Below are positions 1 to 64,000 of a stretch of DNA of 64,000 nucleotides, piece after piece. A program made the translations under genes and the position numbers. The stretch's first letter is position 1; each line of letters starts with the position of its first letter. Source of the DNA: Nanobdellota archaeon (GTDB lineage Archaea; Nanobdellota; Nanobdellia; Tiddalikarchaeales; Tiddalikarchaeaceae); the NCBI GenBank assembly GCA_016931175.1, contig JAFGFH010000026.1:1-64000 (forward strand). The letters run 5' to 3'. The notes below the pieces were generated by a model, which was not told where the DNA came from, ran no database searches, and saw only the letters and a list, made by a program, of their open reading frames with translations.

Positions 1-1
1 G

Positions 2-115
2 TTCATGCCTGCAGTTATTAATTTCCTGACAATGCTTGCAGGCACTTTCTTACTTTTATATTTCCTAATGCTTCTTCTGGAATTAATACACTTAACTGCA
101 TCCATTTGGTTTTAG
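2..115 (+). CDS. C-terminal fragment of a membrane protein (5' end outside window)
   Basis: An open frame enters from the left edge and gives 37 residues ending at TAG 113-115. The stretch is strongly hydrophobic (FLTMLAGTFLLLYFLMLLLE) and reads as a final transmembrane helix with a short tail. It lies on the same strand as the transporter halves that follow, 37 bases ahead of the first, so it may belong to the same transcription unit. Too little is visible to name a family. Confidence 0.45.
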   Translation, partial: FMPAVINFLTMLAGTFLLLYFLMLLLELIHLTASIWF

Positions 116-152
116 CAAGTTTTTTATTAAATAAAAAAGTTATGATTAGATT

Positions 153-551
153 ATGTGGAGATTGTACACGCTTCTTGCAGTATTATTTATGAGCTTTAAT
201 TCATTTATTGTAAAGATATTATCCAAGAAACAGAACCCTCTTGTAATCATGGTGTACCAGTTCGGGCTCGCAGCACCTTTAGTGCTCTCTTACTTGTTTT
301 TCTCAAAAGGTGATTTAAGTTTTAACCCCTTATTACTGCTAATAGGCGCGGGCTACTTTGCAGCACTGTCTTTATTTTACACTGCTTTAAAAAAAGGCAA
401 CCTCACAAAGGCAGGCCCGATATTCTCGCTTAACCTATTAGTAACTTCATTATTGGGTTTTATTGTATTAAACGAGCCTTTCAGCTGGAAAAGCGGTTTT
501 GGTTTATTCTTTGGAGTTTTAAGCATTTACTTTTTGAGGGGTGAAAACTGA
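153..551 (+). CDS. EamA/DMT-type transporter, first half (4 TM helices)
   Basis: A protein of 132 residues with about four transmembrane helices and the half-size build of drug/metabolite transporters. It starts with a helix after MWRLYT, has YQFG in the second helix, a hydrophobic third helix ending in SLFYTALKKGNLTKAGPIFS, and the typical end VLNEPFSWKSGFG before a last helix. EamA proteins usually have ten helices from two repeats. Here each repeat is its own gene, and the second follows with a 1-base overlap of TGA and ATG. The pair probably forms a heterodimeric exporter; the substrate cannot be read. Confidence 0.75.
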   Translation: MWRLYTLLAVLFMSFNSFIVKILSKKQNPLVIMVYQFGLAAPLVLSYLFFSKGDLSFNPLLLLIGAGYFAALSLFYTALKKGNLTKAGPIFSLNLLVTSLLGFIVLNEPFSWKSGFGLFFGVLSIYFLRGEN

Positions 552-961
552 TGGACTGGTTTTTTTACGCATTTCTGGCAACAATAATTCAGGGCCTTCT
601 CGTATTTACAATAAAGCCGTTATCATCGCTCTTTAATCCTTTAATGCTGCTGTTCATGCAGTATTTTGGCGGATTAATCTTTGCATTAATCTATGCTAAG
701 ATTAAGGGGTTTAATTTAAAATTGAATAAGAAAGAATTATTGCTGTCTCTGCTGTCAGGATTCTTGGTATCAACAGGCCTGTCCTTTTATTACTTGGCAA
801 TACAATTAGGGCAAATTTCAATTGTTTCACCCCTGCAAAGTGTTGGAATAATGCTGATGCACGCATTGCTTGGATTCGCAGTGCTGAAAGAGAAGCTGAG
901 ATTAAAAGTCGTATTAGGAATCGCATCCTCAATATTATGCATAATACTATTAACCATTTAA
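551..961 (+). CDS. EamA/DMT-type transporter, second half (4 TM helices)
   Basis: A protein of 136 residues and partner of the preceding half transporter; the start codon overlaps its stop codon by one base. It shows four hydrophobic helices and EamA-like landmarks: FYYLAIQLGQISIVSPLQSVGIML, then FAVLKEKLRLKVVLGIASSI near the C-terminus, the counterpart of VLNEPFSWKSGFG in the first half. Split EamA pairs are known in archaea and bacteria. The stop runs 4 bases into the convergent PadR gene. A PadR regulator next door often controls an exporter, so regulation by it is plausible but not shown. Confidence 0.75.
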   Translation: MDWFFYAFLATIIQGLLVFTIKPLSSLFNPLMLLFMQYFGGLIFALIYAKIKGFNLKLNKKELLLSLLSGFLVSTGLSFYYLAIQLGQISIVSPLQSVGIMLMHALLGFAVLKEKLRLKVVLGIASSILCIILLTI

Positions 962-1272
962 CTCATGAACTTTGCTAATTCTTTGAATTTGCGGTTTATT
1001 CTCTCAACCTCTTTCAAGCCGTTCTTTGTAAGCTTGTAAATCTTCTTATACCTGCCGTAATCAACCACGGAATGGCCGAGAATTAAGTTATTGTCCTCAA
1101 GATCTTTTAGAATAGGATACATGCCTCCAATGCTTGGTTCTTTGCCCATTATCTTTCCCAAGTCTTTGGCTAATTGGTAGCCGTGCTTAGGAGACTTGGA
1201 TAAAGTCTTTAATATTAATTCCTTAAGTTCAAAAACCTGCGAAGCCACACTCAGATATATATCTATTTCCAT
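958..1272 (-). CDS. PadR-family winged-helix transcriptional regulator
   Basis: 104 residues. The PadR pattern is clear: an N-terminal helix, LILKTLSKSPKHGYQLAKDL (HGYQL is the hallmark), GGMYPILKDLEDNNLI as recognition helix and wing, and YKKIYKLTKNGLKEVERI before the dimerisation helix. PadR proteins are dimeric repressors that bind palindromes and often respond to small hydrophobic molecules. The region between this gene and the divergent gene at 1354 holds two inverted repeats, suggesting autoregulation and control of that gene. It converges on the transporter pair with a 4-base overlap. Confidence 0.85.
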   Translation of the reverse strand: MEIDIYLSVASQVFELKELILKTLSKSPKHGYQLAKDLGKIMGKEPSIGGMYPILKDLEDNNLILGHSVVDYGRYKKIYKLTKNGLKEVERINRKFKELAKFMS

Positions 1273-1279
1273 TAATATA

Positions 1280-1353
1280 TGTTTCTGTTAACATGTGTTA
1301 GCGAAACATTTATAAATAACGTTAATATGTATTAATTATAAATACATATTAAT
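1280..1353 (+). promoter_or_regulatory. Divergent promoter with two inverted repeats around a TATA box (PadR operator candidates)
   Basis: TGTTTC at 1280-1285 and GAAACA at 1303-1308 form one inverted repeat, nested around TAACA-TG-TGTTA at 1289-1300. A TATA box TTTATAAATA follows at 1309-1318. A second inverted repeat has perfect 12-base arms, TTAATATGTATT at 1322-1333 and AATACATATTAA at 1341-1352, ending just before the GTG start of the 1354 gene. Repeats bracketing a TATA box between a PadR gene and a divergent gene fit operators; binding is inferred. Confidence 0.6.
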
Positions 1354-1851
1354 GTGAAAGCTATGTTTAACGTCATGTACAAATCGGACACAAATACGGA
1401 CTGCTTGGAGGCAGAACTAGTTGATGAACTTATGAGTATTAACCAATTTTATATGAACGAAGCTAAGTTCGCAGAGGTCGGTATGTCATACTTTGACAAT
1501 AAGGTCGGGCCAGCTATACATCCATTATTCCAAGACAGTTTTTCATCTTATAATCAGCAGGAATTAGTATTTGATTCATTAGACAGGGGCAGTCTTGAAT
1601 CCCCATGCAAGTCAGTCACTTTATTAAAAGCAGTTAAGGAAGAAGGGAAAGTAATCCTTGTTAAAAAACAAGTAGGGCATTACTATTTTGAGGTCAAGAT
1701 GCCGGATGAGAAGAGAGGGAATAAGGGAATGTTTTCATTAATAGTTGAAATGAGTGATGATGATAACTTATTGAAGGCAGAACCTCACTTGGCAAAAATG
1801 GTTAACGATTACAAGCAGGTAATAATGTCTCATTATGAGAAGAAAAAATGA
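1354..1851 (+). CDS. Hypothetical protein, first gene of a three-gene unit
   Basis: 165 residues from a GTG start; an in-frame ATG lies three codons downstream at 1363 and could be the true start. I do not recognise the family. The protein is soluble, acidic to neutral, with a probable helical N-terminus (TDCLEAELVDELMSINQFY) and a beta-looking middle (GKVILVKKQVGHYYFEVKM). No signal peptide or membrane segment. A TATA box at 1309-1318 and the operator-like repeats lie immediately upstream, so this gene is the likely PadR-controlled target. Two tiny genes follow with good ribosome-binding sites. Confidence 0.7.
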   Translation: MKAMFNVMYKSDTNTDCLEAELVDELMSINQFYMNEAKFAEVGMSYFDNKVGPAIHPLFQDSFSSYNQQELVFDSLDRGSLESPCKSVTLLKAVKEEGKVILVKKQVGHYYFEVKMPDEKRGNKGMFSLIVEMSDDDNLLKAEPHLAKMVNDYKQVIMSHYEKKK

Positions 1852-1863
1852 GGAGGATATAAT

Positions 1864-2019
1864 ATGAGTTCAGCAGAGTCAAGAAAATCTTCAGCAATTG
1901 GCTTATTTGTTCTTAAAGAAAACTTGGACAGCAAGACGAGCCAGTATAATTCATTGTCAACCGAGTGCCACCAGAAGACTCTGGAGCTTCGCGACATAAT
2001 TAATAAATATAAGAGGTGA
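1864..2019 (+). CDS. Small hypothetical protein (51 aa)
   Basis: ATG at 1864 is preceded by GAGGAGG about 7 bases upstream and 12 bases after the stop of the 1354 gene. The frame is open for 51 codons to TGA 2017-2019. The product begins MSSAESRKSSAIGLFVLKEN and ends in a helical, charged stretch (LELRDIINKYKR). No recognisable domain. The strong ribosome-binding site and tight spacing on both sides support a real translated gene. Confidence 0.6.
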   Translation: MSSAESRKSSAIGLFVLKENLDSKTSQYNSLSTECHQKTLELRDIINKYKR

Positions 2020-2025
2020 GATGGT

Positions 2026-2232
2026 ATGACTGAATCAATAGAAAAAGTAGTGGATTTCGAACTTGGCAGCTTTGAACAAGAAGAGGTAGTAACAGACCCT
2101 TTCTACAGAGCGCATAATGAGAGCATGTTAACAAAGAAATTCTTCTCAGGTCAAGAAAAACATTATTTCATTAACGTTCTTAACGAGCTTAGAATCAAGG
2201 CAGAATGCAGAAGAGAATACGGTTTGTTGTAA
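2026..2232 (+). CDS. Small hypothetical protein (68 aa)
   Basis: 68 residues, acidic at the N-terminus (VDFELGSFEQEEVV) and basic at the end (RIKAECRREYGLL). GAGGTGA sits about 9 bases before the ATG and overlaps the stop of the preceding small gene. It is the last gene of the 1354-2232 unit and is followed by T-rich DNA. The family is not recognised. Confidence 0.6.
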   Translation: MTESIEKVVDFELGSFEQEEVVTDPFYRAHNESMLTKKFFSGQEKHYFINVLNELRIKAECRREYGLL

Positions 2233-2252
2233 TCCAATAGTGGATACAAACC

Positions 2253-2273
2253 TTTTTTAATCTAATTTTTTTT
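2253..2273 (+). terminator. T-tract terminator after the 1354-2232 unit
   Basis: Two T runs, six at 2253-2258 and eight at 2266-2273, lie 20-40 bases after the stop at 2232. Archaeal RNA polymerase commonly ends transcription on such T tracts without a hairpin. The next gene starts 11 bases later. Confidence 0.4.
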
Positions 2274-2284
2274 AGCTTAAACTT

Positions 2285-2707
2285 ATGGAAAGAAAAAACG
2301 TTAAAAAAATAAACATCTTCATAACCGCTGATACTTTGTATGAAAATTCAAAGGTTCTGCCTGATCTAAATTCAGTACTATATACCTTGAAGATTCAGGA
2401 AGAGGGAGAGGAGAACTCTTTCAGCAGAAGAGTTGACAGTATAGGCGAGTTGGATAATGCACTGGTGAAATACACAGCTGATGAGTGCATCTCTGATATT
2501 CAGGGAATCGTAACTGGATTAGTTAGACTTGCTAAGGAATTGGATGTTGTTACAGAGCAGAAGGGAGGATGGTTCAGATTAACAGAAGGAATGAGCAAGT
2601 ATTACAGAACTTTAAGCAGGACAGAGATTGAAACAATAAAAAAAGAATCCAGCTTAGAATTTACAATAAAACCATACAGCCTTGATGCTGAAGAAAACTG
2701 CGAGTAA
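2285..2707 (+). CDS. Hypothetical protein, possibly with a winged-helix-like end
   Basis: 140 residues, not recognised. The N-terminal half looks like beta and turn (KINIFITADTLYENSKVLPD, VLYTLKIQEEGEE). The second half is helical (ISDIQGIVTGLVRLAKELDV) followed by GGWFRLTEGMSKYYRTLS, which resembles the wing and last helix of a winged-helix protein; this is only a resemblance. It converges on hel308. The 122 bases after its stop are less AT-rich than other spacers and one frame through them stays open, so a lost or frameshifted tail is possible. Confidence 0.6.
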   Translation: MERKNVKKINIFITADTLYENSKVLPDLNSVLYTLKIQEEGEENSFSRRVDSIGELDNALVKYTADECISDIQGIVTGLVRLAKELDVVTEQKGGWFRLTEGMSKYYRTLSRTEIETIKKESSLEFTIKPYSLDAEENCE

Positions 2708-2829
2708 GAACCCAGCTGAGACAGCGTCAAAATACTCACAAGAGCCAGTAAACACAATAACGAATAAGGAAGCAGCGCAGACGGCGCAGTATTGCAGGTT
2801 CAGAACCCAAAAGATAGGCGAAAAAGAAT

Positions 2830-4947
2830 TTAATCCGATTCCTCTCTTATCTTCTTTGCTATTCCAGGCCCAATTATTGCTGCAATCTTTTCAAACGGCG
2901 CCTTGATTACTTCCTGGAAGTTCTTGTAACCAGCATTGTATAATTTTCTTGCTCTCACGCGGCCTACCCCTTTAATACTAACCAGGGTGAAGAGTTCGTC
3001 CTTGATTCCGTAAGCGAACCTTGTTCTTAACCTCTTCGCGTAACCAACCATGTTCTTCTCGCCGAAGATGTTAGACAGCTCAACCATTGAGTATAGTAAC
3101 CAGTCAATAGAGTAGATGTAATTCCTCAAGTCGCCGGGGAAGACCTTATACGCTTCGCTAATAGATTGTTCGCTGTCTTCATTAATCCATGACTCGAACA
3201 TTAAACTAGTCTTAATGCTTCTCAAATAATTATCATACTCGTAACTGAAAGGATTAGGAACATCAATTAATAACTCACTCTCATCACCCAAGCCCACGAG
3301 TTTGCCTGCCTCTTTGCCGTTAATGCTTAAGTTTCTCACGCCGCCGCTGTAGCATAAGGCTTGGATAATAGTGAAACTGCTCGGCTTAATACGCTTAGCC
3401 TTGACAATGCTGCAGATTATATTATCCGCAACTAAAGGGTCAAGGTATAATTCACTAACCCTCCTGCCCAGAGCAGTTGCAGTAATAGTGTCCTTGTTCT
3501 TTTCAGCAAAGGTGAAATGAACGAGTTGGACAACAATGTTCTCAATTAACAAATTCAATTGTGACAAATTCTTGTACTGTTTTGCGAAAAAAGTATTCTT
3601 GAAAAAATTCTTCAAAGATTCAAAGCTTGTGCAGAAATTGTTAGCAATTAAAGCAAGCACGTGAGTTCTTAACGCAGGCTCCACACCTAATTTAGAATAA
3701 ACCGCTTCAACCTCGCCGTTAATGTATTCACTGAATATTTTCTCCTTGTCAGTCTCACTCTTCGCAATAGCCAATGCTTCCCCGTATTCCTCAAATCCGG
3801 GCCTGCCCGCCCTGCCAAACATCTGCTTAACCTCAAGTACTGGAATGAAGTAATTGCCCGTTGTCTGGCTGTACCTAGTCAAGTCTCTTACTACTACTCT
3901 GAAAGCTGGAAGGTTAACTCCTGCAGCAAGAGTTGGAGTCGCGCAAATAACTTTGAGAGTCCTGTCCCTGAACGCCTGCTCAACCAACTCCTTCTGGTTC
4001 TGGACTAGTCCCGCGTGGTGGAAGGCAACACCATTTCTTACCAAGTCGCTTAATAGTCTGCACTGTTCAGTCGGCTGCTCTAAAGAATACAATACCTTAT
4101 CCGCGATTATGTCAAGCCTTGACTTCAAATCCGGGCTTAAAAATTTTTCAACCAAACCACTTAACCTCTTAGCCAACCCCCTCGTGTTCCTCCTGCTAGC
4201 CATGAAGAATATTACCTGCTTATCCCTCACTAGAGTATCCTTTGTTATACTCTCCTCCTCACTCTTATAATCTTCAATAACGTAAGACTTGTCCTTGAAG
4301 AATAATTCACTGTTAAAGTATACACCCTCAAATAATTCAACAGGCCTGTAACTGCTCTTAACCAGTTCAGCATTAAGCCACTCGCTAATCTCGTAATCAT
4401 TATTAATAGTAGCGCTTAAGCCAATAATCTGAGCCTTCGGCAATAAGTGCTTCAAAGTAGTGATTAACACCTCGAGGGTGGGGCCCCTGTCAGCGTCATC
4501 CAGCAAGTGAATCTCGTCAATTACAACACAGGACACTCTTCTGATAAAAGCAGCGTTGTGTCTTATGAGACTGTCTGCTTTCTCACTCGTGCAGATTATT
4601 ACATCAAAGTTGTTCAAGTAAGGGTCCTGCTTGTCAAACTCTCCAATACTCAAAGCAACTCTTAACCCGTGCTTCTCGTACAAGGCTTTGAAGCTAGAGT
4701 ACTTCTCAGTTGCCAAACTCTTCAAGGGAACAATGTATAAAGTCTTGCCCTTGTTCTCAAAATGTTTAATCATGGCGATCTCAGCAACTAGGGTCTTCCC
4801 GCTGCTCGTAGGGCTGCTGATGATTAAACTCTTACCCTCAAGCACTCCTTTGTTAAGGCTTAAAAGCTGTGGAGGCCGAAGCTCAGTTATGTTCTTTTCT
4901 TTAAGGTTTTCTTTTATAATTTTTGGAAGCTCTTGCATAACATACAT
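2830..4947 (-). CDS. hel308: Hel308-type Ski2-like DNA helicase
   Basis: 705 residues, the usual Hel308 length. In order: Q-motif region ITELRPPQLLSL, Walker A SPTSSGKT (about 45-52), Walker B VVIDEIHLLDD, motif III LSATI, motif V AGVNLPAF and motif VI QMFGRAGRPG. Then come a winged-helix and ratchet region and a C-terminal helix-hairpin-helix, LFTLVSIKGVGRVRARKLYN and IAAIIGPGIAKKI. Hel308 unwinds lagging-strand forks and acts in replication restart and repair. A TATA-like TTTAAAAG lies about 20-25 bases before the start, so the transcript is nearly leaderless. ATG codons at 4947 and 4938 are both possible starts. Confidence 0.93.
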   Translation of the reverse strand: MYVMQELPKIIKENLKEKNITELRPPQLLSLNKGVLEGKSLIISSPTSSGKTLVAEIAMIKHFENKGKTLYIVPLKSLATEKYSSFKALYEKHGLRVALSIGEFDKQDPYLNNFDVIICTSEKADSLIRHNAAFIRRVSCVVIDEIHLLDDADRGPTLEVLITTLKHLLPKAQIIGLSATINNDYEISEWLNAELVKSSYRPVELFEGVYFNSELFFKDKSYVIEDYKSEEESITKDTLVRDKQVIFFMASRRNTRGLAKRLSGLVEKFLSPDLKSRLDIIADKVLYSLEQPTEQCRLLSDLVRNGVAFHHAGLVQNQKELVEQAFRDRTLKVICATPTLAAGVNLPAFRVVVRDLTRYSQTTGNYFIPVLEVKQMFGRAGRPGFEEYGEALAIAKSETDKEKIFSEYINGEVEAVYSKLGVEPALRTHVLALIANNFCTSFESLKNFFKNTFFAKQYKNLSQLNLLIENIVVQLVHFTFAEKNKDTITATALGRRVSELYLDPLVADNIICSIVKAKRIKPSSFTIIQALCYSGGVRNLSINGKEAGKLVGLGDESELLIDVPNPFSYEYDNYLRSIKTSLMFESWINEDSEQSISEAYKVFPGDLRNYIYSIDWLLYSMVELSNIFGEKNMVGYAKRLRTRFAYGIKDELFTLVSIKGVGRVRARKLYNAGYKNFQEVIKAPFEKIAAIIGPGIAKKIREESD

Positions 4948-5007
4948 TATTAATATACTGTCTTTTAAATTGTTTCATAAATCGTCCGATATAACTGCTT
5001 GAAAACA

Positions 5008-5018
5008 CTTATAAAATA
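5008..5018 (+). promoter_or_regulatory. TATA box of the surface-protein operon
   Basis: CTTATAAAATA lies 22-32 bases before the ATG at 5040, the spacing of a leaderless archaeal promoter. No comparable box is seen before the next five genes, which are tightly spaced or overlapping, so this probably drives the run 5040-13115. Confidence 0.55.
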
Positions 5019-5039
5019 AAGATTGTTATCTTTAATATT

Positions 5040-6206
5040 ATGAAGAGGGCTCAAACAGCAGTTCCAGCAGTTCTTTTAACCACTATGGCATTAATAATCT
5101 GGTACGTTCTCTGGTTATACCCTCAGCAAAGGTACGAGTTATTATTCGGAACAGAACCTGAAGAGGTTATTAGTGAAGGATTGTTAGACTCTAGTTTTCT
5201 TAGAACAACCGTTGGAGAGATTGGACAATCAAGCGGTGAGTTATTAGACACTCAAATCGTTAGCGATTTAAGTGTTTCCTACCCTGAGACGAGGAGCACT
5301 ATTTCAAGCTTTGACTCCCAGATAATTACTGCTTCAATTATTGCAAGTGGGCACAAAACCGTTGATTTAACAACGCTTGATTCTGACAAGGTAAACGTTG
5401 AAGTACTCGCGTCCTCAGTAGTTGGCAGTCCTAAACTACGAATCACACTAAACAATACACTAATTTATGATAATGAGTTAATAGCAGACTCTAAGACCAG
5501 CGTTGATATCTCAAAGGCAAGCCTTGAAACTTACGGCAGAATACTTAGAATTACTTGCCAGTATAACGGCTGGCAGTTCTGGACAACACAACAGTGCGGA
5601 TTCAACTCTATTAATGTTTATGATTACGTCTATGCTCCAGTGGACTTAACTGACTCTGACGTATTCTACTTAACACCAAATAGTGAGAATGCTGAACTCA
5701 TAGAGTTAACCTTTACTCCAACAAGAGTATCAGAGCACCAGGTTAGTATTCAAATAAACGGTGTTAACGTGTTCACCGGCGCTTTGCAGGCTGAAGAGAC
5801 GACTCTTAGCTTGGAAGGTGACGAAGTAAACCTCGGCATTGATAATAATATTACTCTGCTAGCACTTGAAGGTGCTGATTACGTCTTGACAGATGTTGGT
5901 ATGAAGTTTTACTCAGTTCCAAGCGGGTTAGCGGCGAAGTACTTAGTCTTTGACGTTCCGGAGAGGACTTTGAGAAGAGAGGACAGCGTGACATTAACTT
6001 TTGACTTGACAGGGATTGTGGAGCCCGGGGACGTAAATATTGACGTCTTAAACACTGGAGTTAAGTATTTACTTACACGGGATGAATTAGTTCTAGGAGC
6101 TAACAGGGTTGACTTGTTAACGAGTGACTTGGAAGAGTACGGTAATAACATTAAAATATACAGCACGAGTGGCAGATTAATAATAGGAGAGATAGTAATA
6201 GAGTAA
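5040..6206 (+). CDS. Pilin-like signal-anchored extracellular protein
   Basis: 388 residues. The N-terminus MKRAQTAVPAVLLTTMALII, then a hydrophobic run to about residue 30, looks like the class III (prepilin/archaellin-type) signal common in DPANN surface proteins: short basic head, Q/T near the +1 site, long helix. The remainder is a beta-rich extracellular region with repeated blocks of similar style (VNVEVLASSVVGSPKLRITLNN and VSIQINGVNVFTGALQAEE), suggesting two or three Ig-like or jelly-roll domains. First gene of a six-gene operon of membrane and lipid-anchored proteins. No specific family recognised. Confidence 0.7.
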   Translation: MKRAQTAVPAVLLTTMALIIWYVLWLYPQQRYELLFGTEPEEVISEGLLDSSFLRTTVGEIGQSSGELLDTQIVSDLSVSYPETRSTISSFDSQIITASIIASGHKTVDLTTLDSDKVNVEVLASSVVGSPKLRITLNNTLIYDNELIADSKTSVDISKASLETYGRILRITCQYNGWQFWTTQQCGFNSINVYDYVYAPVDLTDSDVFYLTPNSENAELIELTFTPTRVSEHQVSIQINGVNVFTGALQAEETTLSLEGDEVNLGIDNNITLLALEGADYVLTDVGMKFYSVPSGLAAKYLVFDVPERTLRREDSVTLTFDLTGIVEPGDVNIDVLNTGVKYLLTRDELVLGANRVDLLTSDLEEYGNNIKIYSTSGRLIIGEIVIE

Positions 6207-6237
6207 ATAGGATAAAAAAAATGAGGGTTAAATAATA

Positions 6238-6540
6238 ATGGTAACGGGCGAGGAGAAGAAACCAGGCATATTTTCAAGATTTCAAACAGCAATGCAGACA
6301 GAAGGTATAGACCCTCAGACTAAACAACCTATTATTAAAAAGAATGTTTTAGTAATGAATAGGAGAACGAAGGGTTTATTAGTTTTATGGGGCGTTTGCG
6401 TTGCTCTCTTCTTTTTCATATTTCCTTTAATGATTGGAATGGTTAGTTCAGGATTTGTAGACTTCAGCAACCCAATAACCATTGTTTTAGGAATCATTAA
6501 TGCTGCAATTCTTGTTGGAATAGGAGGTTTCGCGCCATGA
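6238..6540 (+). CDS. Small membrane protein (2 TM)
   Basis: 100 residues. A cytoplasmic-looking head of about 40 residues (GEEKKPGIFSRFQTAM, then a basic KNVLVMNRRTKG) precedes two transmembrane helices, LLVLWGVCVALFFFIFPLMI and ITIVLGIINAAILVGIGGFA. The stop overlaps the start of the next gene by 4 bases (ATGA), so the two products are probably translationally coupled and may form one complex. Family not recognised. Confidence 0.7.
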   Translation: MVTGEEKKPGIFSRFQTAMQTEGIDPQTKQPIIKKNVLVMNRRTKGLLVLWGVCVALFFFIFPLMIGMVSSGFVDFSNPITIVLGIINAAILVGIGGFAP

Positions 6541-8525
6541 GCAACGGTGATATTCCTGAACAGCAGGCAGAGGGCAGTGGAACCACGGAAGCTCAGGCTA
6601 AAAAAGCTATTTCAGATGATTTGAAAAAAACAAATGTAATATATGCCTTATTAGCGCTAATCATAGTATACGCGATAGTCATGGTAGGTTTTTTTCAAAA
6701 CCCTGCTGACGGCAACAGGATATTAATGAACGCAGCGTTCTTCACAGCAATAGGCGCTATAATATACATGGCCTTCTACCTCGTATTCGTAAGCTTTCGC
6801 CCAATGCCTGATACTGAGGCTATAGTGAATATTTTCAGGGTTACTTACAAGGTTGCGAGAATATTTTCAATCTCCACTTTCGCACTAGTTAATGCTTGGA
6901 TTTTATTCGTCAGCCCTTTCAGCTTCTTCGGAGGAAGCGTTTACGGAGGAATAATGCAAGGTATACTAATTCTCCCATTGCTCTTCTTACTCATTAATTT
7001 CTGGGTTAGCGGAAGCATTCCAGGATTAGTTCTTATAGGCGTAGCGTGCTGCGTGCTCTTCCCATTAAGCTTCATGTTCCCAACAATGTTTACAAACTTT
7101 TACGCCATTAGTACTGGCAGCAGCGCAGCAGCTGGAGGAACACTTATGAGCAACTTCGCAGTGGTTGACCCAATGAGTTATTACAGGAGCAGCATCTTAA
7201 AACAGGGCATAACAGAGCAGGTGACTGGACCAACCTTTGAAGAGATAACTGATGACGTAGTAGGCGTTGAAGTGGAGGTGGAGGGCAGAATGTGCGATGA
7301 CAGCGACATAGTAGCAACTGTGCGTTTAGACAACGAAGCCAAGTATAAGATAAGCAACGTCTACGTTCAACTCTCCAGCATTAAAGATATTTACGCCTCT
7401 TTCTTCACAGGAGGAGCAGTTCATTTTGACATCTGCGGTATAGACTTCGAGCCGTTAATACCAGGTCCGAACATTTACGCTGAACAATGGGTTAGTGACT
7501 TGCCTAAGGGAGCGCCCGCGACTGTAATTAAGACTTTCCAGGCGAGCCTGCCTCCAGACGTTTTGCAGCAGTACTGCGGTATAAGAACAGACGTTGTATT
7601 AAGTTATCATACTACGAGCGTTTTCCCATTAACTTTCATAGACAGCAAGAGTTACTTTTTAGAACCCGTTAATATTGGAAACCCTGGAAGCATTTCAAGC
7701 TTTGGAAAAGTGAGGATTGACATGGACGTTGGCCAGCAGCCCGTTCCAGTTAATGATTTAACAAAAATAAATGATACTATACTCTTAAAAGTGGGATGGC
7801 AGCCCAAGGATGAAGCGCTAGTAAGCAATCCCGAGCTTTACTTGTTCCTGCCCGGAGACTTAGGGGTTTGCCAGGACACCACACTTAATAGTTACGGAGT
7901 AGGCAATGGATTGTTCCAGTTCAGCGGAAGCGTAATACAGGACATTTATGACAAGAAGTCAAGGTTCAAGTTCCCTGACTTTGAATGCTATAATAATCTG
8001 GACATAAAAGAGTTCTGTAGTAATGAAACATTCTGCACTTTCACGAGGGAGAGCGTGAAGTACGGGTTATGCAGCACTTACCCTGATCTTAGTGATGAGG
8101 ACTACGATGAAGCGCTCGCATTATTCAACTCTTACCGCAGCAACCTATGCAGTGATACTAAGAACGCGATATGCAATAATTTACTGCCTATCACTTCAGA
8201 GATTAGCGTTAACGAGTTAAGAGCTGACCCGATGAAAGCGCTTACTTCATTCACCAACAAATCTGAGGTTGCTTCAGGCAGAAGTTTGAGAGTTCCCGGC
8301 GCTGAAGGAGTGTGCGATGAATTAGTTAATGAGATGAATTACTCAATATGCAAGGCCAGATTCAATCCAACAACTAATGAGGTATTATTCTGCACTCTCA
8401 GCCTTAAAGGAATCGACGTTTCAGAGGTTGACATGAACACTTACTTAGTAAGGGCTGACGCAGTTTATGACTTCCACGACGTGACTATTACGAACTTTAA
8501 CATTGATAATTGTGATGCGATATGA
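6537..8525 (+). CDS. Polytopic membrane protein with large Cys-containing external domain
   Basis: 662 residues. After about 28 hydrophilic residues come roughly six transmembrane segments up to residue 195 (VIYALLALIIVYAIVMVGFF, FFTAIGAIIYMAFYLVFV, GILILPLLFLLINFWV and more). The remaining 460 residues look extracellular, beta-rich and rich in Cys, including VEVEVEGRMCDDSDIVATV and a Cys-dense part near 480-560. It overlaps its neighbours by 4 bases on both sides (upstream ATGA, downstream ATATGA). As the only multi-helix protein of the operon it is a natural membrane anchor for the lipoproteins. Function unknown. Confidence 0.75.
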   Translation: MSNGDIPEQQAEGSGTTEAQAKKAISDDLKKTNVIYALLALIIVYAIVMVGFFQNPADGNRILMNAAFFTAIGAIIYMAFYLVFVSFRPMPDTEAIVNIFRVTYKVARIFSISTFALVNAWILFVSPFSFFGGSVYGGIMQGILILPLLFLLINFWVSGSIPGLVLIGVACCVLFPLSFMFPTMFTNFYAISTGSSAAAGGTLMSNFAVVDPMSYYRSSILKQGITEQVTGPTFEEITDDVVGVEVEVEGRMCDDSDIVATVRLDNEAKYKISNVYVQLSSIKDIYASFFTGGAVHFDICGIDFEPLIPGPNIYAEQWVSDLPKGAPATVIKTFQASLPPDVLQQYCGIRTDVVLSYHTTSVFPLTFIDSKSYFLEPVNIGNPGSISSFGKVRIDMDVGQQPVPVNDLTKINDTILLKVGWQPKDEALVSNPELYLFLPGDLGVCQDTTLNSYGVGNGLFQFSGSVIQDIYDKKSRFKFPDFECYNNLDIKEFCSNETFCTFTRESVKYGLCSTYPDLSDEDYDEALALFNSYRSNLCSDTKNAICNNLLPITSEISVNELRADPMKALTSFTNKSEVASGRSLRVPGAEGVCDELVNEMNYSICKARFNPTTNEVLFCTLSLKGIDVSEVDMNTYLVRADAVYDFHDVTITNFNIDNCDAI

Positions 8526-11107
8526 AGAGAGTATACTTTTTTTTAATGATTGCAGTATTAATCCTGGGCTGCACTGCCCAGGAAGAGCCTGAAACTCAAA
8601 GCCAGACCTCTCTGCAAAGGGAGTCTAGGTGCGCGAGCAACGAGGACTTGTGTATTATAGGAACTCCTGGACTTCTTAACAGGGACGGTGTTTACAGCAG
8701 CAGCGACACCTTCTTCAGTTTAGTGTTAAGGAATAACTTGCAGGGCCAGGAGGCGAAGAACGTTGAGATTCAGTTAAAGAACGTTGGCCCTTTCAAGATA
8801 GTTGAAGGATTCACTGCAATAATAGAGAACGATAGTTGCAGGTTAGAAGTGGGAGTGTGGGGGCCCCACATTGAGAGGGATATTACTAACAGTCCTAATC
8901 CTCAATTCGTTGACGACTTAGGACTTCCTTTTGCCAAACACAAGCTTAACGTTATGTACCCCAACGAGGAGGTTGAGTTTACTTGGAGGCTTAGAGCGCC
9001 CTCATTCCAGGAAATCGCAGACGTTGCATACGAGCACAGCTTTGACTACGTTGTAAGTTATGATTACAGTTCAGGAATACTCCAAACAGTTTATGCAATA
9101 AGTGAGAGCGAGTACCAGAGGCAGTTAAGCATTACTGGAAACGAGCCTTCAACTACTGGAACAATAACGGGAAGCGTTGGAGCATTATCAATTGCGAGCA
9201 ATGTTCAGGAGCCTGTAAGGGTTCAAAACATTGGAAGCCAGTTCTCACTGCTTTACCAGATTCAGAACCAGAGAACAGGAACACCAACCAATCCTGCAAT
9301 GTTCTTGCTGCAATACCCTGAAGGTTTAAGATTCGTTGGAGACTTTGTTGGAACCACTTCTCTTGAAGAATTCGGCTACATTGACTTGATGAGTGCTGTA
9401 AGGTATTATAACGGTTCTGATGCTGGTTTTGAGGGAGGAATCTGCATACCAGTGGATTACGACGAGGACAGTGAAATAATTCCAAAAACTCATTATGATG
9501 GAGAGGGTTATACTATCTTTGGAAACCAGTTAGCAAATAATACCTGCTCACTAACATTTAAGTCAGTAACTCTTTCAAATCTGCTGGCTTACATTAGAGA
9601 GGAGTTTCCTGATTTAATCTTTGACGAGCAGCAGCCGAGGCTGGTTATTAAATTCTTGTACCCTAATGACTTAAAGGATGAAGTTAATTACTTATACTTC
9701 CCAATGGAAGTCAGGGAAACTATTAACATATCAAAGTATTACACGTTCAGGCTAAAGACTAAGTACAGGTACAGCTTCTCAGGAGAGGATGACATACTAA
9801 TCGTGCCTAATATTGCAAGCTTTGAATCAGAAACAGAGACTGGTGTTGGATTCTTTTGGGGAGACATGACTCCTAACCTCCAGTTCTTGGCGGACACTGA
9901 AAGGGCTGAAACTCCTGACAGGTACTTTTACGACTCAGGCTCTAATAGTTTAACAATAGACTTGAACACTCCAAGGGAGGATATTGAATTAATATCAAAG
10001 GTTAAAAGATTAGCTAATTACAACTTTTTGCATGTTATAAGCTTGAACAGCAACGAGGAGCCTAGGAGAATAAACTGCGAACAAGACAGTGACTGCGATT
10101 TGTTCTACTGCAACCCCTCTGATAATCTTTGCTACTTTGATGATGCTTACATCCGCGTAATAGAAGTTCCTAACGTTTACAGCATGGATGTAGGCTACTA
10201 TACAGGGGATTCAAGGATTAACAAGATACTGAGCACTGACGCTGATTATTACAAGATTGACGTGCGCCCGTTAGTTTTCTTTAACGAGTACCCATACCCT
10301 GGAGGGGATGAAGAAGTTGGAGCTCAAAGGGAATCAGTATCAGAGCACGAGTTAAGCTTCACAGTTTCAACCCTTGAAGACTTAGCAGAAAATATTGACG
10401 CTTTTGTTAAGAATAAGGCTTTCTTCGAGGTCAGGAACGCTGAAGGCATCATATTATCTGACAGCGACAAGATAGGATTCACGCTTGACACGGGAAGCTA
10501 CGAGAGGCAGAGGACTACAATACCTGATAACTTGAAAATAATAAATTACTACGACAACGAGACTTACTTTGAAAAGCTTCTGTCTAACGGCAACTCGATA
10601 ATTGGAGCTTACACTTCACAAACGAGCCTTCAAAGCAGCCAGTTACTGTTCTACTTCTTCAATAATGATGGTGTTAACCACTTCCTTGACTATAATATCA
10701 GCATGTTGAATGCTACAATAGAAGTGGGCAAAGTCAGAGTGACTCCGTTAAACATTGTAAGAAAGTACACTAACGCTTTCAGCGAGTCTTACTCAGCAGA
10801 GGATTACCCTTACACTAAGAACGCTCCAGCAGGTATGTACTTGTTAAAATCAAGAGATTTCGATTACGGCAGTGATTACTTAAACTGCGGAATTAATGGG
10901 GATAATATCAAGCCCGTTATTGTGATAAGCTACCGCGATGAGGTAAGGACAATTCCTTTCTTTGACGAGGTTGAATCTTACGAGGACGGCAGGATAATAA
11001 TAGGAGACTACGTTGATTGCGCGTCAATGAATTTAGTTTATGGTATAGGTTGCGACAAGGTTACATTCGTTAGGGGAGTGGTTAACTTATGCGCTGCGAA
11101 GGGGTGA
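8522..11107 (+). CDS. Large surface lipoprotein
   Basis: 861 residues with a lipoprotein signal: MKRVYFFLMIAVLILGC, the Cys in a clear lipobox (LILGC). The mature protein is beta-rich, with CARDB/NEW3-like phrases such as VLRNNLQGQEAKNVEIQLKN and VEFTWRLRAPS, i.e. repeated Ig-like domains. Around residues 520-540 sits a small Cys module with the spacing C-x5-C-x4-C-x6-C (CEQDSDCDLFYC). It starts 4 bases inside the previous gene. Probable role: part of an envelope-anchored external complex. Not matched to a named family. Confidence 0.78.
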   Translation: MKRVYFFLMIAVLILGCTAQEEPETQSQTSLQRESRCASNEDLCIIGTPGLLNRDGVYSSSDTFFSLVLRNNLQGQEAKNVEIQLKNVGPFKIVEGFTAIIENDSCRLEVGVWGPHIERDITNSPNPQFVDDLGLPFAKHKLNVMYPNEEVEFTWRLRAPSFQEIADVAYEHSFDYVVSYDYSSGILQTVYAISESEYQRQLSITGNEPSTTGTITGSVGALSIASNVQEPVRVQNIGSQFSLLYQIQNQRTGTPTNPAMFLLQYPEGLRFVGDFVGTTSLEEFGYIDLMSAVRYYNGSDAGFEGGICIPVDYDEDSEIIPKTHYDGEGYTIFGNQLANNTCSLTFKSVTLSNLLAYIREEFPDLIFDEQQPRLVIKFLYPNDLKDEVNYLYFPMEVRETINISKYYTFRLKTKYRYSFSGEDDILIVPNIASFESETETGVGFFWGDMTPNLQFLADTERAETPDRYFYDSGSNSLTIDLNTPREDIELISKVKRLANYNFLHVISLNSNEEPRRINCEQDSDCDLFYCNPSDNLCYFDDAYIRVIEVPNVYSMDVGYYTGDSRINKILSTDADYYKIDVRPLVFFNEYPYPGGDEEVGAQRESVSEHELSFTVSTLEDLAENIDAFVKNKAFFEVRNAEGIILSDSDKIGFTLDTGSYERQRTTIPDNLKIINYYDNETYFEKLLSNGNSIIGAYTSQTSLQSSQLLFYFFNNDGVNHFLDYNISMLNATIEVGKVRVTPLNIVRKYTNAFSESYSAEDYPYTKNAPAGMYLLKSRDFDYGSDYLNCGINGDNIKPVIVISYRDEVRTIPFFDEVESYEDGRIIIGDYVDCASMNLVYGIGCDKVTFVRGVVNLCAAKG

Positions 11108-11134
11108 ATAAAAGATTTGGAGAGTGATTTTAGT

Positions 11135-12040
11135 ATGAGAAAAACATTGCATTTAATAGCGTTAATAGTCTTGCTTGCAGGGTGCACAGGAGGAGGGCAG
11201 GAGGTTGACACTACTCCTGCGGGAGGCACTCTGACAATGAACGTTGCAATCGATGATAATCTCATAGAACAGGGCGGTTCAACAAGCATTGATTTAAGCA
11301 TAACTAACATGTTCTCTAATGATATTGAGAATATTGATATTATCATGGAGCCAAGGACAACAGGCATATCCTACGTTGTTACAGGACCTGACAGTGTTGA
11401 AGATGGAGTTACTGAGGAGTGGACTATAGAGTTGTCAACCTCTGCAGGTTTAAACCCAAGGACTTACAACTTGTACCCAGTAATCTGCTTTGATTACACC
11501 CAAGAACACATAGGTTATTTCAGGGCATCAAGAGGCACGCCTTCAGACGGCGTGGATTACACACTATCAGACACTGGACCTTTAGACATAAGCTTTTCAG
11601 GACTGAGCTCTTTAAACTCTAATGAAGAGCAGAAAATGGATGTTTTAGTCTCCTTTGATTTGGGAAATAAGATATCAGGAGGTTCAAGCATTTACGAGGA
11701 TGAGAACGAGCTGAGCTTCGTATCAGGACAGTTCAAGCTTGACACTGTAGAACAGTCCTTAATCCTTAAAACTAACGAGGGAGGGGCTAATAATTACTTG
11801 AACACTGGCAGCGACAACAACTGCGTTGTCCAGACAGGAGGGGATTACATGGGCTACGCGGTGTGCTACTTCACTCCATCAGCAGGCTACGACGCGAGCA
11901 AAGACTTCGACTTTGACATAATCGTTAACAGGGACTTGATGAGCGAGATAGAGTCAAGCTTCTCAACAGAAGTAACTTACAGGTACTGCTTCAGGAGCAC
12001 TTCAACAGTTACCAGCATAACAGTGGAGGAGACTAATTAA
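11135..12040 (+). CDS. Surface lipoprotein with Ig-like domain
   Basis: I take the ATG at 11135 because it puts a clean lipoprotein signal at the N-terminus: MRKTLHLIALIVLLAGC with lipobox LLAGC; a TTG 18 bases upstream would only add a polar head. About 301 residues. The mature part begins with a Gly/Thr linker and a NEW3/CARDB-like domain (GGSTSIDLSITNMFSNDIEN, VTEEWTIELSTSAGLNP). Followed after one base by another lipoprotein gene. No enzyme motif seen. Confidence 0.75.
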   Translation: MRKTLHLIALIVLLAGCTGGGQEVDTTPAGGTLTMNVAIDDNLIEQGGSTSIDLSITNMFSNDIENIDIIMEPRTTGISYVVTGPDSVEDGVTEEWTIELSTSAGLNPRTYNLYPVICFDYTQEHIGYFRASRGTPSDGVDYTLSDTGPLDISFSGLSSLNSNEEQKMDVLVSFDLGNKISGGSSIYEDENELSFVSGQFKLDTVEQSLILKTNEGGANNYLNTGSDNNCVVQTGGDYMGYAVCYFTPSAGYDASKDFDFDIIVNRDLMSEIESSFSTEVTYRYCFRSTSTVTSITVEETN

Positions 12041-12041
12041 A

Positions 12042-13115
12042 ATGAAAAGAGTAGTATTCACCCTCCTGCTTGTATTAACTGTTGCAGGCTGCACCCAGCA
12101 GATTAACCAGTACAGCACCAGGGGAGTTTACCAGTCAGTTCAGACTGACTACGACCTTGACGTGTTAGTAACAGACGAGCTGCAGATAAGAAGAACCAGC
12201 CTATTCAGTGAGGAAATGACAAGGTTAACACTAAATCTTATCAACCTGGCAAATGTTGACTTCTCAAACGTTAAAGCAGTATTGATAAACGCTGATGACT
12301 TAAGTCCTCAAGCAACCTTTGATTACGCTCCTTTAATTGAATCAAATCATAGTGAAAGGTTCGAGTGGGACTTAACAGCGCCAGTACTAGGATTAGGAGA
12401 ATTATTAGTGCTTGACAACATACTCGTGCGCGTCTATTACGACGCTTACGCTGAAACGAGCAAGGCGATAATCTTGAAAGAAACTGGAGACAGGGCTTAC
12501 AGGGAAACTTACTCAGAGTCAACACAGGGCCCGGTAGCGATATACTTTGACACTAGTTACGAGACACTAACAACAGTTGAGAACAGAGTCAAGGACTTCA
12601 CAGTTAACCTGATATACTTCAATAATTACAGCGGAGTAGTTGATTATTATGATAATACTAACATTGATGATAATTACATGAAGATTTTAATAATAGGAAT
12701 AGACAAGACTCTAACGTTCTATAATTACCTGGATGAGGACAACCCGTGGACTAAGGTGGAAGAGACGTTTAGTGATGAACAATTAGAGGATTTAGGTTTA
12801 AAACGCGACGACTTAATCTTAACAGATTATTACTATCTGGAATACCAGACTCTTGAATCAAGAGGTTTTGACTTGTGCAATATTGAAACACTGCAGTTAA
12901 GCACTGAAGAGTACGAGGATTTGCAGAACACGCTAACAGAACAGCGCAGAGTCTTATGGATGACTAGCGGTTACACCAAAGTTAACGTTTTAAGACTTGG
13001 AGCGCCGACAGTGGAATCAGACACTGAAGTATTGCTCACAGCCAGGGTTGAATACTCTTACTCGCAGGATTACGGCGGAGAAGGCTTCGGAGCAGTAGTT
13101 TACGGACTAGGTTAA
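12042..13115 (+). CDS. Surface lipoprotein, last gene of the operon
   Basis: 357 residues with lipoprotein signal MKRVVFTLLLVLTVAGC (lipobox TVAGC). The first domain again resembles the Ig-like domains of the upstream proteins (MTRLTLNLINLANVDFSN, RFEWDLTAPVLGLGE). The middle is acidic and rich in Tyr and Asn. One base separates it from the preceding gene. The 3' end overlaps the convergent PAC2 gene by 4 bases. Function not recognised. Confidence 0.75.
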   Translation: MKRVVFTLLLVLTVAGCTQQINQYSTRGVYQSVQTDYDLDVLVTDELQIRRTSLFSEEMTRLTLNLINLANVDFSNVKAVLINADDLSPQATFDYAPLIESNHSERFEWDLTAPVLGLGELLVLDNILVRVYYDAYAETSKAIILKETGDRAYRETYSESTQGPVAIYFDTSYETLTTVENRVKDFTVNLIYFNNYSGVVDYYDNTNIDDNYMKILIIGIDKTLTFYNYLDEDNPWTKVEETFSDEQLEDLGLKRDDLILTDYYYLEYQTLESRGFDLCNIETLQLSTEEYEDLQNTLTEQRRVLWMTSGYTKVNVLRLGAPTVESDTEVLLTARVEYSYSQDYGGEGFGAVVYGLG

Positions 13116-13873
13116 CCAATATACCTGCTCTTGTTGAACTCAGCTCTCTCTAATTGTTCCTTGTTTTGTTCAACCTTTTTAATTTCTTTGTTAATTCTTC
13201 TAATCTCCTTATTCAAGTCGCTTAAATCTACCTTGAATTTTAAATACTCACTTAAGAAACTAATAGCTTTCTTGCTCTCCTTGATGCCGAAATAGTTGGG
13301 ATGAGCCCAAGTGCTTACTAGTAAACAAAATCCTGGAATTTTTTTCTCAGCGCACTTGTCCAGCAATAATCCTGCACTGCCTATGATTAAACCCACGCTC
13401 TTGTTGCCGTCAAAGATTAAACCCATTTTTTCCAAACCCTTCTTCAACTTCTGGTCAGTTACTGCACCATGAAGTGTTATCTTGTCAGGTAATTCCTTGT
13501 AAGCAATGCCCGCAATAGTAATAACCTGCTTAATCTTGTTCTTCTTAACAAAATCTGCCAGGTAATTATTCGTCTTAAAACTGTAATACTCGCTTGTTGG
13601 AGGATAATTGTTCTTAACAAAGACTATCTTCTTATTCCCAACCTTTTTGAAGTAAACCGCGTAATGAGGAGGTTCAATGCTTGAATCCTCTTTTATTAAT
13701 ACAATATTAGGCAAATAGTCAGAGTATATCTTGCATATTAGTTCCGCGTTTAACTTATTAATCAAGTAATCAACAGTTATATGAGAAATGCTGCCGACTC
13801 CAGGAACTCCCTTAACCAGTACTGCATCATTAATGTCCTGCTTCTTAACAATTTTTATACTAAACTCTTTCAT
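13112..13873 (-). CDS. PAC2-family protein (proteasome-assembly-chaperone-like)
   Basis: 253 residues of the archaeal PAC2 family (COG2047-like): AVLVKGVPGVGSISHITVDYL at the N-terminus, the core IKQVITIAGIAYKELP, and VGLIIGSAGLLLDKCAEKKI ahead of ISFLSEYLKF. The C-terminus is a charged coiled coil (LNKEIRRINKEIKKVEQNKE). Archaeal PAC2 proteins are related to eukaryotic proteasome assembly chaperones; some bind proteasomes. The start overlaps the nop10 stop by 4 bases (ATGA). It ends the aIF2-alpha/nop10 operon, the usual archaeal place for this gene. Confidence 0.88.
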   Translation of the reverse strand: MKEFSIKIVKKQDINDAVLVKGVPGVGSISHITVDYLINKLNAELICKIYSDYLPNIVLIKEDSSIEPPHYAVYFKKVGNKKIVFVKNNYPPTSEYYSFKTNNYLADFVKKNKIKQVITIAGIAYKELPDKITLHGAVTDQKLKKGLEKMGLIFDGNKSVGLIIGSAGLLLDKCAEKKIPGFCLLVSTWAHPNYFGIKESKKAISFLSEYLKFKVDLSDLNKEIRRINKEIKKVEQNKEQLERAEFNKSRYIG

Positions 13874-14019
13874 AAAAATCCCTTAACCTTTAACCTCTCT
13901 TTTGCATAATTCTTGTTCGGGTTGAACCGGGCAGGTTTCCTATTCACAGTCTTATTCCTGCACTTACTGCACACTTCTTTCAAAGTATACTCTTCGCACT
14001 TCTCACAATAATGTATCAT
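13870..14019 (-). CDS. nop10: Ribosome biogenesis protein Nop10
   Basis: 49 residues: MIHYCEKCEEYTLKEVCSKC, then a basic NRKPARFNPNKNYAKERL and a short C-terminus. Four Cys in two CxxC pairs make the zinc site; the PARF-P-K-Y region is the conserved Nop10 signature that contacts Cbf5. Nop10 is a core protein of H/ACA guide RNPs that make pseudouridine in rRNA. Joined to both neighbours by ATGA overlaps. Confidence 0.93.
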   Translation of the reverse strand: MIHYCEKCEEYTLKEVCSKCRNKTVNRKPARFNPNKNYAKERLKVKGFL

Positions 14020-14798
14020 TCTATCAGGTTCACGTTAAAATCTTTGCTTAAATCCTTCATAACCTTTAACAATTTTTCAAGGAAATTATTAGCTTCCTTA
14101 TAATTCTTGCTGTTAACACTTGCAAGATACTCAGGAGAATTAATATAAATAATGCTGAAATCATTATCCTCTTCCTTAACTGATTTCTTAACCTCTTTAA
14201 TAAAATCCTTCAAGTCTTTCAAACCATTACTGCCTTCAGCGTAGAACTTAACAGGTTTCTTAACAGTGACCCTGCTCTTCTGAACCATTGATTCAAAAGC
14301 TTTCTTAATATCTTCTTTAACGTTCTGAGCTAATTCTAAATCATTAATGACGGATTCGTCCTCTTTGAAATTCTCGTAAAAATCAAACAAAGAACCGTAG
14401 TCTTCTAATATGGTATAACCTGTCTTTTCATAAAAATCCTTAAGTGTTAACTTGTTCTTCTGGCAAGCATATTCAATGAGTTTCTCTATCCTGTTCTCAT
14501 TCTTAATCTCATCCTTCTTATTCTTCTCCTGCCCGCTGGTAACCCTCTTCTTGCTTAAATCAATATAACCTTTTTCCTCATTAATCTTCTCAACCTTGCA
14601 GACTATTAACTTGCCGACGCTGACAACATCGTTTATGTTCTTAGTCCACCTGCTGCTAATCTCGCTAATATGAATCATACCTTCCTTATTATCATACTCT
14701 ATTAAGTCAGCGAATACGCTGTGAGGAAGTATTTTCTTAACCTTGCAAAGAATTATGTCCCCTTCTTTCGGGAATCCTGTTTTTTTGTAGAAAACCAT
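14016..14798 (-). CDS. Translation initiation factor aIF2 alpha subunit
   Basis: 260 residues. The first 80 form an S1 domain: GDIILCKVKKILPHSVFADL, EGMIHISEISSRW, then KVEKINEEKGYIDLSKKRV. A helical domain follows, then the alpha-beta C-terminal domain (RVTVKKPVKFYAEGSNGLKD). aIF2-alpha is part of the trimer bringing initiator tRNA to the ribosome. It lies downstream of S27e with a 4-base spacer and overlaps nop10 by ATGA, as in many archaea. Confidence 0.93.
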   Translation of the reverse strand: MVFYKKTGFPKEGDIILCKVKKILPHSVFADLIEYDNKEGMIHISEISSRWTKNINDVVSVGKLIVCKVEKINEEKGYIDLSKKRVTSGQEKNKKDEIKNENRIEKLIEYACQKNKLTLKDFYEKTGYTILEDYGSLFDFYENFKEDESVINDLELAQNVKEDIKKAFESMVQKSRVTVKKPVKFYAEGSNGLKDLKDFIKEVKKSVKEEDNDFSIIYINSPEYLASVNSKNYKEANNFLEKLLKVMKDLSKDFNVNLIE

Positions 14799-14802
14799 TG
14801 GC

Positions 14803-14970
14803 TTACTCCAATACTTTCATGGACTTGGCATCAACTCGGACCTTACCGCCTGTTGACTTAGCTAAAGGAGTATTGCACACTAAACAGTTAACATCCTTGT
14901 TTGCTTTTTCGAAGATTATCTGTTCATTCTTGCACTTTTCACATTTTATTTTTAAAAACTTTGAAACCAT
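14803..14970 (-). CDS. Ribosomal protein S27e
   Basis: 55 residues: MVSKFLKIKCEKCKNEQIIF, then CLVCNTPLAKSTGGKVRVDA. Two CxxC pairs form the zinc site and the end GGK-V matches S27e. Small-subunit protein. It sits 7 bases after L44e and 4 bases before aIF2-alpha. Confidence 0.93.
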   Translation of the reverse strand: MVSKFLKIKCEKCKNEQIIFEKANKDVNCLVCNTPLAKSTGGKVRVDAKSMKVLE

Positions 14971-14977
14971 AGTGTTA

Positions 14978-15289
14978 TCATACTCCTATTTTAACAATCT
15001 CGAATTTTTTAGCCCTGAAAGTATTCTTTAAAGCATTCTTTTTCTTGCAAATACTGCACTCGAAGCGGATATCAATCTTTTTGCTGGTCTTCTTCTTATG
15101 CTTGGAACTCTTCTCAAGCTGAGGTTTTGGGAATCCACCATAACCTTCTATGCCTCCACGCCTGTGGTGCCTTCTCTCACCTATAGTCATAGCACCCCTC
15201 TTTCTTCCAGTCTTGTTCTGAGTAACGTTTTGTAAGGTATGCTTCTTGCAGCTAGGACAATACCTTTTAACGCTTTTTGGCATTTTCAT
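14978..15289 (-). CDS. Ribosomal protein L44e
   Basis: 103 residues: MKMPKSVKRYCPSCKKHTLQ, a basic loop GERRHHRRGGIEGYGGFPKP, then the second zinc pair FECSICKKKNALKNT. L44e lies near the E site of the large subunit. I keep the ATG at 15289 because it overlaps the gins51 stop as ATGA, the coupling used throughout this operon; the ATG at 15283 is the alternative. Confidence 0.93.
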   Translation of the reverse strand: MKMPKSVKRYCPSCKKHTLQNVTQNKTGRKRGAMTIGERRHHRRGGIEGYGGFPKPQLEKSSKHKKKTSKKIDIRFECSICKKKNALKNTFRAKKFEIVKIGV

Positions 15290-15960
15290 TTCTTTGTTAC
15301 CTCGATTGCTTTCTTCTGATTGATTAATAATGTTCCCAGTTTCTTAGGCACGAAAACAGTATCTTCGACCCTGAAAGGGCCCATTTTTGTGTCATCCTCC
15401 CATTGGAAAGAAGGAACATCACTTGTAATCCGAATGAGTATTTTATCACTACCCAATTCTTTATTTAAAAAAGTTTCTTCTCTTTTTAAAACTTTGTGCT
15501 CCCCTGCTTCGTTTTCATTATCAGCAGAGCATACGGCATCAAAGACTGGTTTGTTATTCTTCAACACTGCAATAATACAGTTCTCATTATAATTATTGAA
15601 CAATTCCACTAATTGAGTGAATAATCTCTTCTCAAAGTAAAGCATGTTAGTCGTGTCCTTAATCTTAATATCATTCTTGGAGGTGTGAAAAGCCTTGTCA
15701 ATAATCTTCTTCTCCCTTATCTCGAAGATGTTTGCAATGCTCCTAATCGCGTTCTTCAACTCGTACTCAATCCTTGAATAAACGTCCTGACTGAATAAGT
15801 TGCTGTCATCCTTGTTCTTCTCCAGCATAGTCTTTTTCTCCTTCAAGTATATTTGTATTAGTTCAACAGCGTTGTCAGGCAGTTTAACCAGTATCGGCTT
15901 AGTCCTTTCCTCTCTCTGATACTCCCTAATCTTCGAATAAGTTATAATCTCACTGCTCAT
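15286..15960 (-). CDS. GINS complex subunit Gins51
   Basis: 224 residues. The helical A domain opens with IITYSKIREYQREERTKPIL and contains YSRIEYELKNAIRSIANIFE. The small B domain is at the C-terminus, KILIRITSDVPSFQWEDDTK, then MGPFRVEDTVFVPKKLGTLL, matching the Gins51/Sld5-Psf1 pattern (DVP-F, YGPF, D-V-LP). GINS links MCM helicase and polymerase in the archaeal replisome. First gene of the operon that continues with L44e, S27e, aIF2-alpha, nop10 and PAC2; this gene order is widely conserved in archaea. Confidence 0.85.
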   Translation of the reverse strand: MSSEIITYSKIREYQREERTKPILVKLPDNAVELIQIYLKEKKTMLEKNKDDSNLFSQDVYSRIEYELKNAIRSIANIFEIREKKIIDKAFHTSKNDIKIKDTTNMLYFEKRLFTQLVELFNNYNENCIIAVLKNNKPVFDAVCSADNENEAGEHKVLKREETFLNKELGSDKILIRITSDVPSFQWEDDTKMGPFRVEDTVFVPKKLGTLLINQKKAIEVTKK

Positions 15961-16052
15961 AATAATGCTTATAATAATTTCATTGTTTTTTAATCTTTTT
16001 TATATAGAACAATAACGTTTAAAAGCAGCAAAACTGAATAATACTACTTATT

Positions 16053-16126
16053 GGGCTTGTGGTCTAGCTTGGTCAGGATCCGAGGTTTGGGACCTTGTGG
16101 CCCCGGTTCAAATCCGGGCAGGCCCA
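16053..16126 (+). tRNA. tRNA-Pro(TGG)
   Basis: 74 bases folding as a full cloverleaf: acceptor GGGCTTG with CAGGCCC, anticodon stem CGAGG/CCTTG around loop TTTGGGA (anticodon TGG), T arm CCCGG-TTCAAAT-CCGGG. Discriminator A; CCA is not encoded. No intron. The D stem contains G-T pairs. Confidence 0.95.
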
Positions 16127-16185
16127 ATTATTCTATTTTTTTTAGCAAAGATTTTTTAAATAACAATTTTTTCCTTTTCAAAATA

Positions 16186-16917
16186 ATGAGTTTTGAAGAG
16201 ATTATGAAAGAGAATGGCTTAGATTTTGAAATAATTAAATCTGATTCTCTGAAAGCTTCAAAGTTTAACGTATATGACCGTGAGGGTTTAAAGGTTAGTT
16301 TCCTATTAAATAAGTACTATAAAAAACAAGAACGATTAACCATTGACGGTTTCAGAACTGAAAAAAGAGGCGCACTTACTAGTTTTGAGGTCTTTAAATC
16401 TTTTTACTCAACAATTATCAATAACAGTATTACTTGCATACTTTTCAGAGAATTCACAGGCAAGAACTTCCCTTTTAATTCAATAAAGTATAAGTATCTG
16501 GATAATGGTTTATTAAGGCAATTTTACAACTTCAAATACATGTCACTATTTTATATGAAACCTGACGCAGTAAGATTGTCAAAGAAGAAAGTAATAGGTT
16601 GTTTTTTTGGAAAAATAAATGGGATAGAACACTTAAAAGTATTTGACAAACAAGGATTCATAAGAAGTTATTTTTCAATACTGGACGACAGTTTCACCAG
16701 GTACGAGTTTGCCATAAAATTTGAAAAAGAAAGCTTCACTGGAAGATTTGATGAAGGCAGAGTAACTGGAAACTATTTCAGACAATCTTATTGCATAAAA
16801 GAATTTAACCCAAAGATTCCAATATCGTTAACTAATGCTGAAACAGACTCTTTTAATAATCTAAGTTTTGAAGAATTAGAGGAATTAGTAAGAACAGTAA
16901 CAAGATTAGAAGAATAA
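16186..16917 (+). CDS. Hypothetical protein (243 aa)
   Basis: The frame is open back into the tRNA gene, but the ATG at 16186 is the sensible start: 25-33 bases upstream is TTTTTTAAA, a TATA-like box. The product starts MSFEEIMKENGLDFEIIKSD, is basic and beta-rich (SFLLNKYYKKQERLTIDGFR, FAIKFEKESFTGRFDEGRV) and ends in a helix (FEELEELVRTVTRLEE). No signal or membrane segment. Family unknown. Confidence 0.65.
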   Translation: MSFEEIMKENGLDFEIIKSDSLKASKFNVYDREGLKVSFLLNKYYKKQERLTIDGFRTEKRGALTSFEVFKSFYSTIINNSITCILFREFTGKNFPFNSIKYKYLDNGLLRQFYNFKYMSLFYMKPDAVRLSKKKVIGCFFGKINGIEHLKVFDKQGFIRSYFSILDDSFTRYEFAIKFEKESFTGRFDEGRVTGNYFRQSYCIKEFNPKIPISLTNAETDSFNNLSFEELEELVRTVTRLEE

Positions 16918-16970
16918 AGGAAGCTTTACCTCTTTCCTTTTATAAACAAGAATCCAATATATGTCTAAGT

Positions 16971-17654
16971 ATGATAATCTTTTACACCCCCAACGTAGAA
17001 GAAGTAATACTGGCAAGCATAGTCAAGCACTTTAACCCTACCGCACTACTTCGAGAATACAAAGATAACAATGATATCATCAGCATAGCAACCATGCACG
17101 ATGATACTCATTTTATCAGAATTAAAGACTACAAGCTTGCAATACTCAACAAGTACGACTTTCCTGCCTGGATAAAGAATGATTCCAGGGTTAAATTCGT
17201 TGAATTAGTACTCGCCCATAGTAAGACGACCACTAATGAGGTCATAACTTACCTAGCTAAGTACTTATTCAACCCTGAACAATTATTCCACGGCTCTATT
17301 GATAAACTAGTGGAGTTCAAGAACCGCGCAGCGCAAGTCATTAATGAATTAAAAGTCTTTAAGAGAGCAGCGAAGCACTACAACAAGAAAGGAGTTAATT
17401 ATTACGAGATTAACCCCCACCATAAGATAACTCACTTAATGCTTAAGGAATTAATTGAAGAAAACCCTGAACCTGTAATTGTCTTGAACAAGGACGAAGC
17501 AGCAGCAGGCAATGCTGAACTCTTAGGTTTCAACAATAATATTGAGAACATGAACAGGTATGATGCCTTCAAGGTCAAGAAGACGGTGAGCATTAAACCT
17601 GCAGTGAAGAAGATTATTATACCAACCATTGCAAAGAGAATCTGCGAGTTTTAA
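16971..17654 (+). CDS. Hypothetical protein upstream of HerA
   Basis: 227 residues, not recognised. The start reads MIIFYTPNVEEVILASIVKH and the body mixes alpha and beta (YKLAILNKYDFPAWIKNDSR, PEPVIVLNKDEAAAGNAEL). It lies 42 bases before herA on the same strand. In many archaea NurA, Mre11 or Rad50 sit beside HerA; I see neither NurA nor phosphoesterase motifs here, so it may be a lineage-specific HerA partner. That role is inferred from position only. Confidence 0.65.
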   Translation: MIIFYTPNVEEVILASIVKHFNPTALLREYKDNNDIISIATMHDDTHFIRIKDYKLAILNKYDFPAWIKNDSRVKFVELVLAHSKTTTNEVITYLAKYLFNPEQLFHGSIDKLVEFKNRAAQVINELKVFKRAAKHYNKKGVNYYEINPHHKITHLMLKELIEENPEPVIVLNKDEAAAGNAELLGFNNNIENMNRYDAFKVKKTVSIKPAVKKIIIPTIAKRICEF

Positions 17655-17696
17655 TCAAAGAATTTAAATAAAACTCATTAATCCAATAATAGTATT

Positions 17697-19697
17697 ATGG
17701 CTGAATTACTTGGTTGCGTGAGCGGCAAAATAAATACTCACTCTTTTTCCTTCACAGCTGAAGCTAAGGTGAAAAAATTCCAGTATATTAAATTATACCA
17801 TGAAGAGGTTGGATTCATCCTAGCCCAGATTGTAGAGTTAACCAATGAAGAGAATAAGATTACCTGCGATTGTGAGATTATTGGTTACAGGGACAGCAGG
17901 GACCTTCTTAGAACCCCTAATTCAACGATAAGCCATAATGTAGAGGTTTACAACGCTGACAGTGAGTTTATCAAAAAGATGTTAGGTTTAGACAAGCCAG
18001 AGGGCCTATATTTGGGCATTTTAGAAGAGTATAACATGATACCTATTCGTTTAGATGAAAAGAAGCTTGTAACTAAGCACTTGGCAGTATTAGCCAAGAC
18101 AGGAGCTGGAAAGAGCTACACGTTAGGTGTAATCGTTGAAGAGCTGCTTGAAGTGGGTGTTCCTTGTGTTATAATAGACCCTCATGGAGAGTATTCCAGC
18201 CTTAAATACCCTAATTCTAACAAGCAAGAGCTTGAACTCATGCACAGGTATGATGTTAAACCTAAAGGTTACTCTAATGTTATAGAATACAGTCCTAATA
18301 CTAGTATTAATCCTGATGCGAAGCCGTTAACTATTGGTTTCAAAAGCTTAACTGCTCAGGAGATATCAACACTTACACCTATAAAGGTTGGAGGCACCCA
18401 GTTAGGCATTCTCTATAATGTCGTTTCTGATGTTAAGAGCCAGGGCAACTACAGCCTTAATGATATCAGAAGCAGTCTAGACATGGTTAACTCAAATGCT
18501 AAGTACGGTTTGTACGCGTGCCTTGATTTTATTGAAAACGTTGGAGTGTTCAGCGACGACCCTGTAAGGGTTGAATCACTTGTTAATCCAGGCAAAGCCA
18601 CACTGATTAATTTGAAGGGTGTAGCGCCTGAGATTCAACGCATTATTGTTGCTAAACTCTGCCATGACTTGTTTGAGAAGAGGAAGAAGAACCAGGTTCC
18701 TCCATTCTTCTTAATAGTAGAGGAAGCGCACAACTTCTGCCCTGAAAGGAGTTTCGGTGAGAGCCCTTCAAGTTACATCCTTCGCAACATCGCAAGCGAA
18801 GGAAGAAAATTTGGTCTCGGACTCGGCATTGTCAGTCAGAGGCCTGCAAGAGTTGACAAGAACGTGCTCAGCCAGTGCAATACTCAAATAATTCAAAAGG
18901 TTACTAACCCTAACGATTTGAAGGCTATTGCCAGCAGTGCTGAGAATATTAACACGAGTGTTGTAGAAGATATTGCAACATTGCCTATTGGAACAGCACT
19001 AGTTATTGGAGCCAGTGCGAAACCAGTATTTGTTGACGTGCGCATAAAGAGAAGCGAGCACGGAGGCAAAAGCGTTTCTTTTAATTACAAAGAACAGCCA
19101 ATTATTAAAACAGAAGTTGTTGTTAAGAAGCCGGAGCCTGTTAAAAAGGTTGAACCAGTAATAACACAAACACCTGTTGAAAAACCAAAGATTGAAATTA
19201 ATTTCATACCAGTGAAAACACTTAACAGATTATACCCCTGCTACTTGGCGAACGTTAATTACAAGAACAAGAATTTTAACCTGCTTTTAAGCGAGGACAA
19301 CAAGATATTAAACAATAAAGCATTGCCTGTTTCCGTTCAAGAACCTGGCAGTGTTCAAAGCATTGGTTTGAAGGCTGAAACAGTTTTGAAGATTATTAAT
19401 GATAAGCAGTCAACGAGCGTGTCTTACTTGTTCAACGCTTTAAACTATTCATTCCAGGATATAGATTTCATATTAAGGGATTTAGAAAAAAAGGGTTTAT
19501 TGGTTATAGAAGGCAGCAAATTATTTGCCAAGACAAGTATTGATTATGCATCTTTTGCATTCAACCTTAATGTTGAGAAGAAATTATTTGACAAAGAGGA
19601 CGTTGCCGGCTTCAAGACTAATTCTTCAACTGTTAAGTCCTTCCTTGAATCCAAGGGTTTAATCGTTAATAATATTCTTAGCGTTTACGTCAAGTAA
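17697..19697 (+). CDS. herA: HerA-type DNA translocase ATPase
   Basis: 666 residues. An N-terminal beta-barrel (HAS) domain is followed by Walker A LAKTGAGKSYTLGVIVEEL (motif at 134-141), VIIDPHGEYSSL, Walker B PFFLIVEEAHNFCPE near 340-350, and the downstream GRKFGLGLGIVSQRPARVDK and TLPIGTALVIG. After about residue 450 comes a linker of K, P, V and E and a C-terminal winged-helix-like region, longer than a minimal HerA. HerA hexamers translocate DNA in end resection with NurA, Mre11 and Rad50. The last 39 bases overlap the convergent regulator gene. Confidence 0.88.
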   Translation: MAELLGCVSGKINTHSFSFTAEAKVKKFQYIKLYHEEVGFILAQIVELTNEENKITCDCEIIGYRDSRDLLRTPNSTISHNVEVYNADSEFIKKMLGLDKPEGLYLGILEEYNMIPIRLDEKKLVTKHLAVLAKTGAGKSYTLGVIVEELLEVGVPCVIIDPHGEYSSLKYPNSNKQELELMHRYDVKPKGYSNVIEYSPNTSINPDAKPLTIGFKSLTAQEISTLTPIKVGGTQLGILYNVVSDVKSQGNYSLNDIRSSLDMVNSNAKYGLYACLDFIENVGVFSDDPVRVESLVNPGKATLINLKGVAPEIQRIIVAKLCHDLFEKRKKNQVPPFFLIVEEAHNFCPERSFGESPSSYILRNIASEGRKFGLGLGIVSQRPARVDKNVLSQCNTQIIQKVTNPNDLKAIASSAENINTSVVEDIATLPIGTALVIGASAKPVFVDVRIKRSEHGGKSVSFNYKEQPIIKTEVVVKKPEPVKKVEPVITQTPVEKPKIEINFIPVKTLNRLYPCYLANVNYKNKNFNLLLSEDNKILNNKALPVSVQEPGSVQSIGLKAETVLKIINDKQSTSVSYLFNALNYSFQDIDFILRDLEKKGLLVIEGSKLFAKTSIDYASFAFNLNVEKKLFDKEDVAGFKTNSSTVKSFLESKGLIVNNILSVYVK

Positions 19698-20393
19698 TTC
19701 CCTTATAGTATTATTGTTCTCTTTCGTGACAGCAATGCAGATGTTATTATTCTTCGCTATTCTCCTGGCAAGTGATGAGATTTTGAACTTGTCGCTTTGG
19801 AAGATTATGAGTTTAGGCAAATCTATCTTGTTTATCTTTGACAAGAGTTTAAGGGTAATTAAAGGTATCTTTCCGGATTTAACGCGTGAGAATATGTAAA
19901 CAATCTCATTGTTTGATTTTAAACTCTTTATTAGTTTCAGACTCGGCTGCTTGGTTAATATCTTGGACAAATTGTCTGAGAAGAATACGAAATCTTTGAA
20001 AAGTGACTGGTTCTCCTGCGAGATTATCTGAGTAGCCTTTAACAACTTTATTATTTGGGAATTGTTCATGCTCTTCTTGAAAACTCCTCTTAACAATTTA
20101 CTGGATTCCTTGTTTAATTCCAGTGATTCTATAACTGACTCGTACTCTTTCTTATTCTCTTTAGAGGCAATACTCACAATCCCTGTCGTATACTTTCTTA
20201 TAAACTCAATGCCTGGGCTTTTCCTCCTGTTGTTCTCGTAATCGCTTATAACACTCTGTTTAATCTTCAATTCCTTGGCAATCCTTGACTGTGTAATGTT
20301 GAATAATTCCCTCCACTTCTTCATAACTAACCCGTAATCCTCGTTCGCGGCGATATCTCCTAGAATAATTTGAATAAGCGACTGGTCCTTCAT
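19659..20393 (-). CDS. XRE-type HTH regulator with archaeal C-terminal domain
   Basis: 244 residues. Residues 23-62 form a Cro/C1 helix-turn-helix: MKKWRELFNITQSRIAKELK, IKQSVISDYENNRRKSPGI. The rest is an alpha-beta domain with IVYIFSRVKSGKIPLITLKL and NICIAVTKENNNTIRELL. The layout resembles archaeal predicted regulators of COG1709 type; that assignment is from memory of the build, not a search. It overlaps the herA 3' end by 39 bases on the opposite strand. Confidence 0.75.
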   Translation of the reverse strand: MKDQSLIQIILGDIAANEDYGLVMKKWRELFNITQSRIAKELKIKQSVISDYENNRRKSPGIEFIRKYTTGIVSIASKENKKEYESVIESLELNKESSKLLRGVFKKSMNNSQIIKLLKATQIISQENQSLFKDFVFFSDNLSKILTKQPSLKLIKSLKSNNEIVYIFSRVKSGKIPLITLKLLSKINKIDLPKLIIFQSDKFKISSLARRIAKNNNICIAVTKENNNTIRELLDVNAKNIIND

Positions 20394-20454
20394 GGTAGAA
20401 TAAGATATAATTTATGCTTGTTTTAAAAACTTGTTATTCGACGATTAACGAAGA

Positions 20455-21054
20455 TTACAATTTTCCGAGCTCGTCTTCAAGTTTTACACGTTTGACATTC
20501 TCTTCCTTTAAAGGATTCTTCGGAGCCTTCTGCTCCTCCATTGCAGCCAAAGCCTTCTCTGCCTGCGTTTTAATCTCAGGGCTGACCTTTATCTCCCCGC
20601 TCTTTATTGCCTTAAGCAGTTTAATCGTTGATTCCTGGAATGCTTTAACTATTATTTTCTGGTGCTCGTATAATTCCTGCTCATTAGTCTTGCCTTCAGG
20701 AATCTCTACTTTAACATTATCACCCGCGTACCTTGGTATTATCTCAAAACTAGCGTGCCCTATCTTCTGGCCAGCAGTGCTTCCCATGCTGTGGATTATG
20801 TTTATGCCAGGGCATTGAAGTATTTGCGTAAGAATAGCAGTAATGGCCTTCGCAGCCACCATTAACTGGAAAAGTATGTCTTCAGGAATTGTTTGTATAA
20901 ACGTGTGATGCTGTTTAGGTATTAGTATAACGTGCCCTTTCGTTGCAGGTTTAATGTTTAATACTGCAACCACTCCCTCGTTCTCGTAAATCTTAAGTGA
21001 AGGTATATTGCCTTTAACTATTTCACAAAATAAACACTTCTGCTCTTCTGTCAT
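20455..21054 (-). CDS. HIT-fold protein with degenerate histidine triad and C-terminal extension
   Basis: 199 residues, longer than the usual 110-150. The HIT fold is plain: CLFCEIVKGNIPSLKIYENE with the zinc-type CxxC, ATKGHVILIPKQHH, and GQKIGHASFEIIPRYAGDNV. The triad position normally reads H-x-H-x-H; here it reads H-A-S-F-E, so the second His and the catalytic third His are Ser and Glu. The C-terminal 80 residues are helical and charged. Nucleotide-hydrolase activity is doubtful; a binding or scaffold role is possible. An intact HIT protein is encoded at 41781-42215. Confidence 0.8.
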   Translation of the reverse strand: MTEEQKCLFCEIVKGNIPSLKIYENEGVVAVLNIKPATKGHVILIPKQHHTFIQTIPEDILFQLMVAAKAITAILTQILQCPGINIIHSMGSTAGQKIGHASFEIIPRYAGDNVKVEIPEGKTNEQELYEHQKIIVKAFQESTIKLLKAIKSGEIKVSPEIKTQAEKALAAMEEQKAPKNPLKEENVKRVKLEDELGKL

Positions 21055-21093
21055 GATAGTAAGAAAAAGGGATTTTTTGTTTTAAAAAACTAT

Positions 21094-21567
21094 CTATTCA
21101 GTGTTAAACAATGATTCCAAACCTTTGAAAGAATCAGGGTTTTCCAGAACGTTTTCAATGAATTCTTTTGTTAATTTAATGTAATCTTTAATTACTTTAT
21201 AATAATTAGAAGGGCTGAATCTTTCAATAATCCTCTCTCTTACGTCATAACCTGTTAATGTTTTTGTTCTAACAATCGCGTATCTGCTATTGGTATAAAA
21301 ATTGCCAACCTCTCTTTCCTTGAATACAACCCTGGTATTGCTTGGTGAATAAGTCTTTACAAGAAAGAATTCTTTTAAGTTCTCTTCTTCAAGAAATTTA
21401 TGAATCTCTAATAATGGACCTGGTATTATTATCTTGTTCTCTGCTGGTTTTTTCTCCCAATCTCTTTTGAATCGTATAATGCCATTATTATACAGTTTAA
21501 TATGAAGATTGTTGCTAGAATCATAAGATTGTCCTAACAATTGAGTTACTTCTTTAAACTTGGCCAC
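21094..21567 (-). CDS. Hypothetical protein (157 aa)
   Basis: 157 residues, unrecognised, soluble and basic. It starts MAKFKEVTQLLGQSYDSSNN, has beta-type segments (NLHIKLYNNGIIRFKRDWEK, RYAIVRTKTLTGYDVRER) and a helical C-terminus (YYKVIKDYIKLTKEFIENVL). It lies downstream of the alkD-like gene on the opposite strand with its own upstream AT-rich spacer. Confidence 0.6.
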   Translation of the reverse strand: MAKFKEVTQLLGQSYDSSNNLHIKLYNNGIIRFKRDWEKKPAENKIIIPGPLLEIHKFLEEENLKEFFLVKTYSPSNTRVVFKEREVGNFYTNSRYAIVRTKTLTGYDVRERIIERFSPSNYYKVIKDYIKLTKEFIENVLENPDSFKGLESLFNTE

Positions 21568-21631
21568 GTATTATATTATAGTTATTCACGATTATTAATC
21601 TTTTTATAATATTGATTCTTTTGATTAATTA

Positions 21632-22303
21632 ATGGATTATTCAGATATTATTAAGAATTTGAAGAGCTTGAAGAATGAGAAGAATATTGATGGCATGGCG
21701 CGTTTCGGAATCACTGGCAAGAAAGTGTTAGGAATCTCAATTTACGTGCTTCGCGATTTTGCCAAGAAGTTGGGGAAGAATCACGAGCTTGCTCTTAAGT
21801 TGTGGAAGAGCGGGTTTCATGAAGCAAGGCATTTGGCAGTCTTTACTGAAGAATTAGACAAGGTTACTCCTGAACAGATGAATGATTGGGTTAATGATTT
21901 TGAAGCTTGGGATGACACTGACCAGGCGTGCACTAGCTTGTTTGACAAAACCCCTCACGCTTGGAGCAAGGTTAAGGAGTGGAGTAAGAGTGATAAGGAG
22001 TTCGTGAAGCGTGCTGCTTTCTCACTCCTCGCTGGACTAGCAACTCATGACAAGACAGCTAAGGATGAACAATTTATTCAATTATTTCCTGTTATCAAGA
22101 AAGCTTCAACTGATGAGCGCAACTTTGTTAAGAAAGCAGTTAACTGGGCCTTGCGCAATATCGGCAAGAGAAACAAGAATCTTAACAAGAGAGCAGTTGA
22201 GTTCTCAAAGAAGTTACTTAAATCTAATTCTAAATCCGCTAAGTGGATTGCTAGTGATGCGATAAGAGAGCTTTCAAGTGAGAAAGTGCAGAAGAGACTA
22301 TAA
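21632..22303 (+). CDS. AlkD-like DNA glycosylase (HEAT-repeat alkylation repair)
   Basis: 223 residues, the family length, made of HEAT-like helix pairs. Characteristic pieces: RFGITGKKVLGISIYVLRDF, HEARHLAVF, FEAWDDTDQACTSLFDK (Trp and Asp of the base-excision site), REAF-type helix FVKRAAFSLLAGLATHD, and FVKKAVNWALRNIGKRN with the second conserved Trp. AlkD removes positively charged alkylated purines without base flipping. Monocistronic, with its own AT-rich upstream region. Confidence 0.88.
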   Translation: MDYSDIIKNLKSLKNEKNIDGMARFGITGKKVLGISIYVLRDFAKKLGKNHELALKLWKSGFHEARHLAVFTEELDKVTPEQMNDWVNDFEAWDDTDQACTSLFDKTPHAWSKVKEWSKSDKEFVKRAAFSLLAGLATHDKTAKDEQFIQLFPVIKKASTDERNFVKKAVNWALRNIGKRNKNLNKRAVEFSKKLLKSNSKSAKWIASDAIRELSSEKVQKRL

Positions 22304-22344
22304 ATAATAAGATTTATAATAAGATTTTTTTCTAGAACTTTTTT

Positions 22345-22812
22345 ATGCAATACTTGAAAGAGGCGCAGGTTAAGGGCAAGAAGTTTTTTTCTATAGAAGA
22401 AGTTTTCAACATAGGTGATGTTTTATTCTCTAAATTATGCAATAAATATTCAAGAAAGTACGGTTTTAGCGCATTGCCTGTGCGCACTAATTGTTATATT
22501 CTTAACGTTGTTGATGATTTAATGTTTTCTGACGAAGACTGCAGTAATGTTCCTGAATTGGAAGAACTCGTCTTTCAGAGGGATGTTTTCAAACGCTTGT
22601 TCCCTTCCTTCAATGATTATGTATGCTTTTACTGCGAAGAAAAGAGTCAGGAGTTTTTCCTAATAAGTCCTGGCATGGATTTAAGTTCTTTATACTTTGA
22701 GCTTCCCAAGAAGGTTTCTATGGCAGGATTATGCTCTCTTGATAACATGGGAATGCCTGTAATGCTTATTAGCAATAACCAGTTGGAGAAGAAGTTACAG
22801 GAACAGGTTTGA
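22345..22812 (+). CDS. Hypothetical protein (155 aa)
   Basis: 155 residues, unrecognised. It begins MQYLKEAQVKGKKFFSIEEV and has acidic and aromatic segments (YVCFYCEEKSQEFFLISPGM). Six Cys are scattered without a zinc-finger spacing. The 3' end overlaps the convergent Cys-rich gene by 18 bases. Confidence 0.6.
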   Translation: MQYLKEAQVKGKKFFSIEEVFNIGDVLFSKLCNKYSRKYGFSALPVRTNCYILNVVDDLMFSDEDCSNVPELEELVFQRDVFKRLFPSFNDYVCFYCEEKSQEFFLISPGMDLSSLYFELPKKVSMAGLCSLDNMGMPVMLISNNQLEKKLQEQV

Positions 22813-23343
22813 GATATCTCTTCTACTATTCTTCTCTGCAATCTCTTTGTCTTGTTTGATTGACTCTGCTATTTGAAGCATTGCTTGGTACTTCTCATCA
22901 AACTCTGTTTCTTTTAGTTTTTCTTCTCTTTCCTCATCCGTTAATAAGTGGCCGCTGCATAATATTTCGCATACTGGTGCTATTGTGCACGTCTTTGCTG
23001 TATCGTTTCGTATTCCTACAGGGTCGCATTCAACATCGTCATTATAAGGGCAGTAATTTTCATTAATGTACTTGTCTGCTTTTTCCCTGTTCACTGGATT
23101 GTCTAGTTTGAGCATTATTCTTATTAATTCGCTGACCTCTTCTGGTTGTATCTCGTTAAAATCTAATGTTTCATACTTTTTTATCAAGTAACATACTGGT
23201 TGGTTGATGCATCTTGTTTCTAAAGTGTTGCAGTATTCCATCCCTCCTTCCATGGGGCAGTTTTTGCTAACATCTTCTTTTAATTCTTCAGTGTTCTTTT
23301 TTATGTATTCAAATGTTTTTAGTATCTTTGATAATTTTTTCAT
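22795..23343 (-). CDS. Cys-rich hypothetical protein (182 aa)
   Basis: 182 residues with about ten Cys in two similar blocks: NCPMEGGMEYCNTLETRCIN-x3-C (about 28-51) and YCPYNDDVECDPVGIRNDTA-x2-C-x5-C-x3-C (about 92-124). Each block reads C-P-x-n-C-x-n-C-x-n-P-V-C, so the protein may carry two internal repeats binding metal. Flanked by helices; no signal peptide. It is divergent from the parvulin gene, and a conserved palindrome lies between the two promoters. Function unknown. Confidence 0.65.
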   Translation of the reverse strand: MKKLSKILKTFEYIKKNTEELKEDVSKNCPMEGGMEYCNTLETRCINQPVCYLIKKYETLDFNEIQPEEVSELIRIMLKLDNPVNREKADKYINENYCPYNDDVECDPVGIRNDTAKTCTIAPVCEILCSGHLLTDEEREEKLKETEFDEKYQAMLQIAESIKQDKEIAEKNSRRDISNLFL

Positions 23344-23384
23344 AACAGTTATTCTATGATTGTTTTAAGTATTTAAGTATTCGC

Positions 23385-23402
23385 ACAACTAATCGTGGTT
23401 GT
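23385..23402 (+). promoter_or_regulatory. Operator candidate ACAAC-N8-GTTGT, parvulin promoter
   Basis: ACAACTAATCGTGGTTGT has perfect 5-base arms with an 8-base spacer. It lies 12 bases before the TATA box TTTTATAAAA at 23414-23423, which precedes the parvulin ATG at 23447. It differs from the site at the TrmB-type gene (27160) at only two of 18 bases. The divergent Cys-rich gene starts 42 bases to the left, so both genes could be affected. Confidence 0.6.
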
Positions 23403-23446
23403 AGCAGACATAGTTTTATAAAACACTCAGTGTTTCTCATTTAATT

Positions 23447-23725
23447 ATGAGTGACGAGATTAGTGCCAAGCACATACTGGTTGATAATGAGGAGGCTGCG
23501 AATTTTATTCTGAAAAAAATTGCTGAAGGCGAGTCTTTTGAAGAACTAGCAATGGAGTACAGCGCCTGCCCGAGCGGGAGAAGAGGAGGAGACCTCGGGC
23601 AATTCAGCAAGGGAATGATGGTGAAAGAATTCGAGGACGCAGTCTTTAGCCTAAAACCTGGAGAAACAACAAAAACACCAGTAAAAACACAATTCGGCTA
23701 CCACATTATCAAGAGAACTGGTTAA
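23447..23725 (+). CDS. Parvulin-type peptidyl-prolyl isomerase
   Basis: 92 residues, a single stand-alone rotamase domain: ISAKHILVDNEEAANFILKK, FEELAMEYSACPSGRRGGDL, GQFSKGMMVKEFEDAVFSLK, and the end PVKTQFGYHIIKRTG. All parvulin core features are present (AKHILV, GGDLG-F, F--A-F-L, T-FGYHII). There is no signal peptide, so it acts in the cytoplasm, catalysing cis-trans isomerisation of peptidyl-prolyl bonds. The nearly leaderless promoter carries the shared palindrome. Confidence 0.93.
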   Translation: MSDEISAKHILVDNEEAANFILKKIAEGESFEELAMEYSACPSGRRGGDLGQFSKGMMVKEFEDAVFSLKPGETTKTPVKTQFGYHIIKRTG

Positions 23726-23764
23726 TTGGGTTAATTTTTTAATGAGCTAATTTATTAATAGGTT

Positions 23765-23881
23765 GTGAATCGCAAGGGTTTAAATGGCAGGGATATAATA
23801 ATTATTGTAATAGTTTCTGTCTTAATCCTTTTTGTGTATTTTATTTACTTTTTCCCGCAAATAGTTAATAACTTAAAATAA
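23765..23881 (+). CDS. Possible small single-helix membrane protein (38 aa)
   Basis: A frame from GTG at 23765 to TAA 23879-23881 encodes MNRKGLNGRD followed by one long hydrophobic helix (IIIIVIVSVLILFVYFIYFF) and a short PQIVNNLK tail. The basic head, single helix and polar tail are typical of small membrane proteins. There is no strong ribosome-binding site, and AT-rich DNA can produce such frames by chance, so this is tentative. Confidence 0.4.
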   Translation: MNRKGLNGRDIIIIVIVSVLILFVYFIYFFPQIVNNLK

Positions 23882-23946
23882 GCCATTAAAAAAGTTTTTA
23901 AATACTTCTTTTTAATATTAGAAACTGCTAAGAAGAGTGGTATTAT

Positions 23947-24234
23947 TTGGCAAAGTTTGATTTCAATAATGGCTCGTTAAAAGAGGTTTTGGATTCTGTT
24001 AAAGCCGTTAAGTTAACTAAACCTATAGATTTTTGTGAATGCAATGATATTGTTTACAGCGGACGAGACCGTCTTAAGACACTTGTTAAAAATAAAGTGT
24101 GTGAGAAGGAAGACAGGCAGAAGATATATACAGAGATGAAGAATTTCAGCTTCTTTTACTGTTCAACATGTAAAAAGTATTACTGGATGCTTGATTCTGA
24201 GTTTGAAAAAAGAAAAACAAGCATTAATGGATGA
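23947..24234 (+). CDS. Small Cys-containing protein, TTG start
   Basis: 95 residues from a TTG at 23947; no in-frame ATG or GTG is nearby. A TATA-like TTTTTAAATA lies about 45 bases upstream. Cys pairs occur in DFCECNDIVY (CxC), KVCEKE, and YCSTCKKYYW (CxxC), suggesting a small zinc-binding fold. The stop overlaps the next start (ATGA), coupling it to a two-helix membrane protein. Family not recognised. Confidence 0.55.
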   Translation: MAKFDFNNGSLKEVLDSVKAVKLTKPIDFCECNDIVYSGRDRLKTLVKNKVCEKEDRQKIYTEMKNFSFFYCSTCKKYYWMLDSEFEKRKTSING

Positions 24235-24449
24235 TTAATATGAACGCGTCTGAACTATTAGGAACATACTTGATGATTTCAGGCTTTGCGTCCATAATCA
24301 CAGGCATAGTTTACATGTCCTTAGGAGACCCTGCTGGAACTGCTTTAATAGCAGGTTCAGGATTCTTCTTATCAGGAGCAAAATACGCTTACACTTACAG
24401 TTCTGCAAAACAAGAATCCAGAAAAGGGTTGGAAAAAGAATTAGACTAG
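24231..24449 (+). CDS. Small two-helix membrane protein
   Basis: 72 residues. Two hydrophobic segments, LLGTYLMISGFASIITGIVY and GTALIAGSGFFLSGAKYAYT, joined by a short GDPA turn, then a charged tail (QESRKGLEKELD). ATG codons at 24231 and 24240 are both possible; the first overlaps the upstream stop by 4 bases. The end overlaps the convergent DUF932-like gene by 9 bases. Confidence 0.6.
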   Translation: MINMNASELLGTYLMISGFASIITGIVYMSLGDPAGTALIAGSGFFLSGAKYAYTYSSAKQESRKGLEKELD

Positions 24450-25307
24450 TATTTCACTAGCTAATTCGAATAATCCCTGACTATTCTCTAACTCTTGCCC
24501 TTTCTCTTTCTTTCTGAAAGCGTAACTCGCAGCTTCAACTATTTCAAAAGGCTCAATACTTCTATTCACAAGGTATTCTCCTGCCTTCCTGCTGTACTCG
24601 TAACCCTTCCTAGTCTCATGCGTTGAAACGTAAGTAATGCACTGGATAGTGTCCCATAAACTATTGCCCTCAGGGTAATACTTGCTTAAAGCCTTGATGA
24701 TTAAATTATCCGTCTTGCCTAATGCCTGGATAATCATAGCAAGCTGCGTGCCTTCATCAAGAACTATTTCTTGCGCAGTTTCAACACTGTTAAGCACTAC
24801 TCCTAAATCATTGCTGACCTTCCTAATCTTATCCTTCAAATCAGCACTGTTAAGCCTGTGAATAATCTTCTCACCTACTCCTCCGTGAGTAACGATTAAG
24901 CCGTTGCTGCACACGAAAGCGTCATGATACACTCCCAGTTTTACTGCCATGCTTCCCAAGTTTGCAGGAAAAACAACCAAGGGATTAACTCTGCCAATAC
25001 TATTCTCTAAACCAGTATCGTAAACCCTTACAATACCTTCCCTGTAACTCTTCTCAGTAAAGTCAGTGCCGAACTCAGACTCGCACGCGTTAACTATTTC
25101 AGCAACACTAATTGGAGTGAATTGTTCAGACACTACTGTAACAATCCTGTCACCAACAATGCCGAAATACTTATCGCCTTTAATGCGCGAGTATTTAGCG
25201 CTGACATCCTTTCCTGCCTTGTAATTGCTGAGAACAACCTCTTCCTCCTTTTTCCATTCCAGACTGTTCTCAAAACTTACTAAATCATCTATTGAACTAA
25301 ACTTCAT
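24441..25307 (-). CDS. DUF932-like protein (phage/plasmid-type)
   Basis: 288 residues. It resembles the DUF932 family: KYFGIVGDRIVTVVSEQFTP, IVRVYDTGLENSIGRVNPLV, then KLGVYHDAFVCSNGLIVTHG, where the R/H-x-C-SNGL element is typical. DUF932 proteins are common on plasmids and phages; their function is not established. GAGGTGA lies about 10 bases before the ATG. The promoter carries the shared palindrome at 25364-25381 beyond a TATA at 25351-25360. The assignment is by motif memory. Confidence 0.6.
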   Translation of the reverse strand: MKFSSIDDLVSFENSLEWKKEEEVVLSNYKAGKDVSAKYSRIKGDKYFGIVGDRIVTVVSEQFTPISVAEIVNACESEFGTDFTEKSYREGIVRVYDTGLENSIGRVNPLVVFPANLGSMAVKLGVYHDAFVCSNGLIVTHGGVGEKIIHRLNSADLKDKIRKVSNDLGVVLNSVETAQEIVLDEGTQLAMIIQALGKTDNLIIKALSKYYPEGNSLWDTIQCITYVSTHETRKGYEYSRKAGEYLVNRSIEPFEIVEAASYAFRKKEKGQELENSQGLFELASEILV

Positions 25308-25363
25308 AAATCATTTCACCTCTAAGAAGAACTAATGCTTACAAAACCACTTATAAACTTAGC

Positions 25364-25381
25364 ACAACCTTTAATTGTTGT
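25364..25381 (-). promoter_or_regulatory. Operator candidate ACAAC-N8-GTTGT, DUF932-like gene
   Basis: ACAACCTTTAATTGTTGT (plus-strand reading) has perfect 5-base arms and an 8-base spacer, as at 23385 and 27160. It lies 3 bases upstream of the TATA-like AAGTTTATAA (minus strand, 25351-25360) of the gene starting at 25307, so it would overlap or adjoin the BRE. Confidence 0.55.
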
Positions 25382-25454
25382 AATTATTTAAGAGAATTAA
25401 CCAAGTCAATGAAATCCCTTTCTTCTCCCATAAAAAAATTATAAAAGTATCTAA

Positions 25455-27029
25455 TTAGGCTCTGTAAATTCTTTCCTTCTTCCTTCTCAGAATCTCTGAT
25501 GCTGGATTCTCTATCTCTTGTAACAGTATTGGGTCATCCAGTGCTGATTCAGGGTATACCATACTAGGTGTTACGTACTTATTATTAGCTTCCCTTAACT
25601 CTGTTAATAGAGAAGATGTTTGTTCCATACCCTTAGTTTCTTCAATCATCTCCTGACTTAATGGATTTATCTCATTCCTTTGACCCTTTACCTCAACACT
25701 TCCCTTAGGAAGCCTTATTTTGCTGACACTGCCTTGCTCATCCATATAATAAGTCATTGAAGTGCTAGCCTTCTCAGCAACATCTCTCAGCTTATTAACG
25801 CCGTAATAGGTTCCAGCAACTACTGCACCCACCGTTGCACCCGCAGCAAGTATTAAACCTGCTAATACGAGGGCGGGTATTGCACCTTCACCGTTAGCGC
25901 CATCAACACAACCTGCTGCAGCACTTCCTACTGCTTCAAAGAATCCCGCGATTCCCTCACCTATCATGGAGATTCCATCACTTATTGCATTTAAGGCGCT
26001 TACTGAGAAATCACCTATTACTTTACCTATCCCTTCAATACTCTTGTACAGGTTTACTCCAAGATTATACATTCCTTCAAAGACTACACTGCCGAACCTG
26101 TAACCATCTCCTAAGTACAAGTTGCCGCTTAACAAGTCAAGTCCGAAGGTTGTATGGTAACCTAATAATGAATCAAGCCCCGTATCTAATCCGGGTCCAA
26201 TAATAATTCCTCCATTTGGTCCAATACCAATATCAATAGACAAGACATTGTTATCAAGCAAAGCCTCCAAACAAGTTGAACCAAGTGAAGATTTCACCTT
26301 TTTATCCAAGGATTTTATGTCTTGTACGAACTCTTCCTTTCTCGCACCCTCCACCTTGCCAATGCCGTGCTTTAATACTTTTAAAAAGTCATTCTTTGCT
26401 TTAAACTCTGCACCAATTTTTTTGCCGTCATAGTATAATAATCCTAAATCCTTGCCGTCTTTAACGATGCTCATACAATAAACATCATTGGATGCGCGTG
26501 CAATCTCTGTAACACAATTCTTATACTTTGCGCTTATGGCATCAGCTAGTGTCTTAAGCTCTTCAGGCAATGGCAGACCTAACTGTTCATCCTTAACCGC
26601 GTCAGCAAGAACGGTCTTGCTTATAATATCCTCAATATGATCTTCTGCACCTGATTTGCCGAATATTTTTTCAAACTTCTTAGTTTGTTCATAAGAAGCA
26701 GTGATTATGACGTCATAGTAAGCATCTCTCTTATGATTCACGTTTTCTGTACTTATCTCACTCTCATATAACTTGTTGTCAATGCCTTTATTTACATCCT
26801 CTTTTATCAATAAGTGTGCAGTTTTAGTACTTCCTTTCCTGAACATCTTATAACAATTAGCAGGAGAGTACTTGCCTCTGCCAAGATTTACCTCATCCGG
26901 CAAAGATTCACACACTTGGTTCAGTGTGTACTTTTCCATAATGCTCCAGAAAGCAGACTCGAATCTTTGAGCCTCTTCCTTTGTTGCAAAACTCTTGGTT
27001 ATTGATTGTTTATCTTTCACTGACATCAT
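25455..27029 (-). CDS. Gly-rich protein with predicted membrane helix, unknown function
   Basis: 524 residues. About 240 N-terminal residues are soluble alpha-beta (SFATKEEAQRFESAFWSIME; a second related-looking part YYDVIITASYEQTKKFEKIF). Then follows a Gly/Leu-rich region, VLSIDIGIGPNGGIIIGPGL to FGLDLLSGNLYLGDGYRFGS, amphipathic Gly/Ala segments, and one strong helix ALVLAGLILAAGATVGAVVA near 390-412. The last 110 residues are polar. No secretion signal is visible. The layout recalls membrane-inserting proteins, but no family is recognised. Confidence 0.65.
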   Translation of the reverse strand: MMSVKDKQSITKSFATKEEAQRFESAFWSIMEKYTLNQVCESLPDEVNLGRGKYSPANCYKMFRKGSTKTAHLLIKEDVNKGIDNKLYESEISTENVNHKRDAYYDVIITASYEQTKKFEKIFGKSGAEDHIEDIISKTVLADAVKDEQLGLPLPEELKTLADAISAKYKNCVTEIARASNDVYCMSIVKDGKDLGLLYYDGKKIGAEFKAKNDFLKVLKHGIGKVEGARKEEFVQDIKSLDKKVKSSLGSTCLEALLDNNVLSIDIGIGPNGGIIIGPGLDTGLDSLLGYHTTFGLDLLSGNLYLGDGYRFGSVVFEGMYNLGVNLYKSIEGIGKVIGDFSVSALNAISDGISMIGEGIAGFFEAVGSAAAGCVDGANGEGAIPALVLAGLILAAGATVGAVVAGTYYGVNKLRDVAEKASTSMTYYMDEQGSVSKIRLPKGSVEVKGQRNEINPLSQEMIEETKGMEQTSSLLTELREANNKYVTPSMVYPESALDDPILLQEIENPASEILRRKKERIYRA

Positions 27030-27159
27030 ACCCTATCCTTAGAATATTATACTTATAAACCCTTATTCGAGAAAAACAGGGAAATAGGGGATTTATTTCC
27101 AGAAAACAGAACAAAAACAGTAAAATTTCCCATTGCCTAACAAGATTTATAAACTTGAT

Positions 27160-27177
27160 ACAACTAATAATGGTTGT
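27160..27177 (+). promoter_or_regulatory. Operator candidate ACAAC-N8-GTTGT, TrmB-type regulator
   Basis: ACAACTAATAATGGTTGT lies between the TATA box (TTTATAAA, 27146-27153) and the ATG at 27179, over the expected transcription start. A repressor bound here would block its own transcription. Near-identical sites occur at 23385 and 25364. Confidence 0.6.
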
Positions 27178-27178
27178 T

Positions 27179-27898
27179 ATGGAAGAATTGCTAAGGAAAC
27201 TGGGTTTAAATAAGTACGAGGCTGAATCCTATCTTGCATTATTAAATCTTGGTCCTAGCAGTGCTTTTAATATCAGCAAGAACGGTTCAGTTCCCTTCGG
27301 AAGAGTTTACGACAGTTTGAACAGTTTAGAGCAGAAAGGACTGGTCGAAGTAGTGCCAAGCAAGCCTAAAAAGTACAAAGCAGTGAGTCCTGAGACTGCG
27401 CTTAACGGCTTATTGGACGAGCAGCTGAATAATGTTAAGAAGATGCGCAGTGAAGTGGATACAGCTGTAAAGAGCTTTAAAAAGGCAGACAAGTCGGACA
27501 ATACTGTCAGCGTAAGCGAGGGCATGATTAACTTCGCGAAAGCAGTTACTGAACACTTACACTACAAGGGTGAGTACTGGGCAACAAGTGAAGGATTCAA
27601 GCTGGAAAAAAAGTACCCTGCTTTATGGAGGTACTTGGACGGCAACCCGAAGAAGAGGTATGTATTAGTTAACAAGGACAAAGTGGACAAGAAAAGAATA
27701 AAAGAGCTGCAGAGCTACGGAGTGAATGTTAAAAGCTATCCATTAGAGAACGTCAGATTTCTGGTAAGCGACGAGGAATTAGTAACAATATCACTCCAAG
27801 ACAAAGGCTTCACAAACATTCACATCAAGAGCAAAGCATTAGGAAAAGCGCTTACCAAGATGCTAAAAACAGTCTGGGAAAAATCTGAAAAAGTGTAA
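27179..27898 (+). CDS. TrmB-family transcriptional regulator
   Basis: About 239 residues from the ATG at 27179; the open frame extends 24 bases upstream but would run through the operator. The winged helix is MEELLRKLGLNKYEAESYLA, LLNLGPSSAFNISKNGSVPF, GRVYDSLNSLEQKGLVEVVP, and matches the TrmB DNA-binding domain, then a coiled coil and a phospholipase-D-like C-terminal domain lacking an obvious sugar-binding extension. TrmB proteins control sugar and other metabolic genes. A palindrome at its start and two copies at nearby promoters suggest it is autoregulated and governs a small local regulon. Confidence 0.85.
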   Translation: MEELLRKLGLNKYEAESYLALLNLGPSSAFNISKNGSVPFGRVYDSLNSLEQKGLVEVVPSKPKKYKAVSPETALNGLLDEQLNNVKKMRSEVDTAVKSFKKADKSDNTVSVSEGMINFAKAVTEHLHYKGEYWATSEGFKLEKKYPALWRYLDGNPKKRYVLVNKDKVDKKRIKELQSYGVNVKSYPLENVRFLVSDEELVTISLQDKGFTNIHIKSKALGKALTKMLKTVWEKSEKV

Positions 27899-27947
27899 CC
27901 CTCAAAAAGTGACAATAATTATTTAAAACTAATATTTTAGAGATATC

Positions 27948-28616
27948 ATGGATATGCTTGGCAGTAAATGTTTTAATATTCCAGTTTATAGTAAGAGTGT
28001 GACTGGCTTTAATACAACAAGAGTTAAGAGCAATGTAAATTTTAATAAAAAATCTTATGCAGGATGGGAGGATTCTATTGAAAATTCAGTTCTTCAAGAC
28101 ATGTGTTTTGAAGAAAGAGATACTGCTTATGATTTAAGCCAGAAATTATATGTTTTAATGGAAAAAGAAGGGGATAAAAGCTCAAAAATATATGAAACTC
28201 TTAACATGGTTCATTACTTCTTGTTTAAAAAACCAATAAGCGTAATGCCTGAATTAGAACTTAATTCTTTTAATTCATCACTTTCACAATCTTTCAATCT
28301 TACTGGAACAGTTCTAAGATTAGATAATTACGAGCCGGCGATAGTGCTTGAGGAATTATTACATTACTCTTTACTGCATGAGTTCTTAACTCAAAGAACA
28401 GTCTCTCCTGAAGAGTTTGCAATATTCACATCAAGAACTGCTTCTTTCCCTCAACATTGGATAATAAGCTCAATAGTTAATATGATAATTCCTGAAAGGT
28501 ATGAGCAATTTCTTTCATGCAAAAAAGACAATGATTTCTTGGATTATATTGAAAAGAAACCTAACTTGTCTTTGAACCAGGTTAGAACCCTCGTAAATGA
28601 TTTAATCTCTTTTTAA
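27948..28616 (+). CDS. Hypothetical protein (222 aa)
   Basis: 222 residues, unrecognised. The middle contains VLEELLHYSLLHEFLTQRTV, in which Glu and His are spaced like a possible metal site (EExxH followed by HE), but it is not a canonical HExxH and no zincin family fits. The rest is helical. It lies 35 bases before the large papain-like protein on the same strand and may be co-transcribed, although that gene has its own TATA-like box. Confidence 0.6.
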   Translation: MDMLGSKCFNIPVYSKSVTGFNTTRVKSNVNFNKKSYAGWEDSIENSVLQDMCFEERDTAYDLSQKLYVLMEKEGDKSSKIYETLNMVHYFLFKKPISVMPELELNSFNSSLSQSFNLTGTVLRLDNYEPAIVLEELLHYSLLHEFLTQRTVSPEEFAIFTSRTASFPQHWIISSIVNMIIPERYEQFLSCKKDNDFLDYIEKKPNLSLNQVRTLVNDLISF

Positions 28617-28651
28617 CAAATTTTAAATATTCACATTAATTTAATCTTATT

Positions 28652-31600
28652 ATGTCCACGATGGCCTTAGATAAAGATGATTTTGAAGAATTTAAGAGAA
28701 TATTATTTTTTAAAAAATATGATGTTACAGTTAAAAATAAGACAGTTTGGGAGACAAGTGGTTATTGCGGCCTTGCAATATTAAGAGTAGTTATTAATAA
28801 CTATCTCAAAGATAAAGGTTTTGAATTCTCTAAACTAGTTAAGTATGTTAAAGAAAAATTCCCAGATGAACTAGCAGAATTAATAGACAGATTATACAGG
28901 GCAAGAAGACTTATTGAAGATCCAAGCGATAAGACTAAGGTTCTTGCAACCGATGAGACTAAGGTTCTCTTGCTCTTAGGCTGCGCACTTAGATTATACG
29001 ATGATGATATAGTTGTGAATTTGATACATAATGACGGTTGGATAACCAATGAATTCATAACATTAATATTATACTTGTTTGGTTTTGAAGTGCCAGGTGA
29101 TGAAGCGCATGAGTTTAAAGCCCCCAGTAAATTAGATGCTGTTATTAAGTTCTTAGCAACCATTAATCCCTCAGATGTTATTGTCTTAATCAATAAAGGA
29201 GGAGGCAATCATTGGGTCCTGCTTGAAAGAATAGAGAAAAAAGGTGACAAGAACTATTATGTTTATTACGACCCTGAAGGATACGAGAACTACGTTGAGT
29301 ATGATCCTCTTGACAATTTATACATTTATCACTTCAAAAAACCATTTAACATAGTTAATCAGGTGCTTCAAGAAAAGAAAGACTCAGAGATAAGAGATAA
29401 TTTAAGAAAATTATTCGCTACACAATTAACAGATAGTTATATTTCAAGTATTTTCATGGCACCACCAAGCAAATTACACCCTCCTGTTCCTGCTTCTCCT
29501 GATAAGATTGAGAATAAAAAAATAAATTTTACCCTTTTAGGAAGATTAGGAATCCCTGTTAATATAACCCAATTAAACGCGTCTAGTGCAGGCATTTATG
29601 GTATATTATTCCTACAACAAGACGAACAAGGCAATGTAATAAAGGCCTTATCAGTAAATATTGATAAAGGATTAAGCGAAAGAGGTTATGATACTCCCTT
29701 TGTTATTATTAATAATGTTAATCCTTCAAATAGTTATGAAAAAATATTCAAAGAACTAATCCCTGTAGCACCATCTTTGGTAGAAAAGCAACCAAATGGC
29801 AGTTATAGGGTTTGCATAATCTATGATACTGATAAAGAAGGTTTTGTAGATTATCATAAGATGTTAACCTCCCCAGAATCGAGATTCTTTGTTATTGAAA
29901 AAAAAGGCAACCTTGTGACAGTCAAGGATGATTCAAATTATAAAACCCACCATCTAGTGTTAAAGGGAAGTCTTTCTAAGGTTAACACATCTAAAATAAT
30001 TGATTACAGCAGCATTGAGTGTTCGGCTCCGTTATTGGATCTTAATGAGTATACATCTAATATTATGGCAACTTCATCAACAGTGGTAAATGTTAATCTT
30101 TTTTACAAATATAGTTTAGAGTCGCCTGATGTACTGCGTCCATCTTCTCAAGATTTTAAACCAAAGCAGAGTTTTTTAAACAATTTAGAAATACTGCTTA
30201 ACCGATTCAAATTGGCTTTAACAGTAGAAAAGGATAATGTCTTTGTAAAAGGATTCCTTAATGTGTTTAAGGCTGTTAATGAAAAAGTGGATTCCGAACC
30301 AGGTTTTTATGCAGACACTAATATTCCTAAACTATTAGAGGATATTCTTGCATTATTATACAAGTTTTTACACAATGAGTTGATAAATACTTATGACATT
30401 TATGCAAAACTGCGTGATACAATCAATAAATTCAATAAGTCTTACAAACCTGAGAAGAAAAAATGGGTTTATTTTGGAGAACGTAATGCTAAGAACAGGA
30501 AAAAAATATTTTTGGACAAGCTGAAAAATAAACTCTCATTACCTTATAAGCAATGGTTAGATTTGCATTATTTGAAAAAAGCAAAGGATGATGATGTTGA
30601 AAGGTTTATACAAGAGGATTACGCTGACAAGGTTCAGAATAGACTAAGAAAAGGTCTTGAACTTTTTCTGGAGTTCCAGAAATTATTTGGTGTGAATTCA
30701 AGCAAACAATTGTCTGCAAAGATAAGGCAGTTAGAAATCCAGCCTGATTATTATGAAACATTCTTTGCTTTCCTCCCGAAGGATGTTCTTTCCAAGCCCG
30801 GTTTCATGCCAGGTTTCAAAGAAGAAAATATAAACAAAATAATTGATGATCTAATGATTATGAATGAATTATTTGAAAGATTGGGAGAGGAGTTAGATTA
30901 TCAGGATATTAAAAAAGATGTTAAAAAGAATCAAGAAGAGCTTGACGAAATCAGGAATAATTTCAATAATGAAGCAGATGATGATATTTCTTTAAAAGAG
31001 TATGATATTTATGTACCTACTGAAGCTGACAAACAGGACAAGTTAATTACAGGTATGCAGGAAAAGAATGCAGAAATTGTTAAAAATCAATTGGTTGAAA
31101 TAAGGCAGGACCTTAAAAGCAAAGGTGTGAACCCAGAGAAAGAGCCTGAGAAAATAGAATACGAATATTATTATGACGATTGGTATGATGATGGTGGAGG
31201 AGATTGGGATGAGGTTATTCCAGATTATGATTTCCTAGATGCTATAAAAAGTATAATGGATTTCTTAAAGATCTCTGATGGATTTAATGTTAAAGAAGCA
31301 TATAAGAAAGGTCCTGATTATTATATTGATAAGTTTAAAAGAATATTTGAAAAAGGAGATTTCAGAGATAAGAGTTTGCTTATAGAATTCCTGGTTTTAG
31401 TATTATGCTTTGCTGAAGAATTATTACTTAGCATAAAAGAGAAGGCTAAAAATAAACCAATTAGGCTGAAAAAAGGAGGAGTTTTGATTATTAATAAATC
31501 AAACAAATCAGAATCTCATGGCAGTTCAAAATATTACTCAAAAGAAGATTTAGATAATGTAAAAAAAGTTATAGACCTTTTCTTAAGAAAGATAAGAGGG

Positions 31601-31858
31601 GATGAAATTACTGTTAAAGAATTATTTGAACAGATTAAGAATTTATATCTTGGATTTAATGTATTTGATTTGCCTTATGATGATAAGTATGAATGGTTTA
31701 TTAGGTGGGTTATTTACAGGATTTGGTTGCTGGTGAATTATAAGGAATTGCCTCTCTTTATTAATTCAAAAGATGTAAGTAGAGATTTATTAGAAGAAAA
31801 AATTAAGTTTGCTGAAGATGAAGCAATTGGTGCAGTAAATAGCTTAATAAAGCAATGA
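28652..31858 (+). CDS. Giant protein with papain-like cysteine-peptidase N-terminus
   Basis: 1068 residues. The first ~230 carry a plausible papain-fold triad: Cys39 in WETSGYCGLAILRVVINNYL, His187 in GGGNHWVLLERIEKKG, Asp207 in YYVYYDPEGY, as in C39- and transglutaminase-like proteins. Then a beta-rich part (to about 490), a long helical/coiled-coil part (500-830), a Tyr/Asp-rich stretch near 835-855 (YEYYYDDWYDDGGGDW), and a C-terminal helical domain of about 200 residues that recurs in the protein at 34483. No signal peptide. Candidates are a self-processing or polymer-cleaving protein; substrate unknown. Confidence 0.75.
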   Translation: MSTMALDKDDFEEFKRILFFKKYDVTVKNKTVWETSGYCGLAILRVVINNYLKDKGFEFSKLVKYVKEKFPDELAELIDRLYRARRLIEDPSDKTKVLATDETKVLLLLGCALRLYDDDIVVNLIHNDGWITNEFITLILYLFGFEVPGDEAHEFKAPSKLDAVIKFLATINPSDVIVLINKGGGNHWVLLERIEKKGDKNYYVYYDPEGYENYVEYDPLDNLYIYHFKKPFNIVNQVLQEKKDSEIRDNLRKLFATQLTDSYISSIFMAPPSKLHPPVPASPDKIENKKINFTLLGRLGIPVNITQLNASSAGIYGILFLQQDEQGNVIKALSVNIDKGLSERGYDTPFVIINNVNPSNSYEKIFKELIPVAPSLVEKQPNGSYRVCIIYDTDKEGFVDYHKMLTSPESRFFVIEKKGNLVTVKDDSNYKTHHLVLKGSLSKVNTSKIIDYSSIECSAPLLDLNEYTSNIMATSSTVVNVNLFYKYSLESPDVLRPSSQDFKPKQSFLNNLEILLNRFKLALTVEKDNVFVKGFLNVFKAVNEKVDSEPGFYADTNIPKLLEDILALLYKFLHNELINTYDIYAKLRDTINKFNKSYKPEKKKWVYFGERNAKNRKKIFLDKLKNKLSLPYKQWLDLHYLKKAKDDDVERFIQEDYADKVQNRLRKGLELFLEFQKLFGVNSSKQLSAKIRQLEIQPDYYETFFAFLPKDVLSKPGFMPGFKEENINKIIDDLMIMNELFERLGEELDYQDIKKDVKKNQEELDEIRNNFNNEADDDISLKEYDIYVPTEADKQDKLITGMQEKNAEIVKNQLVEIRQDLKSKGVNPEKEPEKIEYEYYYDDWYDDGGGDWDEVIPDYDFLDAIKSIMDFLKISDGFNVKEAYKKGPDYYIDKFKRIFEKGDFRDKSLLIEFLVLVLCFAEELLLSIKEKAKNKPIRLKKGGVLIINKSNKSESHGSSKYYSKEDLDNVKKVIDLFLRKIRGDEITVKELFEQIKNLYLGFNVFDLPYDDKYEWFIRWVIYRIWLLVNYKELPLFINSKDVSRDLLEEKIKFAEDEAIGAVNSLIKQ

Positions 31859-31891
31859 TTAAATACTACAATCTTATTACTTTATTCTAAT

Positions 31892-33214
31892 ATGAAAACC
31901 AGTGAATTATTGAAGTATTACAACCAGGATGAGATTCTGGACGAGATACTCAGGGTTTGCAAGAACAGGGAGGTAGTGGCTAAGTTCGGGCAGGGCTTCT
32001 TCGGCGCCAGGCCAAGCACTATATTATACAAGAAGGACTTATTAGACTTAATTAGAAGGGGAGCGGTTAGTTTCCACATCAGTGTTGAACGATGGAGAAA
32101 CCCTTTAAGCCTTAACCAGACGAATACTAAGAAGGACATGGATGATTTAAGAACTGGATGGGATTTAGTGCTTGACATTGACACTAAAATCCTTGATTAC
32201 GCTAAAATCTGTGCCAAGTTACTAATTATGGCTTTAGAGTTCCATAACATAAAGAATTACTCCATCAAGTACAGCGGGGGCAGCGGTTTTCACATAGGAG
32301 TAGCTTACGAGTCCTTTCCTGACAACATTAACGGGGTTGAAACTAAGACTTTGTTTCCTGAAGCTGCGCAGTGGATAGCCTCTTATTTAAGCGAGATGAT
32401 TAAGGAGAAACTCGCAGAGAACATATTAATAATTAATTCCCTTGAGGCTATTAGTGAGAGAACAAGCAAACCAGCTGATGAATTATTAGAGGATGGCAAG
32501 TTTAACCCTTACTCTGTAATAGAGATTGACACTATAGCTATATCTCCCAGGCATTTAATTAGGATGCCTTACAGTGTTAATGAGAAAAGAGAAATAGTCA
32601 GAGTCTCATTGCCAATAACTAAAAAAGAATTAGAGGACTTCGACCCGGACACTGCAGTAATAGACAAGGCAGAGTTTAACCAACGCTTCCTGGATGGTTC
32701 AAAGAGCATGCCTAATGAGGCGAAAGAGTTATTCGTTCAAGCCTTTGACTGGCATAATAAGACTATTGAGAATATGGAGAGGTTGGAACAGCAGAAGAAG
32801 AAAACTAATTACAGCACAGGCACTTACACTAAGAGTTTTTACAAAATACCTGAAGAAGACTACCCTCCTTGCATTAAAATAATACTTAAAGGATTGGAAG
32901 ACGGCAAGAAGAGAGCTTTGTTTATATTAATTAATTACTTTAAGAGTGCTAATTACACTCCTGAAGAGATAGAAAATATAATAACTGAGTGGAATAAGAA
33001 GAACAAGGAACCATTAAGAGAGCAGTACATTAAGGCTCAATTGTCCTGGATTAACAAGAGGCAGGGGGAATACTTGCCTCCTAACTGCAACAGCCTCATG
33101 TACTATTCTGATTTAGGAATCTGCAAAAAGGACGAGATATGCGAAGAGATAAAAAACCCCTTGAATTACTCCTACAAGCACTACAAACGCACAAAGCATT
33201 CCAGGCAATCGTGA
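31892..33214 (+). CDS. Fused DNA primase (PriS catalytic domain plus PriL-type Fe-S domain)
   Basis: 440 residues, longer than PriS alone. Catalytic part: SFHISVERWRNPLSL, the metal-binding LVLDIDTK (DxD), NYSIKYSGGSGFHIGVAYES, and IEIDTIAISPRHLIRMPYSV. After a linker near 300 comes a region like the PriL C-terminal domain with four Cys, in YPPCIKIILKGLEDGKKRAL, YLPPNCNSLMYY and LGICKKDEICEE, able to hold a 4Fe-4S cluster. Such one-piece primases are known from Nanoarchaeota and other DPANN. It synthesises replication primers. It sits between the two paralogous large proteins. Confidence 0.85.
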   Translation: MKTSELLKYYNQDEILDEILRVCKNREVVAKFGQGFFGARPSTILYKKDLLDLIRRGAVSFHISVERWRNPLSLNQTNTKKDMDDLRTGWDLVLDIDTKILDYAKICAKLLIMALEFHNIKNYSIKYSGGSGFHIGVAYESFPDNINGVETKTLFPEAAQWIASYLSEMIKEKLAENILIINSLEAISERTSKPADELLEDGKFNPYSVIEIDTIAISPRHLIRMPYSVNEKREIVRVSLPITKKELEDFDPDTAVIDKAEFNQRFLDGSKSMPNEAKELFVQAFDWHNKTIENMERLEQQKKKTNYSTGTYTKSFYKIPEEDYPPCIKIILKGLEDGKKRALFILINYFKSANYTPEEIENIITEWNKKNKEPLREQYIKAQLSWINKRQGEYLPPNCNSLMYYSDLGICKKDEICEEIKNPLNYSYKHYKRTKHSRQS

Positions 33215-33253
33215 TAATATATTTAAATCCTTAAAGAATCACTTTTCTCAATT

Positions 33254-34378
33254 ATGGAAGACTTAGACTATGAATTACTTGACCCTTCTAATTTAAAGGC
33301 TACTTTAGAGCAGCAGGGCAGGGCAGTTAAGCAAGCATTGGAAGAGAATGATGCAGTATTAAAGCAGACTGCTGTAAAGGTTAACCAGTTTGACAAGATA
33401 ATACTCAGCGGGTGCGGTGACAAGCACGTGGTTCCAATGATAACCCAGTACTTAACAGATGCTTTCAGCAAGAAACTAGTAAGGGTTATTCACTCAAGAT
33501 TGTTAGCAAATTATACTCCTGAATGGGTTGATGCCAAGACACTAGTAATCTTTCTCACAGCTAGCGGTACAACCAAGGACGTTATTGACGCGATTAACGA
33601 GGTTAAGAAGAAGAAGGCAGAGATTATAATACTAACACAGTTAAGTGATAATAAAAAGAAGGACTCAATCTATTCTGCTATTAAAGATTATCAAAATTCG
33701 CAAGTGATTATTCCACTAAAAGAGGGAGTTATTACTTGGCCTGCAACTACTACTTTCCACACCTTCCTCGCAGTACTAAACATGCTTTTCATTTACGTTT
33801 TAATGGAGAATAACACGCCTGTTGACGCGTTATTGAACCTTCAATACGTTGAAATACCTGATTATATTGACAAATTATGCAAGGATAAGAGTTTAATGGA
33901 GTGGTGCGCTGCAACTGCGAAGAAATTATTAGAGATGAAAGTATTAGGCTTCTACTTCCTCGGTGACGGGCCAAGATACGCTGCTGTAAGGAAAGGTGCA
34001 CTGGTTCACTTCGTTGAATCCTGCAAAGAGGACAGTTTCCCTATTGAAAACGAGGAGTTCATACACTTAGTTATTGAATCCCTCGCTGAAGAGCACGTTG
34101 AAGAGAACGTGTTAATAATAATGAAGCCGAGAGAGTCGTATATTACAATGCAGGCTTACAACCAGTACGAGTTAATCAAGTCATTGTGGAGGGAGAGAGC
34201 AGGCAAGGACAGAGTAATCACAGTAGACCCTTTCGAGTTCGTAGAACCCACAGGAGTAGGCAAGAAGAACGACATCCTCCTAACACCATTATACGTGATA
34301 GTACTGGAATGGCTCGCGTACTACTACGCGTTATACAAGAAAATAGACCCTGCAAAGATGCAATACATGAAAAAATAA
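33254..34378 (+). CDS. SIS-domain protein (GlmS isomerase-like)
   Basis: 374 residues with two sugar isomerase (SIS) domains. The first shows FDKIILSGCGDKHVVPMITQ, WVDAKTLVIFLTASGTTKDV (phosphate-binding S-G-T-T) and AEIIILTQLSDN. The second shows VLGFYFLGDGPRYAAVRKGA and a closing LEWLAYYYALYKKIDPAKM. It matches the isomerase half of glucosamine-6-phosphate synthase without the glutaminase half, so it is a phosphosugar isomerase or deaminase of that group; the exact substrate is unclear. Own TATA-like ATATTTAAAT about 30 bases upstream. Confidence 0.8.
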   Translation: MEDLDYELLDPSNLKATLEQQGRAVKQALEENDAVLKQTAVKVNQFDKIILSGCGDKHVVPMITQYLTDAFSKKLVRVIHSRLLANYTPEWVDAKTLVIFLTASGTTKDVIDAINEVKKKKAEIIILTQLSDNKKKDSIYSAIKDYQNSQVIIPLKEGVITWPATTTFHTFLAVLNMLFIYVLMENNTPVDALLNLQYVEIPDYIDKLCKDKSLMEWCAATAKKLLEMKVLGFYFLGDGPRYAAVRKGALVHFVESCKEDSFPIENEEFIHLVIESLAEEHVEENVLIIMKPRESYITMQAYNQYELIKSLWRERAGKDRVITVDPFEFVEPTGVGKKNDILLTPLYVIVLEWLAYYYALYKKIDPAKMQYMKK

Positions 34379-34482
34379 AAGAATCTTAGAAACTTTAAAA
34401 ACAAGCAAATTATAAAATATTACTATGAAGATCGGGTTTAATAAACCATCTGCGTATCCTATACTCTTACATGGTGATTTAA

Positions 34483-35553
34483 GTGAGAGGGCGCCGAGTT
34501 TTTGATAGATTCTTCGAAAAGAATAATTTAAGCAGTGTTCGAGAGGCGCGTAAAATATCAGTAATTACCAAAGACGTTAATGAGTATAAAAAGTTAGAAG
34601 ATTCAATTAATAACATGCTTAGTGAAAAGCAGAGTTTAAGCCAGCCAACAACTAGCAATACTGAATTTAGTTCAAGTATGTTTTTAACAGAATTGGATTT
34701 ATTTAAAGCAAAAGCTAAACACTCAGATATTAAAACTAATCTTAAAAGTTTAGTAGCTAAAACTCAAATTAATATATCAAACTTGTTAGGGGACAGTGAT
34801 GAGGAGGAATACAGTTTCGGCGCTAAAGAATCTGCGAAGAGCAAGTGTTATGTTGTAACGAGCGTAGAATTTAAAGAGGATTTCATGCTTCTCTTGTCTA
34901 ATCTGCTTAAGAGGTTAGGTTTTATTATCTTATTTGATAAAGGCCTGCCTTACAAGTCAAGGGTTGACAGGTTCCAAGACTTAATCCATAAAGTCTTAAA
35001 ATCAGGTGATTCGAAACTAGTTCTGGATACTTACCAATTGCTTCTAGTAACAATCAGCTTCTCAAAAACTCTTCTAAACCTAATAATGGAAAAGGTTAAG
35101 CCAAAGGGCAATATGATTATTTACTTGGGCAATGTAGTTATTAATAAGACAAACAAGTTGTTGGGAAGCTCTAAAACCTTCACTTACGAATACTTGGACA
35201 GGATTAAAAACTTAATGGATAATTTTCTGGACACGACCAATACTGAATTAAACGAGCCAGGCAAGTTCATAACAGAATTCCTGAACCTTTACAGCGGTGA
35301 TGAACTATTAGGGCATACAACTTATGATCAAAAATACGAGTTCTTCATAAGATGGGTTTTTTATAGAATCTGGCTCTTCAGCGAGTTTAAAGAGAACAGT
35401 TTATTACTATTCGAGGATGACAAGGAAAACGACTTGAATTCAATAATGCTACAAGAAAAAATTGAGAATAGTTATGCTTTTGCTAAGGACGCAGTGGAAG
35501 GAATAAAAAGTAAGAAGGAAAAATTTGACCTGAAGAAATTATATAGCAAGTGA
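34483..35553 (+). CDS. Paralogue of the C-terminal domain of the 1068-residue protein
   Basis: 356 residues from GTG 34483; an in-frame stop lies just upstream and GGTGA precedes by about 6 bases. The first 125 residues are low-complexity or helical and end in an acidic DSDEEEYSFG. Residues about 215-350 match the large protein: NVVINKTNKLLGSSKTFTYE against VLIINKSNKSESHGSSKYYS, and YDQKYEFFIRWVFYRIWLF against YDDKYEWFIRWVIYRIWLL, ending in a shared LLQEKIENSYAFAKDA-like helix. It lacks the peptidase-like part. It might be a partner, regulator or substrate of the larger protein (inference). Confidence 0.75.
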   Translation: MRGRRVFDRFFEKNNLSSVREARKISVITKDVNEYKKLEDSINNMLSEKQSLSQPTTSNTEFSSSMFLTELDLFKAKAKHSDIKTNLKSLVAKTQINISNLLGDSDEEEYSFGAKESAKSKCYVVTSVEFKEDFMLLLSNLLKRLGFIILFDKGLPYKSRVDRFQDLIHKVLKSGDSKLVLDTYQLLLVTISFSKTLLNLIMEKVKPKGNMIIYLGNVVINKTNKLLGSSKTFTYEYLDRIKNLMDNFLDTTNTELNEPGKFITEFLNLYSGDELLGHTTYDQKYEFFIRWVFYRIWLFSEFKENSLLLFEDDKENDLNSIMLQEKIENSYAFAKDAVEGIKSKKEKFDLKKLYSK

Positions 35554-35555
35554 TT

Positions 35556-36938
35556 TTAAACCTCTTCAGCGTAAAATATTGCACTGCTTACTGTGTCGCC
35601 GAGTCCTACAGTGTAGATTACTGGCACTTTCTTCTCGCTCATATTAGGCACTATGATTAAGTTGTAAGGAGTTTTATAACTCTTATTCGCTGCCTTTACT
35701 CCAACTGCACTGAAGGGCTGCTCGTTTATAGTCTTCAAAGTGTTCAGGAACTTCTCGCCCGCTAATGCTTTGCTGTTAACAACTCTCACACCGTAAATGT
35801 TAGCGTGCAGTAATTTCTCATTACTAATCGAGTAATTCTTTTCTGTGAAGAGCATAACGTATTCTAAGGTGTGAATGCTTAAGCGTTTGAAGTTGAATTT
35901 CTTCATCAAATAATTGCCTGCTTCTACCAAGTGTTCAGGCGAGTGGTTGGATTTAATAAGAGTATCATATAATTTCTTCTCTCCCAAGTACTTCATTAAA
36001 TTAGTGGTTTCAACCTCGTTGCAGCCAAAGCTTTGAACGTGCTTCAAGACCTTGAACAATTCATTGTTAAGCCATTTTTTGTGAATATCAACGTATTCAA
36101 CATGGATTAGTAATTCAGTATTAAACTGCTTTATCATCTTTAATTGGTAAACCCATTCCTTGAATACTTTTTTAACGTTCTTCTCCTTAACGTGGTGGTA
36201 TCCTGAGAAGAAGACTCTTTTCAAATCCTGAAACAATTCCTTGCGCAGCAAGGATTTAGGAAGCAATGGGTTGCTCTTATAAACAGGGCTTGAGATTATA
36301 AACCTGTTATTGCGCGGTATTGTTATAGTCTTATCTTTTAACTTAATCTTAGAGCCTTGCTTGTATTCTATAATGATATTAACCCTCGTATCATCGTTCG
36401 GGTTCCCGCACTCTATCGCCTTCTTAAACACTAAATTGTCGTCTTTAATTGAAGGGAACAAGACTTTATCATTAAACAATTCTGCCAAATCATTGCTTAA
36501 CAAGTTAGTAAAAACTATTACTTTCTGAACTCCTAAGTATGATAAAGTATTCGCGACTATACCCATCTGGCCTCCAATCCTCTTAGCCTTGAAATTCAAT
36601 TTTCTCCTTAATTCCTGGTATAATTCCTTGTTTTCAATCTTTAACTCGGAGGCTTTGCCGTAGACGAAAGAATGAACTAGTGCATTCTTCAAATCCTTCA
36701 AAGAATCTATGCTTGTAGGCATAATGCAATTGCTTTTAGTGTCATCAAATTTGTAAGGGAAACTCTTATCTAATTCTGTGATGATGTCAACGTTCGCGTT
36801 AAATGCTGAGAAACTTGATTTAACTGTTTTAAGATTATCTTTGAATATTGTTTTATTCTCCTTGAATAACTTCTTCCAGTCCTTACTTGTAGAATATGTC
36901 TTCAAAACTCTCTTCAACCTCTGGCGCTTTTTCTTCAC
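35556..36938 (-). CDS. ADP-dependent phosphofructokinase/glucokinase
   Basis: 460 residues, the family length. Seen: SSFSAFNANVDIITELDKSF at the start, RRKLNFKAKRIGGQMGIVAN (GGQ-G), RVFFSGYHHVKEKNV, LLIHVEYVDIHKKWLNNELF, SFGCNEVETTNLMKYLG (N-E-E), and the catalytic VIYTVGLGDTVSSAIFYAEE (GxGD). These belong to the ribokinase-like ADP-PFK/GK family that phosphorylates sugars with ADP in archaeal glycolysis. Substrate choice (glucose or fructose-6-phosphate) cannot be settled by eye. Its start overlaps the upstream membrane gene by 56 bases. Confidence 0.88.
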   Translation of the reverse strand: MKKKRQRLKRVLKTYSTSKDWKKLFKENKTIFKDNLKTVKSSFSAFNANVDIITELDKSFPYKFDDTKSNCIMPTSIDSLKDLKNALVHSFVYGKASELKIENKELYQELRRKLNFKAKRIGGQMGIVANTLSYLGVQKVIVFTNLLSNDLAELFNDKVLFPSIKDDNLVFKKAIECGNPNDDTRVNIIIEYKQGSKIKLKDKTITIPRNNRFIISSPVYKSNPLLPKSLLRKELFQDLKRVFFSGYHHVKEKNVKKVFKEWVYQLKMIKQFNTELLIHVEYVDIHKKWLNNELFKVLKHVQSFGCNEVETTNLMKYLGEKKLYDTLIKSNHSPEHLVEAGNYLMKKFNFKRLSIHTLEYVMLFTEKNYSISNEKLLHANIYGVRVVNSKALAGEKFLNTLKTINEQPFSAVGVKAANKSYKTPYNLIIVPNMSEKKVPVIYTVGLGDTVSSAIFYAEEV

Positions 36939-37236
36939 CGAATAATCCGAACTCGTCAGGGGCTACGGTCTCCTTCTTACGGCCGCGTATAATGACTATG
37001 TACACTACTCCTCCAACAAATATTAAGTACATGAAACCTAGAACCCAAGGAAGAAGCTGGAAGACGTTAACGTAGTAATCAACTCTTTGAGGGTCGCTGC
37101 CCACTAACACTCCAATAGACTCTTCAACGCTTCCTACCAGAACAAGTGCTTTGAAGATTATAGCGAATACGAAGATTCCGACAAAGAATATTAACGAAGC
37201 ACCTATTATTAACCTGTCAGCGCTTATTTCAGCCAT
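36883..37236 (-). CDS. Small two-helix membrane protein
   Basis: 117 residues. Helices LIIGASLIFFVGIFVFAIIF and LLPWVLGFMYLIFVGGVVYI flank an external loop; a basic RGRKKE follows and the C-terminal 35 residues are acidic (FGEEKAPEVEESFEDIF). The 3' end overlaps the kinase gene by 56 bases, so the two are likely one transcript. Family not recognised. Confidence 0.65.
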   Translation of the reverse strand: MAEISADRLIIGASLIFFVGIFVFAIIFKALVLVGSVEESIGVLVGSDPQRVDYYVNVFQLLPWVLGFMYLIFVGGVVYIVIIRGRKKETVAPDEFGLFGEEKAPEVEESFEDIFYK

Positions 37237-37271
37237 AAATATTATATACTATTCCTTATTATTAAATCTTT

Positions 37272-37709
37272 ATGAAACGCGTTTTTAAGGACACTCCTTT
37301 GGATGAGATTACTTTAAGGCGCTTTGAAAGGCCTACTAATGAGGATTTAAAAGCTTTGTCCAGGAAGTTCTTAATATCAATAGGATTATTACAATCAGGC
37401 GACAGCAGGGATATAATAAGCGAGTTGTTTTACAGATTCCTGACAGCCTCCAAGAGGCAGGAATTCCTTGACCCTGAAACTATTATTGAAGAGTTTAAAC
37501 AAGTTGAAGGGGGGACTCCAAGCAATATCAGAAGGCATTTAAGAAGATTGAAGAGGTTGAATCTCGTAGAGAGAACAGCTTACGGTTATAGGATAATAGA
37601 ATTCATGCCTGTAAAGGAATTGTTCAAGACTCACATTATTGATTACTTAGTTACTCCTTCCCTGGACAGGATAATGGAATACGCTGAGAAGATGGATGAA
37701 TTAAATTAA
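37272..37709 (+). CDS. Winged-helix DNA-binding protein (145 aa)
   Basis: 145 residues. The centre reads as a winged helix: DPETIIEEFKQVEGGTPSNI, RRHLRRLKRLNLVERTAYGY, RIIEFMPVKELF, with a recognition helix rich in Arg and a short wing. N- and C-terminal helices flank it. Divergent from the kinase/membrane pair and convergent with another small HTH gene. A transcription or genome-maintenance role is likely; target unknown. Confidence 0.65.
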   Translation: MKRVFKDTPLDEITLRRFERPTNEDLKALSRKFLISIGLLQSGDSRDIISELFYRFLTASKRQEFLDPETIIEEFKQVEGGTPSNIRRHLRRLKRLNLVERTAYGYRIIEFMPVKELFKTHIIDYLVTPSLDRIMEYAEKMDELN

Positions 37710-37987
37710 TCCTCGTGTATGTAAGTTATTAGCTTCTTTATAGTTTCTGCAATTTTTCTGCCCTTTTTAGTGAGTATAATGCTTTTTATTCTTCCTTTCT
37801 TCTCAAAATCTAAGAGTTTGTTCTTCTCAAGAATCTGGATTATTCTTACAGTATGGGAGTAAGTGCAGTCAACCTCTTTAGCAATAGTGCTGGCATAGCA
37901 TTTTTTGCTGCAGGAGTAAATCTTGATTAAAATAAAAGCCGGCTTGTTTCTTAAGAACAAATTAACTAAATCCTTATCTTCCCCCAT
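37706..37987 (-). CDS. Winged-helix regulator, MarR-like (93 aa)
   Basis: 93 residues containing one winged helix: LIKIYSCSKKCYASTIAKEV, DCTYSHTVRIIQILEKNKLL, DFEKKGRIKSIILTKKGRKI. The helix-turn-helix and wing with T-KG-- are typical of small archaeal MarR/ArsR-like regulators. The 3' ends of this and the preceding gene overlap by 4 bases. A TATA-like AGTATATAAATCC lies just upstream. Confidence 0.75.
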   Translation of the reverse strand: MGEDKDLVNLFLRNKPAFILIKIYSCSKKCYASTIAKEVDCTYSHTVRIIQILEKNKLLDFEKKGRIKSIILTKKGRKIAETIKKLITYIHED

Positions 37988-38029
37988 GAAAACTTATTAA
38001 CTTTTGCGGATTTATATACTTTATTATAA

Positions 38030-38563
38030 CTATTCCTTTGAATATTTAGCCATGAGGTAAGATTGTGCAATTACGTGAACGCTCATCATCTGCTCTAACT
38101 CTTCCTTATCTGCTTCATCAGAGAGATTCAGCCTAGTATTCAAAGCGTAAATCTTGAAATAATACCTGTGAGTACCGTTTGGAGGGCAGGGTCCGCCGTA
38201 CTCTTTCTTACCCCAGCTGTTCTTCGCCTGCAAAGCACCAGCAGGCATACTATTCTCATTAATTTTTGAAGTATTTTTAGGAATATTATATAACACCCAG
38301 TGGTCCCAAACACCCATTGGGGCATCAGGGTCGTCTATTATTAAAACAAGAGTCACAGTATCTTCAGGAACATTCGTGATAATTATTTCAGGATTAATAT
38401 TATCCCCTTGGCACGTGTACTTAACAGGTATGGTTCCATTATGCTGGAAAGCAGGACTGGATATTTGAATACTGCCTATCTGGTTAATACCTGCCATATT
38501 ATTATTTTGAGTGCAAGCAGATATAAAATTTGTGAATAAAAGCAATAAAAACAGTTTTTTCAT
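38030..38563 (-). CDS. PEBP-family (YbhB/YbcL) lipoprotein
   Basis: 177 residues with lipoprotein signal MKKLFLLLLFTNFISAC. The mature domain is a phosphatidylethanolamine-binding protein: QISSPAFQHNGTIPVKYTCQ, TLVLIIDDPDAPMGVWDHWV (DPDAP and D-W-HW-), LYNIPKNTSKINEN, YGGPCPPNGTHRYYFKIYAL (GP-PP-G-H-Y-F). All signature blocks are intact. Function of microbial homologues is not established; the lipid anchor places it outside the cell membrane. Confidence 0.9.
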   Translation of the reverse strand: MKKLFLLLLFTNFISACTQNNNMAGINQIGSIQISSPAFQHNGTIPVKYTCQGDNINPEIIITNVPEDTVTLVLIIDDPDAPMGVWDHWVLYNIPKNTSKINENSMPAGALQAKNSWGKKEYGGPCPPNGTHRYYFKIYALNTRLNLSDEADKEELEQMMSVHVIAQSYLMAKYSKE

Positions 38564-38671
38564 ATTTTTTTTTTATTAACTATTATCTTTTATAATTCTT
38601 GCAGGTTTCAAAGATTCTATGAAATAAAAAAGTAATTAAATCCTTAACTTTTTTTTAATTAGAAAAGGGTT

Positions 38672-39030
38672 TTGTTAAACTTTGCAATACTAATATTGTC
38701 TCTAGTAATGATAGGCTACGTTAGTGATAAATTAGTGACTTACGTGCTTAATTTATCAAATCATACTATTATCTGTTTCAATTTCCTTGCCTGAATTTGC
38801 AGTATCCGCAATAGCTTCATGTTCTCGGAGTATCTTCCTTACTGTCAACTTCAAGCATTAATCCATTATCTTTAGGAAACATAATGTTTTACGTACTGCT
38901 TTCATCTCTGACTTTATGGTATTTCATAAGCACGAGCAAGAAGATAGACAAGAAAAAGGCTGGAATCTTATTCATAATATACGTGTTGTTCATACTTCAA
39001 GAATTAGGAGTTTCAATATTCGTATTCTAA
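38672..39030 (+). pseudogene. Decayed cation/Ca2+ exchanger (CaCA-family) gene
   Basis: Three out-of-frame pieces together resemble the end of a sodium/calcium exchanger-type antiporter. Piece 1 (38672-38794) gives LNFAILILSLVMIGYVSDKL and ends at a stop. Piece 2, shifted by one (from 38787), gives LPEFAVSAIAS, matching the family's SLPE-x-SI-A signature. Piece 3 (38860-39030) gives LGNIMFYVLLSSLTLWYFIS and GILFIIYVLFILQELG, like the closing helices. The region between pieces 2 and 3 seems deleted. The upstream part is absent. This explains the 460-base stretch without an intact gene. Confidence 0.55.
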
Positions 39031-40332
39031 TTACCAAACCTTTCCTTCATAAATCATCTCATCAATTATTAGGTTATAAACACAAGTATCTTTCTTTGTC
39101 TGGTCGTTTATTATTAAGTCGCAATAATCTTCAGGGTAGCAATTGTAGAAATTACCCTGGCAGTAATTCACGTAAGAAGTAGTGCAGAAATTTCTCTTGC
39201 TCTCACTGCTTATATAATTGCAGTAATCAGGCTCCCTAAACCAGTAACCTATTGTATAGAAACAATCGTCTGAACTGCTCGCCTCTCTGCAAAGATTAGT
39301 GTTATTATAATAATACATCATATTTGCCAAACACCAGTCCCTGTTTGTGCCACTCAAATCATAACAATAAGACAAGTTATAGTTAACAATCGCGTTGCAA
39401 TCATTCCTGAACCATGAAGGAGTGGTGCTGCAAACACTAGCATCTTCCAGCTTATTTATGTGGTAAACGTAGCAAGCTCTTACAGTTTGGTATAAACTTG
39501 TTGCTTCAGAATCATACCATAAATTTGTACAATCACTTATGTTATTCTTGTACGTAGAGTAATAATTATAATTAGAATCTGCAAGGCAGTCGTCCATTAT
39601 ATCCTCATCCTCTATGTAATTACAATATGTAGGGTTCAGTTTCTGAGAAGCTAGAGTCACATACATGTAATCAACTAAAGGATAACAATCATCCCTGTAC
39701 TCTGGAGCTAAGACGTTGCAAGCCTCCCTGTTCAAACCAGCTCTTGCCTTGCAAATATTCCTGTTATAAGAGTCATTAATCAAGTTGCAGGCAGCAGTAG
39801 TCAAATAGTGCTCTGCGTGCTTAAATAAACAAGTTGTCTTGTCTTCTTCATTTGTAAGCATGGAAACACACTTATTGTAATCATTCAAGACTATACTGTA
39901 ACATTGTGCTTTCTTCAAAACGTCTACAATCTCATCGCAAGGATTGACAAAAGTGCAGGCCCTGCTTAGTGCTGGAATATTAACTATTAAATTGCACGCG
40001 TTATTATCAACGCACTCCCTTGTTTGGAATCCCGAGCTTCTGCAATTGCTCCATTCACCGCAAACCCATTCCGGCTGGCAGGAAGGCACGCAGTTCCTAA
40101 TCTCTACCTGCTGAAAAATTGAACCATTAATGCAAGAGGTTATAGTATTAATCCTTGGCTGAATGCCTGAAGAGTCGCAGAAACCCCAATCCCCGTAAAT
40201 TATAGTATCCTCGCATTCTTGAACAGTTTCATCACCTGTTAGGGTATTTATTAAATCATCTCTTAAAGTGCAGCCTGAGAATATTATTAAAGCCGTTGTT
40301 AGAACTGCGAGCAACCATTTATCCATAAACAT
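39031..40332 (-). CDS. Cys-rich lipoprotein with TSP1-like modules and repeated Cys motifs
   Basis: 433 residues. Lipoprotein signal LAVLTTALIIFSGC (Cys21). Two thrombospondin type-1-like modules follow: YGDWGFCDSSGIQPRI (about 46-61) and WVCGEWSNCRSSGFQTRECV (89-108). From residue 130 to the end runs a helical array of repeats of the form C-N-x-I...(R/D)-D-x-C, e.g. CNLINDSYNRNICKARAG, CNVLAPEYRDDCYPLV and CNYIEDEDIMDDCLAD, about nine copies, each able to form a disulfide. A surface binding or scaffold protein is likely. The start could also be at the second ATG, 40326. Confidence 0.75.
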   Translation of the reverse strand: MFMDKWLLAVLTTALIIFSGCTLRDDLINTLTGDETVQECEDTIIYGDWGFCDSSGIQPRINTITSCINGSIFQQVEIRNCVPSCQPEWVCGEWSNCRSSGFQTRECVDNNACNLIVNIPALSRACTFVNPCDEIVDVLKKAQCYSIVLNDYNKCVSMLTNEEDKTTCLFKHAEHYLTTAACNLINDSYNRNICKARAGLNREACNVLAPEYRDDCYPLVDYMYVTLASQKLNPTYCNYIEDEDIMDDCLADSNYNYYSTYKNNISDCTNLWYDSEATSLYQTVRACYVYHINKLEDASVCSTTPSWFRNDCNAIVNYNLSYCYDLSGTNRDWCLANMMYYYNNTNLCREASSSDDCFYTIGYWFREPDYCNYISSESKRNFCTTSYVNYCQGNFYNCYPEDYCDLIINDQTKKDTCVYNLIIDEMIYEGKVW

Positions 40333-40362
40333 TAAACAATACTGAGCGAATTAAAAAACTTA

Positions 40363-40740
40363 CTAATCAATTACTGCAAACCATAAAGGCATCCTACTAT
40401 TAGGGTCTCCCTTATAATTAATCCTTATCTCCTCACCTGATTTTATAGGCTTAATTGCTTCAACTATCATTAACCTCTTTTCTAGGAAAGCTGCATAATT
40501 AGCATTAGGAGTGTAGGAGTGATTGTAGAACATGCCGCAACCTCCAGGTATTGCAGCTCTTCCATCCGAGAGTTCGAAATAGTAATTATCCAAAATGGTT
40601 GCCTTAATCAAGATTCTATCTTCAAGACCAAGCATGAGTAAAGGGCATTCTTCAATAATATCCCCTGTTTTAATATCTTCAAGCGCGAAAACTCCCCTGT
40701 CTAAAGGGTAAGCTTTATCAACCTTTATACTCTTAACCAT
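40363..40740 (-). CDS. SET-domain protein (lysine methyltransferase-like)
   Basis: 125 residues, essentially one SET domain: the N-terminal RGVFALEDIKTGDIIEECPL (RG-FA---I--G--I), GGCGMFYNHSYTPNANYAAF (the NH-x-PNA AdoMet-binding core) and KSGEEIRINYKGDPN (GEEI-I-Y). The closing residues FAVID replace the longer post-SET region of eukaryotic enzymes. Small SET proteins of this kind occur in archaea and bacteria and are thought to methylate proteins; the target here is unknown. Confidence 0.85.
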   Translation of the reverse strand: MVKSIKVDKAYPLDRGVFALEDIKTGDIIEECPLLMLGLEDRILIKATILDNYYFELSDGRAAIPGGCGMFYNHSYTPNANYAAFLEKRLMIVEAIKPIKSGEEIRINYKGDPNSRMPLWFAVID

Positions 40741-40811
40741 GTCTTATTTTATGAAAAAAATCTCTTTAAAAAACTTATTAATTTAAAAAAAAAATTAGAA
40801 AGAAAACAAAA

Positions 40812-41126
40812 TTATTGTTTGAACAAGTCTGTTAACCCCTTGCCGAACTCGTAAGCGACTGGCAGTTTAGTCTTCTTGCCCATCATTGCCTCAACAGCAT
40901 AATAAGCTAGTATTACAGCTATTAATCCATTCACTGGCAGTATGAATCCGAACAGGAAGAATACTCCCAGTAATGCGCGGATGATTAAGAAGATTATCAA
41001 AGCTCCTGTTGCTTGCATTGCGTGAAATCTTGCAAACGCGTCCTTCTTCTCCTTAATCAACACGATTGGTGCAATGATTAAACTATAAGACAAAGTCGCC
41101 ATTAAAGTATTGTCTTTTGCAGCCAT
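40812..41126 (-). CDS. DUF4870/Tic20-like membrane protein
   Basis: 104 residues with three to four helices: LMATLSYSLIIAPIVLI, then KEKKDAFARFHAMQATGALI, FLIIRALLGVFFLFGFILPV and GLIAVILAYYAVEAMMGKK, ending in PVAYEFGKGLTDLF. The pattern FARFHAMQA followed by two helices and a Y-A-GK motif is typical of the DUF4870 family. Function not established. Located upstream of tRNA-independent genes on the minus strand. Confidence 0.8.
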   Translation of the reverse strand: MAAKDNTLMATLSYSLIIAPIVLIKEKKDAFARFHAMQATGALIIFLIIRALLGVFFLFGFILPVNGLIAVILAYYAVEAMMGKKTKLPVAYEFGKGLTDLFKQ

Positions 41127-41197
41127 TAAACCTCTTCACCCCCCTATATTCTAGTTCTTATTTAAAATAAGAGCTAATTAAAAAAACTAACTATTAA

Positions 41198-41271
41198 TGC
41201 TCGGGCCGGGATTTGAACCCGGGTCTAAAGGTCCGCAACCTCTTGTTCTATCCAAGCTATACTACCCGAGC
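41198..41271 (-). tRNA. tRNA-Arg(GCG)
   Basis: 74 bases. Acceptor GCTCGGG pairs with CCCGAGC, anticodon stem AGAGG/CCTTT around loop TTGCGGA (anticodon GCG), T arm CCGGG-TTCAAAT-CCCGG. Discriminator A. No intron, no encoded CCA. Confidence 0.95.
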
Positions 41272-41307
41272 AATAGTATTATTGGAGTTTTTAGATTTTT
41301 TAATTGT

Positions 41308-41322
41308 AACTATTCAATAGTT
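41308..41322 (+). promoter_or_regulatory. Perfect 15-base palindrome before the 41363 gene
   Basis: AACTATT-C-AATAGTT is an exact inverted repeat with 7-base arms. It lies 10 bases upstream of a TATA-like CTTAAAAAA (41333-41341), which precedes the ATG at 41363. Position and symmetry fit an operator; no other copy was noticed in the window. Confidence 0.45.
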
Positions 41323-41362
41323 GTTCAAAACGCTTAAAAAAGCAGGGTATTGAGGATTTATA

Positions 41363-41776
41363 ATGAGTGAAAATTTCAGTAATTTCGGGTGCGCGGATGA
41401 ATTATGCAATAAGTTGAATGATATAAGGCGGGGCAGTACTAGTGAAGTTATTGAAAAATTAGACAAGTACATTGACGACGTCATGCTCCCTTCTCTTGAA
41501 ATAATATGGATTAACTACGATATTAAAATGGCTAGCATAAGGACGGAACTGGAAAGTATTGAGAACAAGATTAACTACTTGAACGTTTCAGCACCAGTGC
41601 CTGCGATTACAACAAGTATTGCACCCGCAGGGAACTTTAATGCTCCTCCTGGATTCAACCCTCCTTTAATACCAGGCAATGTGATGAAACCAAGCAAGCC
41701 TTCTTCTGAGCCCATGAACTTTAAGAGCGAGCTAGAAGAAAAGGTTGCCAAGAGGAAGAAACAGATAGGAGATTAA
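41363..41776 (+). CDS. Hypothetical protein with coiled coil and Pro-rich linker
   Basis: 137 residues, unrecognised. A helical N-terminal half (CADELCNKLNDIRRGSTSEV, IRTELESIENKINYL) is followed by a Pro/Ala/Asn-rich linker (SIAPAGNFNAPPGFNPPLIP) and a basic helical end (ELEEKVAKRKKQIGD). No signal peptide. A palindrome and TATA-like box precede it. It converges on the intact HIT gene. Confidence 0.6.
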   Translation: MSENFSNFGCADELCNKLNDIRRGSTSEVIEKLDKYIDDVMLPSLEIIWINYDIKMASIRTELESIENKINYLNVSAPVPAITTSIAPAGNFNAPPGFNPPLIPGNVMKPSKPSSEPMNFKSELEEKVAKRKKQIGD

Positions 41777-41780
41777 CTAA

Positions 41781-42215
41781 TTAGTTTTTCTTTATCTCTT
41801 CCGCGAGTTTTTCCAACTCTTCCTTGCTGGCGTCGAATTTTCCCTGAATCATCCTGCCAAGTATTGGGTACTCTAACCCGTCTTTGAAGAAGAAGTTATC
41901 CTTATTCTTATCCTTATATCTGGGTATCAAGTGCCAGTGAAGGTGAGGCCAGTAATTGCCCATTAAAGCATAATTCATATGGTCAGGCTTGAAAGTTTTC
42001 TCAAGCATTTTCGCAACTTTTACAACACTATTCATCAAAGCGTTGCGTTCTTCATCGCTTAATTCAGAAAACTTAACCGCGTGCTTCTTGTAATACACAC
42101 TAGTCTTGCCCTTAGTGACTTGTTTAGGTCTCAGCATTGCTATAACTAAGTCGTCCTCGTAAATAACAACCCCTTCTCTATTTTTAACTCTCTTTTCGCA
42201 GATTTCGCAATACAT
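41781..42215 (-). CDS. HIT-family nucleotide hydrolase/transferase
   Basis: 144 residues with an intact triad: GNYWPHLHWHLIPRYKDKNK carries H-x-H-x-H before IPRY. Upstream are CEICEKRVKNREGVVIYEDD (two CxxC-type Cys) and LRPKQVTKGKTSVYYKKHAV. HIT proteins act on nucleoside phosphoramidates or dinucleoside polyphosphates. Contrast with the triad-less homologue at 20455-21054. Confidence 0.88.
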   Translation of the reverse strand: MYCEICEKRVKNREGVVIYEDDLVIAMLRPKQVTKGKTSVYYKKHAVKFSELSDEERNALMNSVVKVAKMLEKTFKPDHMNYALMGNYWPHLHWHLIPRYKDKNKDNFFFKDGLEYPILGRMIQGKFDASKEELEKLAEEIKKN

Positions 42216-42250
42216 TAATTAAGAATAATAAATGAAGTAGTATAAAAGAA

Positions 42251-42442
42251 TTACTCTTTCTTGTACTCTTCATGAATATTCTTCAAAAGATTCCAGTACT
42301 CTTTGTTAATGCTCTGGAAGGTTTTTCTAATTCCTTTAATTACTTCAACACCAACACCTTCCTTAATCAATTGGATTTCTAAACTGTTAAACTCTGTCTC
42401 TTCCATACTTTTCTCTTTTTTTGCATTGTAACTAACCGTCAT
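42251..42442 (-). CDS. Small hypothetical protein (63 aa)
   Basis: I choose the ATG at 42442 because GGGGTGA lies about 11 bases upstream; the frame is open from a TTG 24 bases earlier. The product MTVSYNAKKEKSMEETEFNS continues helical (LIKEGVGVEVIKGIRKTFQS) and ends in a charged coil. Family unknown. It lies downstream of the tRNA-Ala region and 35 bases ahead of the HIT gene. Confidence 0.5.
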   Translation of the reverse strand: MTVSYNAKKEKSMEETEFNSLEIQLIKEGVGVEVIKGIRKTFQSINKEYWNLLKNIHEEYKKE

Positions 42443-42479
42443 GATTAAAACTTCACCCCAAAACAATTTTTTTTAGAAA

Positions 42480-42540
42480 AGGCGAAGCTAAACTATTACT
42501 CCAACACGACTACAATAATCTGTTGTGAAATGTTTAGCCT
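42480..42540. other. Intergenic inverted repeat (possible structured RNA)
   Basis: GCTAAAC at 42487-42493 pairs with GTTTAGC at 42532-42538, and AGG at 42480-42482 could extend the stem with CCT after a CGAA bulge. The 38-base loop contains ACAATAATCTGTTGT, itself a small inverted repeat (ACAA/TTGT). It lies between the small gene at 42251 and tRNA-Ala. It could be a short RNA or a leader structure; no known family. Confidence 0.25.
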
Positions 42541-42587
42541 CATAATCTTTAGAATATAGATAAAAATTTGTTTTTTTAAATAAGTTT

Positions 42588-42660
42588 TGGACTTGCCGGG
42601 GTTCGAACCCGGTGCCTCCGCGTTGCGAACGCGGCACTCTACCAAGTGAGCTACAAGCCC
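42588..42660 (-). tRNA. tRNA-Ala(CGC)
   Basis: 73 bases. Acceptor GGGCTTG pairs with CAAGTCC (one G-T pair), anticodon stem CCGCG/CGCGG around TTCGCAA (anticodon CGC), T arm CCGGG-TTCGAAC-CCCGG. Discriminator A. It starts 2 bases after the dnaJ stop on the same strand, so it may be processed from the chaperone transcript. Confidence 0.95.
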
Positions 42661-42662
42661 AT

Positions 42663-43787
42663 TTACTTCAAATGCTCTTTTAGTCTCTCGAAGAATCCTT
42701 TTCTTGGTTTTACCTTAGTATCTTCCATCTCTTTTAATTCTTCTATTAACTCCTTCTGCTTCTTTGATAAATTCTTCGGAACCTTAACGTCAATCTTTAC
42801 CATTAAGTCGCCGTAAAATGATGAGTTAAGCACTGGAAGCCCCTTGTTTCTTAATCTGAATACTGTATCCGGCTGTGTTCCAGGAGGTATTTTCAACACT
42901 ACTTTCCCGCTGAAAGTCTCAATACTAATACTGTCTCCTAAAACTAGTTGAGGATAAGTTAAGTCAACTGTTGTTAACAAGTTCTCCTCATACCTTTCAA
43001 AAGTTTCGTGTTCTTTAACATTAACGAAGACGTACAAGTCACCAGATGGAGAATTATTGAATCCAGCATTGCCTTTGCCTTCAATTCTTATCCTCATGCC
43101 GTCACTGATTCCTTTAGGAATCTTAACCTTTAACTTCACTTTTTCCTTAATCCTGCCTTTGCCGTCACACTTGCTGCACTTTTCTCTAATGTATTTTCCC
43201 TGCCCATTGCATGCCTGGCAAACTGAACTATTTCGCATCCTAATAGGTCCGAGCATCACGTCTCTAAAGACTTGGCCCTGGCCATTACAGTTAGAACACG
43301 TCTCTATACTATTCTTACTCTTAGCTCCTGAACCGCCACACTTGCCGCATTCAACAAAGGCGTAATATTCAACGTCTTCACTAACTCCCTTGTAAACATC
43401 CTCTAAAGTAATACTAACCTCAACCTTTAAATCCTCACCCCTGGAATCCTCCTTATTCCTTGCTCTTCTATTGCCAAACCCGAACAAGTCAGTGAATAAG
43501 TCCTCAAAACCTCCGAATCCCTCAAATCCCTGGAAACCTTCGAAACCATTAAAGCCTTGGCCGCCGTATTGTCCAGCAGTTGTGCCAAACATGTCATACT
43601 GCTCCCTCTTTGAGCGGTCGCCTAAGACGCTGAAAGCCTCATTAACTTCTTTGAACTTTTCCTCAGCGCCGGATTCCTTGTTAACATCAGGATGATACTT
43701 TCTAGCTAATGTTCTGAAGGCTTTCTTAATCTCTTTCTCGTCAGCGTCTTTGCTGACTCCTAATACTTTGTAATAATCCTTTGCCAT
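42663..43787 (-). CDS. dnaJ: Chaperone DnaJ (Hsp40)
   Basis: 374 residues with full type I layout: J domain ([20 protein letters not shown], catalytic HPD in [11 protein letters not shown]), Gly/Phe-rich linker 73-105 ([20 protein letters not shown]), four zinc repeats [32 protein letters not shown], and the beta C-terminal domains. It hands clients to DnaK and stimulates its ATPase. It follows dnaK by 34 bases. Bacterial-type Hsp70 systems reached archaea by transfer. Confidence 0.97.
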
Positions 43788-43821
43788 AGTTTTAGAAAAT
43801 AAAAAAAGTTAAGGAAAAGTT

Positions 43822-45726
43822 TTATTTCTTTTCCTCATACTCTCCATCAACTACTTTCTCCTCTTTTCCCTTTTTAGGTTTTTCAGGAGGTTTCTCTTTC
43901 TTCTCAGCTTGCTGCTGGGCTGCTGCTTCCTGATACATCTTGGTAGTGAATTTCTGAATCAATTCCTCTAATTCGTTCATCTTATCAGTTAACTGCTGCA
44001 CGTTCTCATTAGGCAGTAACTTCTTCAATTCCTCACTCTTCTCTTCAAGCTTTTTCTTAGTGGCTGAGTCCATTTTTTCGCCAAATTCTTTAATAGTCTT
44101 CTCAACAGTGTAAACCATAGTCTCTGCCTTGTTGATGACTTCAACCTTTTCCATCTTCTGCTTATCCTCTTCCTCGAACTTCTTAGCAGCTTCCTTCATC
44201 TTCTCAACCTCTTCATCACTTAAACCAGTTGATGATTTGATGCTGATAGCCTGCTGCTTGCCTGTTCCTAAATCCTTAGCGCTCACGTTGATTATCCCGT
44301 TAGCGTCGATGTCAAATGTTACTTCTATCTGAGGAATTCCTCTCGGAGCTGGAGGTATGCCTACGAGGTCAAACCTGCCAAGAGAATGGTTGTCCACTAT
44401 CATCGGCCTCTCTCCTTGAAGCACGTGAATGCTTACTGCAGGCTGGTTGTCAGTTGCAGTGCTGAAAACCTTGCTCATCTTAACAGGTACTGTAGTGTTT
44501 CTCTCAATCATCTTAGTAAAAACACCTCCAAGTGTTTCAATACCAAGACTTAATGGAGTAACGTCTAGCAAGAGAACATCCTTTATCTCTCCTCCTAAGA
44601 CTCCTGCTTGAATCGCTGCACCTACTGCAACAACCTCGTCAGGATTAACACCTTTGTTAGGTTCTCTGCCAAAGAATTGCTTCACTCTGTCATAAATGGA
44701 AGGTATCCTGGTTGGACCTCCAACTAATACTACCTCATCAATGTCTTTAATTGATAGTTTAGCATCCTTTAACGCCTTCTCACAAGGAGGTATCGTCTTC
44801 TCCAGCAAGTCCTTAGTCATCTCTTCAAACTTTGCTCTTGTAAGAGTCATGTTCACGTGAACAGGCAGGCCTTCGTTCATTGTAATATAAGGTATATTAA
44901 TCTCAGTCTTAGTAGTGGTTGAGAGCTCAATCTTCGCCTTCTCAGCTGACTCCTTAAGTCTTTGAAGAGCAGTCTTGTCCTTGCTTAAGTCAATACCATG
45001 CTCTTTCTTGAACTCAGTAAGAATCCACTCCATTATCTTCTGGTCCCAATCAGCACCGCCCAAATGAGTGTCACCATTAGTGCTCTTAACCTCGAAGACT
45101 CCGTCGCCTATTTCAAGAATAGAGATGTCAAAAGTTCCGCCTCCTAAGTCGTAAACTGCTATTTTCTTGTCTTCTTTCTTGTCCAAACCGTAAGCTAAAC
45201 TGCTTGCTGTTGGCTCGTTAATAATCCTGAGAACCTTAAGCCCTGCTATCTCACCAGCTGATTTAGTTGCCTGCCTCTGGCTGTCATTAAAGTATGCAGG
45301 AACAGTTATTACAGCACTATCCACTGTCTCATTAAGGTAAGCTTCAGCGTCCTTCTTCAATTTCTGCAAAAGCATTGCACTAATCTCAGGAGGTGAGTAA
45401 GTCTTGCCGTTTAATTCAACACGGACGTCACCGTTTGAAGCCTTAGTTACCTTGTAAGGCACGTGCTTCAAGTCGTACTCGATTGCCTTATCATTATACT
45501 TCCTGCCCATGAACCTTTTAATGTGAAAGACTGTGTTCTCTGCATTAACAACAGATTGTCTTTTAGCAGGCAAACCAACCAGCCTCTCATTATCTTTAGT
45601 GAACGCTACCATGCTAGGAGTTATCCTGTCACCTTCAGCGTTAGGAATAACCTGCGGGCGTCCGCCTTCAATAACTGCCATGCAGCACTTTGTTGTTCCC
45701 AAATCGATTCCAATAGTTCTACCCAT
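43822..45726 (-). CDS. dnaK: Chaperone DnaK (Hsp70)
   Basis: 634 residues from the ATG at 45726; a TTG 15 bases upstream would overlap the GGGTGA ribosome-binding site at 45734-45739. ATPase signatures: [80 protein letters not shown]. Substrate-binding domain with [20 protein letters not shown], then the helical lid and a disordered [17 protein letters not shown] tail ending GEYEEKK. Works with DnaJ downstream and GrpE upstream. The promoter has an unusual double palindrome. Confidence 0.97.
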
Positions 45727-45769
45727 ATTATTATCACCCAAAATCGTTAGTATTTAACACCAACAATTT

Positions 45770-45799
45770 ACAACTTTATAAATGTTGTGGTATCATACC
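45770..45799 (-). promoter_or_regulatory. dnaK promoter with TATA box inside an inverted repeat plus a second palindrome
   Basis: ACAAC 45770-45774 and GTTGT 45784-45788 form an inverted repeat with a 9-base spacer that contains the minus-strand TATA box ATTTATAAA. Directly upstream GGTATCATACC (45789-45799) is a perfect 11-base palindrome where the BRE should lie. A TATA box enclosed by symmetric sequences is what a heat-shock repressor site would look like; the regulator is not identified. Confidence 0.5.
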
Positions 45800-45806
45800 A
45801 ACAGAT

Positions 45807-46304
45807 TTATGAGAATATGTTGCCATTAGTATTGCCGTTAACAAGAAGCTTGTCCTCAGGAGTTGGGTCTGCAAACTCGCAGTCTGTAAGAATATGATAC
45901 ATTTCAACAATTAAACCCCTAGTAACAGGCTGGGATATGTTAATCTCTTTTCCATGCTCGTAAATTAACCTGTTAATCTCGTACTCGAAGTCTTGAGTGA
46001 AATCTTTAGGCCTCATACTCATAAAAGACTTGTTCGTTTCAAGCTCATTGCACTTTTTCAGGTATAAATTATACTTATTAGTATCAGCGGAAACGCATTC
46101 TGCTCTTTTGCTGTTAACAAAGTCTTGAACCAAACAGTAAGCATTGTAAAAGTATTCAATGAAAGGCCTCGGGTTTCCTGTAATATTCATCCTTCTTCTC
46201 ATTAGAATAATAACAGTATTCATCTCTTCCTTAGTTACTGGATTAACCTCTTTGCCTGCTTTTTTGATTAAACTGTCAAGAGTTTGTTTTTTAAACCATT
46301 TCAT
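45807..46304 (-). CDS. Hypothetical protein in the chaperone cluster, paralogue 1
   Basis: 165 residues, helical, unrecognised. Key stretches: FIEYFYNAYCLVQDFVNSKR, then KDFTQDFEYEINRLIYEHGK, and GLIVEMYHILTDCEF. The same build (Y-x-A-x-C-hydrophobic helix, D---EIN, ending YHxLT) occurs in the next protein, so the two look like diverged tandem copies. It ends 27 bases after a spacer from grpE-side genes and lies just upstream of the dnaK promoter. A co-chaperone or regulator role is only suggested by position. Confidence 0.6.
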   Translation of the reverse strand: MKWFKKQTLDSLIKKAGKEVNPVTKEEMNTVIILMRRRMNITGNPRPFIEYFYNAYCLVQDFVNSKRAECVSADTNKYNLYLKKCNELETNKSFMSMRPKDFTQDFEYEINRLIYEHGKEINISQPVTRGLIVEMYHILTDCEFADPTPEDKLLVNGNTNGNIFS

Positions 46305-46339
46305 GAGAAGAAATTAGATAATGTTGTATTTTTAAGCTT

Positions 46340-46831
46340 TTAGATAAACGCGGATTCGAAGTTTCTAATCTTTTTAATCTTATCAAAACTAATATACTTA
46401 AAACCAGTTAGTAAATGGTAAGAGTTTATCATGAAGAAGTAAGCAAAGTGAGGATCCGGCACTTTATCAGAGTTTTCTAATGCGAAGTGATTAATCTCAG
46501 CAACTAAATCCTCAGGAATATTCTTTTTAATCAAATCAGTGTTTTTGCTTTCTAAAGAATCACTGAATACTTGCTCGTACTGCATCTGTGTTGTTTCATT
46601 AATAAGATTAATACTGTGGCGTATGCTGTTGTTAATCAGATAAGCTTTTGTAATGCAGAAGGTTGCGTAAAGAAAATGGAAATAATTCTTTGTTAAAGCA
46701 GTGTCAACCCCATCTCCTTCCTTATTCCTGGGTCTTGTTCGAATATACATCATTATTAAATTAGTTACCTTATCATTCTTTTCCTTATCCGAGGCAATGT
46801 CTTTAATAACGGATTCAAGCGACACGTTCAT
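46340..46831 (-). CDS. Hypothetical protein in the chaperone cluster, paralogue 2
   Basis: 163 residues, helical, unrecognised. Corresponding stretches: YFHFLYATFCITKAYLINNS, KKNIPEDLVAEINHFALENS and FFMINSYHLLTGFKY line up with those of the protein at 45807-46304. It starts 25 bases after the grpE stop, so grpE, this gene and its paralogue probably form one transcript. Confidence 0.6.
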   Translation of the reverse strand: MNVSLESVIKDIASDKEKNDKVTNLIMMYIRTRPRNKEGDGVDTALTKNYFHFLYATFCITKAYLINNSIRHSINLINETTQMQYEQVFSDSLESKNTDLIKKNIPEDLVAEINHFALENSDKVPDPHFAYFFMINSYHLLTGFKYISFDKIKKIRNFESAFI

Positions 46832-46856
46832 ACACTTTTGAGATATTCTTCCTCTT

Positions 46857-47303
46857 TTAAGCCTTTTTATTAACTACGACCTTGGAATGTCTGAGAATCT
46901 TATTGTTAAAAACGTAGCCAGGCTCTACCTCTTCAACTATAACATTATCTTCGCCTTTTCCAGTAACAGTTAAAACTGCCTCGTGCAGGTTAACGTCAAA
47001 CTTTTTGCCTGCTGTTCCAATCCTCTTCAAGCCCTGTTTTTGAAGAGTTTTCATAATATTCTTATAAATTAACTTAACTCCTTCATCATGTATTAATGGA
47101 ATCGCCTTCTCGAAAGCGTCTATCTCAGGCAGCAAATCCTTAACTAATTCAGCTTTGGCAGAATCACTTAACTGCTGCTTTTCCTTGTCAACCCTTTTCT
47201 TGTAATTATCAAAATCGGCCTGCAATAGTTTTAACTGGTTGGTTAAGACTTGAACGTCTTTCTTTAAATTCTCGCATTCATTGCACTCTTGTTTTTTTGA
47301 CAT
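46857..47303 (-). CDS. grpE: Nucleotide exchange factor GrpE
   Basis: 148 residues. A long N-terminal coiled coil (NECENLKKDVQVLTNQLKLL, QADFDNYKKRVDKEKQQLSD) and the beta domain (RIGTAGKKFDVNLHEAVLTV, VEEVEPGYVFNNKILRHSKV) match GrpE, including FD-N-HEAV and G----RV-K-S-V. It releases ADP from DnaK. An N-terminal CNECEN gives two Cys. It starts the run grpE, two small genes, dnaK, dnaJ. Confidence 0.93.
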   Translation of the reverse strand: MSKKQECNECENLKKDVQVLTNQLKLLQADFDNYKKRVDKEKQQLSDSAKAELVKDLLPEIDAFEKAIPLIHDEGVKLIYKNIMKTLQKQGLKRIGTAGKKFDVNLHEAVLTVTGKGEDNVIVEEVEPGYVFNNKILRHSKVVVNKKA

Positions 47304-47385
47304 TGAATTATAGAGTGCCTTAAGTTGTTTAAATAATTTTTCTTATAGAAAGTTTTATATTAAGATTCATTTAAGCAAATAAAAT

Positions 47386-47883
47386 ATGAATATTAAGGAT
47401 TATTTAGAGTGCGAATCACTTCTTTTGAAGATGTTTAAAAACCTTGATTTCTGCTTTAAATCCTGCAGCACAACTAACAAGCACGGTTTCATGTCATTAT
47501 GCACTGATAATTCAAATTATTACGACATATACATGGATAAGGACACTGTAGGAGAGGTTTCTAAAGAATTCATAGCTGAACGCGTGAGTATTTACGGTAA
47601 ACCTGTGAATCAAACTCCTAAATGCGGTTACTTGGGAGAGAAGGGTTGCAGATTAGAAACTCACAGGGGTCCTATGTGCACGGGTTTCGCTTGCTATCCT
47701 TTAGAAGCTCATCTCAGATTTGTTTACTTTATCAATTACGATACTGATGAAATGATACAATCTTTAAGCAATGTCTTAACAGGGAAGATGACAGGCAAAG
47801 ATTTAAACAACTTCAAGAAAGAATTAAAATTATGGGTTGAGAAGACTGAGAAGAAGACCAAAGTATTAGAATGCGTTGTTTAA
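47386..47883 (+). CDS. Cys-rich hypothetical protein (metal-binding?)
   Basis: 165 residues with about ten Cys. Clusters are LDFCFKSCSTTNKHGFMSLC near the N-terminus and KCGYLGEKGCRLETHRGPMC then TGFACYPLEAHL in the middle. The layout recalls small proteins that chelate zinc or iron-sulfur, such as YkgJ-type domains, but the spacing does not match well enough to assign. TATA-like TTTTATATTAA about 30 bases upstream. Divergent from grpE. Confidence 0.6.
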   Translation: MNIKDYLECESLLLKMFKNLDFCFKSCSTTNKHGFMSLCTDNSNYYDIYMDKDTVGEVSKEFIAERVSIYGKPVNQTPKCGYLGEKGCRLETHRGPMCTGFACYPLEAHLRFVYFINYDTDEMIQSLSNVLTGKMTGKDLNNFKKELKLWVEKTEKKTKVLECVV

Positions 47884-47896
47884 TTAAGAAAAAAAA

Positions 47897-47970
47897 AGGG
47901 CCTGCAGGGATTTGAACCCTGGTTAACGGTTCCGAAGACCATTGTACTATCCAGACTATACGACAGGCCC
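47897..47970 (-). tRNA. tRNA-Arg(TCG)
   Basis: 74 bases. Acceptor GGGCCTG pairs with CAGGCCC, D stem GTAT/GTAC, anticodon stem ATGGT/ACCGT around CTTCGGA (anticodon TCG), T arm CAGGG-TTCAAAT-CCCTG. The base after the acceptor stem is T, an unusual discriminator for an arginine tRNA, and a run of seven T follows, likely the terminator. Confidence 0.92.
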
Positions 47971-48036
47971 GATAAAGATTAAAGAGGGTTTTGTTATTAA
48001 AAAACTTTATAACAAGCACTTTTTCAATTATAACTC

Positions 48037-48696
48037 ATGAGTGATGCATTAATAATATTTATAGTATTAATTTACGTCTTTTCTGTAATAATCTTCTCAA
48101 TGCTTCTTTACTACAATAAATTAGTGTCCAGCAGGACTTGCAGGAACATGATACACTTGTTAACTGGTTTGTCAATCTTCAGCCTTTTCTATGTTAGTAA
48201 TAAGTATTTTCTTTTATTAATCTCCGTATTAATGACTGTTCTATTATTCATGTCAGGGAAGAAGACTCCAATACTTAAGCACTTATATTCTGCTATTGCT
48301 GAAAAAGAAGAAGGTCCGTATTTGCAGGGCCCTTTACTTTACGGTTTCTCAATAACAATTTTAATCACATATTCAATAATAACAGGCAATAATATTATAC
48401 CTGTCGCCAGTGCTCTTGTTATGATAATAAGCGACCCTGTTGCTTCCTTTATTGGAAAGCGTTACGGCAGGCATAAGATATTCTTATCTTATACTGGAAC
48501 AGTTAGGAGTGTTGAAGGCTCGATTGCAATGCTTGCTTCAAACATTATTATTCTTTCAATTTTTTTTTCATCCAATTGGACAATTGTAATAATTAGTTTT
48601 TTTATAACAATTGCAGAACTTGTCAGTGTAAGCAAAGCTGATGATTTAATACTTCCATTAACAACAGTTATATTATTAACAAATAGTTACATGTAA
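48037..48696 (+). CDS. SEC59/phytol-kinase-like CTP-dependent lipid kinase
   Basis: 219 residues with six to seven helices. The family signature is near 130-160: VMIISDPVASFIGKRYGRHK, then GTVRSVEGSIAMLASNI (DP-A---GK--G, K/R-x-x-EGS). This is shared by dolichol kinase, phytol/geranylgeraniol kinase and related cytidylyltransferase-like enzymes. In an archaeon the likely substrate is an isoprenoid alcohol. The start is unambiguous; the 3' end overlaps a small minus-strand gene by 10 bases. Confidence 0.78.
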   Translation: MSDALIIFIVLIYVFSVIIFSMLLYYNKLVSSRTCRNMIHLLTGLSIFSLFYVSNKYFLLLISVLMTVLLFMSGKKTPILKHLYSAIAEKEEGPYLQGPLLYGFSITILITYSIITGNNIIPVASALVMIISDPVASFIGKRYGRHKIFLSYTGTVRSVEGSIAMLASNIIILSIFFSSNWTIVIISFFITIAELVSVSKADDLILPLTTVILLTNSYM

Positions 48697-48866
48697 TTTG
48701 TTATAAAATAAATCACTGCTGAAACAGCTAATGATAACAGCAAACCGTTTATTATCGCCTTCTTAGCCTTCCTGCTGTCGTACCACATAAGGTATGCTGA
48801 AGCTGCAAAGGTTGCTAAGAAGATGAATATTATTATTAATAATCCGTTGGTTAATTGAATCGCCAT
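48687..48866 (-). CDS. Small two-helix membrane protein (59 aa)
   Basis: ATG at 48866 to TAA at 48687: MAIQLTNGLLIIIFIFLATF, then YLMWYDSRKAKKAIINGLLL and SLAVSAVIYFITNYM. Two helices separated by a basic loop. It starts 3 bases after the stop of the next upstream gene (48870-49229), so the pair is one transcript. Gene-like features are the tight coupling and clean topology. Confidence 0.6.
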   Translation of the reverse strand: MAIQLTNGLLIIIFIFLATFAASAYLMWYDSRKAKKAIINGLLLSLAVSAVIYFITNYM

Positions 48867-48869
48867 GTT

Positions 48870-49229
48870 TTAACACAAGTCATAGTTAGTATAATAATCT
48901 ATTGGTTGCTCGCATATCATCCTCGCACCCTTGCCGTCCTTAACGCAGCTCGTGCATAGTTTAGCGCAGTATTCCAAGTTGCCGATTACTCCATTATTAT
49001 TCAAGTCACTGGACGCGCAGCAGAATCCTTTCCTTGTCATCTCAGTCTGCGAGACTGTGTAAATAGTGAACTTGCTCCTGCAAATATTCAACAAGTCAGC
49101 CACGAGAACATCCTCAATTGTGGGCTCCGCGTAATTAGAAAGCATTAAGACAGCACCGTAACCAACAGCTATGAGAAGCGCTAGTATGCAGAAACCAAGT
49201 ACTGCAAGAACTGCCATCTTCAACTCCAT
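48870..49229 (-). CDS. Signal-anchored Cys-rich surface protein (119 aa)
   Basis: 119 residues. One N-terminal helix MAVLAVLGFCILALLIAVGY then GAVLML, after which an external domain carries ten Cys, in KGFCCASSDLNNNGVIGNLE (with a DxNxNG-like calcium loop), YCAKLCTSCVKDGKGARMIC and the C-terminal DLC. It may be a small disulfide-bonded pseudopilin-like protein. It is followed directly by the two-helix gene. Family unknown. Confidence 0.65.
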   Translation of the reverse strand: MELKMAVLAVLGFCILALLIAVGYGAVLMLSNYAEPTIEDVLVADLLNICRSKFTIYTVSQTEMTRKGFCCASSDLNNNGVIGNLEYCAKLCTSCVKDGKGARMICEQPIDYYTNYDLC

Positions 49230-49285
49230 AATAGTTAAGATACTGTTCAGGATTTTAATAAGGTTTTGAAAAAAAAAAGATTAGA

Positions 49286-49336
49286 GAGGGAATAAAAACA
49301 AAAAGGTTTTGACGCCGATTTTATTCTTATTCCCTC
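49286..49336. repeat. Inverted repeat in a spacer (10-base perfect arms)
   Basis: GAGGGAATAA at 49286-49295 and TTATTCCCTC at 49327-49336 are exact reverse complements. The interior offers an alternative pairing, GAATAAAA with TTTTATTC, and a small CAAAA-AGG-TTTTG hairpin. The spacer between 49230 and the tRNA contains no gene. Terminator, small RNA or protein site are all possible. Confidence 0.4.
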
Positions 49337-49408
49337 AAATATAATGTATAGGCAAACATTAATAAAATGTTCTATTAATAGAAAGACTTAAAAAGATAAT
49401 ATAAAAAG

Positions 49409-49550
49409 CGAGCCGGAAGGGATTTGAACCCTCGACCTACAGCTGTCTCCAATATCTGAGTAGGTCAGTCTCATCACGAAGTCAGAGACCTTCTCTTTAT
49501 CATCATCTATTTAGGAGGCTGTCGCTCTATCCAAACTGAGCTACCGACCC
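49409..49550 (-). tRNA. tRNA-Arg(CCT) with 67-base intron
   Basis: Exon 1 is 49512-49550 and exon 2 is 49409-49444 (minus strand), giving a 75-base tRNA. Acceptor GGGTCGG pairs with CCGGCTC (G-T pairs allowed), D stem GCTC/GAGC, anticodon stem ACAGC/GCTGT, loop CTCCTAA (anticodon CCT), T arm GAGGG-TTCAAAT-CCCTT. The intron sits at the canonical 37/38 site. The helix CTCC/GGAG with bulge TA(A) on one strand and ACA on the other is a bulge-helix-bulge substrate for the archaeal splicing endonuclease. Discriminator G. Confidence 0.92.
49445..49511 (-). ncRNA. Intron of tRNA-Arg(CCT) with C/D-box guide RNA features
   Basis: On the minus strand the intron has box C ATGATGA (49500-49506), box D' CTGA (49482-49485), box C' GTGATGA (49471-49477) and a weak box D CAGA (49455-49458; another CTGA at 49465-49468). 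AATA before box C pairs with TATT after box D, closing a kink-turn. Spacers are 14 (C to D') and 12 (C' to D) bases, normal for archaeal guides. The second spacer includes GACCTAC, complementary to GTAGGTC in exon 2 of the same tRNA, so in-cis 2'-O-methylation, as with the tRNA-Trp intron of euryarchaea, is conceivable. Confidence 0.65.
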
Positions 49551-49634
49551 AATTAATATTATTAAGGACTGGTTCTGTTTTTAAAAGTTTTTTAAACGAT
49601 AAGTTTATAATCATAAATATTTATTTTAGGTTTT

Positions 49635-50126
49635 GTGATTAAAACTCCAGATCCTAAAATAATCTGCCGTGAACTGCAATTATTGAAGGAGATTAATAAC
49701 AAATACGCTGAGGGTTTTTTCACAGAAAGATTCATAAAAGTAGATGATTGCAACAAGCATGAATGGATGGGTTATGAAAAGGGCTTGGACAACCCCAAAA
49801 AAGTATACATAATATATGGCTCGCGATTATTCGATTTTGTTGAAAGAGATGATGATTTTGCTCTTGTTGTAAGGAAGAGTTTAATGAAGCATGAGGTTTT
49901 GGAGGCATACTTGGATGAGAAGTCAAATCAACTCCAAGTCCATAATGAGGCGAATAATATTCTAAAATCAGAAGTAGATTTGCCAGGCCAGGCTGAAGAG
50001 TTCTTGTTCGAAAAAGTGCCTGAGTGGAACGAAGTAAAAACATTAATAGAATGCATCTCCAGAGTTTCAGGTGCCAATTTAGAAAAGGCATCAGATTATT
50101 TCTTTCCAAGAGCAATCGTTAAATAA
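49635..50126 (+). CDS. Hypothetical protein (163 aa)
   Basis: 163 residues from GTG 49635, unrecognised and soluble. Landmarks: IICRELQLLKEINNKYAEGF, KKVYIIYGSRLFDFVERDDD, and a helical C-terminus (LIECISRVSGANLEKASDYF). A TATA-like TTTATAATC lies about 30 bases upstream. First of three same-strand orphan genes. Confidence 0.6.
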   Translation: MIKTPDPKIICRELQLLKEINNKYAEGFFTERFIKVDDCNKHEWMGYEKGLDNPKKVYIIYGSRLFDFVERDDDFALVVRKSLMKHEVLEAYLDEKSNQLQVHNEANNILKSEVDLPGQAEEFLFEKVPEWNEVKTLIECISRVSGANLEKASDYFFPRAIVK

Positions 50127-50182
50127 AAACATTTATAAAGAGAATTTCTTCTTAATATTGTCACTAATGAGGGGTTACAAAT

Positions 50183-50527
50183 ATGAGTTTACAATTAATT
50201 AACGCATTAAACAAAAACAAAGGTTTAGAGCAAAAGATTGCACCAGTAAGTCAAGAGCTGGAAACTTTTGAAGTAGGCAAGCCTGTTGACAGGATGAGTG
50301 CTCAAGAGTTTGAAAGATATATTAAGAATGAGGCAATGGAGCAGTTCGGACAAGGCACTTACACGGATATAAGTTCACAAAACATTGGTGACGCGTTTGA
50401 CTTAAACGCTACGAGAGTTTATAAGGTGCTTAAGAATGGAGTGCCGGTTGTTGATGTAATGTATTCAGCCAAAAATGGCAACGTAACTGTTGATGTTGAA
50501 AACCGCAACTGTCCTAAATTCAGGTAA
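50183..50527 (+). CDS. Hypothetical protein (114 aa)
   Basis: 114 residues, unrecognised. Helical, acidic start (LINALNKNKGLEQKIAPVSQ), middle RMSAQEFERYIKNEAMEQFG, and a beta-type end (RVYKVLKNGVPVVDVMYSAK, NVTVDVENRNCPKF). The ATG has GAGGGG-like purines about 12 bases upstream. Soluble. Confidence 0.6.
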   Translation: MSLQLINALNKNKGLEQKIAPVSQELETFEVGKPVDRMSAQEFERYIKNEAMEQFGQGTYTDISSQNIGDAFDLNATRVYKVLKNGVPVVDVMYSAKNGNVTVDVENRNCPKFR

Positions 50528-50572
50528 GCCCTTCAATAATCTTTTTAATCTAAACCTTTCTATATATTCTTT

Positions 50573-51064
50573 ATGGATTTTAATGAGATTGCTGAGTCTT
50601 GCGAGATTCCCGTTGCTAAGTTCAGTATTAAAAACAAGGGAAGTGTTGTCAAGCTTGGAACTTACTATGCTGAGCTTTATAATGCATTGATTGAAAAGTG
50701 GAATCTTATTTGTAAAGAGACTCGCTACGTTCATAATGAGATTAGCGCTGACGGTGCTACGGCTGTTGAGTGGGACTGGGTTGCTTACAAAACTTTAGAT
50801 AATTTTTCCAGGTTAAGGTTTGACTGCAGCACGCTTACTTGGTACGTTAAAGGTGACAAGGCAGCGGGAAAATTCTCAGTGAAATACACTATCGAGTTGG
50901 ATTATAATAAGACTTGGAGGAACAGCATGCTTTTGAAGAGTTTCCTGCCAAATTATTTGAAACTATTCTACCAGAATACAATTCTTCAATGGATTGACAG
51001 GTACTTAGAGGAATTGAACGGCATAAAAGAAAAGGTTAACGAGTTGTTAAACATTAACGTTTAA
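50573..51064 (+). CDS. Hypothetical protein (163 aa)
   Basis: 163 residues, unrecognised. It has an aromatic, beta-looking middle (ATAVEWDWVAYKTLDNFSRL, LTWYVKGDKAAGKFSVKYTI) and a helical end (YLKLFYQNTILQWIDRYLEE). Such a sequence could be a small lipid- or ligand-binding barrel, but nothing specific is recognised. It overlaps the convergent transferase gene by 11 bases. Confidence 0.6.
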   Translation: MDFNEIAESCEIPVAKFSIKNKGSVVKLGTYYAELYNALIEKWNLICKETRYVHNEISADGATAVEWDWVAYKTLDNFSRLRFDCSTLTWYVKGDKAAGKFSVKYTIELDYNKTWRNSMLLKSFLPNYLKLFYQNTILQWIDRYLEELNGIKEKVNELLNINV

Positions 51065-51764
51065 TGGATAATTTCTTCTTTAAGATTGCAGGGCTTCCAG
51101 CGTATAAACTATTCTTTTTCAAAACACTGTCCTGTTTGACAAAGCTTCCAGCGCCGACGATTACATTGTCTTCAATCGTTACTCCTGGACTTATTATTGA
51201 ATTAGTGCCTATGGTAACATTATTCCCTATCTTCGTCTTCTTCAAATAAACCGTGTCATTAACTATGAAGTGCGCGAGCACTAAAGCATTCTTGCCTATT
51301 ATAACATTGTCTCCTATCTCTGTAAGATAAGGGTCGTTTAAAGGGGTGGAGAACATGATGCCTTTGCCTCTTTTAAGCCCGAATAAGTTAAATAAGAATT
51401 CTGCAATCATTCCTTTAGGTATTAACAATTTGTCAAGAAGTGATTCTATCATCCTGTTCATTATATCATTAAAGCTGAACTGGAAAGTGGCTGGAGTGAT
51501 TTTGTCAAACTTGAATAATCCCTCCTTAATCTTATGATTTAGTATGTTTTCAGCTATCTTAGCTTCAATTATGAATATTGCAACATATAACAAGTACAAT
51601 GATAATGCTACTAGTGGCATGAATATTAAGAAAAAAGGCATGGCAACTATTTTGTAATAAATGTAGAATAAGTAGAAGATTAAGTATAAGGGTATGAGTA
51701 TTAATAAAAAGAATCCTAAAAATGCAATTATTAAAGAACTGTTCCTTAATCCTGTCTTTATCAT
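51054..51764 (-). CDS. Membrane-anchored hexapeptide-repeat acyltransferase
   Basis: 236 residues. Two N-terminal helices (LIIAFLGFFLLILIPLYLIF and LIFMPLVALSLYLLYVAIFI) are followed by a left-handed beta-helix built from hexapeptides: LTEIGDNVIIGKNALVLAHF, KIGNNVTIGTNSIISPGVTI, EDNVIVGAGSFVKQDSVLKK, ending LYAGSPAILKKKL. This is the LbetaH acyltransferase fold that moves acetyl or other acyl groups to sugars or lipids. The acceptor is unknown; membrane anchoring suggests envelope glycans. tRNA-Arg lies immediately upstream. Confidence 0.85.
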   Translation of the reverse strand: MIKTGLRNSSLIIAFLGFFLLILIPLYLIFYLFYIYYKIVAMPFFLIFMPLVALSLYLLYVAIFIIEAKIAENILNHKIKEGLFKFDKITPATFQFSFNDIMNRMIESLLDKLLIPKGMIAEFLFNLFGLKRGKGIMFSTPLNDPYLTEIGDNVIIGKNALVLAHFIVNDTVYLKKTKIGNNVTIGTNSIISPGVTIEDNVIVGAGSFVKQDSVLKKNSLYAGSPAILKKKLSIKR

Positions 51765-51766
51765 AT

Positions 51767-51841
51767 TGACCCGGAAGGGATTTGAACCCTCGACCTCCTG
51801 CTTAGAAGGCAGGCGCTCTATCCAAACTGAGCTACCGGGCC
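51767..51841 (-). tRNA. tRNA-Arg(TCT)
   Basis: 75 bases. Acceptor GGCCCGG pairs with CCGGGTC, D stem GCTC/GAGC, anticodon stem CCTGC/GCAGG around CTTCTAA (anticodon TCT), T arm GAGGG-TTCAAAT-CCCTT. Discriminator A. No intron. Its body is very similar to tRNA-Arg(CCT) at 49409, including the D loop and the whole T arm. Confidence 0.95.
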
Positions 51842-51913
51842 GTAATAATATTTAAGGTGGTTTTAGTTTTTTTAAAGGTAATGTTTTAAAACTATTGGGT
51901 TTTACGATTATAC

Positions 51914-52540
51914 ATGCTCAGTTTAAGCAACTCTTTAAGATTCATGAAGACGCGGGGTTTCAACGTTGTCCGCTTCTACGAGTGCAAGAACAAGAACGAG
52001 TTCTTAAGCGCTTTTGACAAGCTTGACAAACCCATTGTTATGAAGATAGACAGTGAAAAATACACACATAAAACTGAAGTCAGCGGGGTTGTAATGAATA
52101 TTACAGACAAGAGAGAGGCTTTAATGCAGTTCAACAGGTTAATGCTTTTAGGAGAGAGCGTAGTTGTTCAGGAACAACTCAAAGGTGTTGAATTAATACT
52201 TGGAGTAACGAATGACACCTCTTTTGGAACGCTTATAATGTTCGGAATGGGAGGAGTTTTTGTTGAATTATTACAGGACGTTAGCTTCAGAGCATGCCCT
52301 ATCAACTTACAAGACGCTGAGGAGATGATTAATGATTTAAAGATGAAGGAATTGCTTAACGGGTTCAGGAACCAGCCAAAAGTGAACAAGACACTGCTTA
52401 AGAGGTTACTGGTTAAATTATCAAAGTTCGCAGTAGAGAATAAAGTATTAACACTTGATTTGAACCCAATAATCTTTGACAAGAACAATTATTACATAGT
52501 AGACGCTAGGATGGATACTTTAACTAATACTGAACATTGA
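51914..52540 (+). CDS. acdB: ADP-forming acetyl-CoA synthetase, beta (ATP-grasp) subunit
   Basis: 208 residues. ATP-grasp landmarks: KPIVMKIDSEKYTHKTEVSG (H-K-T-E-V-x-G), VVVQEQLKGVELILGVTND, TSFGTLIMFGMGGVFVELLQ, DVSFRACPINLQDAEEM, and VLTLDLNPIIF near the end (LDLNP). These are the beta-subunit features of ACD, which makes ATP from acyl-CoA. The partner alpha gene is at 53680, on the other strand and separated by a membrane-protein gene. The 3' end overlaps that gene by 21 bases. Confidence 0.88.
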   Translation: MLSLSNSLRFMKTRGFNVVRFYECKNKNEFLSAFDKLDKPIVMKIDSEKYTHKTEVSGVVMNITDKREALMQFNRLMLLGESVVVQEQLKGVELILGVTNDTSFGTLIMFGMGGVFVELLQDVSFRACPINLQDAEEMINDLKMKELLNGFRNQPKVNKTLLKRLLVKLSKFAVENKVLTLDLNPIIFDKNNYYIVDARMDTLTNTEH

Positions 52541-53653
52541 ATAATAATCGTTCTGCCATACGAGAATATGATTCTCTTCAAGCATTTCCTTCTCATTGCT
52601 TTGAGGATTGCACATCTTGCAGAATAAGACGTAACTAATATTCTTGCCTGTTAAGAAATCATCATAGTCTTGGACAGTGTCCCAGTAAGTCTTAACCATG
52701 TGCTGAGGATTATTCTCCCTGAAACTGCCTGCTTCAAGATTATAACCCTGGTAAGGGAGGACGAAAACGCTTGGCAAGTATAAGTAATCAACCACTCTTA
52801 ATGTGCCGTTAATTACTGGGATTCCTTCAAACATTGTAAAATCAACAACGTTTGTCGGCTGGAAGACTAGAACGTAAATAGTTAGAGTTATCAGAATAGG
52901 AATGCATATTAATAATATTATCAATAATGTTGGTATTGTAATCTTGTACTGAGTAATGTCCCTGACAATCTTGTAATCTTTAATGTTTATCTTATTATGC
53001 GCTGTTAAGATTAGTATGGGAAGCAAGTTCAACACTACCCTTGCAACACCCATGAAAATAGTATAGATTGGAATAAATATTCCTTGCGTGAATACTTTGC
53101 TTGCTATTATGTAAAAAGAGAGTATTAAAGCTTCAGGAATTACTAAAGCAGGAACTTTTACAACGAAGAACAAAGAAGATATTAAAGTGTAAGGGTGATT
53201 AAATGCTGAGATTAGCAGTGCTACTGGCCACCAATTCTTCTTGTTATAATAAGCATAACTGGCTATCCAGAACAAGAAGTTGCTGAAATGAGCAGGGTAA
53301 GCGTCAAATATTGTGAAGAAATAATTCAAAAATATGAGGCAGCTGACCCACCTGTCCTGCTTGAACCATTTAATTAAGATAATATAAGTGATTATTAGCA
53401 TTAATGCTTGTATTACACTAATACTGTGTATGTCGAAAAAGAACCATAAAAGTCCTGCTAGTGCGTAAGCAGGTATTCCATAAGCGTAAGTTATCTGGCT
53501 TCCAAAGTAAGGGTCCTGGCTCATGTATCTCCCTTCTTTTATCATCTGGTAATATAACCAGCCGTTATGAGCGTGATGCGTGAAGTCTAATCCTGTAAAG
53601 AATATAGAACCTACTACTATTAATAAGAAGATAAAGCTTATTCTGAATTTCAT
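52520..53653 (-). CDS. Polytopic membrane protein (GT-C glycosyltransferase-like)
   Basis: 377 residues with about nine to ten helices. The N-terminal loop carries DFTHHAHNGWLYYQMIKEGR and MSQDPYFGSQITYAYGIPAY, similar in style to the first external loop of GT-C glycosyltransferases, where an acidic residue is catalytic. The C-terminal 110 residues form a soluble external domain (YLPSVFVLPYQGYNLEAGSF, YVLFCKMCNPQSNEKEMLEE). Family assignment is tentative. It lies between the two ACD genes and shares the strand of the alpha gene. Confidence 0.6.
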   Translation of the reverse strand: MKFRISFIFLLIVVGSIFFTGLDFTHHAHNGWLYYQMIKEGRYMSQDPYFGSQITYAYGIPAYALAGLLWFFFDIHSISVIQALMLIITYIILIKWFKQDRWVSCLIFLNYFFTIFDAYPAHFSNFLFWIASYAYYNKKNWWPVALLISAFNHPYTLISSLFFVVKVPALVIPEALILSFYIIASKVFTQGIFIPIYTIFMGVARVVLNLLPILILTAHNKINIKDYKIVRDITQYKITIPTLLIILLICIPILITLTIYVLVFQPTNVVDFTMFEGIPVINGTLRVVDYLYLPSVFVLPYQGYNLEAGSFRENNPQHMVKTYWDTVQDYDDFLTGKNISYVLFCKMCNPQSNEKEMLEENHILVWQNDYYSMFSIS

Positions 53654-53679
53654 TAACTTAATACTTTAATACTAGTATT

Positions 53680-55011
53680 TTAAAAACTTACTAGTTTAGA
53701 CACTAGTCTTGCGAAATCATAAGGTTCTTTGAAGTTGATAATGTTACTATTATTAAGAATTGCTTTCGCCTTTTCCACTCTTTCCCCTCCCATAAAGCAA
53801 GCGAAAACGGTTTTATCCTTTTCCTTGTTAGCGTATTGTACGAGTGCTTCAGCAGTCTCTTCAGGCTCAGTCATGTCCTGAGGAGTTAATATGCAGAATA
53901 ATATGTCAAAAAAGTTCTGTTTTGAAAGAATTGATAACACACTCTTGTACCTGTCACTTTTAGCATCTCCTATAACATCAATAGGGTTGCTCTTACTCCA
54001 ATTGCTTGGAAGAACAGATTCAAGCTTTTTCTCAACAGGTTTAGGCAGTCCAGTCAATTCTAAACCTTTCTCTTCGCAGCTGTCGCTCGCTAATACGCCA
54101 GGTCCTCCAGCATTAGTAAGCACACATACCTTATTCGAGTTAGGCTTCTTAATCTTCCTTAACAAGTCTGCAAGGAAAAACATCTCTTCAATATTATCAA
54201 CTGTGAAGACTTTGAACTGTTTGAAAACCCCGTTATAAACCTTATTGCTTCCAGCAAGACTGCCAGTATGGCTAGTTATTGCCTTCTCACCACTCTTAGT
54301 CCTGCCTGCCTTTAATACAATAACCGGCTTCTTAACGTGTTTAACAACTCTTAAAAACTGCTTACCTTTCTTCAAACCTTCAACGTATAAGCAGATAACA
54401 TCTGTTTCAGGATCCTGATTCAAATACTCTACTATCTCGTAAAAGTAAGTGTTTAACATGTTGCCAACGCTTACGAATTTGCTAAAACCCTTGCCTTCCT
54501 TAATCGCCTGGTCCAAGACTGCAACCCCTAAAGCTCCTGATTGGCTTACGAAGGCTACTTTGTCATAATTAGGAGTTCCATTGAAGAAGCTCGCGTTGAG
54601 CTTGTTCTTTGTATTAATTACTCCTAAACAATTAGGACCTAACACTTCAATTTTATAATCAGAGCATATCTTGCAAATCTTGTCATCTAATTCCTTGTTC
54701 CCAACCTCTCCGAACCCAGCGCTTATTATAATAACTGCTTTAATACTCTTCTTGCCGCAGTCTTCCAAAGCTGCTGGAACGAACTGGGCAGGAATGCAAA
54801 TCACTGCTAAGTCAACATCACCTTTATAATCCGTTACTCGCTCGTAAACCCTTACTAATCCTATTATCCTGCTGTTAATATTAACTGGAATAACCTTGAA
54901 ACTATTGCCTAAGAGGTTGTTGTAAACAACGTTGCCTACTTTTCCTTTCTTAGCACTGGCTCCTATAACTGCAATAGTGCCTGGGTTAAATAAGGCGTCA
55001 AAAAAGTGCAT
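53680..55011 (-). CDS. acdA: ADP-forming acetyl-CoA synthetase, alpha subunit
   Basis: 443 residues. CoA-binding domain: FFDALFNPGTIAVIGASAKK, VDLAVICIPAQFVPAALEDC, IIISAGFGEVGNKELDD, LGPNCLGVINTKNKLNASFF. Ligase domain: VAFVSQSGALGVAVLDQAIK and the phospho-His region RTKSGEKAITSHTGSLAGSN (His in TSHTGS), then VCVLTNAGGPGVLASD. With AcdB it converts acetyl-CoA, ADP and phosphate to acetate and ATP, a main energy route in fermenting archaea. Confidence 0.92.
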   Translation of the reverse strand: MHFFDALFNPGTIAVIGASAKKGKVGNVVYNNLLGNSFKVIPVNINSRIIGLVRVYERVTDYKGDVDLAVICIPAQFVPAALEDCGKKSIKAVIIISAGFGEVGNKELDDKICKICSDYKIEVLGPNCLGVINTKNKLNASFFNGTPNYDKVAFVSQSGALGVAVLDQAIKEGKGFSKFVSVGNMLNTYFYEIVEYLNQDPETDVICLYVEGLKKGKQFLRVVKHVKKPVIVLKAGRTKSGEKAITSHTGSLAGSNKVYNGVFKQFKVFTVDNIEEMFFLADLLRKIKKPNSNKVCVLTNAGGPGVLASDSCEEKGLELTGLPKPVEKKLESVLPSNWSKSNPIDVIGDAKSDRYKSVLSILSKQNFFDILFCILTPQDMTEPEETAEALVQYANKEKDKTVFACFMGGERVEKAKAILNNSNIINFKEPYDFARLVSKLVSF

Positions 55012-55091
55012 AGATAAATGAATTACTCTATCATTTTAAAACATTACTTCTAATACCCTGCTAAAAAACACAAAAAAAAGAATTACAATTA

Positions 55092-55253
55092 TTAAAAACC
55101 GAATATGTTCGTTAAGCGAAGCATAACGACTAGTATTATTAAAACAAGAGTTAAGACTATCACCTGGTTAGGTGTTAAGTTAGTCTTTGATGCAGTATCA
55201 TCAAAGTATTGCACTATGCCTCCTGAACTAACAGGCAAATTAGTCTTCTTCAT
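55092..55253 (-). CDS. Preprotein translocase subunit Sec61-beta (SecG-type)
   Basis: 53 residues: MKKTNLPVSSGGIVQYFDDT, then ASKTNLTPNQ and one helix VIVLTLVLIILVVMLRLTNI. The S-GG-V-YFD motif, the T/S-P-x-x-V turn and a single C-terminal helix are the archaeal Sec61-beta pattern. It is the small third subunit of the SecYE channel. It starts 3 bases after the stop of the zinc-ribbon gene upstream. Confidence 0.9.
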   Translation of the reverse strand: MKKTNLPVSSGGIVQYFDDTASKTNLTPNQVIVLTLVLIILVVMLRLTNIFGF

Positions 55254-55256
55254 ATT

Positions 55257-55427
55257 TTAATATTCATCTCCGAAGTCGTCGATTGAGTCGTCATCATTCT
55301 CATGCTGTTTGCACATATCGCAGACCTTGCTTGCAGTGTCCCCGCAGAACTCGCAGAACTCTACGCCGCATTGCGAACAAACAACTGTGTCCTCTACTTC
55401 CCTATCGCAAATTTCACATATTGCCAT
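55257..55427 (-). CDS. Small zinc-ribbon protein (56 aa)
   Basis: I start at the ATG 55427 (MAICEICDREVEDTVVCSQC); a TTG 18 bases upstream is the alternative. Eight Cys in four CxxC pairs, CEIC, CSQC, CEFC and CDMC, make a double zinc site of B-box or ribbon type, followed by a very acidic tail (HENDDDSIDDFGDE). Co-transcribed with Sec61-beta 3 bases later. Partner unknown. Confidence 0.7.
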   Translation of the reverse strand: MAICEICDREVEDTVVCSQCGVEFCEFCGDTASKVCDMCKQHENDDDSIDDFGDEY

Positions 55428-55507
55428 AAGTTCAAAACTTACCAATAGTGTATTTTAAATCTATCGGTGAGAAAAGTTTTTAAAGAGAAACGCTTATTGT
55501 AAGGCTC

Positions 55508-55963
55508 ATGAATCTCGTGGACTTTATAAAATTAGAAGGAATAAATGTTATACCTAAAGGGAATGAAATCAGCACTACTGGAGTAATCAAATTTCTTGAG
55601 AAACAAGACGTTTCTAATCCTAAAATTAGTGTTCTACCTGCAGTGCACTACTTTAAGGTTGGAGGTTTTATGCAAGAGTTTTCACCTACTTTTAACAATG
55701 GGGCATGCTACCAGATAGGATTATTTTTCAAAGGAGTATTATATGAGATAACAGAGTATGTAAGGTTAAAGATGTCTCAGGAAAATAAAGAAATAATAAA
55801 ATTTTCTGGAAAGTTTAATCAAGACGTTTGTGTTGAAGATTTAAAACATTATATTACTAATATATCTACAGAAGGACCGTTCCTAACATTAAATGTAAAT
55901 AATTTAACCTTATTGGATCAGTTAGGAAACCCTATTCAAACGATTAAATTCGGACAAGAATGA
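55508..55963 (+). CDS. Hypothetical protein (151 aa)
   Basis: 151 residues, beta-rich and unrecognised: NLVDFIKLEGINVIPKGNEI, VHYFKVGGFMQEFSPTFNNG, IGLFFKGVLYEITEYVRLKM, FLTLNVNNLTLLDQLGNPIQ. No signal peptide or membrane segment. A TATA-like TTTTTAAAGAG lies about 25-35 bases upstream. Divergent from the zinc-ribbon/Sec61-beta pair. Confidence 0.6.
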   Translation: MNLVDFIKLEGINVIPKGNEISTTGVIKFLEKQDVSNPKISVLPAVHYFKVGGFMQEFSPTFNNGACYQIGLFFKGVLYEITEYVRLKMSQENKEIIKFSGKFNQDVCVEDLKHYITNISTEGPFLTLNVNNLTLLDQLGNPIQTIKFGQE

Positions 55964-55969
55964 GAAAAG

Positions 55970-55979
55970 TTTTTAAAAG
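55970..55979 (+). promoter_or_regulatory. TATA box of the S19e-FtsY operon
   Basis: TTTTTAAAAG lies 26-35 bases before the S19e ATG at 56005, the usual distance for a nearly leaderless archaeal transcript. The following genes are spaced by 0-10 bases or overlap, so this promoter probably serves the run to ftsY. Confidence 0.55.
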
Positions 55980-56004
55980 AATAATCGTTCTTCCATAGTT
56001 AAAT

Positions 56005-56442
56005 ATGGTAAATGTTTACGATGTAGAACCGGAAAAGCTGATTAATGGCTTAAAAGAAGAATTGAAGAAGAATCCTTCAATTAAGCCTGAAGATTGGAGC
56101 AGATTTGTTAAGACAGGTATGAGCAAGGAGATGCCTCCAATACAGGAAGATTTCTGGTACATCAGGGCTGCTAGTATTCTAAGAAGCTTGTACGTTCACG
56201 GGCCTAAAGGTGTTCAAAGATTAAGGACTAAATACGGCGGAAGGAAGAACAGGGGAGTTGTTCAGGAGAAGGTTTTCAAAGGCGGCGGGAAGATTATAAG
56301 AACTATTCTTCAGCAATTAGAGAAGGAAGGCATGGTTGAACATATTATGAAGAACGGCAAGAAAGGAAGGCAATTAACTCCTAAGGCTGTTAAATTATTA
56401 GATAATACTGCTTATAAGGTGAGTAAGGTTGACAAGAAATAA
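56005..56442 (+). CDS. Ribosomal protein S19e
   Basis: 145 residues matching archaeal S19e: MVNVYDVEPEKLINGLKEEL, DWSRFVKTGMSKEMPPIQED, FWYIRAASILRSLYVHGPKG, VQRLRTKYGGRKNRGVVQEK and GKIIRTILQQLEKEGMVEH. Small-subunit protein. First gene of an operon with L39e, L31e, aIF6, prefoldin alpha and ftsY, an order seen across archaea. Confidence 0.95.
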   Translation: MVNVYDVEPEKLINGLKEELKKNPSIKPEDWSRFVKTGMSKEMPPIQEDFWYIRAASILRSLYVHGPKGVQRLRTKYGGRKNRGVVQEKVFKGGGKIIRTILQQLEKEGMVEHIMKNGKKGRQLTPKAVKLLDNTAYKVSKVDKK

Positions 56443-56443
56443 G

Positions 56444-56614
56444 GTGTCCAGTCTTAAAACTAAACTAGTGAGTGCTAAGAGAAGTTACAGAGTAGCTCCG
56501 AGGTGGATTGTTTTAAGAAAGTATGGCGGGTTGAAGAGGAGCATGCACGTTTCAAGCTGGAGAGTTAATCCTAAGATGAGAAGGCATTGGAGAAAAAAGA
56601 AGATAAAGGTGTAA
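56444..56614 (+). CDS. Ribosomal protein L39e
   Basis: 56 residues from GTG 56444, one base after the S19e stop: MSSLKTKLVSAKRSYRVAPR, WIVLRKYGGLKRSMHVSSWR, then MRRHWRKKKIKV. P-W-x-x-L-R and the end RRHWR-x-K are the L39e signature. It is a few residues longer than usual because of an insert before RRHWR. A TTG at 56429 would overlap S19e and is less likely. Confidence 0.9.
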   Translation: MSSLKTKLVSAKRSYRVAPRWIVLRKYGGLKRSMHVSSWRVNPKMRRHWRKKKIKV

Positions 56615-56618
56615 ATTA

Positions 56619-57107
56619 ATGGTTAAAGATTTTGAAATTAGAAGGTATAATATTCATTTGACTAAGGATGTTTCAAGAGTTCCTATTAACAGGAAAGCTA
56701 GCAGGGCAATAGTTACTATCAAAAAATTTATTGAAAAGAACACTCGTGCTGAGAAAGGCAGCGTGTTAATAGGCAATGAGTTAAACGAAGCATTATGGAA
56801 CAGGAGCAGAAGCAGGCCGCCAGCGAAGGTCAGCGTCTTTGTTCAAAACCTTAAAGATGGGAAAGTCTTCGTTAACTTGGAAGGAGCACCTCTTTACGTG
56901 AAGAAGGAGAAGAAAGAGAAGAAGGAGAAAGAGGATAAGAAAGGCAAAGGTTTGGAAGAATTAACTGAGGATTTCAAGACGGACAAGGAAAAAGAAGAAG
57001 GTAAAAAAGACAAGAAGAAAGAGTCTGAGAAGAAAGAAAAAGTTGCTGTTAAAACAGAGAAGAAGTCAGAGCCTAAAAAGAAAACTGCTAAGCCTAAGAA
57101 GAAGTAA
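56619..57107 (+). CDS. Ribosomal protein L31e with long Lys/Glu tail
   Basis: 162 residues. The first 92 are a normal L31e: RRYNIHLTKDVSRVPINRKA, AIVTIKKFIEKNTRAEKGSV, NRSRSRPPAKVSVFVQNLKD, LEGAPLYVKK. The rest, about 70 residues, is nearly all Lys and Glu with some Asp, Ser and Pro and is probably disordered. L31e sits near the exit tunnel, where factors dock. The tail is unusual; see findings. Confidence 0.92.
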   Translation: MVKDFEIRRYNIHLTKDVSRVPINRKASRAIVTIKKFIEKNTRAEKGSVLIGNELNEALWNRSRSRPPAKVSVFVQNLKDGKVFVNLEGAPLYVKKEKKEKKEKEDKKGKGLEELTEDFKTDKEKEEGKKDKKKESEKKEKVAVKTEKKSEPKKKTAKPKKK

Positions 57108-57117
57108 AAGTATAGTC

Positions 57118-57774
57118 ATGCAATTAATTAATTTTTACAATAACCCTAATGTTGGTTTGTTCTTTTACACAACAGACGAGATTACAATAGTGCCCACGAT
57201 AACGTCTGAAGAGGTTAAGAAGATTATTAAGAAGGAGTTGCAGACTGAGATAATAGTTTCTAATGTTTACAGCTCAAACGTTTTAAGCATATTCTTGAAC
57301 GGGAATAACAAGTTCTTGTTCGCTCCTGATATAATAAATGAGTCTGAAAAGAAGACATTATCCAGTATTAAGGGTTTAAAGCTCGTAATTCTTAAGACCA
57401 GGCTTAACGCTTTAGGCAATAATATGTGTTTCAAGGATGACTTGGTCGTGGTGAATCCTAATTTTGAGGAGGAAGTAATTAAGCAGTTAGAGTCATTAAA
57501 GTTTAAGGTGTTAAAATCCTCTGTTGCAGGAGTAGGTACTGTCGGCGCTAACCTCGTAATTTTTGGAAAGAAGGCGATTGTTAACCCTGCTATTAAGCCA
57601 AAGGAGAGGGAGGAGATTACTAAATTCTTGGGAGTAGAGTTAGAATCTGCCACTGTTAATAATAAGAGCAATATTGTTAAAGCTGGGTTAGTATTTAATA
57701 AGAATGGGGTTATTGTGTCAAACGCTATGACAGGTCCTGAAATGATGGTTATAGAAGGTGCTTGGAATGAGTGA
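57118..57774 (+). CDS. Translation factor aIF6
   Basis: 218 residues from ATG 57118, the normal length: NFYNNPNVGLFFYTTDEITI, then five pseudo-repeats ending in segments such as VGTVGANLVIFGKKAIVNPA and VKAGLVFNKNGVIVSNAMTG, PEMMVIEGAW. The frame is open further upstream into L31e, but only this start gives the proper N-terminus. aIF6 binds the large subunit and prevents premature subunit joining. Confidence 0.93.
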   Translation: MQLINFYNNPNVGLFFYTTDEITIVPTITSEEVKKIIKKELQTEIIVSNVYSSNVLSIFLNGNNKFLFAPDIINESEKKTLSSIKGLKLVILKTRLNALGNNMCFKDDLVVVNPNFEEEVIKQLESLKFKVLKSSVAGVGTVGANLVIFGKKAIVNPAIKPKEREEITKFLGVELESATVNNKSNIVKAGLVFNKNGVIVSNAMTGPEMMVIEGAWNE

Positions 57775-58204
57775 TATGGATAAGGAAAAGAAGCAACAGT
57801 TATTGCAGCAGTTAGGTTACGAGTTTGAAGGTTTAAGGCAGCAATTAGCAGGCATTGATGCTGAACTTCAAGAGCTGAACTTGCGAATATCAGAGTTTGA
57901 ACGCGCCAAGGAGACTTTATCTGCTTTAAGCAATAGCAAAAAGGATGAGGAGATGCTCGTGCCTTTAAGCGAGGGATTATTCATTAAAGCTAACATTAAG
58001 AATGTTAAGGAAGTACTTGTTGGTGTTGGCAGCGGCGTAGTCGTAGGAAAAGATATGATGAAGGCTAAGGATTACGTTCAGGAAAGGATTGACGAAGCGG
58101 ATAATTTGATTAACAGGTTGAATAGTAATGCTCAATACTTCGTTGCGAGGATGCGCGAGTTAGAGCCTGAATTGCAGAGATTAACTCTTGAACTTAGAAG
58201 GTGA
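57767..58204 (+). CDS. Prefoldin alpha subunit
   Basis: About 145 residues from ATG 57767, overlapping the aIF6 stop. Two long coiled coils (QQLLQQLGYEFEGLRQQLAG, ISEFERAKETLSAL and MVLERIDEADNLINRLNSNA-like C-terminal helix) flank the beta hairpins MLVPLSEGLFIKANIKNVKE and VLVGVGSGVVVGKDMMKAKD. These are hallmarks of prefoldin alpha. The hexamer carries unfolded proteins to the thermosome. In many archaea an LX/L18a gene lies between aIF6 and this gene; here it is absent. Confidence 0.92.
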   Translation: MSDMDKEKKQQLLQQLGYEFEGLRQQLAGIDAELQELNLRISEFERAKETLSALSNSKKDEEMLVPLSEGLFIKANIKNVKEVLVGVGSGVVVGKDMMKAKDYVQERIDEADNLINRLNSNAQYFVARMRELEPELQRLTLELRR

Positions 58205-58211
58205 AATAGTC

Positions 58212-59108
58212 TTGTTTGATTTCTTAAAGAAGAAGATTGAAAGCGTTTTCAAAAAAGTTGAAAAAGTAGTTACTGAGAAGACCTTGGACCAGAAGAGTTT
58301 TGACACCATATTCTGGGAGTTTGAATTATTACTATTGCAGTCCAATGTCAGTGCTGAAGTAATCAGTAAGGTAAAGGAGGAATTAAGCAGTGAATTAGTA
58401 GGCAAGAGTGTTAAGAGGAACTTCAAGCAAGTAATCAGTTCAGCTTTGCGTAAGGCGTTCAATGACGTATTAATTGAAGTTAAGGAGACTGATTTTTTGA
58501 AGAGTATTAAAGCTAAGAAGCCTTTTATTATAATGATTGTTGGTGTTAACGGGAGCGGGAAGACTACAACGATTAGTAAATTAGTGCAATATTTTAAGAA
58601 GAACAAGTTATCCTGCGTCTTGGCTGCTGGTGATACTTTCAGGGCTGCGAGCATTGAACAATTGAAGCACCACGGTGACAAGTTAAGTGTTCACGTAGTA
58701 GCTGGCGGTTACGGGAGTGACAGTGCGAGCATTGGTTACGACGCTGTTAAGTATGCTGAGAAGAATAAGACTAATGTTGTACTCATTGACACTGCAGGGA
58801 GGTTGCATTCTAATACTAATTTAATGGACGAGTTGCATAAGGTTAAGAAGGTGAACAATCCTGATATTACAATCTTCGTTGCTGACGCGTTAACAGGCAA
58901 CGACGTCGTAGAACAGGCGAAGAAGTTCAACGAGCAAATCAGGGTAGACTATGTAGTTTTAACGAAGACTGACGTGGATGATAAGGGAGGAGCAATACTA
59001 AGCGTTGGTTACACTATTAAAAAACCAATACTGTTCCTCGGCACAGGCCAAGAATATAAGGACTTGAAAGTCTTCACAAAAGAAGACGTATTAAAGAAGT
59101 TGTTTTAA
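58212..59108 (+). CDS. ftsY: Signal recognition particle receptor FtsY
   Basis: 298 residues from TTG 58212 (MFDFLKKKIESVFKKVEKVV), with GGTGA about 9 bases upstream; a TTG 24 bases earlier lies inside prefoldin. N domain helices, then the G domain: IMIVGVNGSGKTTTISKLVQ, VLAAGDTFRAASIEQLKHHG, VVLIDTAGRLHSNTNLMDEL, VVLTKTDVDDKGGAILSVGY. The acidic A domain is minimal. FtsY docks SRP-bound ribosomes at the membrane. The 3' end overlaps the next convergent gene by 4 bases. Confidence 0.95.
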   Translation: MFDFLKKKIESVFKKVEKVVTEKTLDQKSFDTIFWEFELLLLQSNVSAEVISKVKEELSSELVGKSVKRNFKQVISSALRKAFNDVLIEVKETDFLKSIKAKKPFIIMIVGVNGSGKTTTISKLVQYFKKNKLSCVLAAGDTFRAASIEQLKHHGDKLSVHVVAGGYGSDSASIGYDAVKYAEKNKTNVVLIDTAGRLHSNTNLMDELHKVKKVNNPDITIFVADALTGNDVVEQAKKFNEQIRVDYVVLTKTDVDDKGGAILSVGYTIKKPILFLGTGQEYKDLKVFTKEDVLKKLF

Positions 59109-60763
59109 GGGTTCATTGTTACATCTGCTGATATTGAGAAGTTACCTGTTGTGAAATCAGCATCTGAGTTATCCTGCAATTTCTTAAGCAAGTATAATGC
59201 TTTGTACGCTTCGAATACTTCTTTTCTCTGCCTATCAACCTTGTCGCGAGCTAGGTCATCCAACCACCCGTGCTTGAATGTCTTTGTTGCATCTCTTGGA
59301 GTTACTTGCTGCGGGGTTTGAGGCAGGTTATGATTTGATCTAATATAATTTAATAAGTTTTCATCTAGTGCGAATGAGCCTGCATAAGTATCGTTCTTTG
59401 AACACTTTACGTCTGATGCTCTGTTAGGCATTATTAATGCCCCTATGTAATGAAATGCTTGAGCAATTGAGAAAGTATTGTTATTTACTGCTTCATCAAA
59501 TATTGCATTAAATACTGGGAACAAATCGTTTACTAACATATCCAAGGAGTATTTTAGTTTTATAATTGGAGTGTTGAAGTAATTGCCGTGTGTTTTACTC
59601 TCATGGTCTTTGTCAATGGATAATATGTCCTGCAGTTCTTGAGGAGGTTTTGATTTAAGAGATGTTAAGTGGTCGATTATGGATTGTGTTGATATCTCAA
59701 CTTCATGCTTTTTATCAAACATTAGTGTAATATTATCTATTTGAAGACTACTATTATAAGTTAGTGTTTCTAAGACTTCTCCTGGGTTTAATTGTCCTTG
59801 AATTAAGAATTCAGGAACTACTTTGCCAACGTGGTCTTCTCTTAATACTTGGTCCCCATTTTGGAAGAAATAGGATAAATTATCTCTTGGCTTTAAATTG
59901 CCGTTTACTATAACTCTTTGCGGGAGAATCATCATTGAAGCTCCTGTGGATGATACTGTTCTATTGGTTCCTGCACTCCTTCTACCGCTTCCTTGTGCTA
60001 AATTGTCTAATTTTTGTTCTATGTTGTCTATTTTTTTAAAGGCTGTAGCAAGTTCTTTTTCTATTATGCCATTGGGTTTTTTAGGGTTGAACCTGTCGCC
60101 TTCAAATTCTTCGTAGTTTTTGAAGTCATCTTTTTCTAATAGTGTAATATACTCTTTAATTAATGCAATTTGTTCGTTAAATGCGTCCCTTAAATATTCA
60201 TACTCTTCTAAGTTATTGTCCGTTAATATCCTGGTTACATGTTTTGTAATGTTGGAATAAACCTTGTTTCTAATCCTTCTCAAATCAAAATCAAGTGATT
60301 TATCTGCTGACGTGAATGCTTGCTGGATTTCATCCTCTAAGCTTTTCATTTCAGGAGTTAAACAATTCTTAATATCATCATATGTTACTGAACCTAATCC
60401 TTCGTAAATGTCATAAAAGCTGACATTGTCTAGGCTGAATTCTGAATCGCTTGTTCTGCTTGTAGCTTTTTTCAAGAAATCTATTAAGTCCGTATAGTCT
60501 ATCTTAACAGGAGCAGAAGTAATAATAGGAGCAGATGGTTGAACAATTACAGGAGTAGGAGCAGGTGCAGGACTAGAAGGCTGGTATTTATTAACTAATG
60601 AATCAGCGTATATGAGAAGGGATCCTAAAGCAGTATTCAAATCCATCACCGGATCATTTTCAACCTCTTGCTTAAAGTATTGAATAAAACCCTTAATATC
60701 TGTAATCCTTCCCTTAAATCTTTGCTCTAATACCTTATCTAAGACATCTGATTGAACACTCAT
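59105..60763 (-). CDS. Large hypothetical protein of the right-end operon (552 aa)
   Basis: 552 residues, unrecognised. A helical N-terminal domain, a Pro/Ala-rich linker near 82-100 (SSPAPAPTPVIVQPSAPIIT), helical coiled-coil middle (EYEYLRDAFNEQIALIKEYI), then a mixed C-terminal domain (SYFFQNGDQVLREDHVGKVV, LKYSLDMLVNDLFPVFNAIF). No signal or membrane segment. The start overlaps the stop of the upstream gene, so translation is coupled. Last of four co-directional genes. Confidence 0.65.
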   Translation of the reverse strand: MSVQSDVLDKVLEQRFKGRITDIKGFIQYFKQEVENDPVMDLNTALGSLLIYADSLVNKYQPSSPAPAPTPVIVQPSAPIITSAPVKIDYTDLIDFLKKATSRTSDSEFSLDNVSFYDIYEGLGSVTYDDIKNCLTPEMKSLEDEIQQAFTSADKSLDFDLRRIRNKVYSNITKHVTRILTDNNLEEYEYLRDAFNEQIALIKEYITLLEKDDFKNYEEFEGDRFNPKKPNGIIEKELATAFKKIDNIEQKLDNLAQGSGRRSAGTNRTVSSTGASMMILPQRVIVNGNLKPRDNLSYFFQNGDQVLREDHVGKVVPEFLIQGQLNPGEVLETLTYNSSLQIDNITLMFDKKHEVEISTQSIIDHLTSLKSKPPQELQDILSIDKDHESKTHGNYFNTPIIKLKYSLDMLVNDLFPVFNAIFDEAVNNNTFSIAQAFHYIGALIMPNRASDVKCSKNDTYAGSFALDENLLNYIRSNHNLPQTPQQVTPRDATKTFKHGWLDDLARDKVDRQRKEVFEAYKALYLLKKLQDNSDADFTTGNFSISADVTMNP

Positions 60764-61782
60764 TATCTATTCGCCTCTTTTTGAGCCATTGCCCATACAA
60801 ATTTTTCAAATTCCTTCTTTGACTTACCTAATCTCTGATTAACCATATTAGTTAGGGAGATTATCTCATTTTTAAGACTTTCCTCTAATCCTGGCATTTT
60901 CAATATTTTCTGCTGTTGTGCACTATAATAGTTGTGGTAAAAAGTGTTCGCCTTCTCCCTCTCACCAGTTAATAATAAATTATTATACATTTTGCTGACT
61001 TTAGTCCAGTAATTGAACTCTATGTCCATTGCCTGCTTCCAATTATTAAATGAGGCTTCATCAAAACCGTTAACTGCTTCATCGGATTTCTCTTTAAAAT
61101 AATTTTTAAAGTTGTTTATAAAATCAGTGAATGATTGATAAGGTTCTGGTTCATTCATTAATCCATTAACTTCAGTGAAAACCATTTCAAAATCAAGTGT
61201 TACTTCATTAAAGTAAGCCTCTAAATCAGACTTGTCCGTGAACTCGAACTTTTTCTCCTTTATCTTTTCTTCGTATATTTTTTTGATTCCAGGCTTCTCA
61301 GTAAAATTGCCCATCCCATCACTTACCAAGTAAGTGTTTAAAACATCATCCAATGCTTGGGGAACAACGCTCTTCTCACTCTCTTCTCTTCTTATTTGAA
61401 TAGCTTTAAACATTAGTTCTTGTTTGAAATCCTTCATATCAGCAGGGTCAGTAGTGCCGGCATTGTGCTGATTAACCTCATCGTATACTTGTTTGATTAT
61501 TTTATTGGAAAGAACTCTCGCTTCTGCATTCAGCTTAGCGTAAGGGAAAATTACTGCAAGCATTCCTTTATTCCCGTTCTCATGTTCAGCCCAAGACTTC
61601 AACTCTTCTTTTGCTTTCGGGTCTAAGTATTTAATCTCTAAATCGTTTAATATCACAAAGCACTCGAACATGTTATTGTCTAATGTGGAAACATTTCCTC
61701 CATTATCAGGCATCTGGGTAAGAACATATTCTATGAATTGTTGAGAATACTTGGTTTCAAGCTTAACATTATCAAGCGTCAT
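60763..61782 (-). CDS. Helical hypothetical protein of the right-end operon (339 aa)
   Basis: 339 residues, almost entirely helical and acidic; unrecognised. Stretches include VKLETKYSQQFIEYVLTQMP, DMKDFKQELMFKAIQIRREE and ASFNNWKQAMDIEFNYWTKV, ending in FEKFVWAMAQKEANR. It shares 1 base with the next gene and overlaps the previous one by 4 bases. No known catalytic motif. Confidence 0.65.
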   Translation of the reverse strand: MTLDNVKLETKYSQQFIEYVLTQMPDNGGNVSTLDNNMFECFVILNDLEIKYLDPKAKEELKSWAEHENGNKGMLAVIFPYAKLNAEARVLSNKIIKQVYDEVNQHNAGTTDPADMKDFKQELMFKAIQIRREESEKSVVPQALDDVLNTYLVSDGMGNFTEKPGIKKIYEEKIKEKKFEFTDKSDLEAYFNEVTLDFEMVFTEVNGLMNEPEPYQSFTDFINNFKNYFKEKSDEAVNGFDEASFNNWKQAMDIEFNYWTKVSKMYNNLLLTGEREKANTFYHNYYSAQQQKILKMPGLEESLKNEIISLTNMVNQRLGKSKKEFEKFVWAMAQKEANR

Positions 61783-63635
61783 TCATCCTCACCCATTACT
61801 TTTTTAGTCAAGCCTAACAATATTAATGAATTATTCGTCTGATAACCATCTACCTTATCTTCCACTTCCTTAATTTTTTCATCAAACTCTTTTTTAGTTA
61901 ATACTCCACTGCTTGCTATTGATTGTTTTACAGTATTATCAATCATTGCAGGGTCGATTGTTACGTTCTGCAGATTTTGTAACTGCTGGATTAAGTCATC
62001 AGGTATCTTGGCTCCTGCTGTCTTTAACTCTTCCATCTTCTCATCAAGTTCTCTTAAATGAGTAGTTACTGATTTGTAGAATCCTATCATACTAGCATCG
62101 TAAAAGTCTTTGAAAGGAGCAATCATCTTGTTATTTTTAATTTCTAATTTGTATCCTGATATTAACTTATTACTCAACAATATCTCGTCTATTAAGTTTT
62201 TAACGTCCTCCATTTTCTTAGTCTTGCTGAAACTCTTCTGGATTGATTTAAGAACAGGCTTCAAATCCTTAACATCTTCAAAGGCTTCACTTATTACTTT
62301 CTCAACATCTCTTAATTGCTTCTTTGAAAACTTGTTTCTAATATAGAACTTGTCATTATTGAACTCGTACTTGCCCAACTCCTCTAATGCATCATCCATC
62401 ACTCCTTCCTTGAAGTATCCCGCGCTTAATGAGTTTAAGAAATCCGTTGTTGTTTTAAGAATATCAGAATAATTTATTCTTTTTGTAACATTATAGGACG
62501 AGTAAGTTGAACCTCCCCAGCTTTTATTTAAATTATTAATCCATACCAAGTAGTTCTCAAAATCTTCCTTCTTACTTGGAGGGTATTTTATCTCTGAAAA
62601 CATTGTTTTTAACCTTTTAAGGTCCTTATTTTTCAGAACTTCACTAAATTCTTTCTTTTGAGGATCAGATAAGAATAAATTATTCAGCATAGAATCTACT
62701 TTGCTTTCAACATCTTGCAACTCTTCAGGCTTTGCTTGAAAGAATTTATCAGCCCCTTCTAAATTTAATAATCCAAAGTATTCATTTATTTTAGTAACAT
62801 AATTAGTTACTTCTACCTTCCTAACTAATTCCCTTAAGTCCTTTAAATTATTAAAAGAGTAATCGAATTCGTAAAACTGCTGTTTAACACTGTCTTCTAA
62901 GAAGAGTTTATCAAGATTTTCAATAAAATATTTTTTTAATTCTTCAGGCGTGTTAAAATAACGAATATTCTTGTCTCTGTACACCAATCTCTCAGGCACA
63001 CTGCTCGTTGCTGGTTCAATACTTGACTCAGTTAAACCCTTTAGCGTCTCATAATAACTATTTTGATTTCTGTACTGGACGTTCTTTAAAAGAGTTTCTT
63101 TAATATTCTTGAAAGTCTTCAATAATTGCTCCGGACTAACTTCACTCATCTTGCCATTGTTTAGGTAGAACCTTTGTAAAACAGCAACAGACCCTCCTGT
63201 CTTCTCTAATAATTCATCAAGAGAATTACAAGCCTGAACAACCTCAAAATTAGTCTTAAACTCTTCCTCCTCCCTCCTAGTGTTATGGTTCTTAATAGAA
63301 TTATTCTGGTCAATGATAATATTATTCTGATTAACAATAACATCTAGTTGTTCTTGAGTAGAATTTTTTGTATTGTTAAAGTTTAAATATAAAAAAGCAG
63401 CATCTCTTGAAATAATAGATAAATCTAGATACTTTCTCGCTTCTGTTTCTGTTAAATTATATTCCTTTTTAATCTCTTCTAAACAAATCTTCTCAGCAGC
63501 ACTAAAGTAATCTAATCCTTTAATATTTACTTTAGAAGCATCTTCTAGCAAGTATATAGACTTATCATCAGGTATTTTTTCCTCTTTCAAATTAACACTG
63601 CGCCCCTTAAATTCAAAGGATTCTGCATTTATCAT
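61779..63635 (-). CDS. Coiled-coil hypothetical protein of the right-end operon (618 aa)
   Basis: 618 residues, helical with coiled-coil-like segments (NQNNIIIDQNNSIKNHNTRR near 105-125, LRELDEKMEELKTAGAKIPD near 545). Unrecognised; no membrane segment. GGTG lies about 9-13 bases before the ATG, 14 bases after the upstream gene's stop. Size, helical content and coupling suggest parts of a structural assembly, but no function can be read. Confidence 0.65.
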   Translation of the reverse strand: MINAESFEFKGRSVNLKEEKIPDDKSIYLLEDASKVNIKGLDYFSAAEKICLEEIKKEYNLTETEARKYLDLSIISRDAAFLYLNFNNTKNSTQEQLDVIVNQNNIIIDQNNSIKNHNTRREEEEFKTNFEVVQACNSLDELLEKTGGSVAVLQRFYLNNGKMSEVSPEQLLKTFKNIKETLLKNVQYRNQNSYYETLKGLTESSIEPATSSVPERLVYRDKNIRYFNTPEELKKYFIENLDKLFLEDSVKQQFYEFDYSFNNLKDLRELVRKVEVTNYVTKINEYFGLLNLEGADKFFQAKPEELQDVESKVDSMLNNLFLSDPQKKEFSEVLKNKDLKRLKTMFSEIKYPPSKKEDFENYLVWINNLNKSWGGSTYSSYNVTKRINYSDILKTTTDFLNSLSAGYFKEGVMDDALEELGKYEFNNDKFYIRNKFSKKQLRDVEKVISEAFEDVKDLKPVLKSIQKSFSKTKKMEDVKNLIDEILLSNKLISGYKLEIKNNKMIAPFKDFYDASMIGFYKSVTTHLRELDEKMEELKTAGAKIPDDLIQQLQNLQNVTIDPAMIDNTVKQSIASSGVLTKKEFDEKIKEVEDKVDGYQTNNSLILLGLTKKVMGEDE

Positions 63636-63649
63636 TCCTTAAGCACCTT

Positions 63650-64000
63650 TTACATTTTTTCCACTATTTCAGTTAATGATGCATCTATACCTTTTCCCAT
63701 TCTGCCAAGTGCTAATTCCTTACTTATAATTGCTCGACTAACTGGGTTTTCAATTTTTATGTATAATGCCATTGCTTCTCTTCTTATCATTTCTGGTTCA
63801 ACTAATGCTGCTGCAGCTGCTCTGTTTGGTAGTTCAAACTCATACATAGCTTCCAATTCTACTAACTCTTTTGCTGCATTAATATAAGTTTGGCCTGCTA
63901 TCAGTACATCTGTTCCTCCTGGGGCTGCTGGTCCAACATGCTCATTTGGTGTGCCTAGAGGAATAGTATACACTGTTACATCTGTTCCTGCTGCTCCTGA
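63650..64000 (-). CDS. Ala-rich protein of the right-end operon (5' end outside window)
   Basis: The frame is open to the window edge, so the start is missing. The visible 116 residues begin SGAAGTDVTVYTIPLGTPNE and contain a second GPAAPGGTDVLIAGQTY, i.e. a repeated G-AA-GTDV phrase 20-25 residues apart. Then comes an Ala-rich helix (FELPNRAAAAALVEPEMIRR) and an end KELALGRMGKGIDASLTEIV. Repeats of this kind may continue upstream. First visible gene of the operon. Confidence 0.6.
   Translation of the reverse strand, partial: SGAAGTDVTVYTIPLGTPNEHVGPAAPGGTDVLIAGQTYINAAKELVELEAMYEFELPNRAAAAALVEPEMIRREAMALYIKIENPVSRAIISKELALGRMGKGIDASLTEIVEKM

Follow-up and report, generated by a model that had tools for sequence, protein, structure and literature searches.

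A conserved gene cluster of Nanobdellota encoding a putative multi-protein surface complex

Introduction

A run of six genes whose products all appear bound to the membrane of a small archaeon raises the question of what these proteins build together, and whether the structure touches other cells. The run lies in a 64,000-nucleotide stretch of DNA (the window) from a member of the Tiddalikarchaeales (Nanoarchaeota/Nanobdellota). Same-family loci in the public collection include a contig of Ca. Tiddalikarchaeum anstoanum LFW-252_1, an organism placed in this order of Nanoarchaeota (PMC8561730). A preliminary reading of the letters, hereafter the sequence-only reading, had proposed an envelope or host-contact apparatus.

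Several surface systems of these and other archaea bear on the question. The Nanobdellota archaeon YN1 has an attachment organelle, an envelope-embedded contact structure whose proteins are yet to be named (PMC11420986). A possible attack on bacteria by transglycosylase-domain proteins of Pacearchaeota/Woesearchaeota was proposed earlier (PMC8204110, PMC9723730), and fam00969 of the same groups is an extracellular, single-protein family with murein transglycosylase domains, with large members of as much as 3,000 aa (Castelle et al. 2021, PMC8204110). Finally, archaea have peptidoglycan hydrolases, some of which kill bacteria (PMC12352652).

Results and Discussion

Six clustered genes encode anchored proteins

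Six open reading frames, named A to F, are confirmed on the plus strand with gaps of 31, -4, -4, 27 and 1 bp, in agreement with the close clustering (overlapping or 1-31 bases apart) first described. The cluster, whose size of some 8 kb had been remarked on at first sight, spans 8,076 bp, about 0.9% of the 887-kb genome (26 contigs). Signal, hydropathy and lipobox evidence agrees with the claim that all six products are membrane- or lipid-anchored. A TATA box had also been announced, and a candidate is indeed present about 24 bp upstream of the gene A ATG, inside a 92-bp divergent intergenic region. The features are as follows.

5009..5016, plus strand: TATA-like TTATAAAA, read from the sequence in an AT-rich region, putative promoter element
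5040..6206, plus strand: gene A, pilin-like protein with three jelly-roll domains (ORF, alignment, AlphaFold2 model, PDB fold search, phylum search)
6238..6540, plus strand: gene B, small membrane protein of 100 aa (ORF; homologues in loci L013-L016)
6537..8525, plus strand: gene C, multi-pass putative membrane hub with a two-domain Ig-like exterior, here without hydrolase (sequence comparison)
8522..11107, plus strand: gene D, first lipoprotein (ORF, lipobox)
11135..12040, plus strand: gene E, second lipoprotein, two beta-sandwich domains (lipobox, model)
12042..13115, plus strand: gene F, third lipoprotein, paralogue of E and D (ORF, lipobox)

The start of gene E is taken as the ATG at 11135, which opens a standard lipoprotein signal, instead of the TTG at 11117 of the automatic ORF list. 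The cluster is flanked by a divergent DEAD-box helicase gene (2830-4947) and by a convergent PAC2-family gene (13112-13873), itself followed by an S1-like gene. In the Pfam and NCBIfam scan of A to F, no family matches A-E over the curated cut-off and the sole match above it for F is the generic lipobox model LPAM_1; sequence searches of the PDB found no matching family either. With no entry for these families in Pfam or NCBIfam, many genome annotations presumably list the genes as hypothetical.

A pilin-like arm and four related ectodomains

The N-terminus of A carries a class III-like signal, MKRA↓QTAV (K-R-A↓Q), followed by a single membrane helix, as judged from sequence and alignment. The motif K/R-G/A↓Q and the hydrophobic helix after it are found in most A proteins examined, with cleavage predicted at this site. 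Pilins use a glutamate at position +5 (E5) for subunit assembly; this residue is missing from all A proteins examined, except those of L061 and L145 (family f15). In these two loci (L061:11398-12555 and L145), a lone A with the pilin-type E5 is found, C and the lipoproteins not being alongside. Two A proteins of about 570 aa (L066:8217-9920 and L127:7278-9020) bear a cysteine-rich insert with repeats like CPSGCxxxxDxDCCF.

The AlphaFold2 model of A (mean pLDDT 85) is composed of the membrane helix and three beta sandwiches, which match, per domain only, jelly-roll carbohydrate-active proteins, BcsB and the triple-jelly-roll STIV turret in Foldseek. As the whole-chain TM-scores of these per-domain matches are low, for A as for E, they name folds and not relatives. 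The PDB sequence search with A gave only a sub-threshold match, with the N-terminal region of a GH26 mannanase, and 24 diverse A proteins gave only stray single matches against Pfam.

By hhalign comparison, A is unrelated to C, D, E and F. D, E and F, which each carry a lipobox, are paralogues of one another (98-99.7%), and the exterior of C is homologous to them (62-92%). The Ig-like exteriors proposed by the sequence-only reading thus hold for C-F, but not for A, which has a triple jelly roll instead. The model of E (pLDDT 77) contains two beta sandwiches, whose fold-search matches are generic Ig-like. In D, the conserved two-domain core occupies the N-terminal ~430 aa and is followed by a C-terminal extension of ~430 aa. 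As D reaches 808-1116 aa in the window's family, while most other families have a D of about 300-480 aa, this C-terminal part is a family-specific addition. It carries a C..DSDC...YC cysteine motif and has no Pfam match. Variant anchors are seen elsewhere: in family f13 (L057, L059, L060, L148), pilin-type or plain N-terminal helix anchors replace the lipoboxes, and the anchored proteins of L113:2326-5228 and L137 have odd signal ends, with GQxC instead of a standard lipobox.

Hydropathy indicates several membrane passes in both B and C. Homologues of B are seen only in the same-family loci L013-L016 and are absent from the other loci compared. The C protein of L060 (family f13) has an N-terminal, presumably cytosolic C2H2 zinc finger, as a weak Pfam match.

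The cluster is conserved across the phylum and behaves as a unit

The order A to F is kept in four same-family genomes (in the same-family genome G001, A is split over two frames and some bases of C are unsequenced). Phylum-wide, a core order recurs, consisting of A, C and up to three lipoproteins (D, E, F). A profile built from six A proteins matches 202 of 378 class genomes, and one built from 24 A proteins matches 286 of 371 genomes, including 218 of the 243 high-quality ones, mostly in single copy. Sixty-five loci, chosen for carrying A and spanning about 60 families, with some contigs ending early, were compared: in 49 of them the genes after A comprise a long membrane-spanning one and two or more anchored ones, and in 42 the anchored ones number three or more. 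The long gene (C) overlaps the following gene in 41 of 55 cases, in a start-stop manner, and a lipobox is present in 111 of 136 cluster genes versus 11 of 302 background ORFs. The layout of the 49 loci and the lipobox excess over background make this arrangement far from chance. Furthermore, 65 of 70 matches of the C profile and 116 of 129 matches of the lipoprotein profiles fall inside the gene run, the remainder being in the same loci.

The phylum-wide lipoprotein profile fails to reach the window's family with HMMER; profile-profile comparison links the window proteins to the phylum-wide lipoproteins (E 96%, D 97%, F 81%). When 28 genomes were searched with the lipoprotein profile, most A-positive genomes matched, beside A wherever positions were compared; in family f36, two lipoprotein copies lie about 8-30 kb from A. 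All 11 tested genomes of families f5 and f7 that lack a full-length A are also without lipoprotein matches, and one genome (G051) has a lipoprotein match and no A match. The shared presence and absence of A and the lipoproteins, together with the profile links, indicate that the system behaves as a unit. The synteny check suggested at the outset was run, and the homologues are found in conserved order instead of scattered singly. With this order conserved, the lipoproteins gone from the 11 tested genomes in which A is not complete, and no known non-surface system matching, the idea of an envelope apparatus working as a unit is well supported.

Wall-cutting enzymes are fused to C in several lineages

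In at least ten other families, C ends in a C-terminal murein hydrolase recognized by Pfam, located beyond the Ig-like region. The enzymes are: (i) SLT, above cut-off on C of L068, L118, L121, L122, L128 and L139, and just under it on that of L119, (ii) glucosaminidase, on C of L065 and L113, (iii) M15_4, on C of L117, and (iv) M23, on C of L144. The proteins bearing them, each encoded directly after A, are true C homologues (E 1e-14 to 1e-153), their catalytic motifs appear intact by eye in the sequences inspected, and no wall-binding Pfam domain was detected in the C proteins scanned. Four unrelated peptidoglycan-cutting enzymes, at the same position of one subunit, point to bacterial walls.

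Two observations count against the reading preferred below. No catalytic murein-hydrolase domain is found in the window proteins, C included, nor any SLT gene anywhere in the source genome, and SLT domains are present in 168 of 371 phylum genomes, mostly in genes other than C. The proposal that SLT marks this system was dropped, SLT being too common across the phylum. Outside the cluster, SLT often occurs in ORFs of 1,000-3,400 aa, and f5 genomes without A are rich in SLT domains.

The fusions can be compared with two sets of known proteins. fam00969 is similar by its phylum, its surface location, its SLT domains and its proposed contact with bacterial walls (PMC8204110), but it has been described without an operon, lipoproteins or a pilin-like partner, whereas C carries any of four enzymes here, SLT among them, and in some lineages only. 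The archaeal peptidoglycan hydrolases, which are prominent in Nanoarchaeota, have enzyme classes in common with the C fusions, including M23 (PMC12352652); they are modular proteins with wall-binding domains, whereas the enzymes described here are fused to what would be the membrane hub of a conserved complex.

Loss and truncation in the Nanoarchaeum-type lineage

A split reverse gyrase, a hallmark of Nanoarchaeum equitans, is present in family f7. In three f7 g9 genomes, A is reduced to remnants of ~152 aa (151-152; L223:9559-10014, L225:9156-9614 and L227:7591-8049), which consist of the helix and the beginning of the first domain, and C and the lipoproteins are gone. The view that f7 lacks the system was nevertheless corrected, as one genome (G038, L224:7251-14150) retains A and C together with two anchored genes, while a truncated A is kept in the other f7 genomes examined. 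In family f5, A was not found by profile search. The G038 cluster sits between a Pelota-like gene and a pair of S1-domain and PAC2-like genes (named by sequence resemblance); it also adjoins a multi-pass, prepilin-peptidase-like gene. Its PAC2 and S1 neighbours, similar to those of the window, suggest that the cluster held an ancestral chromosomal position and decayed late in the f7 lineage.

As the split-gyrase lineage is the branch with proven archaeal hosts and mostly keeps a truncated A only, the idea of a host-attachment device is weakened. The host-contact part of the sequence-only reading is therefore left in a mixed position, with indirect help from the hydrolases fused to C elsewhere, and with the truncated A of this lineage and the near-universal single copy of A against it. 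Although the cluster resembles the YN1 organelle in being envelope-embedded and from the same phylum, the Nanoarchaeum-type lineages examined have mostly a truncated A, which makes it unlikely that the two are identical.

Proposed function and alternatives

The reading that we prefer, with a probability of about 0.45, is that of an ancient hetero-oligomeric complex of the Nanobdellota, located on the cell membrane and engaging the surfaces of other cells. It is likely that the cluster proteins form one complex, and plausible that this complex touches other cells; contact with bacteria is supported for the lineages with hydrolases only. C would be the membrane hub, and C, D, E and F, as apparent duplicates of one two-domain Ig-like ectodomain, would probably stand side by side in one crown, held by the membrane helices of C and by the lipid anchors. 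A may enter the membrane via its pilin-type signal, probably trimmed by the single A24 prepilin peptidase of the genome, with its three jelly rolls, which resemble carbohydrate modules, projecting as a stalk or a binding arm. In other genomes, an A24 peptidase gene adjoins or lies near the cluster. In several lineages, a hydrolase at the outer end of the hub could breach the bacterial wall where the cells touch, and the window genome would have a bare version of the complex, the hub being without hydrolase.

The main rival, which we regard as rather unlikely while taking it seriously, is a constitutive envelope scaffold, which in every cell would anchor or space the S-layer or organise the space beneath it. 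Encounters with other organisms would then be incidental, and the hydrolases on C a defensive add-on of some lineages. The near-universal, single-copy presence of A fits such a general or core envelope role and suggests housekeeping; the position of the cluster among translation genes, kept over long distances, and the combination of lipid or membrane anchors with beta-sandwich ectodomains would also suit a scaffold. That unrelated wall-cutting enzymes have been fused repeatedly to the same end of C suggests, on the contrary, an outward role. High sequence divergence would be odd for a structural necessity, and so would the fact that two families have lost or truncated the system.

Less probable still is a non-canonical type IV pilus or pseudopilus, with A as the pilin, C-F as the base and an ATPase encoded elsewhere. 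The cluster resembles archaeal type IV pili by the pilin-type N-terminus of A, class III-like in most A proteins, and by the A24 peptidase of the source genome, where five T2SSE-type matches above cut-off are also found (contigs C13, C19, C9, C12 and C20 of G000). In family f13, an A24 peptidase gene adjoins the cluster and the lipoproteins have pilin-type signals. However, no assembly ATPase or TadC-type platform gene is found in the cluster or among the genes next to it, the T2SSE matches being on other contigs, A is without E5 outside f15, and its large, multi-domain exterior far exceeds that of a pilin.

A membrane-protein folding or translocon-accessory complex akin to the eukaryotic TRAP complex, which likewise combines multi-pass and single-anchor subunits with Ig-like, beta-sandwich ectodomains, is very improbable: the likeness in sequence and fold comes down to one weak match of a single generic Ig-like domain of E to TRAP subunits (fold search, E about 1e-3) with no PDB sequence match, the wall-hydrolase fusions and the carbohydrate-module-like A are ill-suited to it, and the loss from whole families would be surprising.

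Significance

No description of the operon or of its protein families was found in the literature, in a search that was thin on subscription journals. As far as the literature and databases were searched, the surface system is real, conserved and apparently undescribed before, its folds themselves being common. A surface complex of five genes that most members of a large phylum have in common is a concrete candidate for the interaction of DPANN archaea with their partners, and the hydrolases on its hub make attack or docking on bacteria by these archaea directly testable. A bolder version, which we hold to be doubtful, is that nearly all Nanobdellota share one cell-docking surface machine, whose hub is armed in several lineages with exchangeable peptidoglycan hydrolases to breach bacteria. 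If this were true, many uncultured Nanobdellota would contact bacteria, and not archaea alone.
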